From the NCBI GenBank assembly GCA_029248745.1, contig JAQWIT010000020.1, positions 1-64,000 of the forward strand: a stretch of DNA of 64,000 nucleotides. Reading direction: 5' to 3'. This DNA comes from Gammaproteobacteria bacterium (GTDB lineage Bacteria; Pseudomonadota; Gammaproteobacteria; Nitrosococcales; Methylophagaceae). Positions within the stretch are counted from its first letter, which is position 1, and the number at the start of each line of letters is the position of its first letter. Below, piece by piece: positions 1 through 64,000 of the stretch. The translations under genes and the position numbers were made by a program. The notes under the pieces are model-generated. The model was not told where the DNA came from and did no database searches. It saw nothing but the letters and a program-made list of their open reading frames with translations.

Positions 1-1
1 C

Positions 2-1027
2 ATCAGTTTCGATAACTGTATTGTTGCAGCAGGCTCTCGGGTCACTAAAATTCCTGTGTTCCCGCATGACGATCCAAGAATGATGGATTCAACCGATGCC
101 TTAGACATAGAAGACATTCCTAAAAAGCTACTCGTGATTGGCGGCGGTATTATTGGTCTTGAAATGGCAACGGTCTACAATGCATTAGGCTCTGATATTA
201 CAGTCGTTGAACTACAAGATACTTTAATCCCCGGTGCTGACAAAGATATTGTTAAACCGCTGTTAAAACGCGTACAAGGACAATATGAAGCCATTTACCT
301 TAATACCAAAGTCACGAGTATTGATGCTCAAAAACAAGGCTTAAAAGTCAGATTTGAAGGTAAAGATGCACCTGATACCGCTGTCTTCGATAAAATCTTA
401 GTGGCTGTAGGTCGTACCCCTAATGGCAAACTTATCAATGCACAAGCTGCGGGTCTTAACGTCAATGACCATGGCTTTATCGACGTTGATACTCAAATGA
501 AAACCAACGTACCGCATATCTATGCTATTGGCGATATTGTCGGGCAACCGATGCTAGCACATAAAGCCGTCCATGAAGCAAAAGTAGCAGCAGAAGTTAT
601 ATCTGGTCATAAAGCGGCTTTTGATCCAATGACGATCCCATCTGTAGCTTATACCAATCCGGAAGTGGCTTGGATGGGTAAAAGTGAGAGTGAGGCTAAA
701 GCTGAAGGGATTGATTATATTAAGGGTGCATTCCCTTGGGCAGCCAGTGGTCGTAGTTTGTGTATAGGCCGTGATGAAGGGTTGACTAAGGCGTTGTTTG
801 AGAAAGAGACGGGGCGGTTGATTGGTGCGGGTATTGTGGGTCCTAATGCGGGTGAACTCATTGCTGAGGCAGTATTGGCACTGGAGATGGGCGCTGATGC
901 TGAGGATATTGGGATGACGATCCATGCTCATCCGACTTTATCGGAGACCCTGGGCTTTGCTGCTGAGATGGCGGAAGGGAATATTACTGACCTTATGCCG
1001 CCTAGAAAAACACTTCATTCTAAATAA
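2..1027 (+). CDS. lpdA: Dihydrolipoamide dehydrogenase (5' end outside window)
   Basis: E3 flavoprotein of 2-oxoacid dehydrogenase complexes; it reoxidises dihydrolipoamide with NAD+. The frame is open from the window edge, and 341 C-terminal residues are visible of a usual 470 or so. The redox-active cysteine pair lies in the missing part. Visible are the NAD-binding GGGIIGLE loop, the second FAD motif around YAIGDIVGQPMLAHKA and the catalytic His-Glu signature HAHPTLSE near the C-terminus. The ending resembles the E. coli pyruvate dehydrogenase E3, so aceEF probably lies upstream (inference). No clear terminator follows. Confidence 0.93.
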   Translation: MSFDNCIVAAGSRVTKIPVFPHDDPRMMDSTDALDIEDIPKKLLVIGGGIIGLEMATVYNALGSDITVVELQDTLIPGADKDIVKPLLKRVQGQYEAIYLNTKVTSIDAQKQGLKVRFEGKDAPDTAVFDKILVAVGRTPNGKLINAQAAGLNVNDHGFIDVDTQMKTNVPHIYAIGDIVGQPMLAHKAVHEAKVAAEVISGHKAAFDPMTIPSVAYTNPEVAWMGKSESEAKAEGIDYIKGAFPWAASGRSLCIGRDEGLTKALFEKETGRLIGAGIVGPNAGELIAEAVLALEMGADAEDIGMTIHAHPTLSETLGFAAEMAEGNITDLMPPRKTLHSK

Positions 1028-1118
1028 CTAAAACTAGGTACTGTCGCTAGTCAACAGGGCAGTGCTATGACGGCCTTCAAGGGGACCCTAGTCGTTTGTT
1101 TAAATTAAGCGCTGGCCA

Positions 1119-1919
1119 ATGAAGCAGAACCAGACACTTTTAAAACCTCCTCTTAAATGGGCTGGAGGCAAGCGTTGGTTAATTCCGAAACTCAGTAGAA
1201 TTTGGGCCAAGCATCGTGATCGGCGTTTGGTTGAACCTTTCTGTGGTGGTTTATCTGTCGCTTTAGGACTTCAACCAGAAAAAGCCTTATTGAATGATGT
1301 TAATTTAGCATTGATAAACTTCTATCAACAATGTCAAAAGGGGTTGAAGCTTGATATAGAGCTTGCAAATGACGAAGCACTTTATTATCAGCATCGCGCA
1401 TCATTTAACGAATTGAATTTGCTGAATACACATGGGACAGATGTCAATAAAACAGCGCAACTGTTTTATTATCTCAATAGAACAGGTTATAACGGTTTAT
1501 GTCGTTTCAACCAATCGGGTGGTTATAATGTACCATTCGGTCGCTACAAGACGATCAATTATCAACAAGATTTCGCTCATTATCAGCAGCAATTAAACCA
1601 GTGGGAGTTTACCCAACAAGATTTTGCTGCACTAGCCATTGAAGATGATGATTTTATTTATGCCGATCCACCTTACGATGTGCCGTTTAGACAATACGCA
1701 CAAAAAGGCTTCGATTGGGAAGAGCAGGAACGTTTAGCATTGTGGTTATCTCAGCATAAAGGACCGGTTCTCATTTCGAATCAAGCGACACCGAGAATTA
1801 AGGCGCTGTATAAAAGTTTAGGCTTTAAATTGAGCATATTGGATGCACCAAGGCGGATCAGTTGTAAGGGTACTGGACGACAAGCAGCGAAAGAAGTATT
1901 GGCATCACATGGACTCTGA
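1119..1919 (+). CDS. Dam-like DNA adenine-N6 methyltransferase (orphan)
   Basis: D12-class N6-adenine methyltransferase, 266 aa (E. coli Dam is 278). Motif [10 protein letters not shown] lies near residue 13, the SAM-binding VEPFCGG near residue 38, a long Dam-like block with [14 protein letters not shown] and NVPFGRYK in the middle, and the catalytic ADPPY near residue 183. The end (PRRISCKG) corresponds to the Dam segment ending in RRSISSNGG. No restriction endonuclease gene is adjacent, so it looks like an orphan methylase for replication, repair or expression control. GATC specificity is inferred from resemblance only. Confidence 0.87.
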
Positions 1920-1968
1920 TACAATAGCCGAGTATCTAAAATCATGTTTTTACAGGAACACACAACGC

Positions 1969-3189
1969 ATGTCACAGCAGCCATCTCAAATTAAAAAAGT
2001 CGTTCTTGCCTACTCTGGCGGCTTGGATACTTCTGTTATCTTGAAGTGGTTACAAGACGTATATGACTGCGAAGTTGTGACGTTCACTGCGGATATTGGT
2101 CAAGGTGAAGAAGTGGAACCCGCACGTGAAAAAGCAAAGTCATTAGGTATCAAAGAAATTTATGTCGAAGACTTACGAGAAGAATTCGCGAGAGATTATG
2201 TATTCCCTATGTTTCGTGCTAATGCCATTTATGAAGGTGAATATCTATTAGGTACCTCTATTGCTAGACCCCTGATTGCAAAGCGTTTAATAGAAATTTC
2301 CGATGAAACTGGTGCGCAAGCGATTTCTCATGGTGCGACAGGTAAGGGTAATGACCAAGTGCGATTTGAATTAGGGGCTTATGCCTTGAACCCTGATATT
2401 AAGGTTATCGCACCATGGCGTGAATGGGATTTAAATTCACGTCAGAAATTACTTGATTATGCAGAAAAACATAGCATTCCGGTCGAAATGAAACGGGGTG
2501 GTAAATCACCGTATTCAATGGATGCAAACCTACTACATATATCTTATGAAGGCGATATTTTAGAAGACCCATGGAATGAACCTGAAGTTAGTATGTGGCG
2601 CTGGAGTGTCTCTCCTGAAGAAGCACCAGATGCACCAACGTATCTTGAGTTAACTTATGAGAAGGGTGATCTTGTCGCAATTGACGGTGAGACTATGTCG
2701 CCAGCAGCTGTAATGACCTATCTTAATAGGGTTGGTGGTGAAAATGGTATCGGTCGTTTAGATATTGTTGAAAATCGATATGTCGGTATGAAATCGAGAG
2801 GGTGTTATGAAACACCGGCGGGGACGATTATGCTACCAGCACATCGTGCAATCGAGTCTCTGACATTAGATCGTGAAGTAGCACATTTAAAAGATGAGCT
2901 GATGCCGAAATATGCCAGTTTGGTTTATAACGGTTATTGGTGGTCCCCTGAACGCGAAATGCTGCAAGAAATGATTGATGCATCACAGAAAACAGTGAAT
3001 GGTTTAGTTAGAATAAAGCTATATAAAGGAAACGTAACAGTAGTGGGCCGTTCCTCAGAAGAGAATGGCCTATTTGATCAATCAATAGCGACGTTCGAAG
3101 ATGATGACGGTGCCTATAATCAGCAAGATGCAGAAGGCTTTATTAAGCTAAATGCGCTCAGACTAAGGATAGCTGCCAAAAACCGCTGA
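1969..3189 (+). CDS. argG: Argininosuccinate synthase
   Basis: Joins citrulline and aspartate with ATP in arginine synthesis. The protein is 406 aa with the N-terminal PP-loop [15 protein letters not shown] and the family blocks [32 protein letters not shown] and [19 protein letters not shown]. The frame stays open upstream into the methylase gene. I chose the internal ATG because the protein then begins [18 protein letters not shown], as the family does, and an AGGA element precedes it. It starts 49 bases after the methylase stop and may be co-transcribed with it. Confidence 0.96.
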
Positions 3190-3228
3190 TTCAGACTGTT
3201 AATGTTTCCATATTTGAATTGAGACTTT

Positions 3229-4279
3229 ATGGAACCAGAGCTACAACAACAATCAGCTGAATATATGCGCCTAGCCGTACCGCTTATGACTCGGTACTTT
3301 TGACTCGGTATTTTGTTGCGATGACGCCGCAGAATTATGCCGTTTGGTATGAGTATGTATCGGGTGCCAATATGCAGTTGAGTGAGACAATCGATATTGA
3401 TCTTGCGGAACATGGTATGCATACAAACCAGCGTACAACAGAGCTCTACGAACGTTTCTTAGATCCAGAAAAAGAAGAACTCAACCTACAAGTACAACGG
3501 ACAAATTTACGTCAGTTACTTCTAGAAATTTAAAAAATTGCCCAAAAAGACTCCAGTGCTGATTCACAATCAACCGAGCAGTTGGCAGATGCCTTAGCCA
3601 AACTTCATCCAGATATGTCACGCGAACTAATCCATGATGTGCCTCATGATGTGATGAATGATACCAAACAAGCAATGTCATCAAGCCAACAGCTTACAAA
3701 GCGTTTGAATGCAGCAATGGTTAATATTGAAGAAATTAAAGCTGATATTGAGGACAGTAAAAAAAACAAGCAAAAATAGATCGCTTGACAGGCTTAGCCA
3801 ATCGCAAATCATTTGATGAATACATACAAACGGCAGTCGCAGAAGGAGAACAGGATAAACAAAGCCTTTCTATTATCTTCTGTGATTTAGATTATTTCAG
3901 ATACTGTAATGCTAAACATGGTCACTTACTCAGCGACCAAGTATTAAAAGTCGTTGCTAATATTACTAAGGCAACAGTGAAAGGTCGCGATTTTGATGCA
4001 AGTTATGGCGGCGAAGAATCTACCACTACAATGATAAACACATTACTTGAAGGTGCCAAAGCCATAGCAGAAGTTATTAGAGAAGAAATTTCTGCTAAAC
4101 ATAACCAATGTCGGGATAGCAAAGAGTCTCTTGGACAAATCACCATGTCATTTGGCGTTGCTAATTATTGCGTATCTGAAGGGGTTGATAGCTACTTACA
4201 ACGAGCGGATAGGGCGTTATAGCAGTCAAAACAGAAAGGTGGTAACAGCGCATCAGAGACGAAACCGCCAATTATTTAA
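3229..4279 (+). pseudogene. Diguanylate cyclase (GGDEF) pseudogene
   Basis: Remnant of a c-di-GMP synthase. The start MEPELQQQSAEYMRLAV is in frame until a 14-bp tandem duplication shifts it onto a TGA at 3301. The next frame carries a TAA at 3531, and an A-rich tract near 3760-3780 holds a further shift. The GGDEF domain then runs from LTGLANRKSF through IFCDLDYF to YGGEES, and a TAG at 4220 replaces the usual tyrosine in RADRALYQ. The active loop reads GGEES rather than GGEEF, and the helix after DLDYF is atypical. At least four independent lesions make a functional product very unlikely. Confidence 0.93.
3287..3314 (+). repeat. 14-bp tandem duplication (frameshifting)
   Basis: Two adjacent 14-base copies, TGACTCGGTACTTT and TGACTCGGTATTTT, differing at one base. 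Removing one copy restores a continuous reading frame (VPLMTRYFVAMTPQNY) through the start of the diguanylate cyclase. The duplication is therefore one of the inactivating events. Confidence 0.92.
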
Positions 4280-4878
4280 AATCCGTCGGTTAGGAATACT
4301 TCATCCAGGGGTAATTGTCCGGAGCGTGGCCGGGCATCTTCTTTCTTTTTACCAACCACAACCATCATCGTAATAATATGATCGTGCGGCAAATTGATAA
4401 TCCTAGCGACATTATCAAAATCAAAGCCGTCCATTGGGCAACTGTCATAGCCCATTTCTTTGGCCATTAACATAATGCTCATTGCAGCAATACTGGCTGA
4501 GCGTAGGCACTCATCGCGTTGTGCTTGGTGATGATTAGTATAATAATCTGCAATCGCCGGTAATAAAAAATCCTGTACTTTTTGTGGGGCCTCACGCCAA
4601 TAGCGTTCTGGTCGCTTTTCCCAAGCGTTCAAATCAGCACATAAAACCAATAGCAATGAAGCATCAGTAATCTGAGCTTGCTCCCAACTAGCTTTTTTTA
4701 TTTGTTGCCGTTTTTCAGCATCGACAACACGAACAAAACGCCAGTGCTGAATATTAAAAGCAGTCGGTGACAAAATAACATGGGACATCAACTCCTCAAT
4801 GTCGGCTTCGGACATCACATGCTCGGGGTCAAAATGCTTAACAGATCGACGATTTACGATCGCTTCTTTAATATTCAT
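4276..4878 (-). CDS. Nitroreductase-family FMN oxidoreductase
   Basis: 200-aa member of the nitroreductase superfamily, which uses FMN and NAD(P)H to reduce nitro compounds, quinones or related substrates. The N-terminal RRSVKHFDPEH motif contacts the FMN phosphate, and SPTAFNIQHWRFV forms the cofactor pocket. The MGYDSCPMDGFD block and GKKKEDARPRS near the end are also typical. The true substrate cannot be inferred. Its stop overlaps the last codons of the decayed diguanylate cyclase on the other strand. Confidence 0.88.
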   Translation of the reverse strand: MNIKEAIVNRRSVKHFDPEHVMSEADIEELMSHVILSPTAFNIQHWRFVRVVDAEKRQQIKKASWEQAQITDASLLLVLCADLNAWEKRPERYWREAPQKVQDFLLPAIADYYTNHHQAQRDECLRSASIAAMSIMLMAKEMGYDSCPMDGFDFDNVARIINLPHDHIITMMVVVGKKKEDARPRSGQLPLDEVFLTDGF

Positions 4879-4925
4879 AAATGCTCTTGTAAGTGAAAAT
4901 AGCTGAGGGTTATGGTTGTTCTACT

Positions 4926-5699
4926 TTAATATAGATGTGCTGTTGTTTTTATGTGGGTATTAGATTGCGTCGTACCGTACTTTCGTATGTCTCTTTTGTT
5001 ATCGATTTGTCCTAATTCAAGCCATGTCTCAGCTGGGACAGATAAGTTCGTGACGATTTGACTGCTATTGACTACGCCGGTTTGGTTTGAAAAATCACTA
5101 AATCTTGGATGAATATCAAGTGTGACATGATGGTTTGGTATATTACGCGCGACGGCCCGAAAACCACTGTTGATATTAAGATACTGGGTCTCAGTCTGAA
5201 CAGCTAGATCATCATCGTTTCTAAGTACAAGATACTGCTTTGACTGCGAGATATCCTGACTCATATCGATATAAATAGGTTTATTAGCTAAACCTTGAGC
5301 TTGGTAAAACTGCTCATCACTTTTCGTGTCTTGTGTCGACCAACGCTGTATTGATACAGAGCCAGATAAATCTCTATCACGTACATCAACATGAGCAGAA
5401 ACCGCTTGTTGCTCATGATCTTGTAGCACATCATAGGTTTTTAAGACGGTGACAATTAACTGTTGTGGCGGTGTGTCGAGCTGTTTAATTAAGGTTTTTA
5501 TCTGGCGTAAGTCATCAGGTTCAGCTTTAACAATAATAAAGTCATTGAGTGCACGCGCCGTTGCTTTTTCCGGCAAAAAGGCATGTATTTCAGGCAAAAC
5601 TTCAACCGCTAAGCGATGGTTGAGTTGAATGGTTTCAATTTTGGCCGCCGTAGCAAGGGAGCCAAAAACAAAGAACGGAGCGAATAAAAAACGTTTCAT
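4926..5699 (-). CDS. Secretin N-domain-like exported protein
   Basis: 257 aa with an N-terminal signal peptide (MKRFLFAPFFVFGSLATAA). Residues about 22-85 resemble the short secretin N (NolW-type) domain: IQLNHRLAVEVLPEI, LNDFIIVKAEPDDL and IKQLDTPPQQLIV. The rest looks beta-rich and recalls the periphery of a secretin core (VTLDIHPRFSDFSNQTG) but is too short to form an outer-membrane pore. It is third in a purB operon and overlaps the preceding gene by an ATGA. Its function is unknown; a pilus or secretion accessory role is only a guess. Confidence 0.7.
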   Translation of the reverse strand: MKRFLFAPFFVFGSLATAAKIETIQLNHRLAVEVLPEIHAFLPEKATARALNDFIIVKAEPDDLRQIKTLIKQLDTPPQQLIVTVLKTYDVLQDHEQQAVSAHVDVRDRDLSGSVSIQRWSTQDTKSDEQFYQAQGLANKPIYIDMSQDISQSKQYLVLRNDDDLAVQTETQYLNINSGFRAVARNIPNHHVTLDIHPRFSDFSNQTGVVNSSQIVTNLSVPAETWLELGQIDNKRDIRKYGTTQSNTHIKTTAHLY

Positions 5700-6180
5700 A
5701 ACGCTAACCGCCTTGTTAGTAAATCGGGATGACCGTGACTCCAGATCTGTTCAAATAATTGCTGCTGGTGTCGTGTTTCCGACACATCCTCAAATGATAC
5801 GTGTCCAAGGTAGCGCATTACGTGTTGTCCGAATAAATAAGCGATATCATCGATGAGTAGAAAATACTGTGTCAGCTGACGATGCTGTGGGTCCGTCGCT
5901 TTAATGGCAATGGAGCTAGTGAGTTTTTGGCTTAATCCAATTAAACCATGTCCTTGCGATAGGGCATGTTGGGTATTGTGAACAATAAATTGGGCTTTTG
6001 CATGATATGTGCGACGAGCAAAAGCACTGATAGCCTCAAGACAATCTGCATGATTATTCAGAATAGAATCTAATGTTGTGCAAAAAAAACAAATCCGTTT
6101 TCTCGCCTGTTTTACATGTGATAGAGTCAGATCATGCGCCTGCTCACGGCCATCAAAATGAACAGGTGCGTCAGCCGGCA

Positions 6181-6181
<1 letters not shown>
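5696..6181 (-). CDS. Conserved hypothetical protein downstream of purB
   Basis: 161 aa, not confidently recognised. It starts MPADAPVHFDGREQAH, has a hydrophobic core (RICFFCTTLD, AQFIVHNTQHAL, YFLLIDDIAYLFG) and ends in HPDLLTRRLAL. The pattern may fit a phospholipase D-like fold without the HKD motif (tentative). I chose the start in TAATG, where the ATG shares a base with the purB stop; a GC-free alternative lies four codons upstream. The secretin-like gene follows with an ATGA overlap, so the three genes are probably translated from one message. Confidence 0.68.
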
Positions 6182-7593
<1,412 letters not shown>

Positions 7594-7677
7594 TCAGATT
7601 CAGGTTTTCACTAAGTGAGATTGTTGGATTTAAGGTAAAATAGATCTTTTACCCTCTCAATATTCGGAGACAACTGC

Positions 7678-10212
7678 GTGCTGAAAGCTTATCAAGATCA
7701 CGTTGAACAACGCGCCCAAGAAGGTTTGCCGCCATTACCCTTAGATGCAGAACAAGTCACTGCTTTAGTGTCAGAGCTCAAACAAGCTAATAATACAGAC
7801 AGTGAGAAATACCTTGATTTGCTGATTCATCGTGTGCCACCGGGTGTTGACCAAGCTGCCTATGTTAAAGCTGGGTTTTTAACAGATGTAGCCAAAGGCA
7901 ATGTCAGCTGTAAAGTGATTGATGCTGTCAAAGCAACAGAACTACTTGGCACAATGATGGGTGGTTACAATATTGACGCTTTAATTGCACTATTAGATAT
8001 TGCAGAAACCACCGATGCAGCAGAAAAAGCACTCTCAACAACATTACTGATTTACGATGCCTATCACGATGTGGTTGATAAAGCGCAAACCAATGATCAC
8101 GCGAAAAGAGTAATAGAAGCTTGGGCCAGTGCCGACTGGTTCAAAGCACGCCAACCATTAGCAGATAAAATCACTGTGACCGTTTTTAAAGTTCCAGGCG
8201 AAACGAACACCGATGATTTATCACCGGCGACAGAAGCTTGGAGCCGACCGGATATTCCGTTACATGCCAAAGCCATGTTAGTCAGTAAAATGCCTGACGG
8301 TTTAACGCAAATTGAAACCTTAAAGCAAAAAGGTCATCCACTGGCATATGTCGGCGATGTTGTCGGTACAGGTTCATCACGTAAATCTGCCATCAATTCA
8401 GTGTTATGGCATATGGGTGATGACATACCTTATGTGCCGAATAAACGCCAAGGTGGCGTTATTTTGGGTGGAAATATTGCGCCTATCTTCTTTAATACCG
8501 CAGAAGATTCTGGCGCCTTACCGATTGAGTGTGATGTACAAGCACTCGAAATGGGCGATGTTATTACAATTCATACAAATGAAGGCAAAATCACCAATGA
8601 AGCGGGCGATGTCCTATCAACATTTAGACTACGTCCAACAACCATTGCCGATGAAGTGCGTGCAGGCGGTCGAATTCCACTTATCATTGGCCGTGGATTA
8701 ACTGACCGTGCTCGTGAAACACTCAATTTGCCGGCATCAGACGAATTTGTGAGACCGGTTGCACCTGATGACACCGGTAAGGGTTTCACCTTGGCACAAA
8801 AAATGGTCGGTAAAGCTTGTGGTGTAGAAGGCGTACGTCCTGGCACTTATTGCGAACCAAAAGTCACAACAGTTGGGTCACAAGATACAACAGGTGCAAT
8901 GACACGCAATGAACTAAAAGAGTTGGCCTGTTTAGGCTTCTCAGCAGACTTGGTCATGCAGTCTTTTTGTCACACTGCGGCTTACCCAAAACCGGTTGAT
9001 ATAAAATTACAGCACGAATTGCCAGATTTTATTAGTACCCGCGGTGGCGTGTCCTTACGACCAGGTGATGGCGTTATCCATTCGTGGTTAAACCGTATGA
9101 TTTTGCCTGATACAGTTGGTACAGGCGGTGACTCACATACGCGCTTTCCTATGGGGATTAGCTTTCCAGCAGGATCGGGTTTAGTTGCCTTTGGCGCCGC
9201 ACTAGGTGTGATACCTATTGATATGCCTGAATCAGTGCTAGTCAGATTTAAAGGTGAAATGCAGCCCGGCATTACATTACGGGATTTGGTTAATGCGATT
9301 CCTTATGCTGCGATTCAAAAAGGCTTATTGACGGTAGAAAAGAAAGGGAAGAAGAACATCTTTAATGGTCGTGTATTAGAAATTGAAGGGCTACCGGATC
9401 TAAAAGTAGAACAAGCCTTTGAATTATCGGATGCATCTGCAGAACGTTCAGCCAATGGCTGTACAGTACATTTGAATAAAGAACCGATTATCGAGTTTTT
9501 GAATTCTAATGTCGCCTTATTAGAATGGATGATTGCGGAAGGCTATGAAGATGCGCGTAGTTTGCAACGCCGTATCAATGCGATGAAAGTATGGTTGGCG
9601 AATCCAGATCTGATGGAACGCGATGCTGATGCAGAATATGCAGAAGTGATAGAAATTGATTTAGCGATGATTACCGAACCGCTCTTAGCCTGTCCAAATG
9701 ATCCTGATGATATTAAGCCATTATCAGAATTGGCCGGTGCTGAGATTGATGAAGTGTTTATCGGTTCATGTATGACCAATATCGGTCATTACCGTGCGGC
9801 AGGTAAGGTGCTAGAAGGCTTAGGTAATTTACCAACTAAACTATGGGTTGCACCGCCAACCAGAATGGATCAGCGTCAATTAACAGAAGAAGGTATCTAT
9901 AGCACCTTTGGCCGTGTCGGTGCACGAACTGAAACACCAGGTTGTTCACTCTGTATGGGCAACCAAGCACGTGTGGCAGATGGTGCAACAGTGGTTTCAA
10001 CCTCAACCAGAAACTTCCCAAATCGTTTAGGTAACGGCGCAGATGTCTATCTGTCATCGGCAGAGTTAGCCGCAGTCGTGGCAAGCATAGGTCGCTTACC
10101 AACAACAGCTGAGTATTTAGAAAAAGTGGGCGGTATTAAGCCTATGGCCGATGATATCTATCGCTACCTCAATTTTCATGAAATTGCAGAATACGCCACA
10201 ACGTCTGATTAA
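7678..10212 (+). CDS. acnB: Aconitate hydratase B
   Basis: TCA-cycle aconitase of the bacterial B type, 844 aa, matching E. coli AcnB along its length. The N-terminal HEAT-like region has [16 protein letters not shown] and [12 protein letters not shown]. The swivel domain follows ([17 protein letters not shown]). The catalytic core has [11 protein letters not shown], the cluster cysteines in GSCMTNIGH and [16 protein letters not shown], and the ending [11 protein letters not shown] take the GTG start because the N-terminus then aligns with the family. It is divergent from purB across 129 bases. Confidence 0.97.
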
Positions 10213-10242
10213 AGTATGAAGAGCAAAGTGATGTTTATAAAA

Positions 10243-10268
10243 TAATCAAGCTGGCTGCCCCTTGATTA
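10243..10268 (+). terminator. Weak hairpin after acnB
   Basis: Eight-base perfect inverted repeat TAATCAAG / CTTGATTA around a 10-base loop, about 30 bases after the acnB stop. No T-tract follows, so a terminator role is uncertain. Confidence 0.25.
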
Positions 10269-10340
10269 CCTCGATTATCGCAAAATAGATAAACATTCTG
10301 TTGAAATAACTTCAGAACGTGACGGTTATAAATCGGGGCC

Positions 10341-10863
10341 ATGAGTATGAGTATCAAATTGAAATTTTTAATTAGTTCCAGTCTCTTGATATTTCTTTCT
10401 AGCTGTTCCTCTGAGAATGGGAATAATATAGCTAGGGTTACATTTCCTTTGTTAGAGGAACGCAAAACAGAAGTCATAGATGTACTAAATGACTTTCAGT
10501 GTAGAGGGGTATCAGAATTTGAGTATATGATTGAAAATTTTTTCTATTCCAATACATTTTCAGCCAAACAATAAAAGTTTTGTCACCCTACAGTCGAAGA
10601 ACATGCCTGATGAGGATTTAATGGTGATGGCAAACAATCCGATACTATTTTGTTATCTAACTGCGCCTTATCAAGAAGATCTAGCGGTTAAGGGCTTTGA
10701 AAACGAGTTTACTGAGCAACATGTGTATAAAGGAGTGTAGGTTACGGTTGAATATGCAATTAAAAAAGACGAAAATTACCAGTATATTTCAGTTCGGTGG
10801 ATTAAAAAAGACAAGAAGGCTCAGAGGGTCAGCCAACTTGATCAGTTTGCCTTAATGATTTGA
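10341..10863 (+). pseudogene. Lipoprotein of unknown function, frameshifted
   Basis: Starts with a good lipoprotein signal (LLIFLSSCSS, lipobox cysteine near residue 22). The first frame ends at 10574, but coding-like sequence continues in the +1 frame (PNNKSFVTLQSKNMPDEDLM, FENEFTEQHVYKG). That frame meets a TAG at 10738 and resumes as VTVEYAIKKDENYQYISVRW and IKKDKKAQRVSQLDQF before the final TGA. One shift between 10531 and 10574 plus one nonsense codon would explain this. The family was not recognised. A shortened lipoprotein of 77 aa could still be made. Confidence 0.65.
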
Positions 10864-10887
10864 GCACGTTATATCTTCAAGCCTATA

Positions 10888-11523
10888 TTAAAGGCTAGAC
10901 AGCAAGTCGTTAGTGATAGCGGTAATTTTCTTAGATTGATATAGAAACTGCCAATAACGACCGCCTTTTTGATGCCATAAAATCGCAGAGCGAATACCGG
11001 TTAATAACAAGGCACGAATCAAATTGGCGTTGCTGGTGTTATCTAGAAAACGTTCCTCGCCATAGACTTTAATAAACGGGGTGAGATTGCTGATAGTACG
11101 TTTATAAACATCGGCTAAGCGTGCCACAACTTGTGGATGCTCAATACCATCAAAATATTCAATATGCTGAGGGAGCTGGTCAATCTCGCGCGTTAGTGTA
11201 TCTCTCATCACGTTTGATTTGGCAAGCCTACGTTCTAACCGTAATAGGTTAACGGCATATTGGATTTGAGTGATTTGATGTTTGGTCTTATTCTTCACTA
11301 ACTGGATATGGAGTTGTTCAAGGCCAATGGTTAAATGGGATAAGCCACCATAGACAGCTTCACTCGACTCGGCATTGGTCATCAGTAAACTATTCAATAA
11401 AGGCACAGTGACAGCCGGATCTGCACTGCCTTCATTGGCAATATTATGAACAAGATGGGCCACTTGCATAACGGCAGCAAGCGCAATGACACGGTCACGT
11501 TCATTGTTATCAAACTGTGTCAT
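10888..11523 (-). CDS. hflD: High-frequency lysogenization protein HflD homologue
   Basis: 211 aa, all-helical, with the typical HflD start ([18 protein letters not shown]) and end ([20 protein letters not shown]). The family is peripheral to the inner membrane; in E. coli it binds phage lambda CII, while its native role is unclear. The start overlaps the mnmA stop by ATGA, the usual arrangement for this pair. Confidence 0.93.
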
Positions 11524-12623
11524 GGGTGAACTCCCGGTGCATCCGTTTTGACAATAATACCGCCACCTAAACAGTTATCATCTTGGTAAAACACCACGGA
11601 TTGACCGGGTGTCACAGCACGTTGTGATTCATCAAACGTCACTTCTAATTGGCCTTGTTCATTTTGGTCGATGACACAGGCTTGATCGGGTTGGCGGTAA
11701 CGGGTTTTTGCACTGGCACGACAGGGGAAAGTAGGTGGTTCACCTGACACCCATGATAATTGCTCAGCAATCAGGGATTGGCTGTGTAACCACGGGTGGT
11801 CACCTTGCACAACGAAGAGAATCTTCTTCTCCATATCTTTACCGGCAACAAACCAAGGCTCACCTGTGCTGTCTTTTCGGCCACCAATACCTAACCCTTG
11901 TCTTTGTCCCAGAGTGTAATACATTAAACCACTATGTTCGCCGATATGCTCGCCATCGGGGGTTCTCATTTCGCCAGGCTGGGCAGGAATATAGCGACTT
12001 AAAAACTCTCTAAAACGACGCTCACCAATAAAACAAATACCGGTACTGTCTTTTTTATCATGGGTAATAAAACCCGCTTGTTCGGCAATGCGGCGGACTT
12101 CTGGCTTAGGCAATTCACCTAGCGGAAATAAAGTACGGGAGAGTTGAGGTTGGCCCAAGGTATAAAGGAAGTAGCTTTGATCTTTATTACGGTCTAAGCC
12201 TTTTAACAGACAATAGGTTTCGCCTCGTTTTTCGACACGAGCATAGTGGCCAGTGGCGATAAGGTGACCACCCAGTTGCATGGCATGATCGATGAAGGCT
12301 CTAAATTTGATTTCTCTATTGCACAGGATATCGGGGTTGGGTGTACGACCAGCGCGATATTCATCAAGAAAATGTTTAAAGACGTGATCCCAGTATTCCA
12401 TTGCAAAATTAGCGTCATTAAAGGAAATACCAACAGATTGAGCCACCAACATGGCATCTTTGCGATCTTCTTCGACCGTGCATTCACTTTCATCAGCAAA
12501 GTCGACCCAGTTTTTCATGAACAGCCCTTCGACTTCATGACCTTGTCGGGTAAGGAGCAAAGAAGCGACGGAAGAGTCGACTCCGCCTGATAAACCAACA
12601 ATGACTTTGTTTTGTTGTGACAT
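11520..12623 (-). CDS. mnmA: tRNA-specific 2-thiouridylase MnmA
   Basis: Adds sulfur to U34 of Lys, Glu and Gln tRNAs, taking it from the Tus relay. The protein is 367 aa with the PP-loop [12 protein letters not shown] near the N-terminus, the first catalytic cysteine in [12 protein letters not shown], the second in [13 protein letters not shown], and the C-terminal beta-barrel ([16 protein letters not shown]). It sits one base from the end of nudJ and is coupled to hflD. A TusA-like gene occurs later in the window. Confidence 0.96.
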
Positions 12624-12624
12624 G

Positions 12625-13062
12625 TTAATTATGCAGTAATGAAAGAGGGTAACGTTGGCCGGCTAAGTAATCAGACAGACAGTCGGCCACCAAAGGGCTA
12701 CGAATATCTGATTGCCTGTCTAAGAATGCTGAGTGGCTAAGCCAAAGGGCTTGGTGTATATCAGGATCTAGTGCCTTGTTCTTATTATGTTGACTCACTT
12801 CACCACAAAAACAATAACGAATATAAGTCTCTCCATGAGCCGCTTGCCAACGATAGATACCAACGAGATGTTCAGGTTCAAACTGCCAAGCTGTTTCCTC
12901 TTGGGTTTCTCTTCTCACAGCGTTAATGAGGCTTTCGTTATTTTCGAGGTGTCCTGCGGGCTGATTTAATGTCATTTTTCCTGCTATCATCTCTTCCACG
13001 AATAGAAAGCGTTGATTTCTTTCTATTACGGCCGCGACGGTGGTTCTTGGAGTCCAAATCAT
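12625..13062 (-). CDS. nudJ: NudJ-type Nudix phosphatase
   Basis: 145 aa. The N-terminus ([20 protein letters not shown]) and [13 protein letters not shown] align with E. coli NudJ, which hydrolyses HMP-PP and nucleoside di- and triphosphates. The Nudix box runs from GHLENNE to RRETQEET, with Ala in place of the usual Gly after EET. The end [20 protein letters not shown] is also NudJ-like, which supports this start. That start lies inside the C-terminal coding region of rluE, giving a 125-base same-strand overlap. Confidence 0.9.
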
Positions 13063-13621
13063 CAGCAGATTTTAACATGGATGGGACGGTGATGGCGCGC
13101 CATTTTCCAGAGGATAAATCATCTAATGTCCATTCACCAATGGCTGCACGAACCAGACGCAATGTGGGGTAACCGACTGCTGCCGTCATACGACGAACTT
13201 GTCTATTCCTACCTTCAGTAATTTTCAGTTCTAGCCACTGTGTTGGAATCGATTGTCGTTCACGAATAGGCGGGTGGCGTTCCCATAATACCGGTGGATC
13301 GATTAACCGTGCTTCAGCAGGCAGGGTAAGTCCATCTTTTAACTCAACGCCCTCACGTAGTGTTGATAAAGCGGCTTCAGTCGGGATATTTTCTACTAGT
13401 ACCCAATAGGTTTTAGCGAGTTTAAATTTGGGGCTACTAATGTGGTGTTGCAGGGAGCCGGAATCAGTGAGCAATAATAAACCTTCACTGTCTCTATCAA
13501 GGCGGCCAGCAGGGTAGACGTCACGAATTGGAATAAAGCCTTTCAATGTTTGTCTATCAGACTCATCAGTAAACTGGCTTAGCACATCGAAGGGTTTGTT
13601 GAATAAAATGAGTTGTGGCAT
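12938..13621 (-). CDS. rluE: 23S rRNA pseudouridine synthase RluE-like
   Basis: 227 aa of the RsuA/RluE group, which makes one pseudouridine in 23S rRNA (U2457 in E. coli). There is no S4 domain. The start [17 protein letters not shown] and catalytic motif [14 protein letters not shown] (nucleophile Asp42) are clear, followed by [19 protein letters not shown]. The E. coli protein ends just after the segment matching GKWRAI near residue 173. Here a Lys/Arg-rich tail of about 45 residues follows, and residues 187-227 are encoded out of frame over the start of nudJ. Confidence 0.92.
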
Positions 13622-13814
13622 AGGTTTTAGGGTTCTGGTGTATCACCGGTTAGGGGTATGATAAAGTAAACACTTTCTATAAACTAATGTTGTTTTAATC
13701 AGCCAGAGTATCAGAAAAAACGCTATAGTCGCGTAAATACTCAAAAGGATGTCGTATTATAAGCTGCAGTAATACTGCTGCGGCCTTTACCTAATATCAA
13801 TGTAAGGAATAAAA

Positions 13815-14297
13815 ATGAAAGTCGCACAAAACGCAGTCGTCGTGATTGATTACACTTTAAAAGACAATGCTGGTGAAGTGATTGATAGCTCTGAAGGCGC
13901 GGGACCATTAGCTTATTTACATGGTGCAGGTAATATTGTCGAAGGTTTAGAAGAAGCATTAGAAGGTCAAGAAGCAGGCGCTGAAGTGCATGCCAGTATT
14001 GAGCCTGCTAAAGCCTATGGTGAGCGTCATGAAGATATGAAGCAAGACGTACCAAAAGAATTATTTGGTGGTGTTGAGAATATTGAGCAAGGCATGCAGT
14101 TCCAATCTGAAACAGAACAAGGTCCTGTGTTAGTCACTGTTGTTCAAGTAACAGATGAAATGGTCACTGTTGATGGCAATCATCCTTTAGCGGGTGTTCA
14201 CTTGAACTTTGATGTCACAGTACGTGAAGTACGTGAAGCAACAGCAGAAGAATTAGAACATGGACATGTTCATGGTGAAGGCGGTCAGCCACAATAG
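13815..14297 (+). CDS. SlyD-like FKBP peptidyl-prolyl isomerase
   Basis: 160 aa with an FKBP fold interrupted by an IF (insert-in-flap) chaperone domain. The start VVVIDYTLKDNAGEVID and LAYLHGAGNIVEGLEEALEG are the FKBP part, AYGERHEDMKQDVP leads into the insert, and HPLAGVHLNFDVTVREVR closes the isomerase domain. The short tail with HGHVHGEGG is a reduced form of the SlyD metal-binding tail. It has its own strong terminator, so it is probably monocistronic. A clean TAAGGA-type ribosome site precedes the start. Confidence 0.92.
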   Translation: MKVAQNAVVVIDYTLKDNAGEVIDSSEGAGPLAYLHGAGNIVEGLEEALEGQEAGAEVHASIEPAKAYGERHEDMKQDVPKELFGGVENIEQGMQFQSETEQGPVLVTVVQVTDEMVTVDGNHPLAGVHLNFDVTVREVREATAEELEHGHVHGEGGQPQ

Positions 14298-14318
14298 TCG
14301 TTACTTTAAACAGTCCAG

Positions 14319-14347
14319 AAAAAGGCAGACTTCAGGTCTGCCTTTTT
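14319..14347 (+). terminator. Intrinsic terminator of the SlyD-like gene
   Basis: Perfect 12-bp stem AAAAAGGCAGAC / GTCTGCCTTTTT with a TTCAG loop and terminal T-run, 21 bases after the stop codon. Confidence 0.93.
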
Positions 14348-14371
14348 AGTTCATTAAGTCAAAAGAAAACT

Positions 14372-15280
14372 ATGCAAACAGAACAAAAATTAAACGCTGA
14401 TTTTGCAATTCAGGAACAATTGCATTTTGAATCACACGGTTCTGGTGTTGTGATGGCAGTGATTGATAATCAGTATGGTAAAGCCATGGTCTCGAACTAC
14501 GGTGGCCATATTGTGTCCTATCAGCCGAAAGGTCAGGCAGAAAATGTCTTCTTTCTAAGTGAACAGTCTGAGTATGGTGCGGGTAAGGCGATCAGGGGAG
14601 GAACACCGATTTGCTGGCCATGGTTTGCTGATGATACCTCTGGGCTTGGCCGGCCAGCACATGGCTTTGCAAGGCGGTTATTATGGCAAGTGGCAACAAC
14701 ACTTACCCATGATGATGGCAGTACCACCATTCAGCTTAAGTTAACGAGTGATGAAATAACATTAGCAGTGTGGGCACATGCTTTTGAGTTAACGATGGAA
14801 ATAACAGTTGGCGCGTCTTTAACCCTAGCATTGACGACGAAAAATATCGGTGAAAAACCAATGGAAATCAGCCAAGCGTTACATACCTATTTTAATATCA
14901 GTGATACAGCCGCAATCAGTATTCAAGATCTAGATAATGTGCCGTACTTGAATAAACTGAAGGACTTTTCACAAGAACAAGAAGATGGAAATGTCACTGT
15001 CCATGGCGAAATAGATAGAGTTTATTTTGATGTGCCCAAGACAGTTCGGTTATTTGATAAAGGTTATCAACGTGAGATTGTGATTAACGGTGAAGGAAGT
15101 AATACCACCGTAGTCTGGAACCCAGGTCCTGAAACCATCAAGTCTCTGTCAGATATTCCTGCAACCTCTCATCAATCCTTTATCTGTATAGAAACGGCTA
15201 ATGCAGCAAAGGATTTAATTACCTTAGAGCAAGGACAGTCTCATTGTTTGAAAGCAGAGTATCTAGTTAAAAGCCGCTAG
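14372..15280 (+). CDS. D-hexose-6-phosphate mutarotase (YeaD family)
   Basis: 302-aa aldose-1-epimerase-like enzyme that interconverts hexose-6-phosphate anomers. Seen are GGHIVSYQPKG, the phosphate-binding IRGGTPICWPWF, the catalytic histidines in RPAHGFAR and ALHTYFNI, and the general-base Glu in FICIETAN. It is convergent with nudF, only five bases apart, with no obvious terminator between them. Confidence 0.9.
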   Translation: MQTEQKLNADFAIQEQLHFESHGSGVVMAVIDNQYGKAMVSNYGGHIVSYQPKGQAENVFFLSEQSEYGAGKAIRGGTPICWPWFADDTSGLGRPAHGFARRLLWQVATTLTHDDGSTTIQLKLTSDEITLAVWAHAFELTMEITVGASLTLALTTKNIGEKPMEISQALHTYFNISDTAAISIQDLDNVPYLNKLKDFSQEQEDGNVTVHGEIDRVYFDVPKTVRLFDKGYQREIVINGEGSNTTVVWNPGPETIKSLSDIPATSHQSFICIETANAAKDLITLEQGQSHCLKAEYLVKSR

Positions 15281-15285
15281 GATTT

Positions 15286-15897
15286 TTAAGCAGGACTTTG
15301 CCATTGTTGGCGTAATGAATCACGATTGATATAAAGCCATTGCAAGGCGATAATTGGGATGGCGGATAAAATTTTGCCCTCGAGCAATAACTGATATGCA
15401 GTATCAAATTTCATTGCAGTTACAGAAATATCTTCGTCTTCTGATGCTAAGCCATGTAAACCACCCACGTCAAGGGTATCGATTTTGCCACAGAATAATG
15501 TGAGCAATTCTGATGTGCCCCCAGGTGAAGTAAAAAACTCGTTAATTTTAATTAGTGTCTCAATGTTGCAGTTCGCTTCTTCTAGCGATTCTCTGTGAGC
15601 CACATTTTCAGCGGTTTCACCTTCTTCAATAGCACCGGAAACAATCTCTAACAGCCAAGCTTGTTCTTCAGATAGCTGAAGTGCACCCATACGAAATTGC
15701 TCGATCATCACAACTTCATCACGGTCAGGGTCGTAAAGTAAGACCGCAGCACAGTTGCCACGATGAAAAACTTCACGGTTAATCGTTTGGCTCCAACCAC
15801 CTTTGTATAAGGTGTGTCTAAGCTCAAACCGTTTTACACTAAAAAAACCATGAAAAGGCGTGGTTTCACTCAATATTTCAATTTTTTTTTCAGCCAT
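15286..15897 (-). CDS. nudF: ADP-ribose pyrophosphatase
   Basis: 203-aa Nudix hydrolase that cleaves ADP-ribose to AMP and ribose-5-phosphate. It matches E. coli NudF: REVFHRGNCAAVLLYDPDRD, VVMIEQFRMGAL, the Nudix box from GAIEEGE to RESLEEA, TSPGGTSE and GLASEDEDISV. The position after EEA that is often Gly is Asn here. It is separated by 38 bases from the DUF3108 gene on the same strand, which would be transcribed after it only if the order were reversed, so the two are probably independent. Confidence 0.93.
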   Translation of the reverse strand: MAEKKIEILSETTPFHGFFSVKRFELRHTLYKGGWSQTINREVFHRGNCAAVLLYDPDRDEVVMIEQFRMGALQLSEEQAWLLEIVSGAIEEGETAENVAHRESLEEANCNIETLIKINEFFTSPGGTSELLTLFCGKIDTLDVGGLHGLASEDEDISVTAMKFDTAYQLLLEGKILSAIPIIALQWLYINRDSLRQQWQSPA

Positions 15898-15935
15898 TAA
15901 GTAAACCCTGTGGAAGTGAGATAAATTGGGAAGGA

Positions 15936-16679
15936 CTATTTGTCTGCAAGCGGGGAAAAAGCATTCTGACTAGCAATACCAGATAAACGTCGGATGCTTG
16001 CGGTAAAGACAGTACCATCTTTTTCGATATGTTCGAGCATGACAGGCAGGTAATTTAAACTGGGGGCACACCAAAGCGTTGTCTTACGATCTTTGGGGCG
16101 ATTGCGTTCACGTGTGAGTTTTATCGTTTCAATATCACCTAGCGGTGTAGAGACGGTCTCTCGGCTAATTTCAGTGATTTTATATTGCTTTATTTTACCA
16201 CCATCGGCAATCTGGTAATTAAACTCGTGGAGGTCTGCAGACAAATCTGTCATCAGTGCGAGTTGGTAAACAAGCTTATCTAATGTGCCTTCTGTTAGCG
16301 TTAACGACCAAGGACGTTTTTTGTCATCGATATGGAGTTGCTGCTGTCCCCAGTCAAAGTACAAAGCCATGTATTTGTCTTTTTTGGCGCCGGTACGAAT
16401 ATAACGATAACGCTGGGGAACAATGGTATTGTCTTGGTGTTGATACAAACTCGTTTCAACGATTTTTTCAGGTTTAAAAAAGGCGAAAACACCTTTGGCC
16501 TGGGTTTGGGATTTAAAGAGGCGATTGCCATCAGCTTGGGTAACGAGGCTACGTTTCAGTTCACCAGCTTGAATGCCATTAAGTCGAATTACGTAATTAG
16601 CAGAAAAATCAGGTAAAGCTTGTGCGAACAGCGTCGAAGAAAACACGAGGAATATGGAGGAAATAAGACATCTGTTCAT
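15936..16679 (-). CDS. DUF3108 exported protein
   Basis: 247 aa. I use the internal ATG that gives a proper signal peptide (MNRCLISSIFLVFSSTLFAQ) and a 13-base gap after purN; the frame stays open 17 codons further upstream. DUF3108 features are FSANYVIRLNGIQAGE at the mature start, KGVFAFFKPEKIVETS, and TLWCAPSLNYLPVMLEHIEK near the end. The function is unknown; the family is a periplasmic beta-rich protein commonly found downstream of purN in gammaproteobacteria. Confidence 0.85.
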   Translation of the reverse strand: MNRCLISSIFLVFSSTLFAQALPDFSANYVIRLNGIQAGELKRSLVTQADGNRLFKSQTQAKGVFAFFKPEKIVETSLYQHQDNTIVPQRYRYIRTGAKKDKYMALYFDWGQQQLHIDDKKRPWSLTLTEGTLDKLVYQLALMTDLSADLHEFNYQIADGGKIKQYKITEISRETVSTPLGDIETIKLTRERNRPKDRKTTLWCAPSLNYLPVMLEHIEKDGTVFTASIRRLSGIASQNAFSPLADK

Positions 16680-16692
16680 GGGGAAATAGCGA

Positions 16693-17283
16693 TTATAAAG
16701 CCCGCTCCTGAATAATTTTCTTGATGGCATTAGGATATAGCTGATGCTCTTGAATCAAAACCCGTTTCGCCAATGTTTGTGCATCATCGTCAGCTAAAAC
16801 AGGCACCTTTGCCTGTAATACAATAGGGCCGTCATCAAGTTCAGCGGTGACAAAATGAACCGTCGCGCCATGTTCTGACGCTTTTGCATCGATAGCACGC
16901 TGATGGGTATTCAAGCCTTTGAATTGGGGTAACAGAGAAGGGTGAATATTGAGTAACTTATTGGCATAGTGGTTAACGAAATCAGCAGTCAGAATTCGCA
17001 TAAATCCAGCAAGAATCACTAAGTGTGGATTAAAACGGTCAACGGTTTCGGCTAAAGCGCGATCAAAGCTGTCACGATCTTGATATTCAGTATGGTCAAC
17101 AACAGCAGTGGGAATACCGCGGTCTGCGGCTGCAACTGAGCCCGTGGCATCTGGGCGGTTACTAATAACAGCGACAATATCAGCATCGAGTTGGTTTGCA
17201 TCAATGGCTTCGATAATGGAAACCATATTACTACCACGACCAGAAATAAGGATAACGAGCCTAGCCCGTCCGTTACTTATCAC
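16693..17283 (-). CDS. purN: Phosphoribosylglycinamide formyltransferase
   Basis: 196-aa GAR transformylase using 10-formyl-THF. Motifs are LISGRGSNMVSIIEAI at the N-terminus, the catalytic region ILAGFMRILTADFV, the Asn-His-Asp triad in LLNIHPSLLPQFKG and HFVTAELDDGPIVLQ. It follows purM by five bases. Confidence 0.96.
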   Translation of the reverse strand: MISNGRARLVILISGRGSNMVSIIEAIDANQLDADIVAVISNRPDATGSVAAADRGIPTAVVDHTEYQDRDSFDRALAETVDRFNPHLVILAGFMRILTADFVNHYANKLLNIHPSLLPQFKGLNTHQRAIDAKASEHGATVHFVTAELDDGPIVLQAKVPVLADDDAQTLAKRVLIQEHQLYPNAIKKIIQERAL

Positions 17284-17288
17284 TGTTA

Positions 17289-18353
17289 TTACTCAATAAT
17301 CACCTGAGGCGTTGCATTTTCAGCAGCGACAATATGACCAATTTGAACTGCTGTCTCACCTGAATCTGCTAATAGTGATAGCGTTTGTTCAACATCAGAC
17401 TCATCAACGCAAACCACCATCCCAATACCATTATTAAAGGTCCGGTACATTTCCTCATCAACGATATTGCCTTGTTTTTGTAGCCAGTCAAAAATAACCG
17501 GGCGTTGCCAGCTATTTGCAGCAATAACAGCATTAACGTTGTCTGGTAAAACACGCGGTATATTTTCTAATAAACCACCACCGGTGATATGAGATAAAGC
17601 ATGGATATCGACTTTTTCATGTAGTGCCAATAGCGACTTAACATAAATTCGGGTAGGGGCTAATAAGTGTTCGCCCAGCGATTTATCACCGAGCTGGGAT
17701 GAGAGTGATTGGCCGCTTCGTTCGAGTACTTTACGGATAAGAGAATAACCATTCGAGTGTGGGCCAGATGATGCTAAACCGATGAGTACATCACTAGCCT
17801 TGACCTGGCTGCCATCAATAACTCGTTCTTTTTCGACAACGCCAACACAAAAACCGGCTAAGTCATAATCACCATCTTCATACATACTCGGCATTTCAGC
17901 GGTTTCACCACCAACCAATGCAGCACCAGAAAGTTGACAACCATCAGCAATACCAGAAACAACTGAGGTCGCAACATCAATATCAAGCTTGCTGGTAGCG
18001 TAATAATCCAAGAAGAAGAGCGGTTCTGCGCCTAAGACGATAATGTCATTGACACACATAGCGACTAAGTCTATGCCAATAGTGTCATGAATATCAGATT
18101 CAATAGCTAAACGGAGTTTTGTTCCTACGCCGTCTGTACCTGAGACAAGTATTGGGTGTTTGTATCGATCAACAGGAAGCTCAAATAAGCCACCAAAACC
18201 GCCAAGGCCGGCCATAACACCAGGCCGGCGTGTTTCGGCGGCAAGAGGCTTAATACGATCGACTAAGGCATTACCGGCCTGAATATCAACTCCGGCATCG
18301 CGGTAACTCAAAGATGAGGGTGATGAAGAGTCAGAGTCGGTGGCTTTGGTCAT
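17289..18353 (-). CDS. purM: Phosphoribosylformylglycinamidine cyclo-ligase
   Basis: AIR synthetase, 354 aa. Motifs are [20 protein letters not shown], the glycine loop [53 protein letters not shown] and [16 protein letters not shown]. It begins with a Ser-rich 13-residue N-terminal tail. It is first gene of purM-purN-DUF3108 and divergent from the DUF2066 gene across 64 bases, a layout common in gammaproteobacteria. Confidence 0.97.
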
Positions 18354-18417
18354 TTGCTAATCCTGAAGTAAAAAGTCGGCATTCACGCCCGTAAAAACAG
18401 CATGATAGAATACCATA

Positions 18418-19194
18418 ATGTCTAGATTATTTTTTGTGCTAATTTCCCTGATGGGCACAACGAGCTTCGCTGCAGAGGTGGCTGATCTCTGTCAATCGCA
18501 CACAGCAATATCAAGCCAAAATGAAGTGGAAAGGCAACGTACAACAGCCACGATTTTACAGCAGGTGCTAGTCAAAGTTGTTGGTAAGCAATCAGCCTTA
18601 GCAAAAAAAGATTTAAGTGGTCTACTGGAACAAGCGGATCAATTTGTCACACACTATGCTCATGAGCGTGATCCGGTATGTGCCAATCAACAATTACGGT
18701 TAACGTTCAATGAAAAAGCCTTGAATCAGGTGCTATCAGCGATGGGCTTACTTAGTTGGCATAAGTCGAGGCCAGAAAGTCTCATTTGGTTAGTGTTTAG
18801 TAATGGTAATAGCCAAAGAATACTGGGGGCAGAAGATCAAGGGTCTACAGCCTATCAGGTAGTAAAGCAGGCAGCGCGACAACGCGGCCTACCCATTTTT
18901 TTACCGCTAATGGATTTACAAGATCAGCATCAACTCCGTTTTACTCAGTCAGCGTTAACAATGGACGAAGACAGTCCCTTTGTTCAACCATCAAGACGAT
19001 ATGGTGCTGATATCATCATATTGGCAAGCGTAGTGACACATCAACAGGATGTCTCGATAACTTGGCAATGGTTAAAAGAAGGCGAGTTACAACGCTATCA
19101 AAGTGAGGGTGAATTAAGCTCGGCACTTTCGGAAGGTGTAAATATGCTTGCAGATGCCTTAGCGGGTGAATTTGCCGTTGTCGATACAAAATGA
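18418..19194 (+). CDS. DUF2066 exported protein, main part
   Basis: 258 aa with a signal peptide (LFFVLISLMGTTSFAAEV). The blocks ILQQVLVKVVGKQSAL, LRLTFNEKALNQVLSAMG, RPESLIWLVFSNGNSQRIL, RRYGADIIILASVV and WLKEGELQRYQSEGE fit DUF2066, a periplasmic family of unknown role. Homologues are usually longer, and the missing C-terminal part appears to be encoded next door in another frame. The reading ends at a TGA overlapping the next ATG (AAAATGA), so this may be a split gene or a frameshift. Confidence 0.75.
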   Translation: MSRLFFVLISLMGTTSFAAEVADLCQSHTAISSQNEVERQRTTATILQQVLVKVVGKQSALAKKDLSGLLEQADQFVTHYAHERDPVCANQQLRLTFNEKALNQVLSAMGLLSWHKSRPESLIWLVFSNGNSQRILGAEDQGSTAYQVVKQAARQRGLPIFLPLMDLQDQHQLRFTQSALTMDEDSPFVQPSRRYGADIIILASVVTHQQDVSITWQWLKEGELQRYQSEGELSSALSEGVNMLADALAGEFAVVDTK

Positions 19195-19433
19195 TCATTC
19201 TTGATATTAAAGATTTTACAGATTATTCGAGAGTACAATCCTATGTGAATGGCTTACAAACAGTGTCACAAGTCGAGATTGTGAGTTTGAAAGATAAGCA
19301 GCTTGATTTAAAATTACGCCTAGCATCTGGCTTGACACTATTTAATCAAGTGATACAAAGTGATGGCCTGTTAATGGAAGAACGTGCTGAAAAACAACAA
19401 CCCAATTCAGACATTATTTATTATCGGTTATGA
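19191..19433 (+). CDS. DUF2066 C-terminal part (split or coupled)
   Basis: 80 aa (LDIKDFTDYSRVQSYVNGLQ, VEIVSLKDKQLDLKLRLASG). This resembles the C-terminal repeat-like region of DUF2066 proteins. The ATG overlaps the upstream stop, and one extra A in the four-A run at 19188-19191 would fuse the two frames. It has no signal peptide of its own, so as a separate product it would stay in the cytoplasm. It overlaps the following gene by ATGA. Confidence 0.55.
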   Translation: MIILDIKDFTDYSRVQSYVNGLQTVSQVEIVSLKDKQLDLKLRLASGLTLFNQVIQSDGLLMEERAEKQQPNSDIIYYRL

Positions 19434-19990
19434 CATTGACTAGAAAAGATATTCCCAATTTAATTTCTATTCTCCGTATCTTACTCGTGATACCGGTGAT
19501 TGCCGCGCTGAGGGAGCACCAGTTTGGTTTGGCGATGGTGTTATTTGCTATCGCTGGTATTTCAGATGCATTAGATGGGTTTCTGGCCAAACATTATCAT
19601 TGGGAATCACGCTTAGGATCTATCCTAGACCCTTTAGCTGATAAATTATTATTGGTAGCGAGTTTTGCAACATTAACATGGTTAGGTTTTTTACCCAGTT
19701 GGTTACTGTGGCTAGTCCTGGGTAGGGATATTATGATTGTGTTTGGAGTCTTATCCTATCACTACCTATTTGGGAAAGTTAAAGTACATCCAGTTTGGAG
19801 TAGTAAAATAAACACGTTATTTCAAATAGTATTGGTATTTGCTGTCATAGTGCAGCATTATGCTGGCCTAGCCATTCAAGATTGGATTGTAATAGGGATA
19901 TCATTGGTAGTCGTCAGTGTCGTTATCAGTGGCGCAGAATACATTTTAATTTGGGGAAGTCGGGCATGGCAGCAGCACAAGAGCAATTAG
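19430..19990 (+). CDS. CDP-alcohol phosphatidyltransferase family protein
   Basis: 186-aa integral membrane enzyme. The diagnostic motif runs from DALDGFLAK to GSILDPLADK, matching the DxxDGxxAR...G...DxxxD pattern. The N-terminal NLISILRILLVIPVIAAL and several hydrophobic segments also fit. Such enzymes transfer phosphatidyl groups to glycerol-3-phosphate or other alcohols. It could be a PgsA-type enzyme or a cardiolipin-synthase relative, and I cannot decide between them. It lies in the conserved run with DUF2066, PerM and Hda. Confidence 0.88.
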   Translation: MTLTRKDIPNLISILRILLVIPVIAALREHQFGLAMVLFAIAGISDALDGFLAKHYHWESRLGSILDPLADKLLLVASFATLTWLGFLPSWLLWLVLGRDIMIVFGVLSYHYLFGKVKVHPVWSSKINTLFQIVLVFAVIVQHYAGLAIQDWIVIGISLVVVSVVISGAEYILIWGSRAWQQHKSN

Positions 19991-21054
19991 TTTCTGACGC
20001 ACATAAGCTGTTTCTGATCGTCGCAACATTAGCATTTGGCTGGGTGTTTTATTTATTAGCACCGGTTTTAATGCCTTTTTTCATCGCTGCTTTATTTGCT
20101 TATCTCGGTGACCCTATCGTCGATAAACTCGAGAGCAAAAACTTATCTCGTTCCTTATCGGTTTCAATTGTTTTTGCCGTATTGTTAACAGTAGGGTTAG
20201 TGTTGTTTTTAGTGCTGCTACCGCTATTAACAGCACAAGTGGGGGCATTGTTCAAACGTCTGCCTGAATACTTAGCCATTTTTCAATCAACGACGATTCC
20301 TTGGCTAGGGTCAATGGGTTTTCCAGTAGAGATTTTTGATGTCAGCAGTATTAAACAAAGTTTTGTCGAATACTGGACTAATGTCAGTCAAGTGGCGGGC
20401 AGTTTATTCAGTTATATGACACGTTCGGGTTTGGCGATTTTACAGTGGTTAACCAATCTGATTTTAGTCCCAGTATTAACATTCTATTTACTCAGAGATT
20501 GGGATGAGATTGTGGCTCAGTTTCGTGCCTTATTACCACGTCGTTATGCTAAGCAACTTATTATTTTATCGTTAGAGTGCGATGAAATGTTAGCAGCATT
20601 TATTCGGGGCCAACTAATGGTGATGTTAGCACTGGCTATTATTTACACACTTGGATTGAGTTTCATCGGTCTTGAGTTAGCATTATTACTGGGCGTCATT
20701 GCAGGTATTGTGAGTTTCGTCCCATACCTAGGGCTGATTGTTGGAATAGGTTTATCTGGCGTTGCAGCATTTTTTCAGTTTCATGAATGGATGCCAGTGA
20801 TTATGGTAGCGGCTGTCTTTGGTGTGGCCCAGGTAATAGAAGGGGTGGTGCTAACGCCCCGTTTTGTTGGTGAACGTATTGGGCTACATCCTGTTGCAGT
20901 CTTGTTTGCTGTGATGGCGGGTGCACAACTATTTGGGTTTATCGGTGTGCTACTAGCTTTGCCTGTTGCAGCTGTTGTAATGGTGCTATTACGTCACACC
21001 CACAAACGTTATTTGGATAGCGAACTCTATTCTGTTGATAACGAGCAGGTCTGA
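19966..21054 (+). CDS. perM: AI-2E/PerM family transporter
   Basis: 362 aa with about eight membrane segments (FLIVATLAFGWVFYLL, VSIVFAVLLTVGLVLFLVLL, ILQWLTNLILVPVLTFYLL and others). Family blocks are LRDWDEIVAQFRALLP, FIRGQLMVMLALAIIY, VPYLGLIVGIGLSG and VVLTPRFVGERIGLHPV. The substrate is unknown; some relatives export AI-2 or act as sodium/proton antiporters. The chosen ATG overlaps the previous gene by 25 bases. In-frame codons reach further upstream but lie inside that gene. Confidence 0.88.
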   Translation: MAAAQEQLVSDAHKLFLIVATLAFGWVFYLLAPVLMPFFIAALFAYLGDPIVDKLESKNLSRSLSVSIVFAVLLTVGLVLFLVLLPLLTAQVGALFKRLPEYLAIFQSTTIPWLGSMGFPVEIFDVSSIKQSFVEYWTNVSQVAGSLFSYMTRSGLAILQWLTNLILVPVLTFYLLRDWDEIVAQFRALLPRRYAKQLIILSLECDEMLAAFIRGQLMVMLALAIIYTLGLSFIGLELALLLGVIAGIVSFVPYLGLIVGIGLSGVAAFFQFHEWMPVIMVAAVFGVAQVIEGVVLTPRFVGERIGLHPVAVLFAVMAGAQLFGFIGVLLALPVAAVVMVLLRHTHKRYLDSELYSVDNEQV

Positions 21055-21056
21055 TT

Positions 21057-21761
21057 TTGTCTGCTACTCAAATTCCATTGCGGCTGAATCCGCAAGAGCT
21101 CTATCGAATAACAAATTTTCACTTTAGCCAACAGGAATTAGCGGATGTGGTGGATTCTTTTTGTAAAGAAACCTTGCCTCGGTTCCTGTATTTATGGGGT
21201 GATGGTTCATCAGGCAAGACCCATTTATCATTAGCGATTATCGATAAAGCACAAGCCAATCAGAAAAAAGCACTGTATTTACCTTTAGCGGAATTAGTAA
21301 AGACAGCTTCACCGGAAGTTTTACAATCTCTAGAAAATTTAGATTTGGTTTGTTTAGATGAATTAGAAGCCATGGCGAATAATAAACAATGGCAAGAGGG
21401 TTTATTTCATTGTTTTAATAGACTGCAGGATTCAGGATGTCAGCTTTTAGTGACATCACGGCATAATCCTGCAACGTTGGAGATACAATTAGCAGATCTA
21501 AGATCACGCTTAGCGACCGGATTGGTCTATCAGTTAGAGAGCTTAGATGATAATGCCAAAGAACAAGTCATGATTATGCAGGCAAAGGCACGAGGATTAG
21601 ATATGCCAAGCGATGTCGCGCAATATTTGTTACGGCATCATAGTCGTGACTTAATTGAGCTGGTCCATTTTTTACACGTTCTAGATAAAGCCTCACTAGC
21701 AGCAAAACGCCGTCTGACCATTCCATTCGTACGCCAGGTATTACATTATGGCCAGAACTGA
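21057..21761 (+). CDS. hda: DnaA regulatory inactivator Hda
   Basis: 234-aa AAA+ protein lacking the DNA-binding domain of DnaA. With the DNA-loaded beta clamp it promotes ATP hydrolysis by DnaA. The clamp-binding hexapeptide QIPLRL is at residues 5-10, matching the E. coli QLSLPL position, which supports the TTG start two bases after the perM stop. The Walker A GDGSSGKTH is near residue 48, Walker B is LDLVCLDELEAM, and it ends RRLTIPFVRQVLHYG. Confidence 0.92.
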   Translation: MSATQIPLRLNPQELYRITNFHFSQQELADVVDSFCKETLPRFLYLWGDGSSGKTHLSLAIIDKAQANQKKALYLPLAELVKTASPEVLQSLENLDLVCLDELEAMANNKQWQEGLFHCFNRLQDSGCQLLVTSRHNPATLEIQLADLRSRLATGLVYQLESLDDNAKEQVMIMQAKARGLDMPSDVAQYLLRHHSRDLIELVHFLHVLDKASLAAKRRLTIPFVRQVLHYGQN

Positions 21762-22674
21762 GCTAACACTGATCATGCCAGGCATGGCAGGAGTGTTAAG
21801 TCAGGAAATAAATAAAGCCACGATCCCAACGTATCTGACTAAACTTATCAACAAAGCAACCCGGTACGAGAAGCCAGCAGGACTGAGTCGAACGTTATTT
21901 AATCATTTCAATGATAGCCCGTTAACCGGTAGTGATTTACCGATTGGCGCTTTATCATCAGATGGGCAAATGATTATAAAAGCAGATCCTTGCTATCTAC
22001 ATGCCGATAGAGATCGTTTACTGCTTTTTGCTGAAGGTTTAACCATAACCGAGCAAGAAAGTGCTGAGTTGGTTGACGAAATTCAACCTCTGATGGCCAA
22101 GTTAGGAGAGCTACGACAGGTGAGCCCAACAGATTGGCAATTTGCGCTGAAGCAAAAGCCAGAAATTCAGTTTAGCGCGATCGAAGAAGTAGAAGGAAAG
22201 GGTGTCGATAATTTTTTACCAGTGGGCCAAGACAGAAGACAGTGGGTTAGTTTATGGAATGAAATTCAAATGCAGCTCTATAAGGCCGATCTAAATCAAC
22301 ATCGCATTGCGAGTCAGCAACACCCGATCAATAGTGTTTGGTTTTGGGGAATGGGGACTTTTAATCCAGTTACAAAAAATTGGGTTAGTATTTCTGGAAA
22401 ATCACCATTATTGAGCGAGTTAGCAGCCAAAACACAGTCACTTGTTCAAGCTGAATCACCATCTTCGTGGTCGTCAGGAGAGCATTTATGGTTATTAGAA
22501 AAATTAGATATCGATTCAGATTGGCAAGCAACATTACAAACCTTGGATAAAACCGTATTTGAACCACTTTGGCAATCGATTTCAAAAGCTAAAATAGATC
22601 AACTCATCATACAAGTTCCCAACTTTGCTGAGTATCGCATTGCACCTTCTAGTCGTTGGTGCTTTTGGCGATGA
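21748..22674 (+). CDS. RpfE-like conserved protein next to recJ
   Basis: 308 aa resembling the RpfE family (named from Xanthomonas), sometimes annotated as a phosphoglycerate-mutase-like regulator. Seen are LPIGALSSDGQMIIKADPCY followed by LHADRDRLLLF, and INSVWFWGMGTF. The biochemical function is unknown. It overlaps hda by 14 bases at the start and ends in an ATGA overlap with recJ, so expression with recJ is likely. Confidence 0.75.
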   Translation: MARTELTLIMPGMAGVLSQEINKATIPTYLTKLINKATRYEKPAGLSRTLFNHFNDSPLTGSDLPIGALSSDGQMIIKADPCYLHADRDRLLLFAEGLTITEQESAELVDEIQPLMAKLGELRQVSPTDWQFALKQKPEIQFSAIEEVEGKGVDNFLPVGQDRRQWVSLWNEIQMQLYKADLNQHRIASQQHPINSVWFWGMGTFNPVTKNWVSISGKSPLLSELAAKTQSLVQAESPSSWSSGEHLWLLEKLDIDSDWQATLQTLDKTVFEPLWQSISKAKIDQLIIQVPNFAEYRIAPSSRWCFWR

Positions 22675-24419
22675 CGCTGCCACAGATTATAGAAAGAGAC
22701 TTTGAGGGCTGGGAAGGCTTACCAGAGACTTGGCCGCTGGCGGTGAGGAAAATCTTAGCGGCTAGAGGGATAAGGCACGAACAAGATTTATGCTATCCCT
22801 TGGCAGAACTGCCTAAACCACAGCAACTACTGGGCATGGATGACGCAGTGAGTTTGCTCATTCAAGCACTAGCAGAAAATTGGCGCATTATGATTGTGGC
22901 TGATTTTGACACCGATGGGGCAACCAGCTGTGCTGTTGCAATAAGAGGGTTGAAAAGAATGGGTGTCAACGATATTGATTATATCGTTCCTAATCGCTTT
23001 ATCCATGGCTATGGCCTCACGCCGGCATTACTTGATGAAATTGCACCAGAGGAACAGCCAGACCTGTTAATAACGGTTGATAACGGTATTACAAGCTATG
23101 CGGGTATCACGGCTGCACAGCAAAGAGGTATGAAAGTGTTAGTTACCGATCATCACTTATCTGGTGAGGTGTTACCGACAGCAGATGCGATTATCAATCC
23201 GAACCAACAAGGAGATAGTTTTCCTAGTAAACATTTAGCTGGTGTCGGTGTCTGCTTTTATTTACTACTCGGTCTAAGGCAACGGCTAAGGCAGTTGGGT
23301 TGGTTTGAGCAACAAGGCATTACTGAACCTAATTTGATGACCTTAACTGATTTGCTGGCCTTAGGCACAATAGCTGATGTGGTCAAATTAGATCGTTTAA
23401 ATCGTACCTGGGTGTCACTCGGTTTAGCGAGAATAAAAGCCGGCAAAGGCTGTGCAGGGATAACAGCATTAATGACGGTCGCTGGCAAAGACATCACACA
23501 ATGTAGCAGCAGTGATATGGGTTTTGCTATTGGGCCAAGGCTTAATGCTGCTGGCCGTTTAGATAATATGGGTGTAGGCATAGAAACCCTGTTAACAGAT
23601 GACCTCAATGTTGCAAGGGCGATGGCAGTTGAATTGGATGAAATAAATCAACAGCGCCGTGATGTTGAAAAAACAATGCAGGACGATGCGCTAGCACAGT
23701 TAGACCAGCTATCATTCAATAGTGATGAAGTGCCCTTAGGCTATTGCTTGTACGATGACTCATGGCATCAAGGTGTTGTAGGATTATTAGCATCACGCAT
23801 TAAAGAAAAGCAGCATCGTCCTGTTATTACTTTTGCACCGAGTAACGAGAAAGAAATAAAAGGGTCAGCGAGATCCATTTCAGGCGTACATATACGGGAT
23901 GTGTTGGCGCTGGTGGCGAGTAAAGCGCCAGAGGTTTTAAGCCATTTTGGTGGCCATGCCATGGCTGCAGGTGTCACGATTGCAAAAACAAACTTAGCTG
24001 AATTTCATCGCTTTTTTTTAATGGCTTTAGAGGAAGTAGTTGATCCGGAAAGCTTGAATAAACGAAGCTTATCGGATGGTGAATTAAAGTGTGATGAAAT
24101 GACCCAATCGCTTGCCGAACAATTACCCCATATTGCACCTTGGGGCCAAGGTTTTCCTGAACCACAATTTCATGGAGTTTTTCATGTTGAGTCGTTTAAG
24201 TTGGTTGGGCAAGGTCAAGACCACCTTAAATTAACGGTATGTTTAGCAGATCAACGACGTGTTACAGCGATGGCTTTTGGACAGACACAACCCGATTGGT
24301 TAAAAGTAGGTCAGCAAGCATTATTACGCTATCGTTTAGATATCAATGAGTTTAGATCGCAGCGACAATTACAGTTATTAGTTGAAGAACTTTTGCCGGT
24401 ATCTGATGATGTTGAATAA
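22671..24419 (+). CDS. recJ: Single-stranded-DNA exonuclease RecJ
   Basis: 582-aa DHH-family 5'-3' exonuclease for recombination and mismatch repair. The N-terminal phosphoesterase motifs are VADFDTDGATS, VPNRFIHGYG, TVDNGITSYAG and the DHH triad VTDHHLSGEVLPTADAIINPN. LGTIADVVKLDRLNR and GFAIGPRLNAAGRLDNM follow, with DHHA1 (HFGGHAMAAGVT) and an OB-fold end. I chose the ATG overlapping the previous stop (ATGA); five codons upstream are also open. Confidence 0.95.
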   Translation: MTLPQIIERDFEGWEGLPETWPLAVRKILAARGIRHEQDLCYPLAELPKPQQLLGMDDAVSLLIQALAENWRIMIVADFDTDGATSCAVAIRGLKRMGVNDIDYIVPNRFIHGYGLTPALLDEIAPEEQPDLLITVDNGITSYAGITAAQQRGMKVLVTDHHLSGEVLPTADAIINPNQQGDSFPSKHLAGVGVCFYLLLGLRQRLRQLGWFEQQGITEPNLMTLTDLLALGTIADVVKLDRLNRTWVSLGLARIKAGKGCAGITALMTVAGKDITQCSSSDMGFAIGPRLNAAGRLDNMGVGIETLLTDDLNVARAMAVELDEINQQRRDVEKTMQDDALAQLDQLSFNSDEVPLGYCLYDDSWHQGVVGLLASRIKEKQHRPVITFAPSNEKEIKGSARSISGVHIRDVLALVASKAPEVLSHFGGHAMAAGVTIAKTNLAEFHRFFLMALEEVVDPESLNKRSLSDGELKCDEMTQSLAEQLPHIAPWGQGFPEPQFHGVFHVESFKLVGQGQDHLKLTVCLADQRRVTAMAFGQTQPDWLKVGQQALLRYRLDINEFRSQRQLQLLVEELLPVSDDVE

Positions 24420-24475
24420 AGCAGCGGCACTGGGAATACATTCCTTGTCTTTTCAAAGCGTAAAGTCTATCTAAA

Positions 24476-26557
24476 ATGCTCCAAGTGTTATTCGACAGTA
24501 TTGAGCGTGCAATGGCAGACTTTAAAGCACGGCCACAACAACGTGAGATGAGTGAGTTTATCGTTGACCGCTTAAAACAACCGGTTTATCAACGCATGGC
24601 AGTTGTCGAAGCGCCAACAGGTGTGGGCAAAACCTTAGCCTATCTAGCCGGCGTTATTGATATAGCACTCGCACAGAAGAAAACATTAGTCATCAGCACT
24701 GCAACTGTTAATCTACAACAACAATTACTACAGAAAGATTTACCTGATTTCAGAGATGCCACCGACCTGCCATTGTGTTTCGTACAAGCAAAAGGGCGTC
24801 GGCGCTATATGTGCCCGAGTAAATTATCACGCGTTCGATTAGAGGAAAGTCAGCAAACCTTATCATTAGATGTTGATGCAAAATATCAACAAGCCAAGCA
24901 ACAACATAAGGCAAAGCAACTTTATCAAGAATGGCAGCAAGCCGAATGGGATGGAGATCGCGATAGTTATCATGGCAGTATTGCATCTGATCTTTGGTAT
25001 CAAATTTCAACTGATTCTGAAGGGTGCGCCGGTAAAAACTGTTCACAATATCTCAACTGCCCTTATTACAAAGTGCGAAAAGAAATGATAGCAGCCAATG
25101 TCATCGTGGCGAATCATGATTTGGTATTAAGCGATGCAGATTTGGGGGGTGGTTTAGTTTTGCCTAACCCTGAAGAAGTCTTATTTGTCTTCGATGAAGC
25201 GCATAACTTACCCCAGAAGGCCCTTGACCATGCTGCTAAGGCACTTAACTTTGCTCAGTTGTACCAAACCACAGAAACGGCAGATAGTGTTTTAAAACGA
25301 ATTCCTAAAGTCTTGGCATTTAGACAACATGATTTCGGCTATATGCTGACAGAATTACGCCGTGATTTACCGAGCGTAGTGACAATACTACAACAAATGG
25401 AAGCGATCTTAGGAAGTGAGCAAGTGATACAGGAAGTCATTGCAGGTCGGTTGGATGATCCTCGAATTTATTGGCAAAGCCCACTTGTATCAGCGCTTAT
25501 CATGCCATGTCAGAATCTGTTGCAACGCGCGAATTCTATTTATAAGCATTATGTTGTCTTTGGAAAGTGGCTAAAAGATGGCTTAGAAACCAAAGAAGTG
25601 CCGAATGCCATAGCAGAAGCCTTGCTACCGCAAGTCGGAACAGTCCAAAATATTTTTGGCTATATTATTGACTTTATTGGGTTATTTCTTGACGAAGATG
25701 GTGAAGATAGACCACCGAATGTGCGATGGGTGTCGTATGAACAGTTTGCGAAAGAAAAAACATTAGTAGTACATGCTGGCCCAATGACAGCCGCTTATTT
25801 TCTAGAAAAAAGCCTATGGAACAGGGCTTTCGGAACAGTATTAACCTCAGCCACACTAAGAGGAATGGGGTTATTTAGCCGGTTTAGAACCGATTGTGGC
25901 TTAAGGCGGTTTGGAGAGTCTCACTTTTTAGCGGTGCAATCTCCCTTTGATTATCAGCAACAGGCGACATTATCGTTACCTAAAATGACATCGTTACCGA
26001 ATGAAGATAATGGTTTGTGGCAACAAGAAGTCATCACGCAACTATGTGAAAATATTGATCAATATGAAGCGACGTTAGTGTTATTTACCTCAAAACGGGT
26101 GATGGACTCTGTTTACCAGCAAGTAAGATCACATTTTGGTGATCTGATTTTACTGCAAGGTAATACTTTGTCACCAAAAAATATGGTGACTAGGCACATT
26201 AATCGTATTGAACAAGGCCAAGGTAGCATTATTTTTGGGATGGACCTTTTTGCCGAAGGGGTCGACTTACCTGGCAAGTTATGCAGTCACGTTATCATTA
26301 CTAAATTGCCTTTTCCTGTCTTTACGCGACCGATAGAACAAGCAAAACAAGAGTGGATATTACGCAGTGGTGGCCAACCGTTCATTGCATTATCACTGCC
26401 AGCGGTGAGTATGAAATTGATTCAGGCTTGTGGCCGTTTATTACGCAAAGAAACTGATTCAGGACGAATCACGATTCTTGATCGCCGCCTAGTGACTAAA
26501 GGCTATGGCAAACAACTGTTATCCCATTTGCCTAAGTATCGTTTGATAGTAAAGTAA
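24476..26557 (+). CDS. dinG: DinG-type Fe-S helicase
   Basis: 693-aa XPD/DinG-like 5'-3' helicase. Walker A is APTGVGKT at residues 46-53. The four cluster cysteines are in YMCPSKL and in CAGKNCSQYLNCPYYK. The DEAH box is in FVFDEAHNLPQKALDH, motif VI is near SMKLIQACGRLLRKETDSG, and FGMDLFAEGVDLPG is typical. DinG unwinds R-loops and D-loops during replication conflicts. A strong terminator follows. Confidence 0.9.
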   Translation: MLQVLFDSIERAMADFKARPQQREMSEFIVDRLKQPVYQRMAVVEAPTGVGKTLAYLAGVIDIALAQKKTLVISTATVNLQQQLLQKDLPDFRDATDLPLCFVQAKGRRRYMCPSKLSRVRLEESQQTLSLDVDAKYQQAKQQHKAKQLYQEWQQAEWDGDRDSYHGSIASDLWYQISTDSEGCAGKNCSQYLNCPYYKVRKEMIAANVIVANHDLVLSDADLGGGLVLPNPEEVLFVFDEAHNLPQKALDHAAKALNFAQLYQTTETADSVLKRIPKVLAFRQHDFGYMLTELRRDLPSVVTILQQMEAILGSEQVIQEVIAGRLDDPRIYWQSPLVSALIMPCQNLLQRANSIYKHYVVFGKWLKDGLETKEVPNAIAEALLPQVGTVQNIFGYIIDFIGLFLDEDGEDRPPNVRWVSYEQFAKEKTLVVHAGPMTAAYFLEKSLWNRAFGTVLTSATLRGMGLFSRFRTDCGLRRFGESHFLAVQSPFDYQQQATLSLPKMTSLPNEDNGLWQQEVITQLCENIDQYEATLVLFTSKRVMDSVYQQVRSHFGDLILLQGNTLSPKNMVTRHINRIEQGQGSIIFGMDLFAEGVDLPGKLCSHVIITKLPFPVFTRPIEQAKQEWILRSGGQPFIALSLPAVSMKLIQACGRLLRKETDSGRITILDRRLVTKGYGKQLLSHLPKYRLIVK

Positions 26558-26566
26558 ATTAGACAC

Positions 26567-26598
26567 AAAAAAGCCCTGTCCAAAGACGGGGCTTTTTT
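26567..26598. terminator. Bidirectional terminator between dinG and ppiC
   Basis: 14-bp stem AAAAAAGCCCTGTC / GACGGGGCTTTTTT with one G-U pair and a CAAA loop, flanked by A and T runs on both sides. It serves the convergent dinG and ppiC genes. Confidence 0.93.
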
Positions 26599-26619
26599 TA
26601 TAACGGCGAACTAAGGTGA

Positions 26620-26901
26620 TTAGTCTTCGCGACTAGTCACTTCTAATAAGTGATAACCAAACTGTGTCTGGACTGGGCCTTGTATCTTATTAATAGGCGC
26701 TGAAAAAACGACCTTATCGAACTCAGGTACCATCATACCAGGACCAAAAGCTCCTAAATCACCACCTTGAGCGCTAGATGGGCAAGATGAGTTTCCTTTT
26801 GCAACATCGGCAAAGTCAGCACCTTGTTCAATTTCTTTTTTCAATTCTAAACAGATTTCTTCGCTATCGACTAGGATATGTCTTGCGGTTGCTTGTGCCA
26901 T
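26620..26901 (-). CDS. ppiC: Parvulin peptidyl-prolyl isomerase PpiC
   Basis: 93-aa stand-alone parvulin domain close to E. coli PpiC. The blocks ATARHILVDSEE, CPSSAQGGDLGAFGPGMMVP, FDKVVFSAP and TQFGYHLLEV contain the catalytic histidines and cysteine. It is cytoplasmic, with no signal peptide. A broken paralogue lies near 43.6 kb. Confidence 0.95.
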   Translation of the reverse strand: MAQATARHILVDSEEICLELKKEIEQGADFADVAKGNSSCPSSAQGGDLGAFGPGMMVPEFDKVVFSAPINKIQGPVQTQFGYHLLEVTSRED

Positions 26902-27061
26902 GATGTCGTTCCTAAATAAAGATTTAAATTACTATTATAACAAGTCTATTTATTTTCTGGGATGGTCGATTTTTTAGGTTAATTTTTAAGGCCATCTGCG
27001 CTTAAATTTTTGATAAAGTATTTGTTTTAGTAACTGGCCTAATTAGTCTACAGGTTTAACT

Positions 27062-27710
27062 ATGCAAAACCTTAATCTCGATTTTTCAGAGCCTCTGGCG
27101 ATCAATACAGAAAAAAGGTCATGGATAGGCAGTCCAGCGAGCGGGGTAAAGCGTAAACGCTTAGCTCGTACAGAACAGGAAAGCGGCCATGCGACCAGTA
27201 TTGTGTGGTATTAAGCAGGGGCAAAATTTAAAAGACATCTTCACCCGCTTGGCGAAGAGATACTTGTATTATCTGGTGTGTTTTCTGATGAAAATGGCGA
27301 TTATGGTCCAGGCAGTAATATTCGAAATCCATTAGTAACCTGTCATGCACCATTTAGTCAGCAAGTGTGAGATATTCGTATAATTGCGTCAATTAGCAGC
27401 AGAAGATAAAGCACACTTCGTTAAAGCAATATATAAACAACAATGGCAGAACGGCCCAGATGACCAGCTGTTCTTGCCACTACATCAATATGAAGACGAG
27501 CTGGTACTGTTAATCAAATGCAGTGTAGGCTCAGAAGTTGTCATCCCAGAACACAAAGGAGGGGATGAGATATTGCTTTTATCAGGAAAGTTTAAAGATG
27601 AGCAAAGTGTATATTCAGAGAAAACATGACTGAGAAGACAATACAATGGGGTTTTAACTGCAGAAACGGATAGTCTAATTTGGTTGAAGCTGGGACACTT
27701 TACAGGGTGA
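27062..27710 (+). pseudogene. ChrR-like cupin pseudogene
   Basis: Two-cupin protein of the ChrR/anti-ECFsigma type. Readable pieces in order are SPASGVKRKRLART, HATSIVWY, then a TAA at 27212. Next come HPLGEEILVLSGVFSDENGD and GSNIRNPLVTCHAPFSQQ, a TGA at 27368 and a frameshift. The second cupin follows: LRQLAAEDKAHFV, VVIPEHKGGDEILLLSGKF, a TGA at 27627, and SLIWLKLGHFTG. At least four lesions are present. The order matches the family well enough that the original gene is clear; it is no longer functional as one protein. Confidence 0.88.
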
Positions 27711-27718
27711 TGACTGGT

Positions 27719-28615
27719 CTATGCACGTAATCTCAAAGTAAGGAAATAATAACGGCCTAGAATCACGCATAAAATACCACCTAAAATAAGAATACTCGCG
27801 ATAACAAGTCGTGTTGACGGGACTTCAGATAAAAAGAGTATCCCACCCAAAGCAGTAATAACAGGGACCAATAACTGAACAACGGCAGCTTGCGTTGAAC
27901 TTAAATTACGCAAGGCGCGATACCATAAAATATAGCCTAACGCCGATGTAATACCACCTGAAGCAACCGCTAATAAAATACCTTGATAAGAAAAGTGAGC
28001 CGTTTCAAAAGTAAGAAGTGTTAGTAAGAGGACAAAGGGTAAAGTGCGTAAGAAATTGTAGGCAGTATCCATTAATGCTTGTGAAGATTGTTGCCCTTTT
28101 AGACTATATATGGCCCAAGCAAAGCCAGATAAAACCATTAAAATGACACCCAAAAAAGGCGGTGCTGATAGTCCAGGTAAAACTAAATAGATAAAACCAA
28201 TAGAAGCAAAAATAACGCCAAACCATTCGATAAGGTGAAGTCTGTTTCCAGAAAGGGATGAGAATCCAATCATTGAAATTTGAACAGCCCCAAATAAGAT
28301 AAGAGCCCCCATTGCAGCTCCTAGCAAGTTATAAGCAAATGAAAAGCTACAGGCATAAGTGAACAGCATAAACCCAGCGAGCCAACTACCTTTAGAGCGT
28401 TCAGAACGGGCCTGTCGGTGTAAACTAATCATAAAAAAGAGGACCAGTGCCCCAGATGCTAATCTTAAACTAGTAAAGGTACTGGCATCGATAGCATTGT
28501 GTTCAAGTGCGTAACGACATAAGACGGAATTGGCTGCAAACGCGATCAAAGCTAATAATGTGTAGCTAATGGTCTTTAACAGTGGGGTCGAAGAGGATTG
28601 CGTTAAAGAAATCAT
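27719..28615 (-). CDS. EamA/DMT-family permease
   Basis: 298 aa with ten hydrophobic segments in two halves of five, the drug/metabolite transporter layout. Seen are FAANSVLCRYALEH in the first helix pair, SGFAWAIYSLKGQQ and SGGITSALGYILWYRALRNL in the second half. The substrate is unknown. It overlaps the upstream S4 gene by ATGA, so the two are co-translated. Confidence 0.87.
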   Translation of the reverse strand: MISLTQSSSTPLLKTISYTLLALIAFAANSVLCRYALEHNAIDASTFTSLRLASGALVLFFMISLHRQARSERSKGSWLAGFMLFTYACSFSFAYNLLGAAMGALILFGAVQISMIGFSSLSGNRLHLIEWFGVIFASIGFIYLVLPGLSAPPFLGVILMVLSGFAWAIYSLKGQQSSQALMDTAYNFLRTLPFVLLLTLLTFETAHFSYQGILLAVASGGITSALGYILWYRALRNLSSTQAAVVQLLVPVITALGGILFLSEVPSTRLVIASILILGGILCVILGRYYFLTLRLRA

Positions 28616-28842
28616 GACGAATGACAGTAAATAGCCAGTATAGAATCTAAAAACTGAATTTCATCACCGGTGGTAATTTTCTTGCGTTTTCTGGTTTCAA
28701 CTTCACCGTTAACCAAAACCAAACCATCGGCAATCACTTTTTTTGCCTCAGCACCGCTCGAAACAAGCCCCTCGAATTTCAAAATTTTATAGAGTTCTGT
28801 GGGTGACTGGGTGAGTTCAACCACGACTGCATTGTTTGACAT
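28612..28842 (-). CDS. YbcJ-like S4 RNA-binding protein
   Basis: 76-aa single S4 domain: ELYKILKFEGLVSSGAEAKK, ADGLVLVNGEVETRKRKKI and GDEIQF. This fits the YbcJ group of small RNA-binding proteins, whose role may lie in ribosome or tRNA biology. I chose the ATG behind a GGGA element rather than a TTG four codons earlier. Confidence 0.88.
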   Translation of the reverse strand: MSNNAVVVELTQSPTELYKILKFEGLVSSGAEAKKVIADGLVLVNGEVETRKRKKITTGDEIQFLDSILAIYCHSS

Positions 28843-28941
28843 GCTGATTCCCAAATTAAAAAAGTTGCTAACTGATTGACGATAAGAAAAGGTTACTTAA
28901 TTATATAGTGCATTCTATAGAAACACACTGGTCAGATTCCA

Positions 28942-29301
28942 ATGAGCTCAGAAAAGAATAAACGGTTAGATGATATTGTTGCTCAAGCCAAGCAATATCA
29001 GGCTGAAAGAGAACATACCTATCGCGAAAGAGCACTCAAGTTATATCCTTGGATCTGTGGGCGCTGTTCCCGGGAATTTACGCATACTAATTTAGCAGAG
29101 TTAACCGTTCATCATCGAGATCATAATCATGATAATAATCCGTCGGATGGCAGTAATTGGGAATTGCTATGCCTATATTGCCATGACAATGAACATTCAC
29201 GTTATATAGAACAAGTCCGTTATGGCGGCAGCTTTAATGAGTCGCAAGTGAAAGCGACACACAACCCTTTCGCTGACTTAGCAGTTCTACTAAAGAAGTA
29301 G
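28942..29301 (+). CDS. YajD-like HNH nuclease
   Basis: 119 aa. A zinc CxxC (WICGRCSREF) is followed by the HNH core HHRDHNHDNNPSDGSNWELL and LCLYCHDNEH, with the second CxxC-like pair. It is similar to E. coli YajD, a conserved HNH protein of unclear biological role. It is divergent from the S4 gene across about 100 bases. Confidence 0.88.
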   Translation: MSSEKNKRLDDIVAQAKQYQAEREHTYRERALKLYPWICGRCSREFTHTNLAELTVHHRDHNHDNNPSDGSNWELLCLYCHDNEHSRYIEQVRYGGSFNESQVKATHNPFADLAVLLKK

Positions 29302-29398
29302 ACTGTTATGAAAGGTGAGAAAGAAATGTGACTCGATTCACAGTGTTGATTAGCTATTCTTATACAACAAACGGGATTAAATAACCCGGAAAAAACCG

Positions 29399-29756
29399 AT
29401 GAAATTATTGGTTAATATGATTCGACTGGCTTTTATTGCTGCGATTATCATACTGAGTGTTAACTATCTGGGAAATAGATAAGATCGATAAATCTTGCAA
29501 GCAAATAGAGCCAGGTATGTCACAGGATACTTATCTCGAACTTGTTGAAGAGTATAGTGTGAATCTGGCAGAAATTGTCGGGGAAGACATTCCTGGAGGC
29601 CAATGGCATGCGGTCGCTAAAACCCACATGCCGTGGTCTGACTATCAGTGCTTAACCTGAGGGGTAAGCAAACTGGTCGTAACGGCTGACATAATAGAGT
29701 CAGAAGACGTCAACAGCGTAGATGTTGAGTTGGCCCTTTATAAACAGGCTTTCTAA
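29399..29756 (+). pseudogene. Small membrane-anchored protein, broken
   Basis: A short reading begins MKLLVNMIRLAFIAAIIILS, a single membrane anchor or signal, and stops at 29480. The soluble part continues in another frame as IDKSCKQIEPGMSQDTYLEL, VEEYSVNLAEIVGEDIPGGQ and KTHMPWSDYQCL. After a TGA at 29658 it resumes as VVTADIIESEDVNSVDVELA up to a TAA. One frameshift and one nonsense codon explain the pieces. The family was not recognised. The end overlaps the oadB stop on the other strand. Confidence 0.6.
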
Positions 29757-30892
29757 CCACCGCCGCTGACATAATTAATCATAATCCCTGCTGCAACAGC
29801 AGAACCGATAACACCTGCTACATTCGGTCCCATAGCGTGCATCAACAAGAAGTTATGAGGGTCAGCTTCTAAACCGAGTTTGTTCGAGACACGTGCTGCC
29901 ATTGGAACAGCAGAAACACCGGCAGAACCAATTAATGGGTTAATACCACCACCGCCAAACTTATTGAGTAACTTAGCCATTAATACACCCGATGCAGTAC
30001 CAATTGAAAAAGCCACCATACCTAGCAATAAAATGCCAAGCGTTGTGAAATCTAAGAATGATTCAGCACTCAGCTTTGATCCAACAGCAAGACCTAAGAA
30101 AATAGTTACGGTATTAATCAAAGAGTTTTGTGTTGTATTACTCAAGCGGTCAACAACAGCACATTCTTTCATTAAGTTACCAAAACAGAACATACCCAAT
30201 AGTGGCGCAGCATCAGGCAACAAAAAGGCCACTAATAATAACAATAAAAGTGGAAAAACAATCTTTTCACGTTGAGAAACATGACGTTGTTGTACCATTT
30301 TTATGGTGCGCTCAGACTGGGTAGTTAACGCACGCATGATAGGAGGTTGAATAAGCGGAACTAGTGCCATATATGAATAGGAAGCAACCGCAATGGCACC
30401 TAATAGATCCGGTGCTAATTTACTCGCAACATAGATAGATGTGGGTCCATCGGCACCCCCAATAATCCCGATAGCAGCGGCATCAGCTAAGCTAAAATCA
30501 AAAACGCCAAAAGTGGATAACAATACAGCGCCCATCAAAGTAGCAAAGATACCAAATTGGGCTGCAGCGCCTAAAAACAGGGTTTTTGGGTTAGCGAGTA
30601 GTGGACCAAAGTCGGTCATTGCACCAACGCCCATAAAGATGATAAGGGGGAAAGCACCACTTTCGATACCGATAGTATAGAACTGGTATAAGATACCACC
30701 AGGATCTGCTAAACCAGCACCAGGGATATTAGCTAAAACGCCACCGAAACCAATGGGTACGAGTAATAAAGGTTCAAAATTTTTATTAATAGCAAGGTAA
30801 AGCAATAACATGCCAATAATAATCATAACGACTTGGCCAATTGTTATTTGGAATAAGCCAGTGTTCTCCCAAAGGTGTATCAAATTTTCCAT
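29753..30892 (-). CDS. oadB: Sodium-pumping decarboxylase beta subunit
   Basis: 379-aa membrane subunit that couples decarboxylation of carboxybiotin to sodium export. Motifs are [18 protein letters not shown], the sodium/biotin-site [55 protein letters not shown] and [18 protein letters not shown]. It is last in the oadG-oadA-oadB transcript. Confidence 0.96.
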
Positions 30893-30902
30893 AGTTTAGC
30901 CC

Positions 30903-32711
30903 TTATGCGACGGCAACAAGCAGATCACCGACTTGAACGGCATCGCCAGGTTTGACTGAAACGGAAGCAACAACCCCATCTTTTTCAGCAACAATTTGTG
31001 TTTCCATTTTCATGGCCTCAAGAATGAGCAAAACATCACCTTCTTTTACCACTTGGCCGGCTGTGACTTCTACTTTCCAAATTGTACCGGCAAGGGGGGC
31101 GGTAACGGGATTACCGGCACCGACAGTAGTAGGTACCTCAGCTGTAGGAGTAGCAGATGCAGTTTTGAGCGATGCATTTTCATAATGGGTGATTTCACCA
31201 CCTGCATCAACTTCAACAACATAACTTTGGCCATTGACATTAACGGTGTAGGTTTCAGGGCTTGAAGACGCTGTGACTGCAGGCGCAGTAGCCGCCTGTG
31301 CTGATGCCATTGTTGGAACTGGTTCGAAAGCGTCAGGATTATTTCGGTTAGCTAAAAATTTTAAGCCGACTTGTGGGAAGAGCGCGTATGTCAGCACATC
31401 ATCTATTTCACGCTCACCTTGTTCTAATTGAACGTTTTCATCGACGACATGTTCTTGCAATTCTGCTGTTAATTTATCCATTTCAGATTCAATCAGATCG
31501 GCGGGCCGACAGGTGACCATATCAGCACCTTCTAAAACACGTGTTTGTAGCTCGATATTGAACGGCGCTGGTGCCTCACCATATTCACCTTTCAATACAC
31601 CGGCTGTTTCGGCCGTGATGCTTTTATAGCGTTCGCCTGTCAAAACATTGAGTACAGATTGTGTACCAACGATTTGAGAGGTGGGTGTGACTAGAGGGAT
31701 ATACCCCAGGTCTTCGCGAACACGCGGAATTTCTTCAAGCACTTCATCTAGACGATCGCCAGCACCTTGCTCTTTTAACTGGCTTTCCATATTGGTCAAC
31801 ATGCCACCAGGAACTTGGGCTACTAAGATACGGGAGTCTACACCTTTAAGAGCGCCTTCCCATTGCGCATATTTTTTACGGACATCACGGAAGTAAGCTG
31901 CTATTTCTTCTAATAACTCTATATTCAAACCGGTATCACGTTCGGTTTCTTGCATGATGGCGACAACAGTTTCAGTTGGCGAATGGCCGTAAGTCATTGA
32001 CATAGATGAAATCGAACTATCAACGTTATCAATACCGGCCTCAACACATTTTATTATGGTTGCTGTTGATAGACCAGTTGTCGCATGGGATTGCATATGA
32101 ATCGGAATATCGATGGTTTGCTTAAGATTACTCACTAGTTCGTATGCGGTGTAAGGCTTAAGTAAACCTGCCATATCTTTAATACACAATGAATGGGCGC
32201 CCATATCTTCGATGCGCTTAGCTTGGTCCAACCAGAGGTTTAAGTCATGTACAGGACTAAGTGTATAAGCGATGGTGCCCTGTGCGTGGCGATCATTCTC
32301 CAACACAGCTTTAATGGCGGTTTCTAGATTACGCGTGTCATTCATGGCATCGAAAACACGGAAAACATCAACACCATTGATAGCAGAACGTTCTACAAAC
32401 TTTCTAACGACATCGTCGGCGTAATGGCGATAGCCTAATAGATTCTGCCCACGTAATAACATTTGTTGTTGTGTATTTGGCATAGCCGCTTTAAGTGTAC
32501 GGATACGGTGCCACGGATCTTCGCCCAAGTAACGGATACAAGCATCAAAAGTAGCGCCGCCCCATGTTTCTACAGACCAATAGCCGACTTGGTCGAGCTT
32601 ACCTGCGATGGGTAGCATATCTTCCAAACGAAGACGTGTTGCAAATAGAGATTGGTGTGCGTCTCTTAGGACAACGTCTGTAATTCCCAGTGCGTTATGA
32701 GAGTCGGTCAT
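30903..32711 (-). CDS. oadA: Oxaloacetate decarboxylase alpha subunit (biotin carrier)
   Basis: 602 aa. The N-terminal carboxyltransferase TIM barrel has [48 protein letters not shown] and [16 protein letters not shown] conserved PYC/OADA domain follows. After an Ala/Thr/Pro-rich linker, the biotinyl domain carries EAMKMET with the acceptor at Lys568. With the beta and gamma subunits it forms a sodium pump driven by oxaloacetate decarboxylation. Confidence 0.96.
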
Positions 32712-32759
32712 AATGATGGCCTTTGAATAGCGATAGTGTATGTTAAAGCAGTGTGTTTA

Positions 32760-33041
32760 TTATTTATGGCGCTGTCGGTATTCCTGCACAGCGGCAGAGA
32801 GGATGGACAACATATTGTCTGGTTCTTTTAGAGATGGTTTAACAGGGCCGTGCTTTGGGATAACTGCAGTGGGAGATGGTACACCGTCAGCAGGAAGGAC
32901 ACCGACACTTTTTTCATATTGGTTGACAAGCTTAGACATCAGCGTTGTCACAAAAACTAATAAAGTTAAAAAGATAAAGACAAAGCCCATACCATAGAGC
33001 ATTAGTGTTAAGCCTTCATTTAATAAACTAGATGCTTCCAT
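32760..33041 (-). CDS. oadG: Oxaloacetate decarboxylase gamma subunit
   Basis: 93 aa. One N-terminal membrane helix (LTLMLYGMGFVFIFLTLLVF) is followed by a Pro-rich linker and a charged end (LSAAVQEYRQRHK), as in OadG. It anchors the alpha subunit to the beta subunit. It is first in the operon, 48 bases before oadA, and divergent from the RNase J-like gene. Confidence 0.88.
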   Translation of the reverse strand: MEASSLLNEGLTLMLYGMGFVFIFLTLLVFVTTLMSKLVNQYEKSVGVLPADGVPSPTAVIPKHGPVKPSLKEPDNMLSILSAAVQEYRQRHK

Positions 33042-33237
33042 CTACCAGGTTCCCCAAGACATTGATTTAAGGTTGTAAATTGACCAGGAAGGTCATGATT
33101 TACAATTCTAACAATCGACTATTATAGCATTGTTAGACAATCTCGTATTATTTGACTGTTTCTCCTGTTTAGTGATTTTGTCTACAAGCATCCTTTTTTT
33201 ACTGCATAATAAACCGTTTCTAGCGACTAAATTAATA

Positions 33238-34614
33238 ATGACACCAGAACAACAAGATTTTTGGTTTCTGCCATTGGGCGGTACTGGAGAAATCGGCATG
33301 AATATGAACCTCTATGGCCATAACGGTCAGTGGCTAATGGTGGATTGCGGTATTATTTTTGATAAAAATAATGATATTGATGGTGAAGTTATCGTCAGCG
33401 ATAGGCCTCATATTCAAATGGCTGATCCCCAATTCATTGTTGAGAGAAGACAAAAACTAGCGGGGTTAGTGATTACCCATGCTCACGAAGACCATATCGG
33501 CGCGGTACCTTATCTTTGGCGACGATTAAAGTGTCCGATTTATACGACTAAGTTTACGGCCGAAATATTACGCAGAAAGCTCGTTGAAGTAGGACTCGAA
33601 GGCAAAGTTCCGGTGACCGTAGTTGAAGGTGATGAACAAGTTGAGATTGGTGTTTTTAATGTGCAATGGATAGCACTGACTCACTCTATTCCTGAACCCT
33701 TTGGAATGGTGATTTCAACACCTGTCGGCAAGGTATTTCATACGGCAGATTGGAAGTTAGATAATAATCCTGTGATTGGCCAGTGTTATGATGAGAAGTT
33801 GTACCGAGATCTCGCTAAGCAAAATATTGATGCCATGGTCTGTGATTCGACCAATGCCAATATGCCAGGCTGGTCTGAATCTGAAGCTAAACTCTATAAA
33901 GGACTAAAACAGCATATTGAGAATGCGACGGGCAGGGTGATAGTCACCTGTTTCGGAAGTAATTTAGCGCGTTTACATACACTGGCTAGAATTGCTAAAG
34001 AAACAAATCGTCATCTGGGCTTATTGGGACGTTCGATGATTAATATGATGTCTGCTGCTAAATCAACAAGATTATGGACAACAGTCGAAACACACATTGA
34101 TTCAGCCCATTTAGGTTATTTACCTGCATCAACGGTGTTATTGGTTGTTACAGGGAGTCAAGGTGAACCGAGAACGGCCCTGAACCGCTTGAGCACGAAT
34201 AGTTTCCGCGATATGACACTTGAGCCAGGCGATACTGTGATATTTAGTTCAAAAGTGATTCCGGGCAATGAGTTGCCTATAGAACAGATGATTGAGCGAC
34301 TTAAGGCGATGAAAGTTGATGTCATCACTGATGATAATAGTGAACTGAGTATCCATGCCTCTGGCCACCCCTCTGCAGACGAATTAAAAGCGATGTATCA
34401 ATGGGTAAAACCGCGTTGTGCCATTCCTGTACATGGTGAACCTCATCATATAAATGCCAATGCTTCTGTCGCAAAAATAGCCGAAGTTGATCATCAATTA
34501 CTCGGTAGTAATGGCGATTTGTATTTTATTTCTCCTGCTATTGGCATACGCCGACATGCAGTGAAAACAGGGCGTTTGGGTATTAAGAACAATGCATTAG
34601 TAAAGCTTGGGTAG
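33238..34614 (+). CDS. RNase J-like metallo-beta-lactamase ribonuclease
   Basis: 458 aa, the short form found in some proteobacteria. The start FWFLPLGGTGEIGMNMNLYG and VDCGIIFD are followed by the metal motif THAHEDHIGAVPYLW, the beta-CASP region (VVTGSQGEPRTALNRLS, FSSKVIPGNE) and the late HASGHPSADELK and PVHGEPHH. Family members degrade RNA by endonuclease and 5' exonuclease activity. I chose the ATG just before the conserved start; the frame runs 36 hydrophobic codons further upstream. Confidence 0.88.
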   Translation: MTPEQQDFWFLPLGGTGEIGMNMNLYGHNGQWLMVDCGIIFDKNNDIDGEVIVSDRPHIQMADPQFIVERRQKLAGLVITHAHEDHIGAVPYLWRRLKCPIYTTKFTAEILRRKLVEVGLEGKVPVTVVEGDEQVEIGVFNVQWIALTHSIPEPFGMVISTPVGKVFHTADWKLDNNPVIGQCYDEKLYRDLAKQNIDAMVCDSTNANMPGWSESEAKLYKGLKQHIENATGRVIVTCFGSNLARLHTLARIAKETNRHLGLLGRSMINMMSAAKSTRLWTTVETHIDSAHLGYLPASTVLLVVTGSQGEPRTALNRLSTNSFRDMTLEPGDTVIFSSKVIPGNELPIEQMIERLKAMKVDVITDDNSELSIHASGHPSADELKAMYQWVKPRCAIPVHGEPHHINANASVAKIAEVDHQLLGSNGDLYFISPAIGIRRHAVKTGRLGIKNNALVKLG

Positions 34615-34714
34615 CGGTATTCATTTGATGTACATTTCTGATTAAGCCAGCTAGTGTGACCAACACTTAAGATCAAAGGCACGTATATGTCTAGCCATAG
34701 TAAGCAGTATAACG

Positions 34715-35785
34715 ATGACTGAAGCCACAATAGAAATTGCAGGTGCGGGCCCAGCAGGGTTAACTGCTGCTATTAGCTTAGCGAAAGCCGGTCGAGATGT
34801 GATCGTGCATGAAGCATACAAGGAAGTAGGCTATCGTTTTGGCAACACCTATCAAGATTTTCAGGGCTTAGAAAACTGGACAACCGAACAAGACATACTC
34901 GAGTTGTTCGAACAGCAGGGCATCACAACTGACTTTGCCACATTGGCATGCTATAGAGGAACGGCGTTTGATTATAAACAACGTCAATACGATATCAGCA
35001 GTAAAAAACCTTTATTTTATATGCTTGAACGTGGACCAGGTCCAAGAACGTTAGATACGGCATTATTGAAACAAGCCCAGTCTTTAGGCGTTGAAATCAG
35101 GTTTAACAGTCGACTTAAAACACTCTCAGGTCAAGGCATTATGGCCGGCGGTCCTAAGGCAGCAGATGCCATTTCAGCGGGCTATCATTTTGCCACTGAA
35201 ATGGAAGACGGTTACTGGGTGATTTGCGATGATAATTTAGCGCCAAAAGGGTATGCCTATCTATTGATTATGGATGGTATGGGTACGGTCAAAAGTTGCA
35301 TGTTTGACGACTTTAAACAAGAAAAAAAATATGTTGAACGGACGGTAGCTGCGTTCGAAGAATTAGTTGGTTTGAAGATGATAGAGCCAAAATCCCATGC
35401 TGGAATAGGCAATTTCTACATTCCTGACACAGCCTGTAACCAACAATATCGAATGGTAGGAGAACAAGCAGGGTTTCAAGATACACTTTGGGGCTTTGGT
35501 ATGAGATTAGTCATGTCATCAGGCTTATTAGCCGCACAAAGCCTGCTAACGGGTGAGAGCTATGACCAATTGTGGCGTCAACAACTTAAGCCGCAAATGG
35601 ATGCTTCGGTAGTCAATCGGTGTATTTTTAGTTTATTAGGCAATAAAGGCTATGGCTGGTTTTTACGTAAGCAAAGCCAAGGCGATGCAAGACATTCGCT
35701 ACGTAAAGAATATCAACACTCATTGATGAAAAAGGTGTTGCATCCTTGGGCTAAGCGATATTACCTAAGTCGCCGAGCTCAGTGA
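34715..35785 (+). CDS. FAD-dependent oxidoreductase, geranylgeranyl-reductase-like
   Basis: 356 aa. The N-terminal dinucleotide motif is IAGAGPAGLTAAISLAKAG. The second half has MVGEQAGFQDTLWGFGMRLV, equivalent to the FAD-ribose GD segment, then SSGLLAAQSLLTGESYDQLW, as in geranylgeranyl reductase and related flavoproteins. The C-terminus is basic. The substrate is unknown; an isoprenoid or lipid substrate is a guess from the family. Confidence 0.75.
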   Translation: MTEATIEIAGAGPAGLTAAISLAKAGRDVIVHEAYKEVGYRFGNTYQDFQGLENWTTEQDILELFEQQGITTDFATLACYRGTAFDYKQRQYDISSKKPLFYMLERGPGPRTLDTALLKQAQSLGVEIRFNSRLKTLSGQGIMAGGPKAADAISAGYHFATEMEDGYWVICDDNLAPKGYAYLLIMDGMGTVKSCMFDDFKQEKKYVERTVAAFEELVGLKMIEPKSHAGIGNFYIPDTACNQQYRMVGEQAGFQDTLWGFGMRLVMSSGLLAAQSLLTGESYDQLWRQQLKPQMDASVVNRCIFSLLGNKGYGWFLRKQSQGDARHSLRKEYQHSLMKKVLHPWAKRYYLSRRAQ

Positions 35786-36087
35786 GGCCATTCTGTCTGG
35801 CACTGCCAGCACAATTCAAAAGCAGGTTCATTGGGTTCTGAACATTCAGGACAAACCCATGGTAATTGAGTCTTCGGCTTAAATGCAGTATCAATGGCTG
35901 CTATTGCTAAGTCATAGTCACGATCTGCGACCACCCATAATTCAAGCCAAGTTTCATGCGGGACTAAATCACCAGCTGCAGAAGAAGCATATTCATTTTT
36001 CAATGTCGTTTGAATATGTGCATTTTCAACAATATTCTGAATGTTATAGACTAAGAAATGGTTTTCATGGGTATAGATTAACTTCAT
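35779..36087 (-). CDS. DUF2007-type small zinc-ribbon protein
   Basis: 102 aa. The N-terminal part (YTHENHFLVYNIQNIVENA, VPHETWLELWVVADRDYDLA) looks like the DUF2007 putative signal-transducing fold. The C-terminal zinc ribbon is WVCPECSEPNEPAFELCWQC. Its function is unknown. It is convergent with the flavoprotein gene, overlapping by seven bases. Confidence 0.75.
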   Translation of the reverse strand: MKLIYTHENHFLVYNIQNIVENAHIQTTLKNEYASSAAGDLVPHETWLELWVVADRDYDLAIAAIDTAFKPKTQLPWVCPECSEPNEPAFELCWQCQTEWPH

Positions 36088-36210
36088 ACAAGAAACTATT
36101 GTCGTGACTTGGGTTAGGGCAAGAATAGGAACGAAAATACCATAAACATTTAGGCAAAGGGCATAAACTTAGTTACACTGAGCATTACACATCCAAAACA
36201 GGGGTAAATA

Positions 36211-36747
36211 ATGAGATCGTTAGGTTTTTCTTTTTTATTGGCATGGTTGATGTTATTCAATGTGGCACAAGCCGATGTGCTAGATATCAACGCACCTGCA
36301 CCGAGGTTTGAATTACAGGATCAAAACGGTGATACACACACGTTAAATGATTACCAAGGAAAATGGTTAGTGCTCTATTTTTACCCCAAAGATGATACGC
36401 CGGGTTGTACGACTGAAGCTTGTGCCTTTAGGGATGAATATAAGGTGATAACAGAACTCAACACACAAGTGATCGGTGTGAGTGTAGATGATCAAGAAAG
36501 TCATGTTAAGTTTGCTGAAAAATACAGTTTACCTTTTCCGTTATTGGTCGATGATAAAGGAAAAGTCGCAAAAGAATATGGTGCTTTAGCTGCATTAGGC
36601 CCGATTAAATTTGCCAAAAGACATACGATTATTATTGGCCCTGAGGGCAAGGTGAAAAAAGTGTATCGCAGTGTTAATGCGAGTCGACATAGCCAAGAAG
36701 TGATTGCCGATCTAAAAGCACTTAGGCTAGAGAAAGCCCATTTTTAG
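36211..36747 (+). CDS. Periplasmic PrxQ/Bcp-like peroxiredoxin
   Basis: 178 aa with a signal peptide (MRSLGFSFLLAWLMLFNVAQ). The thioredoxin fold has FYPKDDTPGCTTEACAFRDE with peroxidatic Cys66 and a resolving-type Cys71. VIGVSVDDQESHVKFAEKY and RHTIIIGPEGKV are also typical. It probably reduces peroxides in the periplasm. A second, cytoplasmic Bcp without the second cysteine lies at 59.9 kb. It overlaps the convergent MOSC gene by four bases. Confidence 0.88.
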   Translation: MRSLGFSFLLAWLMLFNVAQADVLDINAPAPRFELQDQNGDTHTLNDYQGKWLVLYFYPKDDTPGCTTEACAFRDEYKVITELNTQVIGVSVDDQESHVKFAEKYSLPFPLLVDDKGKVAKEYGALAALGPIKFAKRHTIIIGPEGKVKKVYRSVNASRHSQEVIADLKALRLEKAHF

Positions 36748-37355
36748 GTAACAAGTTTATTTTTATAGATAATGAGCTGTTTATCAATATCATCACGATG
36801 CTCAATAGCACGTGGTATAGCACGGCAATAACTAGCTGAAAAACCGATGCGATCTGCCAAATCAGCTGCAAAAATAGGTTTAGGATTCTGTGCTAAATAC
36901 CATTGAATTCGATCTGAAAGACGATAGGGGATTGGCTCATAAACCTCTTCGAGTAGCGAGAGTGAATCACCCATTTTTATCTGGCCCGCAGATAATACCT
37001 GGCTGTGATAGCCACGGTGATGTGAAAAACGTTTTACAGAACCAAGATGTTTGATTTTGGCACAGGGCTCGCAGTGGAAGGTTAAGCGTATTTTGACATC
37101 ACCAATTTTAATAACACTGCCGGAAGGCAGGGTGTGTAAATCAAAATCAGACTTGATAACGGCATCAACCTTAAGATCCTGCCCCGTGATATCAAACCGA
37201 TCTAACGTTGCTTGAGGAATGATAAGGAACTGTTTCCAGGGGTGACAATCACGTCCGTTTTTTACACCAGTTAACGATACGTCCAATTGATCTCTTTTAT
37301 GCGGACCACCTTGCTGTGACTTTAAATATAGCCCGCTTATCTTAGCAAGTGACAT
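36744..37355 (-). CDS. MOSC-domain protein
   Basis: 203 aa from the ATG I prefer; a TTG start nine codons earlier is possible. The MOSC domain includes GVKNGRDCHPWKQFLIIPQA and the conserved cysteine in HCEPCAKIKHL, then KRFSHHRGYHSQVLSAGQIK. MOSC proteins bind molybdenum cofactor or act as sulfur carriers. The C-terminal 60 residues (FAADLADRIGFSASYCRAIP) look helix-turn-helix-like and may be a separate module (tentative). Confidence 0.8.
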   Translation of the reverse strand: MSLAKISGLYLKSQQGGPHKRDQLDVSLTGVKNGRDCHPWKQFLIIPQATLDRFDITGQDLKVDAVIKSDFDLHTLPSGSVIKIGDVKIRLTFHCEPCAKIKHLGSVKRFSHHRGYHSQVLSAGQIKMGDSLSLLEEVYEPIPYRLSDRIQWYLAQNPKPIFAADLADRIGFSASYCRAIPRAIEHRDDIDKQLIIYKNKLVT

Positions 37356-37390
37356 TAAGGCCTGTTGACCATCTATGGACAAACCCTAAT

Positions 37391-37852
37391 CTAAGGTAAT
37401 AAAGAATGGAGCAGTTCTTGAGCAGGTAATTCACGTTGTTTAGAGAGTGGAACTAGGCCCAAACCGGTATCAACCATGCCATTGAATTGATATTCCGCCT
37501 TACCTTTCAATAACACGCCATGTGCGGTATTAACGAAGGCATCTGGGTTTAAAGGCAGCGGTAGAGTCACGTTTTGTGTATCGAAAGCCGCAAGGTTTTG
37601 TTGACTGCGTGCTGAGAGACTTCCGATAGCAAGATTGTTTAATTTAATATCGCCAGCCAATTGTGAAATCGGTAAGGGAAAAGTGTTGGGGTTGTGCACA
37701 GAAATATCAAAAAAAGCTTGCCTATCCTCGACAGAAAAATGCGATAGTTGAACTGACTTGATTTCGGGCATTAAGACTAAGTCTTCAACCAAATTACTGT
37801 CACAGCCAAAGAGGCCAAGTGTCATCAAAAAAATAAAAAACCGTCTTGTCAT
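37391..37852 (-). CDS. LEA type 2 (WHy-domain) lipoprotein
   Basis: 153 aa. The lipoprotein signal ends in LMTLGLFGC. The rest is a WHy/LEA-2 beta-sandwich with the family Asn-Pro motif (AFFDISVHNPNTFPLPISQL) and LPLPLNPDAFVNTAHGVLLK. Family members are linked to desiccation or envelope stress, but the exact role is unknown. It lies 35 bases upstream of the MOSC gene on the same strand. Confidence 0.82.
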   Translation of the reverse strand: MTRRFFIFLMTLGLFGCDSNLVEDLVLMPEIKSVQLSHFSVEDRQAFFDISVHNPNTFPLPISQLAGDIKLNNLAIGSLSARSQQNLAAFDTQNVTLPLPLNPDAFVNTAHGVLLKGKAEYQFNGMVDTGLGLVPLSKQRELPAQELLHSLLP

Positions 37853-37993
37853 TGCTATAGGCCTCTCTTTATAAGCATCGAAATAAAATGCTTAATATAA
37901 GCACGTTGCTATGACACTATCGTACGGAGATTTTATGAAATGACAAGCGCTGATATAGCGAGATATTATTGCGGCGCTAAAACTAATAAATTA

Positions 37994-38264
37994 TCAGGCT
38001 CGCCTGAAGTGAATCAGTAGTTTGTATGAAACTTGTTCAAATAGCGTTTGAGCTTTCAATAAAGACTGTTCATCAAGCCAACCTTCGACAATAAAATATT
38101 GACTTTTACAGGTTGGCTTTTAGCCAAAAACAAAGCGAGGTGCTTAAAGATATAACCAAAAGTTAGAATAAGAATAAGCAGGATGACAAACCAACCCCAG
38201 AGAGTAGGAAGAGTGATTACCCGTTGCTTAGAGAGGGCAGGTAAAAGAGGATGCTAAGGAGTGT
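37994..38264 (-). pseudogene. Relic of a membrane-anchored YdcF/ElyC-like protein
   Basis: The gap after the rhodanese gene holds decayed coding sequence on the minus strand. One frame has VITLPTLWGWFVILLILILT with FGYIFKHLALFLAKSQPVKV, a membrane anchor. After a one-base shift, FIVEGWLDEQSLLKAQTLFE and VSYKLLI follow, ending at a TGA. The VEGWL-D-L-A-F pattern recalls DUF218/YdcF-like proteins. No upstream start or downstream remainder is visible, so it is truncated at both ends. Family assignment is tentative. Confidence 0.45.
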
Positions 38265-38266
38265 GT

Positions 38267-38683
38267 CTAGGGCTTAACAACAGGGTATTTAGCGCGAGTC
38301 CAAGCTTTCATACCACCGAGCATATTATAAGCAGACTTGAAGCCCAATTTCTTCATGAGTCTAAGTGTTTTACCACTGCGGTTACCACTACGGCAATACA
38401 ATAAGTATGTTTTATATTTATCGAGTTGTTTTAGGTTATGGATAAAATCTCGCGCGTAGAAGTCGATGACTTCTGCATTTTCGATATGGCCACCATGGAA
38501 TTCTTTATAGGTTCTGACATCAATGATGCGTGTGTTTTCATCATCAGCATGCTGAGCAATCAAGTCAGAAAAAACGTGAATATCAACATTCTCAGAGATA
38601 ACGTCATCAGCATGTACTGCAAAGCTGGCTAAAAATATGGTTAGAAAGGCCAAATAGGAAGAAAAAATGGATTGCTTGTACAT
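38267..38683 (-). CDS. Exported rhodanese-like protein
   Basis: 138 aa from the ATG behind an AAGGA element; another ATG lies seven codons upstream. The signal peptide is SSYLAFLTIFLASFAVHA. The single rhodanese domain has TRIIDVRTYKEFHGGHIENA, the active loop YCRSGNRSGKT and GFKSAYNMLGGMKAWTR. It is a periplasmic sulfurtransferase or cysteine-based phosphatase-like protein; its partner is unknown. Confidence 0.88.
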   Translation of the reverse strand: MYKQSIFSSYLAFLTIFLASFAVHADDVISENVDIHVFSDLIAQHADDENTRIIDVRTYKEFHGGHIENAEVIDFYARDFIHNLKQLDKYKTYLLYCRSGNRSGKTLRLMKKLGFKSAYNMLGGMKAWTRAKYPVVKP

Positions 38684-39040
38684 AAAAAGTCCTTGACCGA
38701 GCATAAATTATTTTAGATTGTAGATTACCTACTTTGATTATAAACACTAATCGAATGAATAGACAAAAGGTCTATTGCTTAAGTTGCTTGATTAGCTAGC
38801 ATCCGTTCCTAATATGGTATTTTTAAACGTTAAGATAATTTAAGGAATATCGTGTGTTGTATATGACGTTGATCCTCAATATTGTCGGTACTACGATTTC
38901 TTCTCCAATGCATGACCTCTTCATTCAAATCAGAATGTGATGACTCAAAGATACAATGGTTTTTGTGAGAACGGCTAGTCCCAAATCGTATTGATAGCTC
39001 GAAAGGTATAAGGGGAGGGTTTAGGGAAAAGATATAAAAT
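38684..39040. other. Non-coding stretch between rhodanese and bfr
   Basis: About 350 bases with no convincing gene on either strand. An open minus-strand frame of about 100 codons crosses it and the bfr end but shows no recognisable pattern and no ribosome site. The rhodanese promoter is presumably at the low-coordinate end. Confidence 0.5.
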
Positions 39041-39078
39041 CCACTAGCGCCAAAAACTGCTGGATTGGGCGCTAGTGG
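39041..39078 (-). terminator. Putative bfr terminator hairpin
   Basis: Perfect 11-base inverted repeat CCACTAGCGCC / GGCGCTAGTGG around a 16-base loop, 13 bases beyond the bfr stop. On the bfr strand it is followed by ATTTTAT, a short T-rich tail. The loop is long for an intrinsic terminator, so another RNA-structure role is possible. Confidence 0.6.
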
Positions 39079-39091
39079 TGGTGAAGAGAGA

Positions 39092-39571
39092 TTAATCTGC
39101 TTTTTTAACGATTTGTGCTTGAATATAATTTTCAATACCCATTTTATCAATCAAGCCTAACTGAGTTTCCAGCCAATCTATATGTTCTTCTTCAGATTCT
39201 AAAATACTATTGAAAAGATCACGAGATACAAAATCTTTGACTTCTTCACAATACTGAATGCCTTGACGTAAATCCGGCACAGCATCATGTTCGAGCGCTA
39301 AGTCGCATTCCAACATTTCCTTAGTGTCTTCACCAATTCGAAGGGCACCTAAATCTTGTAAATTCGGAAGGCCTTCTAGAAACAAGATACGATCAACCAG
39401 CATATCGGCATGTTTCATTTCATCGATAGATTCGTGATATTCATACTCAGCCAGGTTGGTCATACCCCAATCTTTGTACATTTTGGCATGGAGGAAGTAC
39501 TGATTAATGGCAATGAGTTCATTACTTAGTGCTTTATTTAATAGTGCAATGACTTTGGGATCACCTTTCAT
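39092..39571 (-). CDS. bfr: Bacterioferritin
   Basis: 159-aa four-helix ferritin that stores iron and binds heme between subunits. It matches E. coli Bfr: [39 protein letters not shown] with heme ligand Met52, [19 protein letters not shown] and [12 protein letters not shown]. Ferroxidase glutamates and histidine are present. A Fur-box-like site lies about 90 bases upstream, and bfd is the next gene on the same strand. Confidence 0.96.
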
Positions 39572-39661
39572 GATTTTTCCTTTGCGTAACTAGAATAAGA
39601 TGAAGTACATGGTACAAATGTGTATCACGCCTGTCAATATAAGTTATTGATTTTCATATAA

Positions 39662-39680
39662 AATAATAATGGTTCGCATT
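39662..39680 (-). promoter_or_regulatory. bfr: Fur-box-like site upstream of bfr
   Basis: On the bfr strand the 19-mer reads AATGCGAACCATTATTATT, close to three other sites in this island. It is the weakest of the four. Confidence 0.5.
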
Positions 39681-39836
39681 TGCTTTTAGTTTAGTTTATG
39701 CAGAAAGATGAACCAGAAATCAAGGTTATATATTGGAAATTATGAGCGATTATAAGAACTTAGAAGCTATTGATAGGGAAGATAAAGCCAAAAAGAAAAT
39801 AGGCTTAAACGGTGTAGCGTGCTTTGAGATGAAAAT

Positions 39837-40034
39837 TTAGCTTTGTGTCGCATGTTGAGGATGGTTTAATTCAGATAAGGTATCGTTAACTAGGGCATTT
39901 ACTTTGAACTGGCACTTACCACAGCAAGAAGCGGCACCTGTTGTGTTTTTGACATCTTCAACTGAACAAGCGCCTTGTTTTACAGTAGCCTTGATAGTGG
40001 ATGAATTAATATTATTGCAAATACAAACGATCAT
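39837..40034 (-). CDS. bfd: Bacterioferritin-associated ferredoxin
   Basis: 65-aa [2Fe-2S] protein with the Bfd cysteine pattern: MIVCICNNINSS near the start and SCCGKCQF after residue 35. Bfd donates electrons to bacterioferritin to release iron. It lies upstream of bfr on the same strand with 265 bases between, and a Fur-box-like site sits 32 bases ahead of its start, so iron-starvation induction is expected. Confidence 0.93.
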   Translation of the reverse strand: MIVCICNNINSSTIKATVKQGACSVEDVKNTTGAASCCGKCQFKVNALVNDTLSELNHPQHATQS

Positions 40035-40065
40035 GAAAGTGACTCAAGCAAATAACGTTAATATG

Positions 40066-40084
40066 AATAGTAATGATTCTCATT
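40066..40084 (-). promoter_or_regulatory. bfd: Fur-box-like site upstream of bfd
   Basis: The minus strand reads AATGAGAATCATTACTATT, very close to the classical Fur box. It differs at one base from the site at 43426, a strong internal match. Confidence 0.75.
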
Positions 40085-40119
40085 TGTTATGTCAACAAAA
40101 TAAAGAAATAAATTTGAAG

Positions 40120-40393
40120 TCAGTAGGCAGAGCTAATTGTGATGAAGACAGTCAATACTGTATTCGATACCACAGTACACCAAAAAAGTGATTGAAAAGG
40201 TTGTTTCACGGTTTTATGTCAAAATATTTTTTGGGCACAAAGGCACCGATCCAGCCTCCAGCCAAAGATGATATATGTAATGACGTTGCGCTAATACGTC
40301 AGTTATTTTTGCGAGCAGCCGTTTGTCATAGACATAACAAATCAAGGTTAAATGAGAAATAAAACCAAAATAGAGTGGTGCGTTATTAATCAT
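40120..40393 (-). pseudogene. DUF1294 membrane protein pseudogene
   Basis: Reading from an ATG gives NNAPLYFGFISHLTLICYVY then DK. A one-base deletion then moves the sequence to AARKNN, a TGA where Trp is expected, RISATSLHISSLAGGWIGAF, VPKKYF, a TGA where Arg is expected, and HKTVKQPFQSLFW with a final hydrophobic helix. The LAGGW-G, HKT-K-F and final-helix layout is that of DUF1294, a small membrane family of unknown function. TGG to TGA and CGA to TGA changes would explain both stops. Only about 91 codons long originally. Confidence 0.82.
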
Positions 40394-40551
40394 TAAGTCT
40401 CTATATTTATTAAGAGATTACATTAAAAACGTGAAACAAATTGATCTAATGCTAAGCCCATGCAACAGTAAGCTTTCAAGCAGATTGATTGAAAATTAAA
40501 CTACAACACAAGTTAGAATACGTGACCACACAATAGTAATGATAATTTCCT
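40394..40551. other. Non-coding sequence before the RluA-family gene
   Basis: AT-rich, with no coding pattern, no convincing promoter pair and no hairpin seen. Confidence 0.4.
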
Positions 40552-42198
40552 TTGACGAATACACTTTTTACTCCTCTGCTTGTACAACCTAAGCTGGAAT
40601 CCTTACCAGCAGAATTCACTTATCCGTTCTATTACGAGCCACACCCTATTTGTAGAGAGGCTGTAGCTCAATTGCAGCAAGAATTAACAACAATGCCTGA
40701 TTTTAACCAAGCAGAGGCTGAAGGCAAAATGTTGGGTGTATTAGTAGTAAGGGCAAAATCCGGTGAAATAGGCTATTTACAAGCCTTCTCGGGCCAAATG
40801 GCACTTAAGAATACGCGTTTTGTACCTGCACTATTTGACATCAATGCCAAAAACTCATTTTTTCATAGTGGTCAGGTTGAGCTTAATAGATTGAATCACA
40901 CAATTGAAGCATTAAATGCCAACCCAAATATTAAGACACTAGAACGGCTTCAGGGAAAAAAACAACAAGAAGCTGACTCAGAAATCGAAGCCATCAGGCA
41001 GAAGAACATTCAAGGTCGTAAGGTACGCAAAGCCAAAAGAACATCATGCATAACGGCGTATTCAGCATCTGATTACCAGGGACTATTAACAGATCTTGCT
41101 AAACAAAGCGTTACAGAAAAAAACGAACTAAAATCATTACAAGCAAAATGGCAAGGTGAAATAACCAGCATTGGACAGAAATTGTCGGTATTGTTAGATG
41201 AGATAGGGGCTTTAAAACGAAAGCGTAAGCAGCTATCCCTCCAGCTACAGCATCGTTTATTCAAACAATATGCCTTTTTAAATGCTAAAGGGGAAAGTAA
41301 ACCGTTATTGTCTCTATTCGAACAGGCTGGGCGTGAAATGCCTGCTGCAGGGACAGGTGATTGTGCAGGGCCTAAATTACTACAATACGCCTATCTCAAT
41401 AAGATGGTCCCCCTTGCTATGGCGGAGTTCTGGTGTGGGAAATCGCCCAAATCTGAAATTCGGCAGCACGGTCAGTTTTATGGTGCTTGCCAAGGAAAAT
41501 GCAAACCTATCCTAAGCCATATGATAGAAGGCTTGAATGTTGAACCCAATCCTTTATTAAATAACCGTGGCAAAGACAAACAACTTGAATATGTTTATCA
41601 AGATGATGTCATGTGTGTGATCAATAAACCAGCAGGCTTATTATCCGTACCAGGCAAAGAGATCGAAGACAGTGTCTATAGCCGACTTGCCCAACAATTC
41701 CCGGATGCTAGTGGTCCACTAATTGTTCATCGCTTGGATATGTCAACATCGGGTTTAATCGTGATTGCATTAAACAAACGGTCCCATAAAAAGTTACAAG
41801 AACAATTTATCCATCGTACAGTTAGTAAACGCTATGTCGCATTATTAGACGGAGAGTTGTCGTTAAATGAGGGCTTAATTGATTTACCGTTGAGAGTTGA
41901 CTTAGAGGATAGACCACGCCAATTAGTATGCTACGAATATGGCAGAGCAGCACAAACTAAATGGCAAACAGTGGAACGTTTACAAAATCAAACTAGGGTT
42001 CATTTCTATCCAATTACCGGAAGAACGCACCAACTTCGCGTTCATTCTGCTCACATTTCAGGTTTAGGTATACCTATCATTGGTGATGATCTTTATGGTA
42101 ACACTGCCGACCGTCTTTGCTTGCACGCAGAGACACTAACGCTAAATCATCCGACAACCAATGCCAAAATGATGTTTAAAAGCGATGCTGATTTTTAG
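40552..42198 (+). CDS. RluA-family pseudouridine synthase with long N-terminal extension
   Basis: 548 aa. The C-terminal half is an RluA-type synthase: VINKPAGLLSVPGK, the catalytic VHRLDMSTSGLIVIAL (Asp in HRLD), TVSKRYVALLDG and PITGRTHQLRVHSAHISGLG. The N-terminal 300 residues are specific to this subfamily: FAFSGQ-type segment LQAFSGQMALK, a long helical stretch likely to be coiled coil (residues about 115-235), and AGTGDCAGPKLLQYAYL with CGACQ-like GACQGKCKPIL. It probably modifies 23S rRNA or tRNA. The only in-frame start I see is TTG. Confidence 0.85.
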   Translation: MTNTLFTPLLVQPKLESLPAEFTYPFYYEPHPICREAVAQLQQELTTMPDFNQAEAEGKMLGVLVVRAKSGEIGYLQAFSGQMALKNTRFVPALFDINAKNSFFHSGQVELNRLNHTIEALNANPNIKTLERLQGKKQQEADSEIEAIRQKNIQGRKVRKAKRTSCITAYSASDYQGLLTDLAKQSVTEKNELKSLQAKWQGEITSIGQKLSVLLDEIGALKRKRKQLSLQLQHRLFKQYAFLNAKGESKPLLSLFEQAGREMPAAGTGDCAGPKLLQYAYLNKMVPLAMAEFWCGKSPKSEIRQHGQFYGACQGKCKPILSHMIEGLNVEPNPLLNNRGKDKQLEYVYQDDVMCVINKPAGLLSVPGKEIEDSVYSRLAQQFPDASGPLIVHRLDMSTSGLIVIALNKRSHKKLQEQFIHRTVSKRYVALLDGELSLNEGLIDLPLRVDLEDRPRQLVCYEYGRAAQTKWQTVERLQNQTRVHFYPITGRTHQLRVHSAHISGLGIPIIGDDLYGNTADRLCLHAETLTLNHPTTNAKMMFKSDADF

Positions 42199-42277
42199 TT
42201 AAGGCCTGCTGTTTTCATCTTGAGTATTTTATAGCGCTTTATTGATATTGCAGTGACTAGTCAGTTTAATATATAGT

Positions 42278-42296
42278 AATAACAATCATTATTATT
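42278..42296 (+). promoter_or_regulatory. Fur-box-like site upstream of the azoreductase
   Basis: AATAACAATCATTATTATT, two differences from the site at 43426, located 26 bases before the start codon. Confidence 0.6.
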
Positions 42297-42321
42297 AAGA
42301 TTACTAACTGAGGGCTGAAAG

Positions 42322-42906
42322 ATGGAAAAAGTGATTTATATTGAAGCATCACCACGAAAGACACGTTCACATTCTATTAAAGCAGCAAATGAGTATCTAC
42401 AGGAACTGAAAACGAGTCATCCTGGAATTAGTATTAAGAAAATTGACTTATAGGACTATAAACTACCTGATTTTAATAGCGAAATGCTTAATGCTAAATA
42501 TTCGGTGCTGCATGGTGGTGAACCGACAGGAAATGAAATTGCTGCATGGGCAGAAGTGAAAACATTGTTTGATGAATTTGCTGATGCTGATCATTATGTA
42601 TTTGCAATTCCGATGTGGAATTTTAATATTCCATATAAAATGAAACATTATATTGATGTTATTTCTCAACCGGGTATGGCTTGGGGTTATACCCCTGAAG
42701 GCGGCTACTTTGGATTGATGTCCGGCAGAACAGCGAAGGTCTTTTTCGCAAGTGGTGATGGCTATGGTGAAGGCACTGGGTTTGAGGCATTTGATTTTCA
42801 AAAGCCTTACATCGATTTATGGCTTAATTTTGTCGGATTCGATCGGGTTGAGCGTGTTATTGCACAAAGAACACTTTTTGAGCCAGACGCACCGTTAGTA
42901 AAGTAA
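42322..42906 (+). pseudogene. FMN-dependent NADH-azoreductase-like gene with in-frame TAG
   Basis: Flavodoxin-fold quinone/azo reductase. The frame is continuous over 194 codons apart from one TAG at 42451 (codon 44), in ISIKKIDL-stop-DYKLPDF, where the family normally has Trp. Before it are VIYIEASPRKTRSHS; after it FAIPMWNFNIPYKMKHYID, GGYFGLMSGRTAKVFFASG and LNFVGFDRVERVIA. A single TGG to TAG change explains it, so the loss looks recent. Restart at the downstream ATG would lack the FMN-phosphate loop. Confidence 0.88.
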
Positions 42907-42920
42907 CTGATATATCATCA

Positions 42921-42952
42921 CCTCAGGTAGGAAAGGGGGGACCTGCTTGAGG
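42921..42952. terminator. Hairpin between the azoreductase and the 43-kb gene
   Basis: CCTCAGGTAGG / CCTGCTTGAGG can pair over 11 bp with two G-U pairs. No T-tract follows on either strand, so this is a weak candidate. Confidence 0.3.
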
Positions 42953-42974
42953 CAATGAATATCAACAGTCACAG

Positions 42975-43403
42975 CTAGTGTAATTGCTTTTCAGTATGCT
43001 TAAACCACGCACGTTGATCTTCTAAATTCTGTCTACATATATTGCAGCATGGACGCTTGAGTCTATATTCATAAAGCGGATCGAACGTTATTTTTAACGC
43101 ATTTAATGTAATGGTTATTTCATCTTCACTTAAGGTCCGATCATGTAACTTATTAACTATCCAATTATGGGGCGTAATTAAGTAATAAAACGTTTTTTTA
43201 TGATCCGACTGTGCTTCATAAACTTTTGCCAAGTTATGCATACATTTAACCCATCTCGTCTGTAAGACAACATCATTTCTATCCTTCGTCCACAATGTTT
43301 CAGCATTGGCTAAATCATTTTTATACTGACTTTCTAAATCGCTTGAATATACATAAACATAGTGTTCGCTATCATTTGTTTTTACACTTTGGTTTGCATC
43401 CAT
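42975..43403 (-). CDS. Unknown protein with a Fur-box-like promoter site
   Basis: 142 aa, not recognised. It starts MDANQSVKTNDSEHYVYVYS, has a helical, Trp- and Tyr-rich middle (NDLANAETLWTKDRND, MHNLAKVYEAQSDHKKTFYY) that is TPR-like in feel, and a Cys-rich segment RPCCNICRQNLEDQR near the end. There is no signal peptide. A Fur-box-like site lies 23 bases upstream, so an iron-responsive role is plausible (inference). The CCxxC could bind a metal. Confidence 0.72.
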   Translation of the reverse strand: MDANQSVKTNDSEHYVYVYSSDLESQYKNDLANAETLWTKDRNDVVLQTRWVKCMHNLAKVYEAQSDHKKTFYYLITPHNWIVNKLHDRTLSEDEITITLNALKITFDPLYEYRLKRPCCNICRQNLEDQRAWFKHTEKQLH

Positions 43404-43425
43404 TTTTCACACCGATAATAATCTA

Positions 43426-43444
43426 AATAAGAATCATTACTATT
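43426..43444 (-). promoter_or_regulatory. Fur-box-like site upstream of the 43-kb gene
   Basis: AATAAGAATCATTACTATT on the plus strand, one base different from the bfd site on its own strand. Confidence 0.72.
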
Positions 43445-43526
43445 TATATAATATTGTGCTGTTATTGTAAAGTACTAAATGAATGAATGTGAAAGTGGTG
43501 GATGTCTTATGAACAGAGAGGGGAGA

Positions 43527-43808
43527 TTAACGACGGTAAATAGTTTCAATTAAATGGTAGCCAAATTTTGTTTAGACTGGACGATGAACAGTTAATAAGG
43601 GCTTTTTAAAAAACACATTATCGAATGCTTTCAGCACACGGCTAGGCGGAAACTCTCCCAAGTATCCGCCTTTCTTAGCCGATGATTTGCATAAAGAATG
43701 CTTTTTTGCCAAACGGTCAAACGCAGCGACATTGTTTAGTTGCTGTTTTAGGTTATCAGCCTGTTTTTTTGTTTTGACCAAGATATGGCGAGTACTCGTA
43801 ATGGCCAT
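43527..43808 (-). pseudogene. ppiC: Second PpiC-like parvulin with premature TAA
   Basis: The frame runs TSTRHILVKTKKQADNLKQQ, LCKSSAKKGGYLGEFPPSRV, FDNVFFKKPLLTVHRPV, then a TAA at 43572. The parvulin ending TKFGYHLIETIYRR continues in the same frame to a second TAA. One CAA to TAA change would explain it. The lost tail contains the conserved FGYH, so the 78-aa product is probably inactive. It starts three bases after the PLP-lyase gene. The intact paralogue is at 26.6 kb. Confidence 0.85.
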
Positions 43809-43811
43809 ATC

Positions 43812-45086
43812 TTAATCTAAAGCTTGTGCTAAATCGGCGATAATATCATCAGCATCTTCAATACCTACAGAGAGTCGGATCAAGCCTTCTGTTACGCCAA
43901 TAAATTCGCGACGTTTCTTCGGCACACCAGAATGTGTCATAGCAGCAGGGTGCTGAGCCAAACTTTCAGTCCCACCAAGGCTAACAGCCAATTTAACAAG
44001 TTTGAGTGCATTAAGTACTTTAAAAGCTTCGGCTTCACCACCTTTAACTTCGAATGAGAACGTCGACCCAGCTCCTGTGCATTGTTTTTGATAAATCGCA
44101 TATTGTGGATTATCTGATTGTAATAAGCCTGGGTAATCGATGCGTGTCACTTTATCGTGCTTTAACAGGAAATCGACCACTTTCCGGGCACCATCGTTAG
44201 CGGCTGTCATCCGAATTTTTAACGTTTCAAGCGAACGTAAAATGAGCCATGCGGTATTAGAATCCATTGTTGTACCAATACTGTTTCGCACTTTACGGAT
44301 GCGACTGACTAAGGCCTTACTGCCCGAGCAGCTACCGCCAATTAAATCAGAATGCCCACCAACATATTTAGTCAAGGAATAGAGACATAAATCAGCACCA
44401 TGGTCTAACGGTTTTTGCCATAATGGCCCTAGCATAGTGTTATCAATAGCCAGAATAGGTGAGGCTTCTTGGTCTTGTGTCAGTTCATCCATTAATACTT
44501 TACAAGCTGCAATATCCAGAAGGTTATTAGTAGGGTTATCTGGCGTTTCTAACATTACAACCGAGATATTGCCTAATGTACTGGCTTCCTTAATAGCACG
44601 CTCAAGCCCAGATGTTCCTTCACTGGATAAATAGCCAACAGCTTGAATGCCCATCTGTTTTAAGATGACATTGATTAAAGTGTCGGTGCCACCGTAGATG
44701 GGTTCTGAATAGACCACGACATCCCCTGGGCGAGAAAAGGTCAATAGCGTTGTTGAAATAGCAGACATACCACTCCCGGTCAGTGCACAATCTTCAGCAC
44801 GATCCCATACTGCAATACGATTTTCAGCAATTTCTATAGTGGGGTTATTAAATCGAGAATAAACCAGACCTGCTTGTTCACCTTCTTCTAAGGGGCGACG
44901 ACCGGAAACGACATTAAAGAAATCTTTGCCTTGTTCAGCAGATTTAAATACAAAAGTCGATGTTTGAAAATTGGGGCATTTAATTGAACCCTCAGATAGC
45001 TGAGGATCATACCCATAACCCATCATTAAAGATTCAGGTTTAAGAGGGTGATCGCCGATATGGCTTTTCTTATAAGATTTTGACAC
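43812..45086 (-). CDS. Cystathionine gamma-synthase/methionine gamma-lyase family PLP enzyme
   Basis: 424 aa of the Cys/Met metabolism PLP family. Seen are LVYSRFNNPTIEIAENRIAV, ALTGSGMSAISTTLLTFSRP, VMLETPDNPTNNLLDI, the PLP lysine in LYSLTKYVGGHSDLIGG, TMDSNTAWLILRSLETLKIR and SLGGTESLAQHPAAMTHSG. Family features cannot separate a lyase from a synthase here; methionine gamma-lyase-like activity is my leaning. Confidence 0.88.
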   Translation of the reverse strand: MSKSYKKSHIGDHPLKPESLMMGYGYDPQLSEGSIKCPNFQTSTFVFKSAEQGKDFFNVVSGRRPLEEGEQAGLVYSRFNNPTIEIAENRIAVWDRAEDCALTGSGMSAISTTLLTFSRPGDVVVYSEPIYGGTDTLINVILKQMGIQAVGYLSSEGTSGLERAIKEASTLGNISVVMLETPDNPTNNLLDIAACKVLMDELTQDQEASPILAIDNTMLGPLWQKPLDHGADLCLYSLTKYVGGHSDLIGGSCSGSKALVSRIRKVRNSIGTTMDSNTAWLILRSLETLKIRMTAANDGARKVVDFLLKHDKVTRIDYPGLLQSDNPQYAIYQKQCTGAGSTFSFEVKGGEAEAFKVLNALKLVKLAVSLGGTESLAQHPAAMTHSGVPKKRREFIGVTEGLIRLSVGIEDADDIIADLAQALD

Positions 45087-45115
45087 AAGTGCTCCCAGTA
45101 AAGTTAAGGTACAAA

Positions 45116-45304
45116 TCAGTTAATTATATGATCTAAAACAGTTGGATTTTGGCCGCTGTTTTGTTTGAAGGCTTTTTCATCAATTTGATCAGTGGCCAAA
45201 GGACGGTATACATGGTTATTAATTGACATTTCCAAATCAGCGAATAGCTTAAGAATTTTAGGATAAGCTGAAATGAGAACATCTGATGCGCGGCTTAATG
45301 ATGG
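45116..45304 (-). other. Open stretch without start codon (relic)
   Basis: A minus-strand frame reads LSRASDVLISAYPKILKLFA, DLEMSINNHVYRPLATDQID and SGQNPTVLDHIIN before a TGA. It looks coding but has no start codon and no recognised family. It may be the end of another deleted gene joined to the CHASE-GGDEF relic. Confidence 0.35.
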
Positions 45305-45326
45305 TTAATTTACAGATATTAAACTA

Positions 45327-46504
45327 TCAGGTGGTGATTCTCATATTGGCGCGAAATCGGGCCAACAAGGAACTCGTTTGATAATTTTCAATCAAGTGTC
45401 CTAACGTACTATGACGCTTATTTAAAGCTTTGAGTTCCTTGCCAGAAATAGGGCCTTCTTCCTGTAAAATATAGAAATTCAGCATATTCAATGAGGGCAT
45501 CATGTGCTTGATTGAAACGATCTGCAAACAGCGCGCGGTTAGATAGTTCAGTTAGTACATCATAAATAGCTAGAGAAGCTAACTCTGTCGTTCTGTTTTT
45601 GACAGTATGTTCAAGTTCTTATCGTTCACTCTTTAACTTAACGAGTAGGTATGCCAGAAATGTGAGTAAAGATCTAATTAGTATGCCGAAGACTTTTACT
45701 GAAAGCATATTAAATTCGGTCCAGTGATGAACGGGAGTGACACTGAAAGTCCATTGTGCATTCGGCACATCAATATAAAAAATATTGGATCATTAATCAG
45801 AGCCGCTTTAGAACGTGCGAAAATGTGGAGATCATTAGTATCTGGATGGATTCGAGATAGTTGGTAGGCATGATTTGCATCCTCTAAAGAAAGCAAGTTG
45901 GCTAAGTTGAGTACTTCTGGAATACTAATTAACTTAGGGATAAACTCCCCAAAATGTTTCACCGTGTTTTGTTTCTAAATAAACGGGGGGGGGGGGCAAG
46001 CTACTGCAACTAGCCCCCTTGAGCTAAGTTTAAAGGACCAGCAAGAATCAGTTTTCCAGTGTCTCGTGCGAGGATGGCCTCTTTATCACGAGCAGAATCA
46101 GTTAGAACATTAACGCCAATAGCACTTTCGTGACCTTTTAAGGGCACGATATCACAAATAACGCCCAGTGACTCTAGTTGGAGAGACAACACACCAGAGT
46201 ATAATTATATCAATTCTTTTGCTAAGTTTTCAAACCCTTGGGTATCACCCTTTTGCATTCGGATTAGAGCTGCAAGTGGATATGTCGAGGATATTATTTG
46301 AGAAATGTAGTTTTCAATCAAATTGACACAGCTATTGGCTATGTTTTTGCTATCAAGCGATTTTGCTGTTGTTCAACACGTTCTGAAAAGTCAATGAAAG
46401 CAATTGAAGTCAATAAAGAAATGACGAAAGTCGAGACGATGAGTTTGGATTGGAAAAAGTCTCTCAGCACGATAGTGGTTTTCCCCAATACCTTAAGTTT
46501 AAAA
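45327..46504 (-). pseudogene. CHASE-GGDEF signalling protein pseudogene
   Basis: Pieces in order on the minus strand: a first membrane segment (SKLIVSTFVISLLTSIAF), SERVEQQQNRLIAKT, then STYPLAALIRMQKGDTQGFE, LESLGVICDIVPLKGHESAI, LTDSARDKEAILARDTGKLI and LAGPLNLAQGG. That is a typical CHASE ligand-binding domain. Then come VYLETKHG, NAQWTFSVTPVHHWTEFN, a second membrane segment and the GGDEF beginning (LASLAIYDVLTELSNRALFA) with a degenerate core ARFRANMRIT. Many stops and shifts separate the pieces, and a 12-G run lies inside. The C-terminal half is missing. Confidence 0.85.
45985..45996. repeat. 12-base G homopolymer
   Basis: A run of twelve G inside the CHASE-GGDEF relic, at a frame disruption between LAQGG and VYLETKHG. 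Confidence 0.9.
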
Positions 46505-46638
46505 TAAAGCCAGCTAATTAATTATTACTGTTTTACGTATCAAACTGCAACACTAAGCAGAAATCCATTAACTATAACGTGACTCTAATGGGTATGCCTT
46601 AAGGCGTCCATCAAATAGATGAAATATAGCGCTGAGTA

Positions 46639-47385
46639 CTAAAAGTATTTCTCAATAGCGATATGCCCAGGTTGTTGTCGAGAATGACGGCTTAAACCTT
46701 TTTGCTCTAATAATGTCGTCATTTCATCAATCATTGCCGAACTGCCACATAACATAAGGTGACTTGAATTCACGTTTAACGGTGCGTTGGCGAATGTCTC
46801 TAGTTCACCTGAGGCGAGTGCCGTCGTGAAACGTGAATGTATAGCACCCTCCGAGACTTCACGGGTAATAAAAGGGATGAATTGAAATTGCGTAGGGTAT
46901 TTGAGTTGTAATGCGTTTAGCTCGTCACGATAAGCCATTTCAGCTGCCGTTTTAGTCGCATAGCAAACGATGATTTTGTCGAAACGTTGCCAAATAGCAG
47001 TGGTATGTAACAACGAGAGGAAAGGGCCTATACCTGTTCCAGTGGCACAAAACCAGAGTTCTGTTCTGCTTTCAGGTACTTGATCGAGCGTTAGCATACC
47101 GCCGGCACGTGTAGCGACAGAAATAGGTGATCCAATGTCCTGTGTAGTTAATAGCGGGCTAAATCGACCCTCTTTCACTGTATTGAAATGGACTTCTAAT
47201 AAAGGTTCATCAGGTGTGTTGACTAGAGAGTAGGGGCGATTAATAATGCCATCGTCTATTTCAATACCAATATTGGCAAATTGACCTGCTTTAAAAGGCA
47301 ATGTTTCAGTCTCAATTTTAATGGAATATAAATCTTCGCACCATTCTTTCTTTTCAACGATTTTTCCTGCTTGCCATGTAATCAT
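46639..47385 (-). CDS. fpr: Ferredoxin-NADP+ reductase
   Basis: 248-aa FAD protein exchanging electrons between NADPH and ferredoxin or flavodoxin. The FAD motif is INRPYSLVNTPDE, the NADP-binding loop is FCATGTGIGPFLSLLH, and LMLCGSSAMIDEM and the end PGHIAIEKYF match bacterial Fpr. It may serve Bfd and other iron-sulfur proteins (inference). Decayed sequence flanks it on both sides. Confidence 0.93.
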   Translation of the reverse strand: MITWQAGKIVEKKEWCEDLYSIKIETETLPFKAGQFANIGIEIDDGIINRPYSLVNTPDEPLLEVHFNTVKEGRFSPLLTTQDIGSPISVATRAGGMLTLDQVPESRTELWFCATGTGIGPFLSLLHTTAIWQRFDKIIVCYATKTAAEMAYRDELNALQLKYPTQFQFIPFITREVSEGAIHSRFTTALASGELETFANAPLNVNSSHLMLCGSSAMIDEMTTLLEQKGLSRHSRQQPGHIAIEKYF

Positions 47386-47619
47386 TTGATTGCCTTAAAA
47401 CTAAAGAAATACCCAATGTCGTTATTCTAGTCTAAATTTGCCGAGAAACAAAAAGTGTCGAATAAGAGAAAAATTATTTATCACCAAATTCATTGAAATA
47501 ATGAGCAAGATTAATCTTGTTTCTTGTTCTGTAAAACCTTTAACCACATGATATAAATGAATTAATCTCTGAGAATAGACGTCAATAGGTTTATTGCAGT
47601 GTTCAATTGAAGGTGTAAC

Positions 47620-47938
47620 ATGAAAACTCTAAACCGAATCGATTCCTGAGATGAATGTCGGCGTGCACTAGAACGCCGTAACCATAGTCATCAGCCAATT
47701 AAATATTGCAAAGTGCGTAGAAAGCTTCCAGACTGCCTATATGATTTGGCCAAGAGAAGATCGTCGTGAGCAAGACAGAAGAAGTGTCATTCGCCGTAGA
47801 AATGAGTGAAGAAATGTATAACATGCCGCCTACCGGAGTCGTTCTCGGCATCAAAGAGTCATCGATAGAACGATTCGAAGCCGAGCACTGACAAGTGAAG
47901 AAAGAAATATGCTTAACGATTTAAATAGACTCTTTTAA
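47620..47938 (+). pseudogene. Arginine-rich small protein, decayed
   Basis: Begins MKTLNRIDS, stop, DECRRALERRNHSHQPIKYC, KVRRKLPDCLYDLAKRRSS. In another frame it continues WPREDRREQDRRSVIRRRNE, stops, and SRHQRVIDRTIRSRALTSEE, RNMLNDLNRLF, then a TAA. The even Arg bias and the tidy end suggest a real former gene with several lesions. The family is unknown. The 230 bases before it, back to fpr, show nothing I can identify. Confidence 0.45.
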
Positions 47939-47963
47939 CCGCTATTACTCTCAAACTAGGTTA

Positions 47964-48572
47964 TTAATCTTTATATTGATTGATATGCCATAAAAACAGA
48001 CTACCTGCACTGCGATAAGGCTTCCAATGTTCAATGCTCTTTCGGGCCACTTCCGGCGTTGGTCGCTCTGATAAACCTTTTAGGCGCTGCAGAGAAGTCA
48101 ATAAAATTAAGTCATCAGCAGGTAAAACATCCTCACGCTGCAAGGAAAAGATTAAATAAATCTCAGCACTCCAGCGTCCGAAGCCGCGTAGTCGAATAAT
48201 CTCCTCAATAGCCTGTTCATCATCAAGTTTTGCTAAAGCATCAGGGGAAAATTGGCCACTTACAATGGCTTTAGCCAACCCTTGAGCATATTCCATCTTT
48301 CGTTGTGATAAACCTGCTTCTCTAAGTTGTTTGCCATCGAGGGCGAGTAAAGCATTTGGCGTAATATCTGTCATTAAGTCACAAACGCGTTGCCAGATCG
48401 TTGCAGCAGCTTTAGTCGATATTTGTTGTGAAACAATGGTGTTTAGAAATGTTTCAAAACCAGCAGGGCGTATGCGAGGTGCCGGGTAACCTGTTGTGAT
48501 TAAAATGGAAGCAACATCACTATCTACACGAGCAAGCGCATCTAATGCGGTTTTGATATTGGTTTCATTCAT
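47964..48572 (-). CDS. AlkA-like DNA-3-methyladenine glycosylase
   Basis: 202-aa HhH-GPD glycosylase that removes alkylated bases. The substrate pocket has FETFLNTIVSQQISTKAAAT, and the helix-hairpin-helix and catalytic region is LRGFGRWSAEIYLIFSLQRE with the aspartate in LPADDL. It lacks the AlkA N-terminal domain. It ends HWKPYRSAGSLFLWHINQ. Confidence 0.9.
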   Translation of the reverse strand: MNETNIKTALDALARVDSDVASILITTGYPAPRIRPAGFETFLNTIVSQQISTKAAATIWQRVCDLMTDITPNALLALDGKQLREAGLSQRKMEYAQGLAKAIVSGQFSPDALAKLDDEQAIEEIIRLRGFGRWSAEIYLIFSLQREDVLPADDLILLTSLQRLKGLSERPTPEVARKSIEHWKPYRSAGSLFLWHINQYKD

Positions 48573-48623
48573 AAGTGCTAGGTCTTAGATAATTAAACAC
48601 AGTCTAAAGCCAGTGATAGCAAA

Positions 48624-49658
48624 TTAATCCTTATCTTTACGTAAGCGATCGCGGTATTGTTTCTTCGCGAGCTTTTGTAAATCTTCTACTGTATCAGTTT
48701 CGTCAACAATCTCACGGCCTAACATGGTCTCAATAGCATCTTCTAAAGTCACAATACCGGCGACTTGGCCGTAATGATCCTCGACCAGGAATAGATGCTC
48801 TCGTTTCTTGATAAACATATCTAACAGTTGTTGAACGGGTAACTGCTCCGAGACACGGGTAATTGGCTTAGCAAAGTGCTGAATAGTTTTTTCTGTATGG
48901 CCTTCGCGATCGGCAAATAGTAGTTCACGGTTGGTCACAAGTCCCGTGATATTATCTTGTTCTTCATGGTAGATAGGAATACGGGTGAATTGTTGGGTCT
49001 CTTCATGCTCAAGTGCTTCAGAAACGGTCATATCTTCGCTCAAGCTATGTAAGACACTACGCGGTGTCAAAATTTGTTCTGTTTTGATTTCTCGTAACTT
49101 TAATACATTAACCAAGTAATCATTTTCTTGGCTAATCAGAGAGCCCATTTTATGGCTAAGTGACGCGAGAGCAATAATTTCCTCGCGTGTAATTTCATCT
49201 TGCCCATGTTTTTTAAAAGGCTTGGTAATAAGGGTGGAAACCCATATTAAGGGATAGACCAGCTTGATAAGCCAATAAATCGTATTGGCGGCAGGTAGCG
49301 CCAATTGTCGCCAAAATAGTGCCCCAATTGTTTTTGGAATGATCTCTGAGAAATATAAAATTGCAAGAGTTAACAAAACCGCAATTAGGCTTTCCCATTG
49401 GGCACCGAATATGCTTGCGGCTTGGGCACCTACACCTGCAGCACCCATGGTGTGAGCAAAGGTATTTAGGATCAAAATACTAGAAATAGATTGATCAAGG
49501 CGTGATTTAACTGTTACTAAAACTTTCCCTTTGTGTGGAGACTGATTGACGACAGTTTCGACATAACTAGGTGTAATAGAGAGCAATACCGCTTCAAGTA
49601 CCGAACAAATAAAAGAGACACCAATAGCAATGGCAAGGTATAGCAGCAATAAGCTCAT
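48624..49658 (-). CDS. CNNM-domain protein with CBS pair
   Basis: 344 aa. The N-terminal CNNM (DUF21) membrane domain has SVLEAVLLSITPSYVETV and SEIIPKTIGALFWRQLALPA. A CBS pair follows (ILTPRSVLHSLSEDMTVSEA, FLVEDHYGQVAGIVTLEDAI), ending ETMLGREIVDE. The CorC/HlyC C-terminal domain is absent. Relatives affect magnesium or cobalt efflux. Confidence 0.88.
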   Translation of the reverse strand: MSLLLLYLAIAIGVSFICSVLEAVLLSITPSYVETVVNQSPHKGKVLVTVKSRLDQSISSILILNTFAHTMGAAGVGAQAASIFGAQWESLIAVLLTLAILYFSEIIPKTIGALFWRQLALPAANTIYWLIKLVYPLIWVSTLITKPFKKHGQDEITREEIIALASLSHKMGSLISQENDYLVNVLKLREIKTEQILTPRSVLHSLSEDMTVSEALEHEETQQFTRIPIYHEEQDNITGLVTNRELLFADREGHTEKTIQHFAKPITRVSEQLPVQQLLDMFIKKREHLFLVEDHYGQVAGIVTLEDAIETMLGREIVDETDTVEDLQKLAKKQYRDRLRKDKD

Positions 49659-49754
49659 AAGATCGAAACGTGCCCTGAAAAACGATTGTTAATAATAGAG
49701 TCTGTCAGTCATAGTCTAATACTACAACAATCGCGAAATAAGAACAGCTTAAGC

Positions 49755-50498
49755 TTAACGCAGTGTCCGGCTAAATAAGTTCAGTGCCAGTTGATAACCG
49801 AGTTGAGCTGTTTGGCCATCGTAGCGGCCGTCATCTTCTTCATCACGCATAAAGGCATGAGCAGCATTAAATTCATGCCAAGTGAAGGTGATATCTGTCG
49901 CGCTTAATTCTGCATAAACTTTAGCTAAGCCATCTTTGGGCACATGATTATCTTGCTTGCCCCAAATCATTAACAATTCTCCCTGAATATCATCCAAACG
50001 TTCCATACTGTGTTGTCCCGGTACATTTGGAATAACTTGAATATGTAAGTCGGTAGCATAAAAGCAAGCCGTCCCTTTTACTTCAGGATGTAAAGCAGCA
50101 CGAAACGCCAAATGACCACCAATGCAGAAGCCCATGGCACCGATATGACCATTACACCAGTCCTGTTGTTTAGCAAATTCGACCAATGCTACATTATCAG
50201 AATCATAACCTTGTACATCTTTTGTGTGTTTATCAGCATTGCCTTTTTCACGGCCAGCATCGTCATAGCTCAATACAGTGCCTATAGGGTTAAGTTCGTG
50301 AAACACTTCTCCTACAAGCACAACATAGCCATGGCTTGCCATCAGTTTAGCAGCACGTTCAATAGGTCCTGTTTGTTGGAATATCTCAGAGTAAAACAAA
50401 ATACAAGGATACTGACCCCCAAGAATAGGGCGGTGAATATAAGTACGCATGACACCAGTAGGTGTATCTAGGTCAGCAATATGGCTTTGAATTTTCAT
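49755..50498 (-). CDS. Dienelactone hydrolase family protein
   Basis: 247-aa alpha/beta hydrolase. The nucleophile elbow is GFCIGGHLAF with Cys, as in dienelactone hydrolase rather than Ser. The acid and base follow in IWGKQDNHVPKDG and NAAHAFMRDEE. The N-terminal MKIQSHIADLDTPTGVMRTY is family-typical. The substrate is unknown; no catechol-degradation genes are nearby. Confidence 0.87.
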   Translation of the reverse strand: MKIQSHIADLDTPTGVMRTYIHRPILGGQYPCILFYSEIFQQTGPIERAAKLMASHGYVVLVGEVFHELNPIGTVLSYDDAGREKGNADKHTKDVQGYDSDNVALVEFAKQQDWCNGHIGAMGFCIGGHLAFRAALHPEVKGTACFYATDLHIQVIPNVPGQHSMERLDDIQGELLMIWGKQDNHVPKDGLAKVYAELSATDITFTWHEFNAAHAFMRDEEDDGRYDGQTAQLGYQLALNLFSRTLR

Positions 50499-50562
50499 AT
50501 GAACTCGTATTGGGAAAGTACAATTAAAAAGGATTGTACAATTAGATAAAAACGGGATTTAG

Positions 50563-50799
50563 TTAATCACTGCCTTTTTCTATGATAAAAATGAGTTTGT
50601 CACCAGACTCACTTGACTCAATTAAAGTGTGACTCGATATCTCGCAATAAACAGGGATGTCAATATAGGTACCGCGATCAGTTGCAATCACACGCAAGCG
50701 TTCGCCAGAGGCCATAGAAGCGAGTGCTTTCTTTGTTTTCAGTAGAGGAAGCGGGCAATTGAGGCCTGATGTATCAATTTCAGTATCAAAGTTAGACAT
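50563..50799 (-). CDS. TusA-family sulfur carrier protein
   Basis: 78 aa. The TusA signature is DTSGLNCPLPLLKTKKAL, with the active cysteine in NCPLP. TusA proteins relay sulfur to tRNA thiolation (MnmA, encoded at 11.5 kb) or other acceptors. It lies upstream of the dienelactone hydrolase gene by 64 bases. Whether it is the true TusA or a paralogue is unclear. Confidence 0.85.
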   Translation of the reverse strand: MSNFDTEIDTSGLNCPLPLLKTKKALASMASGERLRVIATDRGTYIDIPVYCEISSHTLIESSESGDKLIFIIEKGSD

Positions 50800-50904
50800 A
50801 ATTAAGTTAGAGGGTGTTAATCAATAAAATGACCATCTTAAACGATCTTTGGCCTGATACTGCAAGAGAATATCGAAGACGAAGACATATACAAGGGTTA
50901 ACAA

Positions 50905-50934
50905 AAAAAGCCCCATCATAAGATGGGGCTTTTT
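50905..50934 (-). terminator. Intrinsic terminator of the DUF1326 gene
   Basis: Perfect 13-bp stem AAAAAGCCCCATC / GATGGGGCTTTTT with an ATAA loop, flanked by T-runs on both strands. It lies 27 bases beyond the DUF1326 stop. Confidence 0.93.
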
Positions 50935-50961
50935 ATGTGAAATATAGGGTTAAATTAAAAC

Positions 50962-51564
50962 TTAAGCAGCGTAAGTAAATGGCGCTGATAAACCTACTTT
51001 TTCTGATTGATGCCAATCATAGCCGTTATCTTTATAGATTGCAGCAACAGATTTGCTAATTGTAACGGGCTCACTAGGCGATACAGCAAGAGGGTGATTA
51101 GAAACGACAACTTTGCCGCCATCTTCGCCTTCAAGTTCTTGCATTGTGTTAGAGCCGAAATCACCCACTTTTAGGTAATGCGTACGGCCTTCTTGAGTGA
51201 ACTCAATAGGCACTTGTTTAACACTCATGATTTCGCCTACTAAACCAGCAATAACAGCTAAGTGCCCACCGTGGTTACCACTCCAGAGTTCAACAATCGC
51301 ATTCTTCTGTTCTTCAGTAGCGCGCTCATCAATATAAAGTGCTAATTTCCAGTTACCATCAGTTAATGAGCCAGGCGAATGTAACCAAGCTGATACTTTA
51401 ATATCATTGAGTTGAACACCATCTAGATGGCCTTCTTCAATATGCCAACCGACGAAAGCTTCACAAAAGCCTTCCGTTGGTGGTGCTAGAAAAATACATG
51501 GGCAGACCAAGTCACAATTACAGGATTCAAAATATTGACCGGTAATTTTCCAATTGTCAGACAT
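50962..51564 (-). CDS. DUF1326 cysteine-motif protein
   Basis: 200 aa. The N-terminal motif YFESCNCDLVCPCIF holds four cysteines (15, 17, 21, 23), followed by FCEAFVGWHIEEGHLDGVQL and NGGH-like NHGGHLAVIAGLVGEIM. DUF1326 proteins are of unknown function. The CxCxxxCxC cluster suggests metal or sulfur chemistry (inference). There is no signal peptide. It is divergent from the DUF2182 gene across 96 bases, with its own terminator, so the two may form a regulated pair. Confidence 0.87.
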   Translation of the reverse strand: MSDNWKITGQYFESCNCDLVCPCIFLAPPTEGFCEAFVGWHIEEGHLDGVQLNDIKVSAWLHSPGSLTDGNWKLALYIDERATEEQKNAIVELWSGNHGGHLAVIAGLVGEIMSVKQVPIEFTQEGRTHYLKVGDFGSNTMQELEGEDGGKVVVSNHPLAVSPSEPVTISKSVAAIYKDNGYDWHQSEKVGLSAPFTYAA

Positions 51565-51660
51565 GTTAACCTCCGTTAGTTAGCGTAAAATAATGCAAAC
51601 ATTATTTTTTGGATACTTGATTGTATACCCATTGGACTCATTTAGGCTAGACGAATATTC

Positions 51661-52512
51661 ATGTTAAACCAAAATAACTCAAGTACAGCTACAGCGATTC
51701 AGACTGGGCCTTTGTCATTAAGAGACAAAGTCATTATTTATGGCGGTGTTTTTCTAGTCAGTCTGGTGGGCTGGGTTTATATGTTCTACATGGGTTGGGC
51801 AATGGAAAACATGGACTTAGTCGATATGTGGATGCCGCCAATGGGTAGAACACGGGCCTGGGATGTTTATGATTTCTGGATGCTATTTGTCATGTGGGCA
51901 GTCATGATGGTGGCCATGATGACACCTTCCGTAGTACCAATGGTAATGATGTTCGCAACCATTAATAAAGGTAAGCAGAAAAAAGGTTTGTCTTATGCTC
52001 CCACCTTTATTTTCTTAAGTGGTTATTTGGTGGCATGGGCATTATTTAGCATCGTTGCATCCGCGATCCAGTATCCCTTACATGTCAGTGGCCTGCTAAA
52101 CCCCATGATGAATAGCCGTAGTTATTTATTGAGTGGTGGAATATTAGTTTTAGCAGGCTTATACCAATGGACACCGCTCAAAGATGCCTGCCTAACAGAA
52201 TGCCGAAGCCCACTGAGTTTCTTAATGACGTCATGGAAGGAAGGGCATTGGGGAGCACTCAGGCTGGGGGTTCATCACGGTCTATATTGTATTGGCTGCT
52301 GCTGGGCATTGATGGCGGTTTTATTTGCCGTTGGCGTTATGAACATGCTCTGGGTATTATTGATTACTATTTTCGTTGTACTAGAAAAAATTGGCCCAGT
52401 TTCATCGAGGTATTTACGGGCCGTGACAGGCCTCATTATGGTCGTTTGGGGTGGCTTTTGGTTGTCTTTGTACCCATGGAAACAATACGACACATGGATA
52501 TTCCTAGTTTGA
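51661..52512 (+). CDS. DUF2182 predicted metal-binding membrane protein
   Basis: 283 aa with about seven membrane segments. A Met-rich helix covers residues 74-97 (MLFVMWAVMMVAMMTPSVVP). A CxxxC lies in KDACLTECRSP (177, 181), and HHGLYCIGCCWALM places two His and three Cys at residues 205-214. Met, Cys and His inside membrane helices are typical of copper or other soft-metal handling (inference). Family function is unknown. It pairs with DUF1326 divergently; such pairs occur in other bacteria to my knowledge. Confidence 0.87.
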   Translation: MLNQNNSSTATAIQTGPLSLRDKVIIYGGVFLVSLVGWVYMFYMGWAMENMDLVDMWMPPMGRTRAWDVYDFWMLFVMWAVMMVAMMTPSVVPMVMMFATINKGKQKKGLSYAPTFIFLSGYLVAWALFSIVASAIQYPLHVSGLLNPMMNSRSYLLSGGILVLAGLYQWTPLKDACLTECRSPLSFLMTSWKEGHWGALRLGVHHGLYCIGCCWALMAVLFAVGVMNMLWVLLITIFVVLEKIGPVSSRYLRAVTGLIMVVWGGFWLSLYPWKQYDTWIFLV

Positions 52513-52528
52513 GACTAGGATAAGATTT

Positions 52529-53173
52529 TTAGAGAACCGCTTTTAAGAAACTTTTTCGGCCAATGGTCTTGGTAATAATATCTTTATTGATGTCTAAACC
52601 CCGTGCAGGGGAATATTCACGCCCGTAAAAAATAATTTGCAGGTGCAGTTTATTCCAATATTTTTTAGCAAATAACCGTTTGGCATCCTTTTCAGTCTGC
52701 TCAACATTTTTACCATTAGTGAGCCCCCAACGCCACATCAAGCGATGAATATGGGTATCAATAGGAAATGTTGGAATGTTAAAGGCTTGTGACATAACCA
52801 CCGAGGCCGTTTTATGGCCAACACCAGGCAAAGCTTCCAATTCTTCGAATGTTCTTGGTACGACACCTTGGTGATTTTCAACGAGTAATCGAGCAGCAGC
52901 TCTGAGGTTTTTGGCTTTCGTTGTTGAGAGGCCAATTTCTCGAATCAGATATTTGATGTCGGATTCTTCAAGTTTTGCCATTTCAATAGGTGTGGGAGCT
53001 TTAGCAAATAACTCAGGTGTAACTTCATTGACCTTTTTATCTGTAGTTTGTGCTGATAGGGCAACAGCGACTAAAAGGGTATAAGGGTCGCTATGGTCAA
53101 GCGGAACAGGTGTTTCTGGGTATAGGTCTTCTAAGGTGTTAATAACAAATTGTACTTTCTCAGACTTAGTCAT
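52529..53173 (-). CDS. nth: Endonuclease III, form without the Fe-S cluster
   Basis: 214-aa HhH-GPD glycosylase/AP lyase for oxidised pyrimidines. The hairpin and catalytic Lys are in LPGVGHKTASVVM (Lys121) and the Asp in FPIDTHIHRLMWRWG (Asp139). The usual C-terminal four-cysteine cluster loop is replaced by FYGREYSPARGLDINKDIIT. The whole protein contains no cysteine. Similar cluster-less variants exist in other bacteria, so this is a subgroup rather than a broken gene. Confidence 0.92.
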   Translation of the reverse strand: MTKSEKVQFVINTLEDLYPETPVPLDHSDPYTLLVAVALSAQTTDKKVNEVTPELFAKAPTPIEMAKLEESDIKYLIREIGLSTTKAKNLRAAARLLVENHQGVVPRTFEELEALPGVGHKTASVVMSQAFNIPTFPIDTHIHRLMWRWGLTNGKNVEQTEKDAKRLFAKKYWNKLHLQIIFYGREYSPARGLDINKDIITKTIGRKSFLKAVL

Positions 53174-53222
53174 ACCTACACGGCCAGCTATTTATAAAAA
53201 TAAAGCCTAGATCATAGCACGC

Positions 53223-53573
53223 TTAAAAAGGCCACCAACTTGATTCGTCTTTGATGCCTTTTTGTTCGAGCATTTCTAATTGTTTCTGATGGGCGAGAGA
53301 GTCATCATGTGCATGGTCTAAGTCTTTTGCATCATCATGATCGTGGTCATGGTCGCGAGGGTCATGTCCATCAGGAAAGATATATTCAGCTTCTTCACTT
53401 GAGGGTTTTACAATCTGATGTTTATCAGCCTCGATTTGTGTGGCCTGTTGTTTTTGTACTCGTTCGAGTTCTTCAGCAGAGCGTTTAAACTCAGGTGGTT
53501 TTTCAAGCTCAATGGCGGCCGTTGGTAGAGTAATAAAAAGTGCGAGTGCAGCGGGTAGTATAGTTTTTTTCAT
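53223..53573 (-). CDS. Exported His/Asp-rich protein
   Basis: 116 aa. The signal peptide is MKKTILPAALALFITLPTAA. A helical Glu/Gln/Lys segment (SAEELERVQKQQATQIEADK) is followed by a His/Asp cluster at residues 70-95 (HDPRDHDHDHDD, LDHAHDDSLAH), then a helix and a WWPF end. The cluster probably binds zinc, nickel or copper in the periplasm (inference). No known family recognised. Confidence 0.75.
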   Translation of the reverse strand: MKKTILPAALALFITLPTAAIELEKPPEFKRSAEELERVQKQQATQIEADKHQIVKPSSEEAEYIFPDGHDPRDHDHDHDDAKDLDHAHDDSLAHQKQLEMLEQKGIKDESSWWPF

Positions 53574-53692
53574 AATAATGTCAGATTAAGGAAATGATAA
53601 AAGGATATTATAAATTGCTTACAGAAAAATGACAGAAGGGATTTAGACTTATAAATTAACGCGATAAATATCAGTTTAGCGTGTTATGTCGG

Positions 53693-54310
53693 TTAGATTG
53701 AATCCACAGGCTAGGGTACAGGCAACGTTAAAACAAGGCTTTAACCCCTGCTTGCATCTGACACAATATTTAAGTCAGCAGAAAGCACTTCAGCACGCCA
53801 TTTCATATTATCAAGGCCATGGCCATTCTTCGCTTCAGGCGTCTCAGCACTATGACCATTATCATTCATAGTCAAGGTGACGATGCCATCATTGCATTAC
53901 GTATGAAGGGGGAGCTCGCTGGCATTTGAATGTTTCATAACATTCGTAAAAGCCTCTTGTAATATCCTGAGTATATGAAGGCTTTGTTCCGGATCAATAA
54001 TGACGTCGTCGGGCAGTGATAAAACATCCCAAGTTAAATCATTACCCATCTTTTCAAGCTTAGTGTTGGTCAAGGATTTAGTATCAGCTAATAACGCATC
54101 CAAGGTGTTTGCATGAACATTTAAAGAATTAATAATCAATCTAAAGTCAACTAAACAGGCTTTCAAGATAGTGGAAATATTATTTTTTGTTCCATTATCC
54201 GGTTCGTGCTCCAGCAAGGCCAAAGTAGCAACCAATTGACCTCCAATGTCATCATGCATATCGCGCATGTTCGGATCCGTTCATCAGCGATGGCTTTCGA
54301 TATTCTGTGC
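53693..54310 (-). pseudogene. NarX/LytS-like histidine kinase pseudogene
   Basis: The HisKA_3 phosphoacceptor reads RDMHDDIGGQLVATLALLE, then ILRILQEAFTNVMKHSNASE, the ATPase N-box region. A TAA at 53897 interrupts it. The same frame continues CNDGIVTLTMNDNGHSAETP, KNGHGLDNMKWRAEVLSADL and VLTLPVP, an HATPase end, broken by a TAA at 53741 and a TAG at 53711. Upstream, RISKAIADERIR lies in another frame. The N-terminal sensor part is gone. Confidence 0.87.
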
Positions 54311-54385
54311 CGTGATTGATAAATAAAAAAGCTAAGCTCTCAAAAACTAAAAAAGTGATGCCTTGCCAACCAGCTAACGCTTGAG

Positions 54386-54562
54386 TCAGTTTTCTAGACT
54401 TAAGGAAGGCAGAGTGCCGGGATCCGCTATCTGACTTGAAATTACACTCAGTGGACTCATAACAACCGTAACAAAAAAAGCAGTAAACAAGTTTGAACTG
54501 AACTTCAACAAAAATTCGGCATGCTTTTCTTTTGCCTTATCCGACATATCCTCAACTTTCAT
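54386..54562 (-). CDS. Small membrane protein, possibly truncated
   Basis: 58 aa: MKVEDMSDKAKEKHAEFLLK then FSSNLFTAFFVTVVMSPLSV, a single membrane segment, and a short Ser/Leu-rich end at a TGA. No family recognised. It could be the front part of a longer membrane protein, as the neighbourhood is full of broken genes. Confidence 0.45.
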   Translation of the reverse strand: MKVEDMSDKAKEKHAEFLLKFSSNLFTAFFVTVVMSPLSVISSQIADPGTLPSLSLEN

Positions 54563-54591
54563 ATTCTTCCTTGATAAAGTATTGATTAGTG

Positions 54592-54834
54592 TTAGGTTAC
54601 TTCACCAGAAAAATGGTGGAGTTGGTCATCCCAGAGTTCAATTTCACAGCCATTCACAAAGCCCCATATATGGTTTTGGGTTTTAGGCGCAAGGTCGAGT
54701 TTATTACCTTGTAGCTCACCGACAATTACATCGTTGCTATCTGCTCGGAGTTCAACCTTATTATCGTCGGTCAGTTGGCCCCAGATCTGGTTTTGATTGT
54801 CGTCATCCCAAAGTTCTATGTTTTTTGTCATCAT
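54592..54834 (-). CDS. Small four-repeat protein of unknown function
   Basis: 80 aa with four consecutive repeats of about 19 residues: IELWDDDNQNQIWGQL, VELRADSNDVIVGEL, LDLAPKTQNHIWGFV and IELWDDQLHHFSGEV. Each has the form hydrophobic-x-L, polar stretch, hydrophobic-x-G-x-hydrophobic, suggesting a short beta-solenoid or beta-meander. I chose the first ATG of a double ATG behind GGAGAAAAC; open codons extend 27 further upstream. No signal peptide. No known family. Confidence 0.72.
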   Translation of the reverse strand: MMTKNIELWDDDNQNQIWGQLTDDNKVELRADSNDVIVGELQGNKLDLAPKTQNHIWGFVNGCEIELWDDQLHHFSGEVT

Positions 54835-55012
54835 GTTTTCTCCTAATCCTGATCGTGAAATAAAAAGATTGTGAAATCTACTTTTTGACTCAAACTTGCA
54901 TTGCGTGAAACGCATTTTTAATGGTGATTAAGTGTCTTTGTTCTGTTTTCCTTGTTTGTTATAAGAATTAATTACTCTGACCCTATTTGATTCAATTATT
55001 AGCTATGACCGG

Positions 55013-55453
55013 TTAGACCTCTTTCTTTTTCTCATCGAGTATTTCACTTAATTTTTCTGTATATTTATATCCATAAACTTTTTCGTACCCATTTAGGAAT
55101 TCTTGACTTTCCCTGAAATCTTTAAAGAGGGGGCGGTCGTGGTAAGAAATTTCTTCAATTAGTTCTCCAGTTTTCCAACCTTAATCATCTGTTCTTCTGA
55201 AGAGCTATAGTTATCGGTTAAAACGTCGTAAGCCAATTTAAAGTCAAGTATGGTAGCAGACCATTTTTTTGTTGAGAAGGCGTACTGAAGACTCTTTTTT
55301 ACCTACAGCTCTTAAGGCAATTGCATAGTTCACGATATTAATTTGCTCTATTTTCTCTGTCGACAATTCGGGTAATGAAAACGTAAACTTGCTCAATGAA
55401 ATAGCATTCCTCCAGTGTTCCATTTCTGTTTCCGTTCCCATATTTAGACCCAT
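55013..55453 (-). pseudogene. TPR-like protein, frameshifted
   Basis: Pieces in three frames: MEHWRNAISLSKFTFSLPEL, INIVNYAIALRAVGKKESSV and RLLNKKMVCYH; then LDFKLAYDVLTDNYSSSEEQ, MIKVGK; then TGELIEEISYHDRPLFKDFR and ESQEFLNGYEKVYGYKYTEK to a TAA. Two single-base shifts join them into about 145 codons. The helical repeats recall TPR. Family not recognised. Confidence 0.6.
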
Positions 55454-55478
55454 ATACTAACTTCCACGTCGTTATAAC

Positions 55479-55502
55479 AAAAAAGCCAGCAAAAGCTGGC
55501 TT
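55479..55502 (-). terminator. Intrinsic terminator of nrdAB
   Basis: Stem AAGCCAGC / GCTGGCTT with a four-base loop. On the nrdB strand a run of six T follows. It lies 17 bases past the nrdB stop. Confidence 0.88.
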
Positions 55503-55518
55503 GTTAATCTAATTAACG

Positions 55519-56763
55519 CTAATCCCACTTCAACGCGCCACCGGTTTGATACTCGGTGACTTTGGTTTCGAAGAAGTTTTTCTCCTTACGCATATTGGCT
55601 TGTTCATCTAGCCATGGCAGCGTTGCTTCGGCACCAGGGAAGGGCGTTTCATGCCCGAGTTGTTTAGCGCGGCGATTGGCAATAAAGCGGAATTGGCCGA
55701 CATGGTTTTCTTTCGAATAGCCTAAGATTGGGTCACGCAAGATATAGCTAGCGTAAGTTTCTTCTGCTGCTTCGGCTTCTTCCCACATTTGTTGTACTTT
55801 GCGTGGGTCGAGTTTGACGTTTTCTTCTTTAATGATTTGTTTCACAACGCGAATACCGAACGAAGCATGCAGTACTTCATCACGCATAATATATTGCAGT
55901 TGTTCAGCTGTACCTTTCATTAAGCCGCGACGTTGTAGAGCAAAAATCGGGCTAAAGCCATTGTAGAACCAGCAGCCTTCGAAAATGCCACCAAAGAAGG
56001 TATAGGCCATCACGAAGTTTTCAAGCTCGTCTTTATCATGCAAATCAATATCACTGCGTAATACCGAATCTAAACGGCTATTGGCCAGTTGAATCTTTTG
56101 ATTTATTTCTGGCACAACACGGTAGCGGTTGTAGATTTCGCTTTGGTCGAGGCCGATGGTTTCAATACAGTGCTGGTATGTCCATGTGTGGAGCGCTTCT
56201 TCATACACTTGGCGTGCTTGATAGATCTGCAATTCAGGCGCTGACATTTTTTCCATCACGGCAAGGCCAATATTACGCATCGCGAGAATATCGGAGGTGG
56301 TGAGGTAAGACAGCACGTTTTCATAAACATGACGTTCTTCCATCGTCAGATTATGACGGTAGTCGTGAACATCTTGCGCCATGTTGATATCTAATGGCGT
56401 CCAATGGTTTTTATTGGCATTAATAAAGTATTCCCACGCCCATGGGTATTTGAATGGTGCCAATTGGTTGATATCAGTCATACCATTGATAACACGCTTA
56501 TCTTCAGGGTTCACCGGGGCAACATTGGCTGTCGGTAAAGAAGATACGCTGGCAGAGTCAGGCTTAGGTGACTCTGGCACAGAGGCGGGCATCACAATGG
56601 CACTGGGTTCATTGGCAGCATGTTCTTCCTGAACATCAGTTTCAACGTTAACGTCAGGCGCGGTTGCCGTTACGACGGGTGTGGGCTTTTCTTCAACAGC
56701 CGGTGTTGATTCGACATCAGCTGAGTTCCCCGGTTTTGCAAATGGATAATCCCAATTCATCAT
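55519..56763 (-). CDS. nrdB: Class Ia ribonucleotide reductase small subunit
   Basis: 414 aa. Residues about 10-85 form a Pro/Val/Ala/Glu-rich extension of low complexity (PAVEEKPTPVVTATAP, PASVPESPKPDSASVS) absent from E. coli NrdB. The catalytic body starts at PEDKRVINGMTDINQLAPFK. The di-iron and radical site includes EEALHTWTY (Glu189, His192, Tyr196). RDEVLHASFG gives further ligands. Its ATG lies in TAATG, sharing a base with the nrdA stop, so the subunits are co-translated. Confidence 0.93.
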   Translation of the reverse strand: MMNWDYPFAKPGNSADVESTPAVEEKPTPVVTATAPDVNVETDVQEEHAANEPSAIVMPASVPESPKPDSASVSSLPTANVAPVNPEDKRVINGMTDINQLAPFKYPWAWEYFINANKNHWTPLDINMAQDVHDYRHNLTMEERHVYENVLSYLTTSDILAMRNIGLAVMEKMSAPELQIYQARQVYEEALHTWTYQHCIETIGLDQSEIYNRYRVVPEINQKIQLANSRLDSVLRSDIDLHDKDELENFVMAYTFFGGIFEGCWFYNGFSPIFALQRRGLMKGTAEQLQYIMRDEVLHASFGIRVVKQIIKEENVKLDPRKVQQMWEEAEAAEETYASYILRDPILGYSKENHVGQFRFIANRRAKQLGHETPFPGAEATLPWLDEQANMRKEKNFFETKVTEYQTGGALKWD

Positions 56764-59600
56764 TATTGACATGCCTCGCAATCTGGTTCGAGAATCGAAC
56801 AGGCTTTCGGTGCATCCAACCCTTCACCTAAGACCAGTTCATCTGCTGCAGCGGCTGTTGAAACCGGCGCAATCGTTGCCATGGGTTTTGAACTACTGGT
56901 TTTTTCAGCAGCGGTGGCACCCATTGAGCGTAAGTAGTAGGTTGTTTTTAAACCGCGTACCCAGGCCAGTTTATATAGGTTATCCATCGTCTTACCTGAT
57001 GGTTCTGCCATATAAAGGTTCAAGCTTTGAGCCTGATCTAGCCATTTTTGACGACGTGATGCGGCTTCAATTAACCAACGCGCATCCATTTCAAAAGCAG
57101 TGGTGTACAGCGCTTTTAACTCATCTGGGATACGGTCGATTTGTTGCAAGCTACCATCGTAGTATTTGAGGTCATTGATCATAACTTCATCCCACAAATT
57201 CAGGGCTTTTAAGTCATCTACCATGTATGGGTTAATCACGGTAAACTCACCGGATAAATTCGATTTCACGAACAAGTTTTGGTAAGTTGGTTCAATCGAC
57301 TGACTTACACCACAAATATTAGAAATCGTCGCCGTTGGTGCAATGGCCATGGTATTGGAGTTACGCATGCCTTGTTCTTTGATTTTATTGCGTAAGCTAT
57401 CCCAATCTAAGGTTTGGCTCTCGTCTTGTTGCAGGTATTGACCACGGGCTTCTTTCAGGAGTTTAATAGAGTCAACGGGCATAATGCCTTTGCTCCATAG
57501 ACTACCTTGGTAAGAGCTATAAGTGCCACGCTCAATAGCTAAGTCAGATGAGGCTTCGATAGTGTAGTAACTAACGGCTTCCATTGACGTGTCAGCGAAG
57601 TTCACTGCTTCTTCACTGCTGTAGGGTAGACGCATTTTATACAAGGCATCTTGGAAGCCCATAATGCCCAACCCAACAGGACGGTGTTTCAAGTTAGAGT
57701 TACGCGCTTGGGGCACACTATAATAGTTATATTCAATAACATTATCCAACATCCGCATAGCGGTGGTGACAGTACGTTTTACTTTCTCTAAATCGAGTTT
57801 GCCGTCGACAATATGCTGTGGCAAGTTGACGCTGCCTAAGTTACAAACGGCAATCTCATCGTTTGAGGTGTTGAGTGTAATCTCAGTACACAGGTTTGAA
57901 CTGTGTACGACACCAACATGTCGCTGTGGGCTACGTAGGTTGCATGGATCTTTGAAGGTGACCCAAGGGTGACCTGTTTCAAACAACATACCTAACATTT
58001 TGCGCCAAAGATCGTTGGCAGGCATGGTTTTGAAGTTACGAATTTCGCCACGTTCAGCTTTGGCTTCATAGGCCGTATAAGCCGCTTCAAAATCAAGGCC
58101 AATTAAGTCGTGTAGGTCTGAGACTTCTTCTGGTGAGAATAATGTCCAATCACCATCTTCAGCCACACGCTTCATGAATAAATCAGGGATCCAGTTGGCC
58201 GTATTCATATCGTGAGTACGACGACGGTCATCACCTGTATTTTTACGCATATCGAGGAATTCTTCGATATCGATATGCCACGTTTCTAGGTAGGCACACA
58301 CCGCACCTTTGCGTTTACCACCCTGATTAACGGCAACAGCAGTGTCATTTGCGACTTTTAAGAAGGGCACCACACCTTGTGATTTACCATTGGTGCCTTT
58401 AATATGAGAACCCAAACCACGAACACGCGTCCAGTCATTACCCAAGCCACCGGCATATTTAGACAGGAGAGCATTATCGCGCATAGCGTTATAAATACCG
58501 CTTAAATCATCAGGCACCGTGGTGAGGTAACAAGAAGAAAGCTGAGGACGTAATGTGCCTGAGTTAAACAGGGTAGGCGTACTACTCATAAAGTCGAAAG
58601 ACGACAACAAATTGTAGAATTCAATGGCGCGAGTTTCACGGTCAATTTCATTAATCGCCAAGCCCATTGCGACACGCATATAAAAGGCTTGTGGCAATTC
58701 AAAACGGGTGCCATCTTGGTGAATGAAGTAACGGTCATACAATGTCTGTAAACCAAGATAAGTGAAGTTAAAGTCATTTTCTGGTTTAAGAGCATGGCCG
58801 AGTTTATCGAGATCGTATTGTGCTAAATCAGACGTGAGCAATTCATGGTCGATGGCACGGTGAATGTAGGTTACGAAGTAATCAGTATATTGATCCGCCA
58901 TCTCGCCTTGAGAGGCGTGACGTGAACCATTGTAAACATAACTTAGTGCTTCACGGCGGATACTATCCATTAATAAGCGGGCTGCGACGGTACTGTAGGC
59001 CGGATCTTTTTCGATAAAAGTACGGGCGGCCATGACTAAGGCTTTTTCAACATCGGCTTCTGCGACACCATCGAATAAATTTTGTTGGGTATCACGCAAG
59101 ATAGCTTGACCATCAACGGCAGTAACACCTTCACAGGCTTCATCGATTAGATGTTGCAGGCGAGCAATATTAAGTGGCTCGCTGTGACCTTCTGCAGTGG
59201 TGACATGAAGGTTATTATCACTAACAAGACTGGGATGCTTTTCTTCTTCCTCTGCACGCTTTTGAGCTTGTGATTCACGATAGAGTACATAAGCACGGGC
59301 TACTTTATATTCACCTTCACGCATCAAGGCCAATTCAACTTGGTCTTGAATGACTTCAATATGAACAGTGCCGGTTTCTTCTAGGCGACGATTTAAACTG
59401 CCAGCGATTTGTGCTGTGATCTTAGCGACGATTTCATGAATTCGACCGCTGTCCTGAGCGCCATCGCCCTCAACGGCTAAAAAAGCTTTAGTCACCGCGA
59501 CAGAAATTTTAGTGCCATCAAACGGGGTCAATTGGCCATTACGACGTATGACTCGATATTGAGAATCAGGAGAGGTGCTTGCTGTTGCTTCATTAGCCAT
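56763..59600 (-). CDS. nrdA: Class Ia ribonucleotide reductase large subunit
   Basis: 945 aa from the ATG chosen; a start 13 codons earlier is possible. Two ATP-cone-like domains appear to lie at the N-terminus (YRVIRRNGQLTPFDGTKISV, then LHVTTAEGHSEPLNIARLQH). The barrel has the cysteine in LSSCYLTTVPDD, the catalytic NLCTEITLNT and CNLGSVNLPQ. The C-terminal redox tail is CSILEPDCEACQ. The promoter region holds two NrdR-like boxes and a DnaA box. Confidence 0.96.
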   Translation of the reverse strand: MANEATASTSPDSQYRVIRRNGQLTPFDGTKISVAVTKAFLAVEGDGAQDSGRIHEIVAKITAQIAGSLNRRLEETGTVHIEVIQDQVELALMREGEYKVARAYVLYRESQAQKRAEEEEKHPSLVSDNNLHVTTAEGHSEPLNIARLQHLIDEACEGVTAVDGQAILRDTQQNLFDGVAEADVEKALVMAARTFIEKDPAYSTVAARLLMDSIRREALSYVYNGSRHASQGEMADQYTDYFVTYIHRAIDHELLTSDLAQYDLDKLGHALKPENDFNFTYLGLQTLYDRYFIHQDGTRFELPQAFYMRVAMGLAINEIDRETRAIEFYNLLSSFDFMSSTPTLFNSGTLRPQLSSCYLTTVPDDLSGIYNAMRDNALLSKYAGGLGNDWTRVRGLGSHIKGTNGKSQGVVPFLKVANDTAVAVNQGGKRKGAVCAYLETWHIDIEEFLDMRKNTGDDRRRTHDMNTANWIPDLFMKRVAEDGDWTLFSPEEVSDLHDLIGLDFEAAYTAYEAKAERGEIRNFKTMPANDLWRKMLGMLFETGHPWVTFKDPCNLRSPQRHVGVVHSSNLCTEITLNTSNDEIAVCNLGSVNLPQHIVDGKLDLEKVKRTVTTAMRMLDNVIEYNYYSVPQARNSNLKHRPVGLGIMGFQDALYKMRLPYSSEEAVNFADTSMEAVSYYTIEASSDLAIERGTYSSYQGSLWSKGIMPVDSIKLLKEARGQYLQQDESQTLDWDSLRNKIKEQGMRNSNTMAIAPTATISNICGVSQSIEPTYQNLFVKSNLSGEFTVINPYMVDDLKALNLWDEVMINDLKYYDGSLQQIDRIPDELKALYTTAFEMDARWLIEAASRRQKWLDQAQSLNLYMAEPSGKTMDNLYKLAWVRGLKTTYYLRSMGATAAEKTSSSKPMATIAPVSTAAAADELVLGEGLDAPKACSILEPDCEACQ

Positions 59601-59649
59601 ATTGAGAGAACCTTGCGTGAATATGAATAGTGTTATCAAAACAAGACAA

Positions 59650-59665
59650 CCACAACTTGTAGTGG
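59650..59665 (-). promoter_or_regulatory. NrdR-box-like site 1
   Basis: Palindromic 16-mer CCACAACTTGTAGTGG, about 50 bases upstream of the nrdA ATG. It is the weaker of two sites with starts 32 bases apart. Confidence 0.65.
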
Positions 59666-59681
59666 TTTGTCAGAATATAAA

Positions 59682-59697
59682 CCACAAGATAGTGTGT
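59682..59697 (-). promoter_or_regulatory. NrdR-box-like site 2
   Basis: CCACAAGATAGTGTGT, close to the NrdR palindrome pattern. The two sites are three helical turns apart, as NrdR pairs usually are. Confidence 0.75.
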
Positions 59698-59745
59698 TTT
59701 TTTAGAAATGGCAAGCGGTTTTCTGTGAACTTTTTGTGGGCAAAT

Positions 59746-59754
59746 TGTGGATAA
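59746..59754 (-). promoter_or_regulatory. DnaA box upstream of nrdAB
   Basis: TGTGGATAA on the plus strand, which is a perfect TTATCCACA on the nrdA strand. E. coli nrdAB also has DnaA boxes in its promoter. Confidence 0.7.
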
Positions 59755-59810
59755 CTTCTAGCGAGATTCCTGCAAGCAAGGCTGGCTGGGCTTTGGTGAC
59801 AAATGGTAGA

Positions 59811-59843
59811 AAAAAATCCTCCCCGAATTTTTTTTCGGAGAGG
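59811..59843 (-). terminator. Intrinsic terminator of bcp
   Basis: Stem CCTCCCCGAA / TTCGGAGAGG with one mismatch, flanked by A/T runs. On the bcp strand a T-rich run follows the stem. It is nine bases past the bcp stop. Confidence 0.85.
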
Positions 59844-59851
59844 AAAAAAGC

Positions 59852-60319
59852 TTATAAGGCGTTAACGGCGTCCAAGACTTCTTCTAAATGGGTCTTAACT
59901 TTGACGTTACGCCATTCTTGACGCAATACGCCTTTTTTATCGATTAAAAAAGTACTGCGCACAATACCCATATATTCACGGCCATAATTCTTTTTTAGCT
60001 TAATAACATCGAAAAGTTTACAAGCGGTTTCTTCTTTGTCTGAAAGTAATTCAAAAGGAAAGTTTTGTTTGGCTTTAAATCCTTCATGAACGCGCACACT
60101 GTCGCGGGAGACGCCGACAATAATGGCATCTTTAGCGGTAAAAGCATCTGTATGATCGCGAAAGTTTTGGCCTTCTAATGTACAGCCGGGCGTATTATCT
60201 TTAGGATAGAAATAGATAACAACATGCTTACCTGCTTGTTCAGATAGCCGAAAAATGGTGTCACCGGTACTTGGAAGCTCAAAATCAGGGACAGCTTGGT
60301 CAAGTGCAACTTGTTGCAT
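59852..60319 (-). CDS. bcp: Thioredoxin-dependent thiol peroxidase Bcp
   Basis: 155 aa from the [20 protein letters not shown]; the frame is open 18 codons further. The peroxidatic Cys46 is in [20 protein letters not shown]. The second cysteine usually five residues later is absent, so it is either 1-Cys or uses the Cys in [27 protein letters not shown] is typical. It is cytoplasmic, divergent from dapA. Confidence 0.92.
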
Positions 60320-60437
60320 AAGACAATCCTTATTAGTAACAAAATCAAAAGAGCACACCATACACAACGACAAGGGATCTTGTCATCTTGCCCTGGCCAA
60401 CGTACCATTGCGGTTTATTTTTCGGAGACGTGCGGTC

Positions 60438-61316
60438 ATGTTTAGTGGCAGTATGGTAGCACTTGTCACGCCAATGACAGCAGATGGCTCAATTGATAGT
60501 GACAGCCTGCATAATTTAATTGAATTTCATATTGAGAGTGGTACTGACGCAATTGTAGCTGTCGGTACAACAGGTGAGTCTGCGACATTAACAGTGGCAG
60601 AGCATTGCGATGTGGTCGGTCAAGTGGTTAAACAAGTGAATGGCCGTATCCCTGTGATTGCTGGCACGGGTGCCAATTCTACGACAGAAGCCATTGAATT
60701 AACCCAGTATGCCAGAGATTTAGGTGTCGATGCAGCCTTGTTGGTAACACCCTATTATAATAGGCCAACACAAGAAGGTTTGTATCAACATTATAAAGCC
60801 ATCGCAGAAGCAGTTGATGTACCCCAAATTCTTTACAATGTCCCAAGCCGTACGGCATGTGACCTATTACCTGAAACGGTTGCACGTTTAGCGGATATTC
60901 CCAGTATTATTGGTATCAAAGAAGCAACCGGCGATTTGAGCCGAGTTGAACAAATTAATACTTTATGCCAAACAAAGATGGAACTCTACACTGGCGAAGA
61001 TGCTAATACAGTAGACTTTATTCTGGCCGGAGGCCAAGGTGTGATTTCAGTCACGGCAAATGTGGCGCCTGCAGCGATGCATGACATGTGTGCAGCGGCA
61101 TTGGATAATGATGAAATTGAGGCACGACAAATCAACAAAGATTTGGCTTTGTTACATCAAGGTCTATTTGTCGAAGCGAACCCGATCCCAGTAAAATGGG
61201 CCTTAGCAGAAATGGGTAAGATACCTACTGGGATTCGCTTGCCAATGACAGAGTTATCAGAACAATATCATCAGCCCGTGCGTGATGCACTTGTGGCTGC
61301 TAATGTATTAAATTAA
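60438..61316 (+). CDS. dapA: 4-hydroxy-tetrahydrodipicolinate synthase
   Basis: 292-aa Schiff-base aldolase of lysine and peptidoglycan precursor synthesis. Seen are [53 protein letters not shown], the catalytic lysine in [15 protein letters not shown] and [17 protein letters not shown] chose the ATG at the family start behind CGGAGACG; the long open frame upstream overlaps bcp and is not used. Confidence 0.96.
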
Positions 61317-62371
61317 TGATGAGTGATATTAAAAATATGAATGTTAATCGTATTAAACAGGCAGTGATCTTGGTATTGCTTGCAGGTTTTATTTCAGGCT
61401 GTAGCTCCATCGCAGCTTTGGATGAAATCGTTAAAGATAATAGCCAAAAATACCAAAAAGCAACGGTGTTACCACCATTAGATGTACCGCCTGATTTAAG
61501 TACCTCTCGCATTAATGATGAGTTTGCAGAAGATGATGATGGCAGTACTTATACCGAATATTCTAAGTCTGCGGAAAATCCATTGGCAGCGAAATATAAT
61601 GTCACACCGAGCACTAAGCCAGCACTTATCGGTGATGGTACGACACGCCATTTAGCTGTTTATGGGCAGTCAGATTCAGTGTGGCAAACGATTATGGCAT
61701 TTTGGGAAAGTAAAGGTATCGATGTTGATCGCCAAGACCAAAGCATCGGTTTGATGGATACGGCCTCTGATGAAGATGGCTATGCTTATCGAACTCGTGT
61801 CGAAGCGGGTGATATTCCCAATGCACATAAGCTTTATATTAGTGCTGCTAATTTCGATGCTAACGAACAAAAGAACGAAGGCAAGTTAAGAGAATTAGCT
61901 GATTATATGGGCCAGTTACAGCGTAAAAAAAGGCAACAAGCTGCAGCTGTACAAAAGAGCAGCGGGCCATTAGCACCGATAGTATCAATTAGTGCGGTGA
62001 TCGTAGATGAGGCCAGTGATCATAAAGCACTGAAAGTCGACCGTGATTTTGAACAAGTCTGGCGTGGTGTAGGACGCGTTATTGATAGTAAATATTTTGT
62101 TGTACAAGATCGCGAACGTGACAAAGGCGTGTACTTTGTACAATACCTCGACCCATTTGTATTAGCTAAAAAAGTAGATGACAGTATTCTGGGTAAATTG
62201 GCATTCTGGGAAGATGAAATGGATAAAACACCAGAGCTGTTCTATTACATTAAGTTAGTTAATGACGATGCCGATACGAAGATTATTATCAAAGATATTG
62301 ATCAAGTGAGAACGTCTTCACCATCTGCACGCCGTTTGCTACGTCTTATTCAGGAAGAACTGGTCCGGTAA
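61316..62371 (+). CDS. bamC: Outer-membrane assembly lipoprotein BamC
   Basis: 351 aa. The lipoprotein signal ends LVLLAGFISGC. A disordered region follows (LPPLDVPPDLSTSRINDEFA), then two BamC helix-grip domains: SDSVWQTIMAFWESKGIDVD and VDRDFEQVWRGVGRVIDSKY. It is an accessory of the BAM beta-barrel assembly complex. The start codon shares its A with the dapA stop (TAATG), and it ends one base into the next gene. Confidence 0.92.
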   Translation: MMSDIKNMNVNRIKQAVILVLLAGFISGCSSIAALDEIVKDNSQKYQKATVLPPLDVPPDLSTSRINDEFAEDDDGSTYTEYSKSAENPLAAKYNVTPSTKPALIGDGTTRHLAVYGQSDSVWQTIMAFWESKGIDVDRQDQSIGLMDTASDEDGYAYRTRVEAGDIPNAHKLYISAANFDANEQKNEGKLRELADYMGQLQRKKRQQAAAVQKSSGPLAPIVSISAVIVDEASDHKALKVDRDFEQVWRGVGRVIDSKYFVVQDRERDKGVYFVQYLDPFVLAKKVDDSILGKLAFWEDEMDKTPELFYYIKLVNDDADTKIIIKDIDQVRTSSPSARRLLRLIQEELVR

Positions 62372-63132
62372 TGCGTTTTGCCTCGCTTGGCAGTGGTAGT
62401 CGAGGTAATGGCACACTTGTATCGCATGGTAATACAACGTTATTAGTGGATTGTGGCTTCTCTGCAAAAGAGGCAGAAAAACGGCTAGAGCAAGTTGCCT
62501 TATCAGCAAAAGACTTAACGGCGATAGTCGTAACGCATGAGCATGCTGATCATATCAATGGTGTTCGAGTCCTTGCACGTAAATACCAATTACCTATATA
62601 TGCAACCGCTGGAACGGCAGGGTGTTTAACAGCTGATCTAAAAGACTACATTCATGAGTTTAGCTGTCACGAACAGTTTGAAATTGATGATATAGAAATA
62701 AACCCATTTCCCGTGCCACATGATGCTCGTGAGCCCAGCCAGTTTGTGTTTAGTGATGGTGGTGCCAAAGTCGGTTTATTAACCGATGTAGGTATGATTA
62801 CACCGATTATTGAGCAGGCTTTGTCTGGATGTCAGGCGTTATTATTAGAAGCGAATCATGATTTAACGATGCTTGATAATGGTGAATACCCAGATCATTT
62901 AAAATACAGGGTGGGGAGTAAGATGGGGCACTTGAATAATCTGCAAGCCGGGTCTTTATTAAAGAAAATAGATACCACTGAATTACAACATATAATGGCG
63001 ATGCATTTAAGTGAGAAAAATAATCATCCTGATATTGTTAAAACCGTCTTTTCAGAAGCATTAGAATGTGAACAAGATTGGATCGGTATTGCAGATCAAA
63101 ACTTAGGTTTCACTTGGCGAGATATAGCATAA
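62371..63132 (+). CDS. YycJ-like metallo-beta-lactamase-fold hydrolase
   Basis: 253 aa. The start RFASLGSGSRGNGTLVSHGN is typical of the YycJ/WalJ group. The metal motif is VVTHEHADHINGVRVLARKY, further ligands lie in LLEANHD and MHLSEKNN. Relatives are 5'-exonucleases or repair-linked nucleases; the role here is unknown. It lies between bamC and purC as in other gammaproteobacteria. Confidence 0.87.
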   Translation: MRFASLGSGSRGNGTLVSHGNTTLLVDCGFSAKEAEKRLEQVALSAKDLTAIVVTHEHADHINGVRVLARKYQLPIYATAGTAGCLTADLKDYIHEFSCHEQFEIDDIEINPFPVPHDAREPSQFVFSDGGAKVGLLTDVGMITPIIEQALSGCQALLLEANHDLTMLDNGEYPDHLKYRVGSKMGHLNNLQAGSLLKKIDTTELQHIMAMHLSEKNNHPDIVKTVFSEALECEQDWIGIADQNLGFTWRDIA

Positions 63133-63159
63133 AGCTAAAAACAGGTAAAAGAGAGAACA

Positions 63160-63870
63160 ATGGAAAAAAGACAAGAGTTATATGCAGGTAAGGCAAAAAG
63201 CGTTTACAAAACTGATGATGATGATTTCGTCATCCTAAGTTTTAGAGATGATACATCTGCATTTGACGGTGAAAAAGTGGAACAACTCAGCCGTAAAGGC
63301 GAAGTCAATAATAAGTTCAACGCTTTTGTAATGGAGTATTTGCAAAAGTCAGGTATTCCAACGCATTTTGAACGCTTGCTTAATGCCAATGAATCATTGG
63401 TCAAAAGCATGGAAATGATGGCTGTCGAATGTGTTGTTCGAAATGTTGCGTCGGGGAGTTTATGTCGACGTCTTGGCGTAGAAGACGGCCTTGAATTATT
63501 GCCACCTGTTTTTGAGTTTTTTCTAAAAAATGATGCTTTACATGATCCAATGATCAATGAGTATCATATTGAAACGTTTGGTTGGGCGAAAGCAGAAGAT
63601 GTAACGATAATGAAAGCATTAACATTCAAAGTAAACGATGCCTTGCAAAAGCTTTTTTCAGATGCCGGGATGATACTTGTTGATTACAAGCTCGAATTTG
63701 GCTTATTTAAAGGTGAGGTTATTTTGGGTGATGAGTTCAGCCCAGATGGCTGCCGTTTATGGGATGCAGAAACACGTAAGAAGTTAGATAAAGATCGCTT
63801 CCGTCAAGGACTGGGGGGCGTGATTGAAGCCTATGAAGAAGTTGCACTTCGAATTGGTGTACCACTATAA
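63160..63870 (+). CDS. purC: SAICAR synthetase
   Basis: 236-aa phosphoribosylaminoimidazole-succinocarboxamide synthase. Seen are [72 protein letters not shown] and [20 protein letters not shown]. It is last in the dapA-bamC-MBL-purC run and followed by a terminator. Confidence 0.97.
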
Positions 63871-63901
63871 GCATTCACAATGCTAGATATGTTAGATACA
63901 A

Positions 63902-63927
63902 AAAAGCCGCGATGACTCGCGGCTTTT
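63902..63927. terminator. Terminator after purC
   Basis: Stem AAAAGCCGCGA / TCGCGGCTTTT with a TGAC loop, A- and T-runs on both sides. It separates purC from the gene ending on the opposite strand. Confidence 0.93.
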
Positions 63928-63955
63928 CTTTATGCTGGTTTTGCTAAATATTATA

Positions 63956-64000
63956 TTATTTACCAGCAAGTCTTCTTCTTGTTGCAACAAGGCCAGCTAA
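63956..64000 (-). CDS. C-terminal end of a likely PEP-CTERM protein (rest outside window)
   Basis: Fourteen codons and a TAA on the minus strand at the window edge: LAGLVATRRRLAGK. This is the hydrophobic end and Arg cluster found at the close of PEP-CTERM sorting signals, which exosortase cuts. The PEP motif itself would lie just outside. The convergent terminator supports a real gene end here. Confidence 0.5.
   Translation of the reverse strand, partial: LAGLVATRRRLAGK

Follow-up and report, generated by a model that had tools for sequence, protein, structure and literature searches.

A widespread DUF1326–PpoB2-like gene pair proposed as a two-part copper(I) relay

The window, i.e., the whole stretch of 64,000 nucleotides analyzed here, encodes a soluble DUF1326 protein and a DUF2182 membrane protein on opposite strands, and we asked what the two might do together. 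The initial annotation had taken them for an undescribed metal or sulfur system. For the membrane half this no longer applies, since its family, PF09948 (DUF2182), is now named "PpoB2, copper chaperone" in Pfam after the protein of Marinomonas mediterranea, and this PpoB2 (COG5486) is reported to pass copper to the tyrosinase PpoB1 (PMC2855505). DUF1326 and the pairing fit the term better, i.e., one library of open papers yielded neither a reported function of DUF1326 nor a description of the pair.

Both window proteins scored far above the curated cut-offs of their families, the soluble one with 175.9 bits against 25 for PF07040 and the membrane protein with 224.2 bits against 28.7 for PF09948 (Table 1). 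As annotated initially, the genes diverge across 96 bases and DUF1326 has a terminator of its own, the hairpin of which (−24 kcal/mol, z −7.3) was equalled by none of 200 shuffles. The inverted repeat between the genes is weakly supported as an operator: among six relatives aligned, a similar repeat was limited to the two closest and was not seen in the other four. The closest named records to the window were uncultured Gammaproteobacteria and Piscirickettsiaceae MAGs, with top DUF1326 identities of 99, 96 and 87%. Two downstream neighbors were considered as parts of the system and rejected. The TusA-like gene was found at 4 of 80 named loci, all close to the window, plus one remote weak match, and not at L169 despite a 96% identical DUF1326; the hydrolase gene beside it was found at five near loci, or ten with looser clustering. 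A CNNM/CBS-type transporter gene (PF01595, PF00571; 48624-49658) also lies a few genes downstream of DUF1326.

Table 1. Features of the DUF1326/PpoB2-like locus in window coordinates.
Feature	Position	Strand	Remark
Dienelactone-hydrolase-family gene	49755-50498		downstream of DUF1326, next to TusA
TusA-like sulfur carrier gene (PF01206)	50563-50799		downstream of DUF1326
Intrinsic terminator of DUF1326	50903..50934	-	GCCCCATC/GATGGGGC hairpin, then U run
DUF1326 protein gene (PF07040)	50962..51564	-	200 aa; no evident signal peptide; predicted acetoacetate-decarboxylase-like fold
Codons of C15-x-C17-x3-C21-P-C23	51496..51522	-	with C34, five near-invariant cysteines
Divergent intergenic region between DUF1326 and PpoB2-like gene	51565..51660	.	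96 bases
Inverted repeat AATAATG-CAAA-CATTATT	51589-51606	intergenic	possible operator
DUF2182 / PpoB2-like membrane protein gene (PF09948)	51661..52512	+	283 aa; seven predicted membrane helices
Second helix M78-x3-M82M83-x2-M86M87	51892..51921	+	two overlapping MxxxM
C177-x3-C181	52189..52203	+	predicted cytosolic loop 4 (loop charge)
HH-x3-C210-x2-C213C214 (H205-C214)	52273..52302	+	helix 5

The two families travel together. In a class sample of 369 genomes, DUF1326 occurred in 36, PpoB2 in 39 and both in 35 (Fisher p 2e-43), with the genes adjacent in 32 of these 35. The sole DUF1326 genome without PpoB2 (G312) is 78% complete and carries the gene at a contig start. In a phylum sample of 349 genomes, DUF1326 was found in 40 and PpoB2 in 47 (45 over the cut-off), and comparison of the lists by hand placed PpoB2 in all 40 DUF1326 genomes. 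As the samples include related genomes, the genome-level p values are too small. Co-occurrence had been proposed as a check on the pair, and in neither sample did it refute the pairing (35/36 and 40/40). The divergent layout is local to some gammaproteobacteria, since only 8 of 44 DUF1326 loci in the class sample and 30 of 80 named loci had it; the other class loci were tandem with DUF1326 first (24), tandem with PpoB2 first (2) or not adjacent (10), and the other named loci were tandem (31), of another kind (1) or without adjacent PpoB2 (18). A single lineage with TPR neighbors accounts for fourteen of these 18. Three such genomes (G142, G255, G351) have a second, Tat-type DUF1326 elsewhere; in two of them it is adjacent to PpoB2, and in one it lies at the end of a contig. 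In some tandem pairs (L219, L220, L238 and Cupriavidus), the stop codon of the first gene and the start codon of the second lie within a 4-base overlap; C. necator H16 carries the pair on pHG1. The pair was found in Pseudomonadota, Actinomycetota and one haloarchaeon; plasmid stretches of S. meliloti, S. clavuligerus and M. gallinarum had DUF1326 without PpoB2 next door. We conclude that the pairing of DUF1326 and PpoB2-like genes is real and that they are a widespread two-gene unit. No third conserved gene emerged when neighbors were clustered in 51 stretches and the 80 named loci. Those recurring, all named by eye, were generic (ABC-transporter and SDR genes) or lineage-bound, i.e., SDR and methyltransferase genes in Nitrosomonas and one Methylococcaceae locus, MsrA in a Thiothrix-like group and TPR genes in another.

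The four cysteines within nine residues noted earlier in DUF1326 (C15, C17, C21, C23) were confirmed and belong, with C34, to a set of five, all present in the window protein. Every one of 50 aligned sequences has them, although the loci of these sequences were found by a pattern that itself includes C15 and C17. Of 151 distinct DUF1326 sequences, 149 have five cysteines, 145 of them as CxCxxxCPC plus one and four with the proline replaced. The AlphaFold model of DUF1326 (pLDDT 95.2) matched acetoacetate decarboxylases in Foldseek with E 7.5e-5, at TM values of only 0.37-0.45. The top match in VIA-align had Z 11.7 (rmsd 3.2, 158 of 200 residues aligned); ranks 1-12 covered Z 10.3-11.7, and the following row had 8.6. 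Six of these twelve are titled acetoacetate decarboxylase, and the other six are MppR and an aldolase-dehydratase, which we take to belong to the same superfamily; sequence identity to the twelve was 3-10%. DUF1326 is thus predicted from its model to have the fold of the acetoacetate decarboxylase superfamily; one library of open papers yielded no DUF1326 fold in print. A sequence search against solved structures gave nothing of weight. Schiff-base enzymes of the acetoacetate decarboxylase type have a catalytic lysine. In contrast, the 50 aligned DUF1326 sequences contain five cysteines and no lysine that is invariant or 90% conserved, and we therefore conclude that DUF1326 is not a Schiff-base enzyme of this type.

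A simple script found Tat-like signals in 5 of 149 distinct DUF1326 sequences, besides one KR variant, and no other strong hydrophobic N-terminus; such copies indicate that some DUF1326 proteins act outside. Copies with Tat-like signals are located at L070, L082, L107, L155, L197 and L073, and at L197 a second, signal-less DUF1326 lies beside. The cysteine cluster is partly lost in two copies (L067 9174-9803, L246 10594-11709), and the genome or locus of each contains a further DUF1326.

In the membrane protein, the Met-rich, CxxxC and HH...CxxCC groups described earlier in or near helices were all recovered (C177-C181; HHxxxCxxCC at H205-C214), and their residues are unevenly kept. M78, M82, M86, M87, C181, C210, C213 and C214 occur in 46 of 46 relatives, M83 in 45 and H206 in 44; conservation is lower for C177 (35/46) and H205 (9/46). 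By the positive-inside rule, the charges counted in 46 sequences put the N-terminus on the inside together with loops 2 and 4, and leave loops 1, 3 and 5 on the outside. These outside loops contain on average 4.9, 2.3 and 1.5 Met, respectively, and at most 0.04 Cys, and the predicted cytosolic loop 4 contains 1.8 Cys. The structure model (pLDDT 89.5) had no fold match of weight (best Foldseek E 0.51, best Z 5.1), which does not by itself imply novelty.

PpoB2-type genes swap partners. PpoB2 matches over the cut-off occurred without DUF1326 in G208 (a fragment), G256, G352 and G367 of the class sample and in G367, G464, G547, G563 and G691 (broken) of the phylum sample; matches in G377 and G544 were below the cut-off. 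The gene immediately before PpoB2 encodes a tyrosinase (PF00264 with DUF7868) in G256, G352, G464 and G547 and on four plasmids, of Rhizobium phaseoli, Burkholderia stagnalis, Mesorhizobium and R. leguminosarum. DUF899 is found in this position in G367, G563, a second copy in G673 and one Paraburkholderia plasmid. A plasmid survey, which covered 25 of 47 listed matches for two DUF2182 queries and 4 of 60 listed for DUF1326, gave as neighbors at the 25 annotated DUF2182 places DUF1326 (12), tyrosinase (4), DUF899 (1), a copper-ATPase/metal-regulator island (3), a DUF305 - glutaredoxin - DsbB - Lgt island (1) and others (4). In a tree of 95 rows that left out the Marinomonas PpoB2, tyrosinase-linked and DUF899-linked rows each formed one group and the window row stood among the DUF1326-linked rows; four tyrosinase-linked rows grouped without the window row at SH-aLRT 100 (quick method, two being joining long branches). 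Across partner types, M87, C210 and E242 were present in 27 of 27 proteins, M86 in 26 and C214 in 24; C213 was replaced in all eight tyrosinase-linked and all three mycobacterial proteins, and C181 differed in three of the eight tyrosinase-linked ones.

Tyrosinase was counted by hand in 80 genomes. It was present in 6 of 58 genomes with DUF1326 compared with 6 of 6 in which PpoB2 scored over the cut-off and DUF1326 was absent, and in none of 16 hand-picked genomes with neither. For the window, tyrosinase was rejected as a client, as its genome has no PF00264 match and the neighbor is DUF1326. DUF899, a third partner type, is paired with a divergent PpoB2 at L087, L148, L151 and L258. The second PpoB2 copy of G612 (L167 4610-5620) has no recognizable DUF1326, tyrosinase or DUF899 next door; its flanks resemble, by eye, those of a PpoB2-DUF1326 pair of family f215 (L295-L298), and DUF1326 has possibly been lost at L167.

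Copper genes do occur beside relatives of the pair. The earlier statement that no known copper gene is adjacent is correct for the window and fails for some relatives: on plasmids of M. avium and M. lentiflavum, DUF2182 diverges from csoR and lies beside DUF1490 and a copper ATPase, one of the two stretches also having a multicopper oxidase; on another M. avium plasmid it follows a heavy-metal regulator, again beside DUF1490 and a copper ATPase. In Haloprofundus an HMA protein is encoded two genes away from DUF2182, and in M. gallinarum copC precedes DUF1326. The two csoR-type stretches resemble the cso operon of M. tuberculosis (csoR - Rv0968 - ctpV - Rv0970), the fourth gene of which, Rv0970, we take to be a DUF2182 gene; unlike the window, the cso-like plasmid stretches examined contain no DUF1326. 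This fourth gene is described, in the part of the source used here, as a copper-induced membrane protein of unassigned function (PMC4801387). The window genome has a copper ATPase and two COX1-type oxidases. It has no match to PF07732, of which the sister genome G002 has three, and a multicopper oxidase was therefore discarded as client.

We propose, with a probability of roughly one half, that the two genes are a two-part copper(I) relay, with DUF1326 as the dedicated, soluble copper protein that the membrane protein serves. The PpoB2-like protein would take Cu(I) on its Met-rich periplasmic face, and the metal would move along the MxxxM groups of helix 2 and HxxxCxxCC of helix 5 to a cytosolic-face cysteine and be handed over to soluble DUF1326, the five cysteines of which would hold it on a β-rich, acetoacetate-decarboxylase-like fold. 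As a dedicated partner, DUF1326 would then play the part that tyrosinase plays in Marinomonas. Capture of Cu(I) by thioethers on the outer side and thiolates on the inner side would resemble that of known importers that carry MxxxM groups. The proposal is supported by the tight pairing, the swapping of partners, the conserved soft-ligand residues, the predicted fold and the positive-inside topology. Copper as the metal, the inward direction and DUF1326 as acceptor or client are what we infer; inward delivery to a dedicated partner is favored because DUF1326, tyrosinase and DUF899 look cytosolic. The suggestion of the initial annotation that the two may together capture and move copper or another soft metal is supported in part: co-occurrence and context, rather than experiment, speak for one unit, probably for copper. 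We know of no metal binding or phenotype for any DUF1326.

How does the pair compare with known systems? Like the Marinomonas PpoB2, the window protein belongs to PF09948 and is paired with a soluble gene next door, and tyrosinase-linked relatives share M87, C210, C214 and E242 with it. In contrast, the tyrosinase-linked group, which as compared here did not include the Marinomonas PpoB2, stands apart in the tree, differs at C213 and has no DUF1326 next door, and the window genome is without a tyrosinase match. The copper importers Ctr1 and CcoA/CalT have MxxxM in a membrane helix. The PpoB2-like protein has this in common with them as a likeness of motif only; a Pfam scan at E 0.001 returned PF09948 and no MFS or Ctr family. 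For CalT importers, MxxxM and HxxxM motifs are reported (PMC6362234). Described copper uptake systems are few, according to PMC6769254. Little is known of how copper enters the bacterial cytosol, and a membrane family that swaps partners, one member of which has an experimental tie to copper, provides a route open to testing.

Several observations stand against a copper relay. The experimental copper result concerns a distant, tyrosinase-linked PpoB2 clade, and the PpoB2-like protein is without a solved relative, so that its conduit is putative. Tat-type DUF1326 copies misfit a purely cytosolic acceptor, DUF1326 lacks an adjacent PpoB2 at the 18 named loci and on the three plasmid stretches mentioned above, and the second PpoB2 copy of G612 is without a recognized partner. 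PCuAC, a copper chaperone, was not significantly enriched in DUF1326 genomes (20/27 vs 13/27, p 0.09) and had no match in the window genome. Moreover, organosulfur contexts were at least as frequent as copper contexts, and in this respect the hedge "metal or sulfur" was apt, since both recur.

One organosulfur context, which was unexpected, is dmdA, the gene of the DMSP demethylase. On plasmid pMaD9 of Marinovum algicola the order is PpoB2 - DUF1326 - acyl-CoA ligase - DmdA - alcohol dehydrogenase - SBP56, with DmdA at 680.8 bits to NF009133, and the record labels the PpoB2 and DUF1326 proteins as "involved in DMSP breakdown". In family f219, presumably a roseobacter family given DmdA sequences 77-83% identical to that of Marinovum, PpoB2, DUF1326 and then DmdA follow on one strand in 11 of 13 pair-bearing genomes (exceptions G670, G682), with DmdA within 1.7 kb. 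G225 has this order too, with DmdA at 37.5% identity. In G108, DUF1326 adjoins a DmdA-like gene (373.6 bits, below the cut-off of 410) and PpoB2 lies 29 kb away. From spacing and strand we infer that the PpoB2-DUF1326-dmdA arrangements are operons. Loci with the pair just upstream of dmdA on one strand are L289-L292, L299-L304, L166 and L279. The parts of PMC9769926 and PMC12366255 that we consulted contain no mention of the pair near dmdA.

SBP56, taken here as copper-dependent methanethiol oxidase, is the second such context. It was present in 22 of 36 DUF1326 genomes compared with 27 of 333 others (odds 17.8, p 4e-13; one below-cut-off match, G174, left out), and by family in 15 of 26 compared with 20 of 155 (181 families, hand tally, p 2e-6). 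A comparison of 27 with 27 genomes also showed enrichment with DUF1326 (16 vs 3, p 0.0004). SBP56 cannot be the only client, because 14 of the 36 DUF1326 genomes are without it; the MtoX-like score class occurred without DUF1326 in 18 genomes. The window genome has mtoX (NF052453, 747 bits, cut-off 650) on a contig other than that of the pair. At this locus (G000:C12, L283 2186-10788) SoxB lies upstream of MtoX, with MauG-like, thioredoxin-like and SQR-like neighbors (the latter two identified from Pfam or below-cut-off matches). The organism probably oxidizes thiosulfate and methanethiol. MtoX directly beside the pair had no match in 216 stretches, the Marinovum stretch ending inside the annotated SBP56.

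A sulfur or thiol module is the main rival to the copper relay, and we consider it unlikely. The DUF1326 cysteines would carry sulfane sulfur, persulfide or methanethiol, the membrane protein would move or sense it, and the likeness to PpoB2 would be only ancestral. The dmdA arrangements of f219, Marinovum, G225 and G108 and the SBP56 counts argue for it, as do TusA beside DUF1326 in the window and in four of its five closest named relatives, a rhodanese gene after one DUF1326 of G091 and a TauE - MBL - rhodanese group near the Microvirga pair. On the other hand, the Haloferax, Streptomyces and Rhodococcus pairs examined have no sulfur gene as direct neighbor, SoxB was not significantly enriched in DUF1326 genomes (15/27 vs 9/27, p 0.17), and this membrane family also partners with tyrosinase and with csoR-copper-ATPase genes, which concern copper. 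Also, methanethiol oxidase itself is reported as copper-requiring and periplasmic, with SCO1/SenC and MauG genes beside (PMC5739008, in part), and the SBP56 link may therefore be a copper link. For the copper relay, genome context points to a tie between DUF1326 copper and methanethiol and DMSP metabolism in some lineages. This tie could stem from the need of methanethiol oxidase for copper, from thiol-induced copper stress or from a direct role in sulfur.

Alternatively, DUF1326 could be an enzyme with a new active site on its acetoacetate-decarboxylase-like fold that receives a metal from the PpoB2-like protein as tyrosinase does. The twelve best fold matches are all enzymes (Z 10.3-11.7), tyrosinase as another partner is an enzyme as well, and the dmdA context suggests a metabolic step. 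The missing conserved lysine speaks against this, and we regard an enzymatic DUF1326 as quite improbable. Least probable of all is export, in which cytosolic DUF1326 would collect Cu(I) and the membrane protein send it out, either to supply periplasmic enzymes (methanethiol oxidase, for instance) or to detoxify: the signal-peptide-like N-terminus of the window-genome MtoX, encoded in its SoxB - MtoX - MauG-like - SQR-like locus, and the copper-ATPase genes beside mycobacterial DUF2182 would fit, but the tyrosinase partners examined have no signal peptide (judged by eye, as for DUF899 and MtoX), so that copper must reach the cytosol there, the Pfam scan of the PpoB2-like protein shows no ATPase domain, and mtoX loci bring their own SCO1 or thioredoxin-like genes (our loci; PMC5739008, in part).

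The copper relay can be extended to a wider picture, which we offer tentatively and hold to be well short of even odds. DUF1326 would represent a new class of soluble copper proteins, with a non-enzymatic acetoacetate-decarboxylase-like fold, a five-cysteine Cu(I) site and a PpoB2-like conduit of its own, and PpoB2-type proteins would be general, partner-specific copper loaders for tyrosinase, DUF1326 and DUF899. In some marine bacteria the module would serve DMSP demethylation and methanethiol oxidation and so tie copper supply to the organic sulfur cycle. If true, this would give a function to two genes of unassigned role that lie upstream of dmdA, in a sulfur pathway of global importance. 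As a separate observation, genes of the peptide methionine sulfoxide reductase MsrA (by eye) lie close to DUF1326, near a Met-rich membrane protein, in nine named loci (L180-L185, L188, L192, L204).
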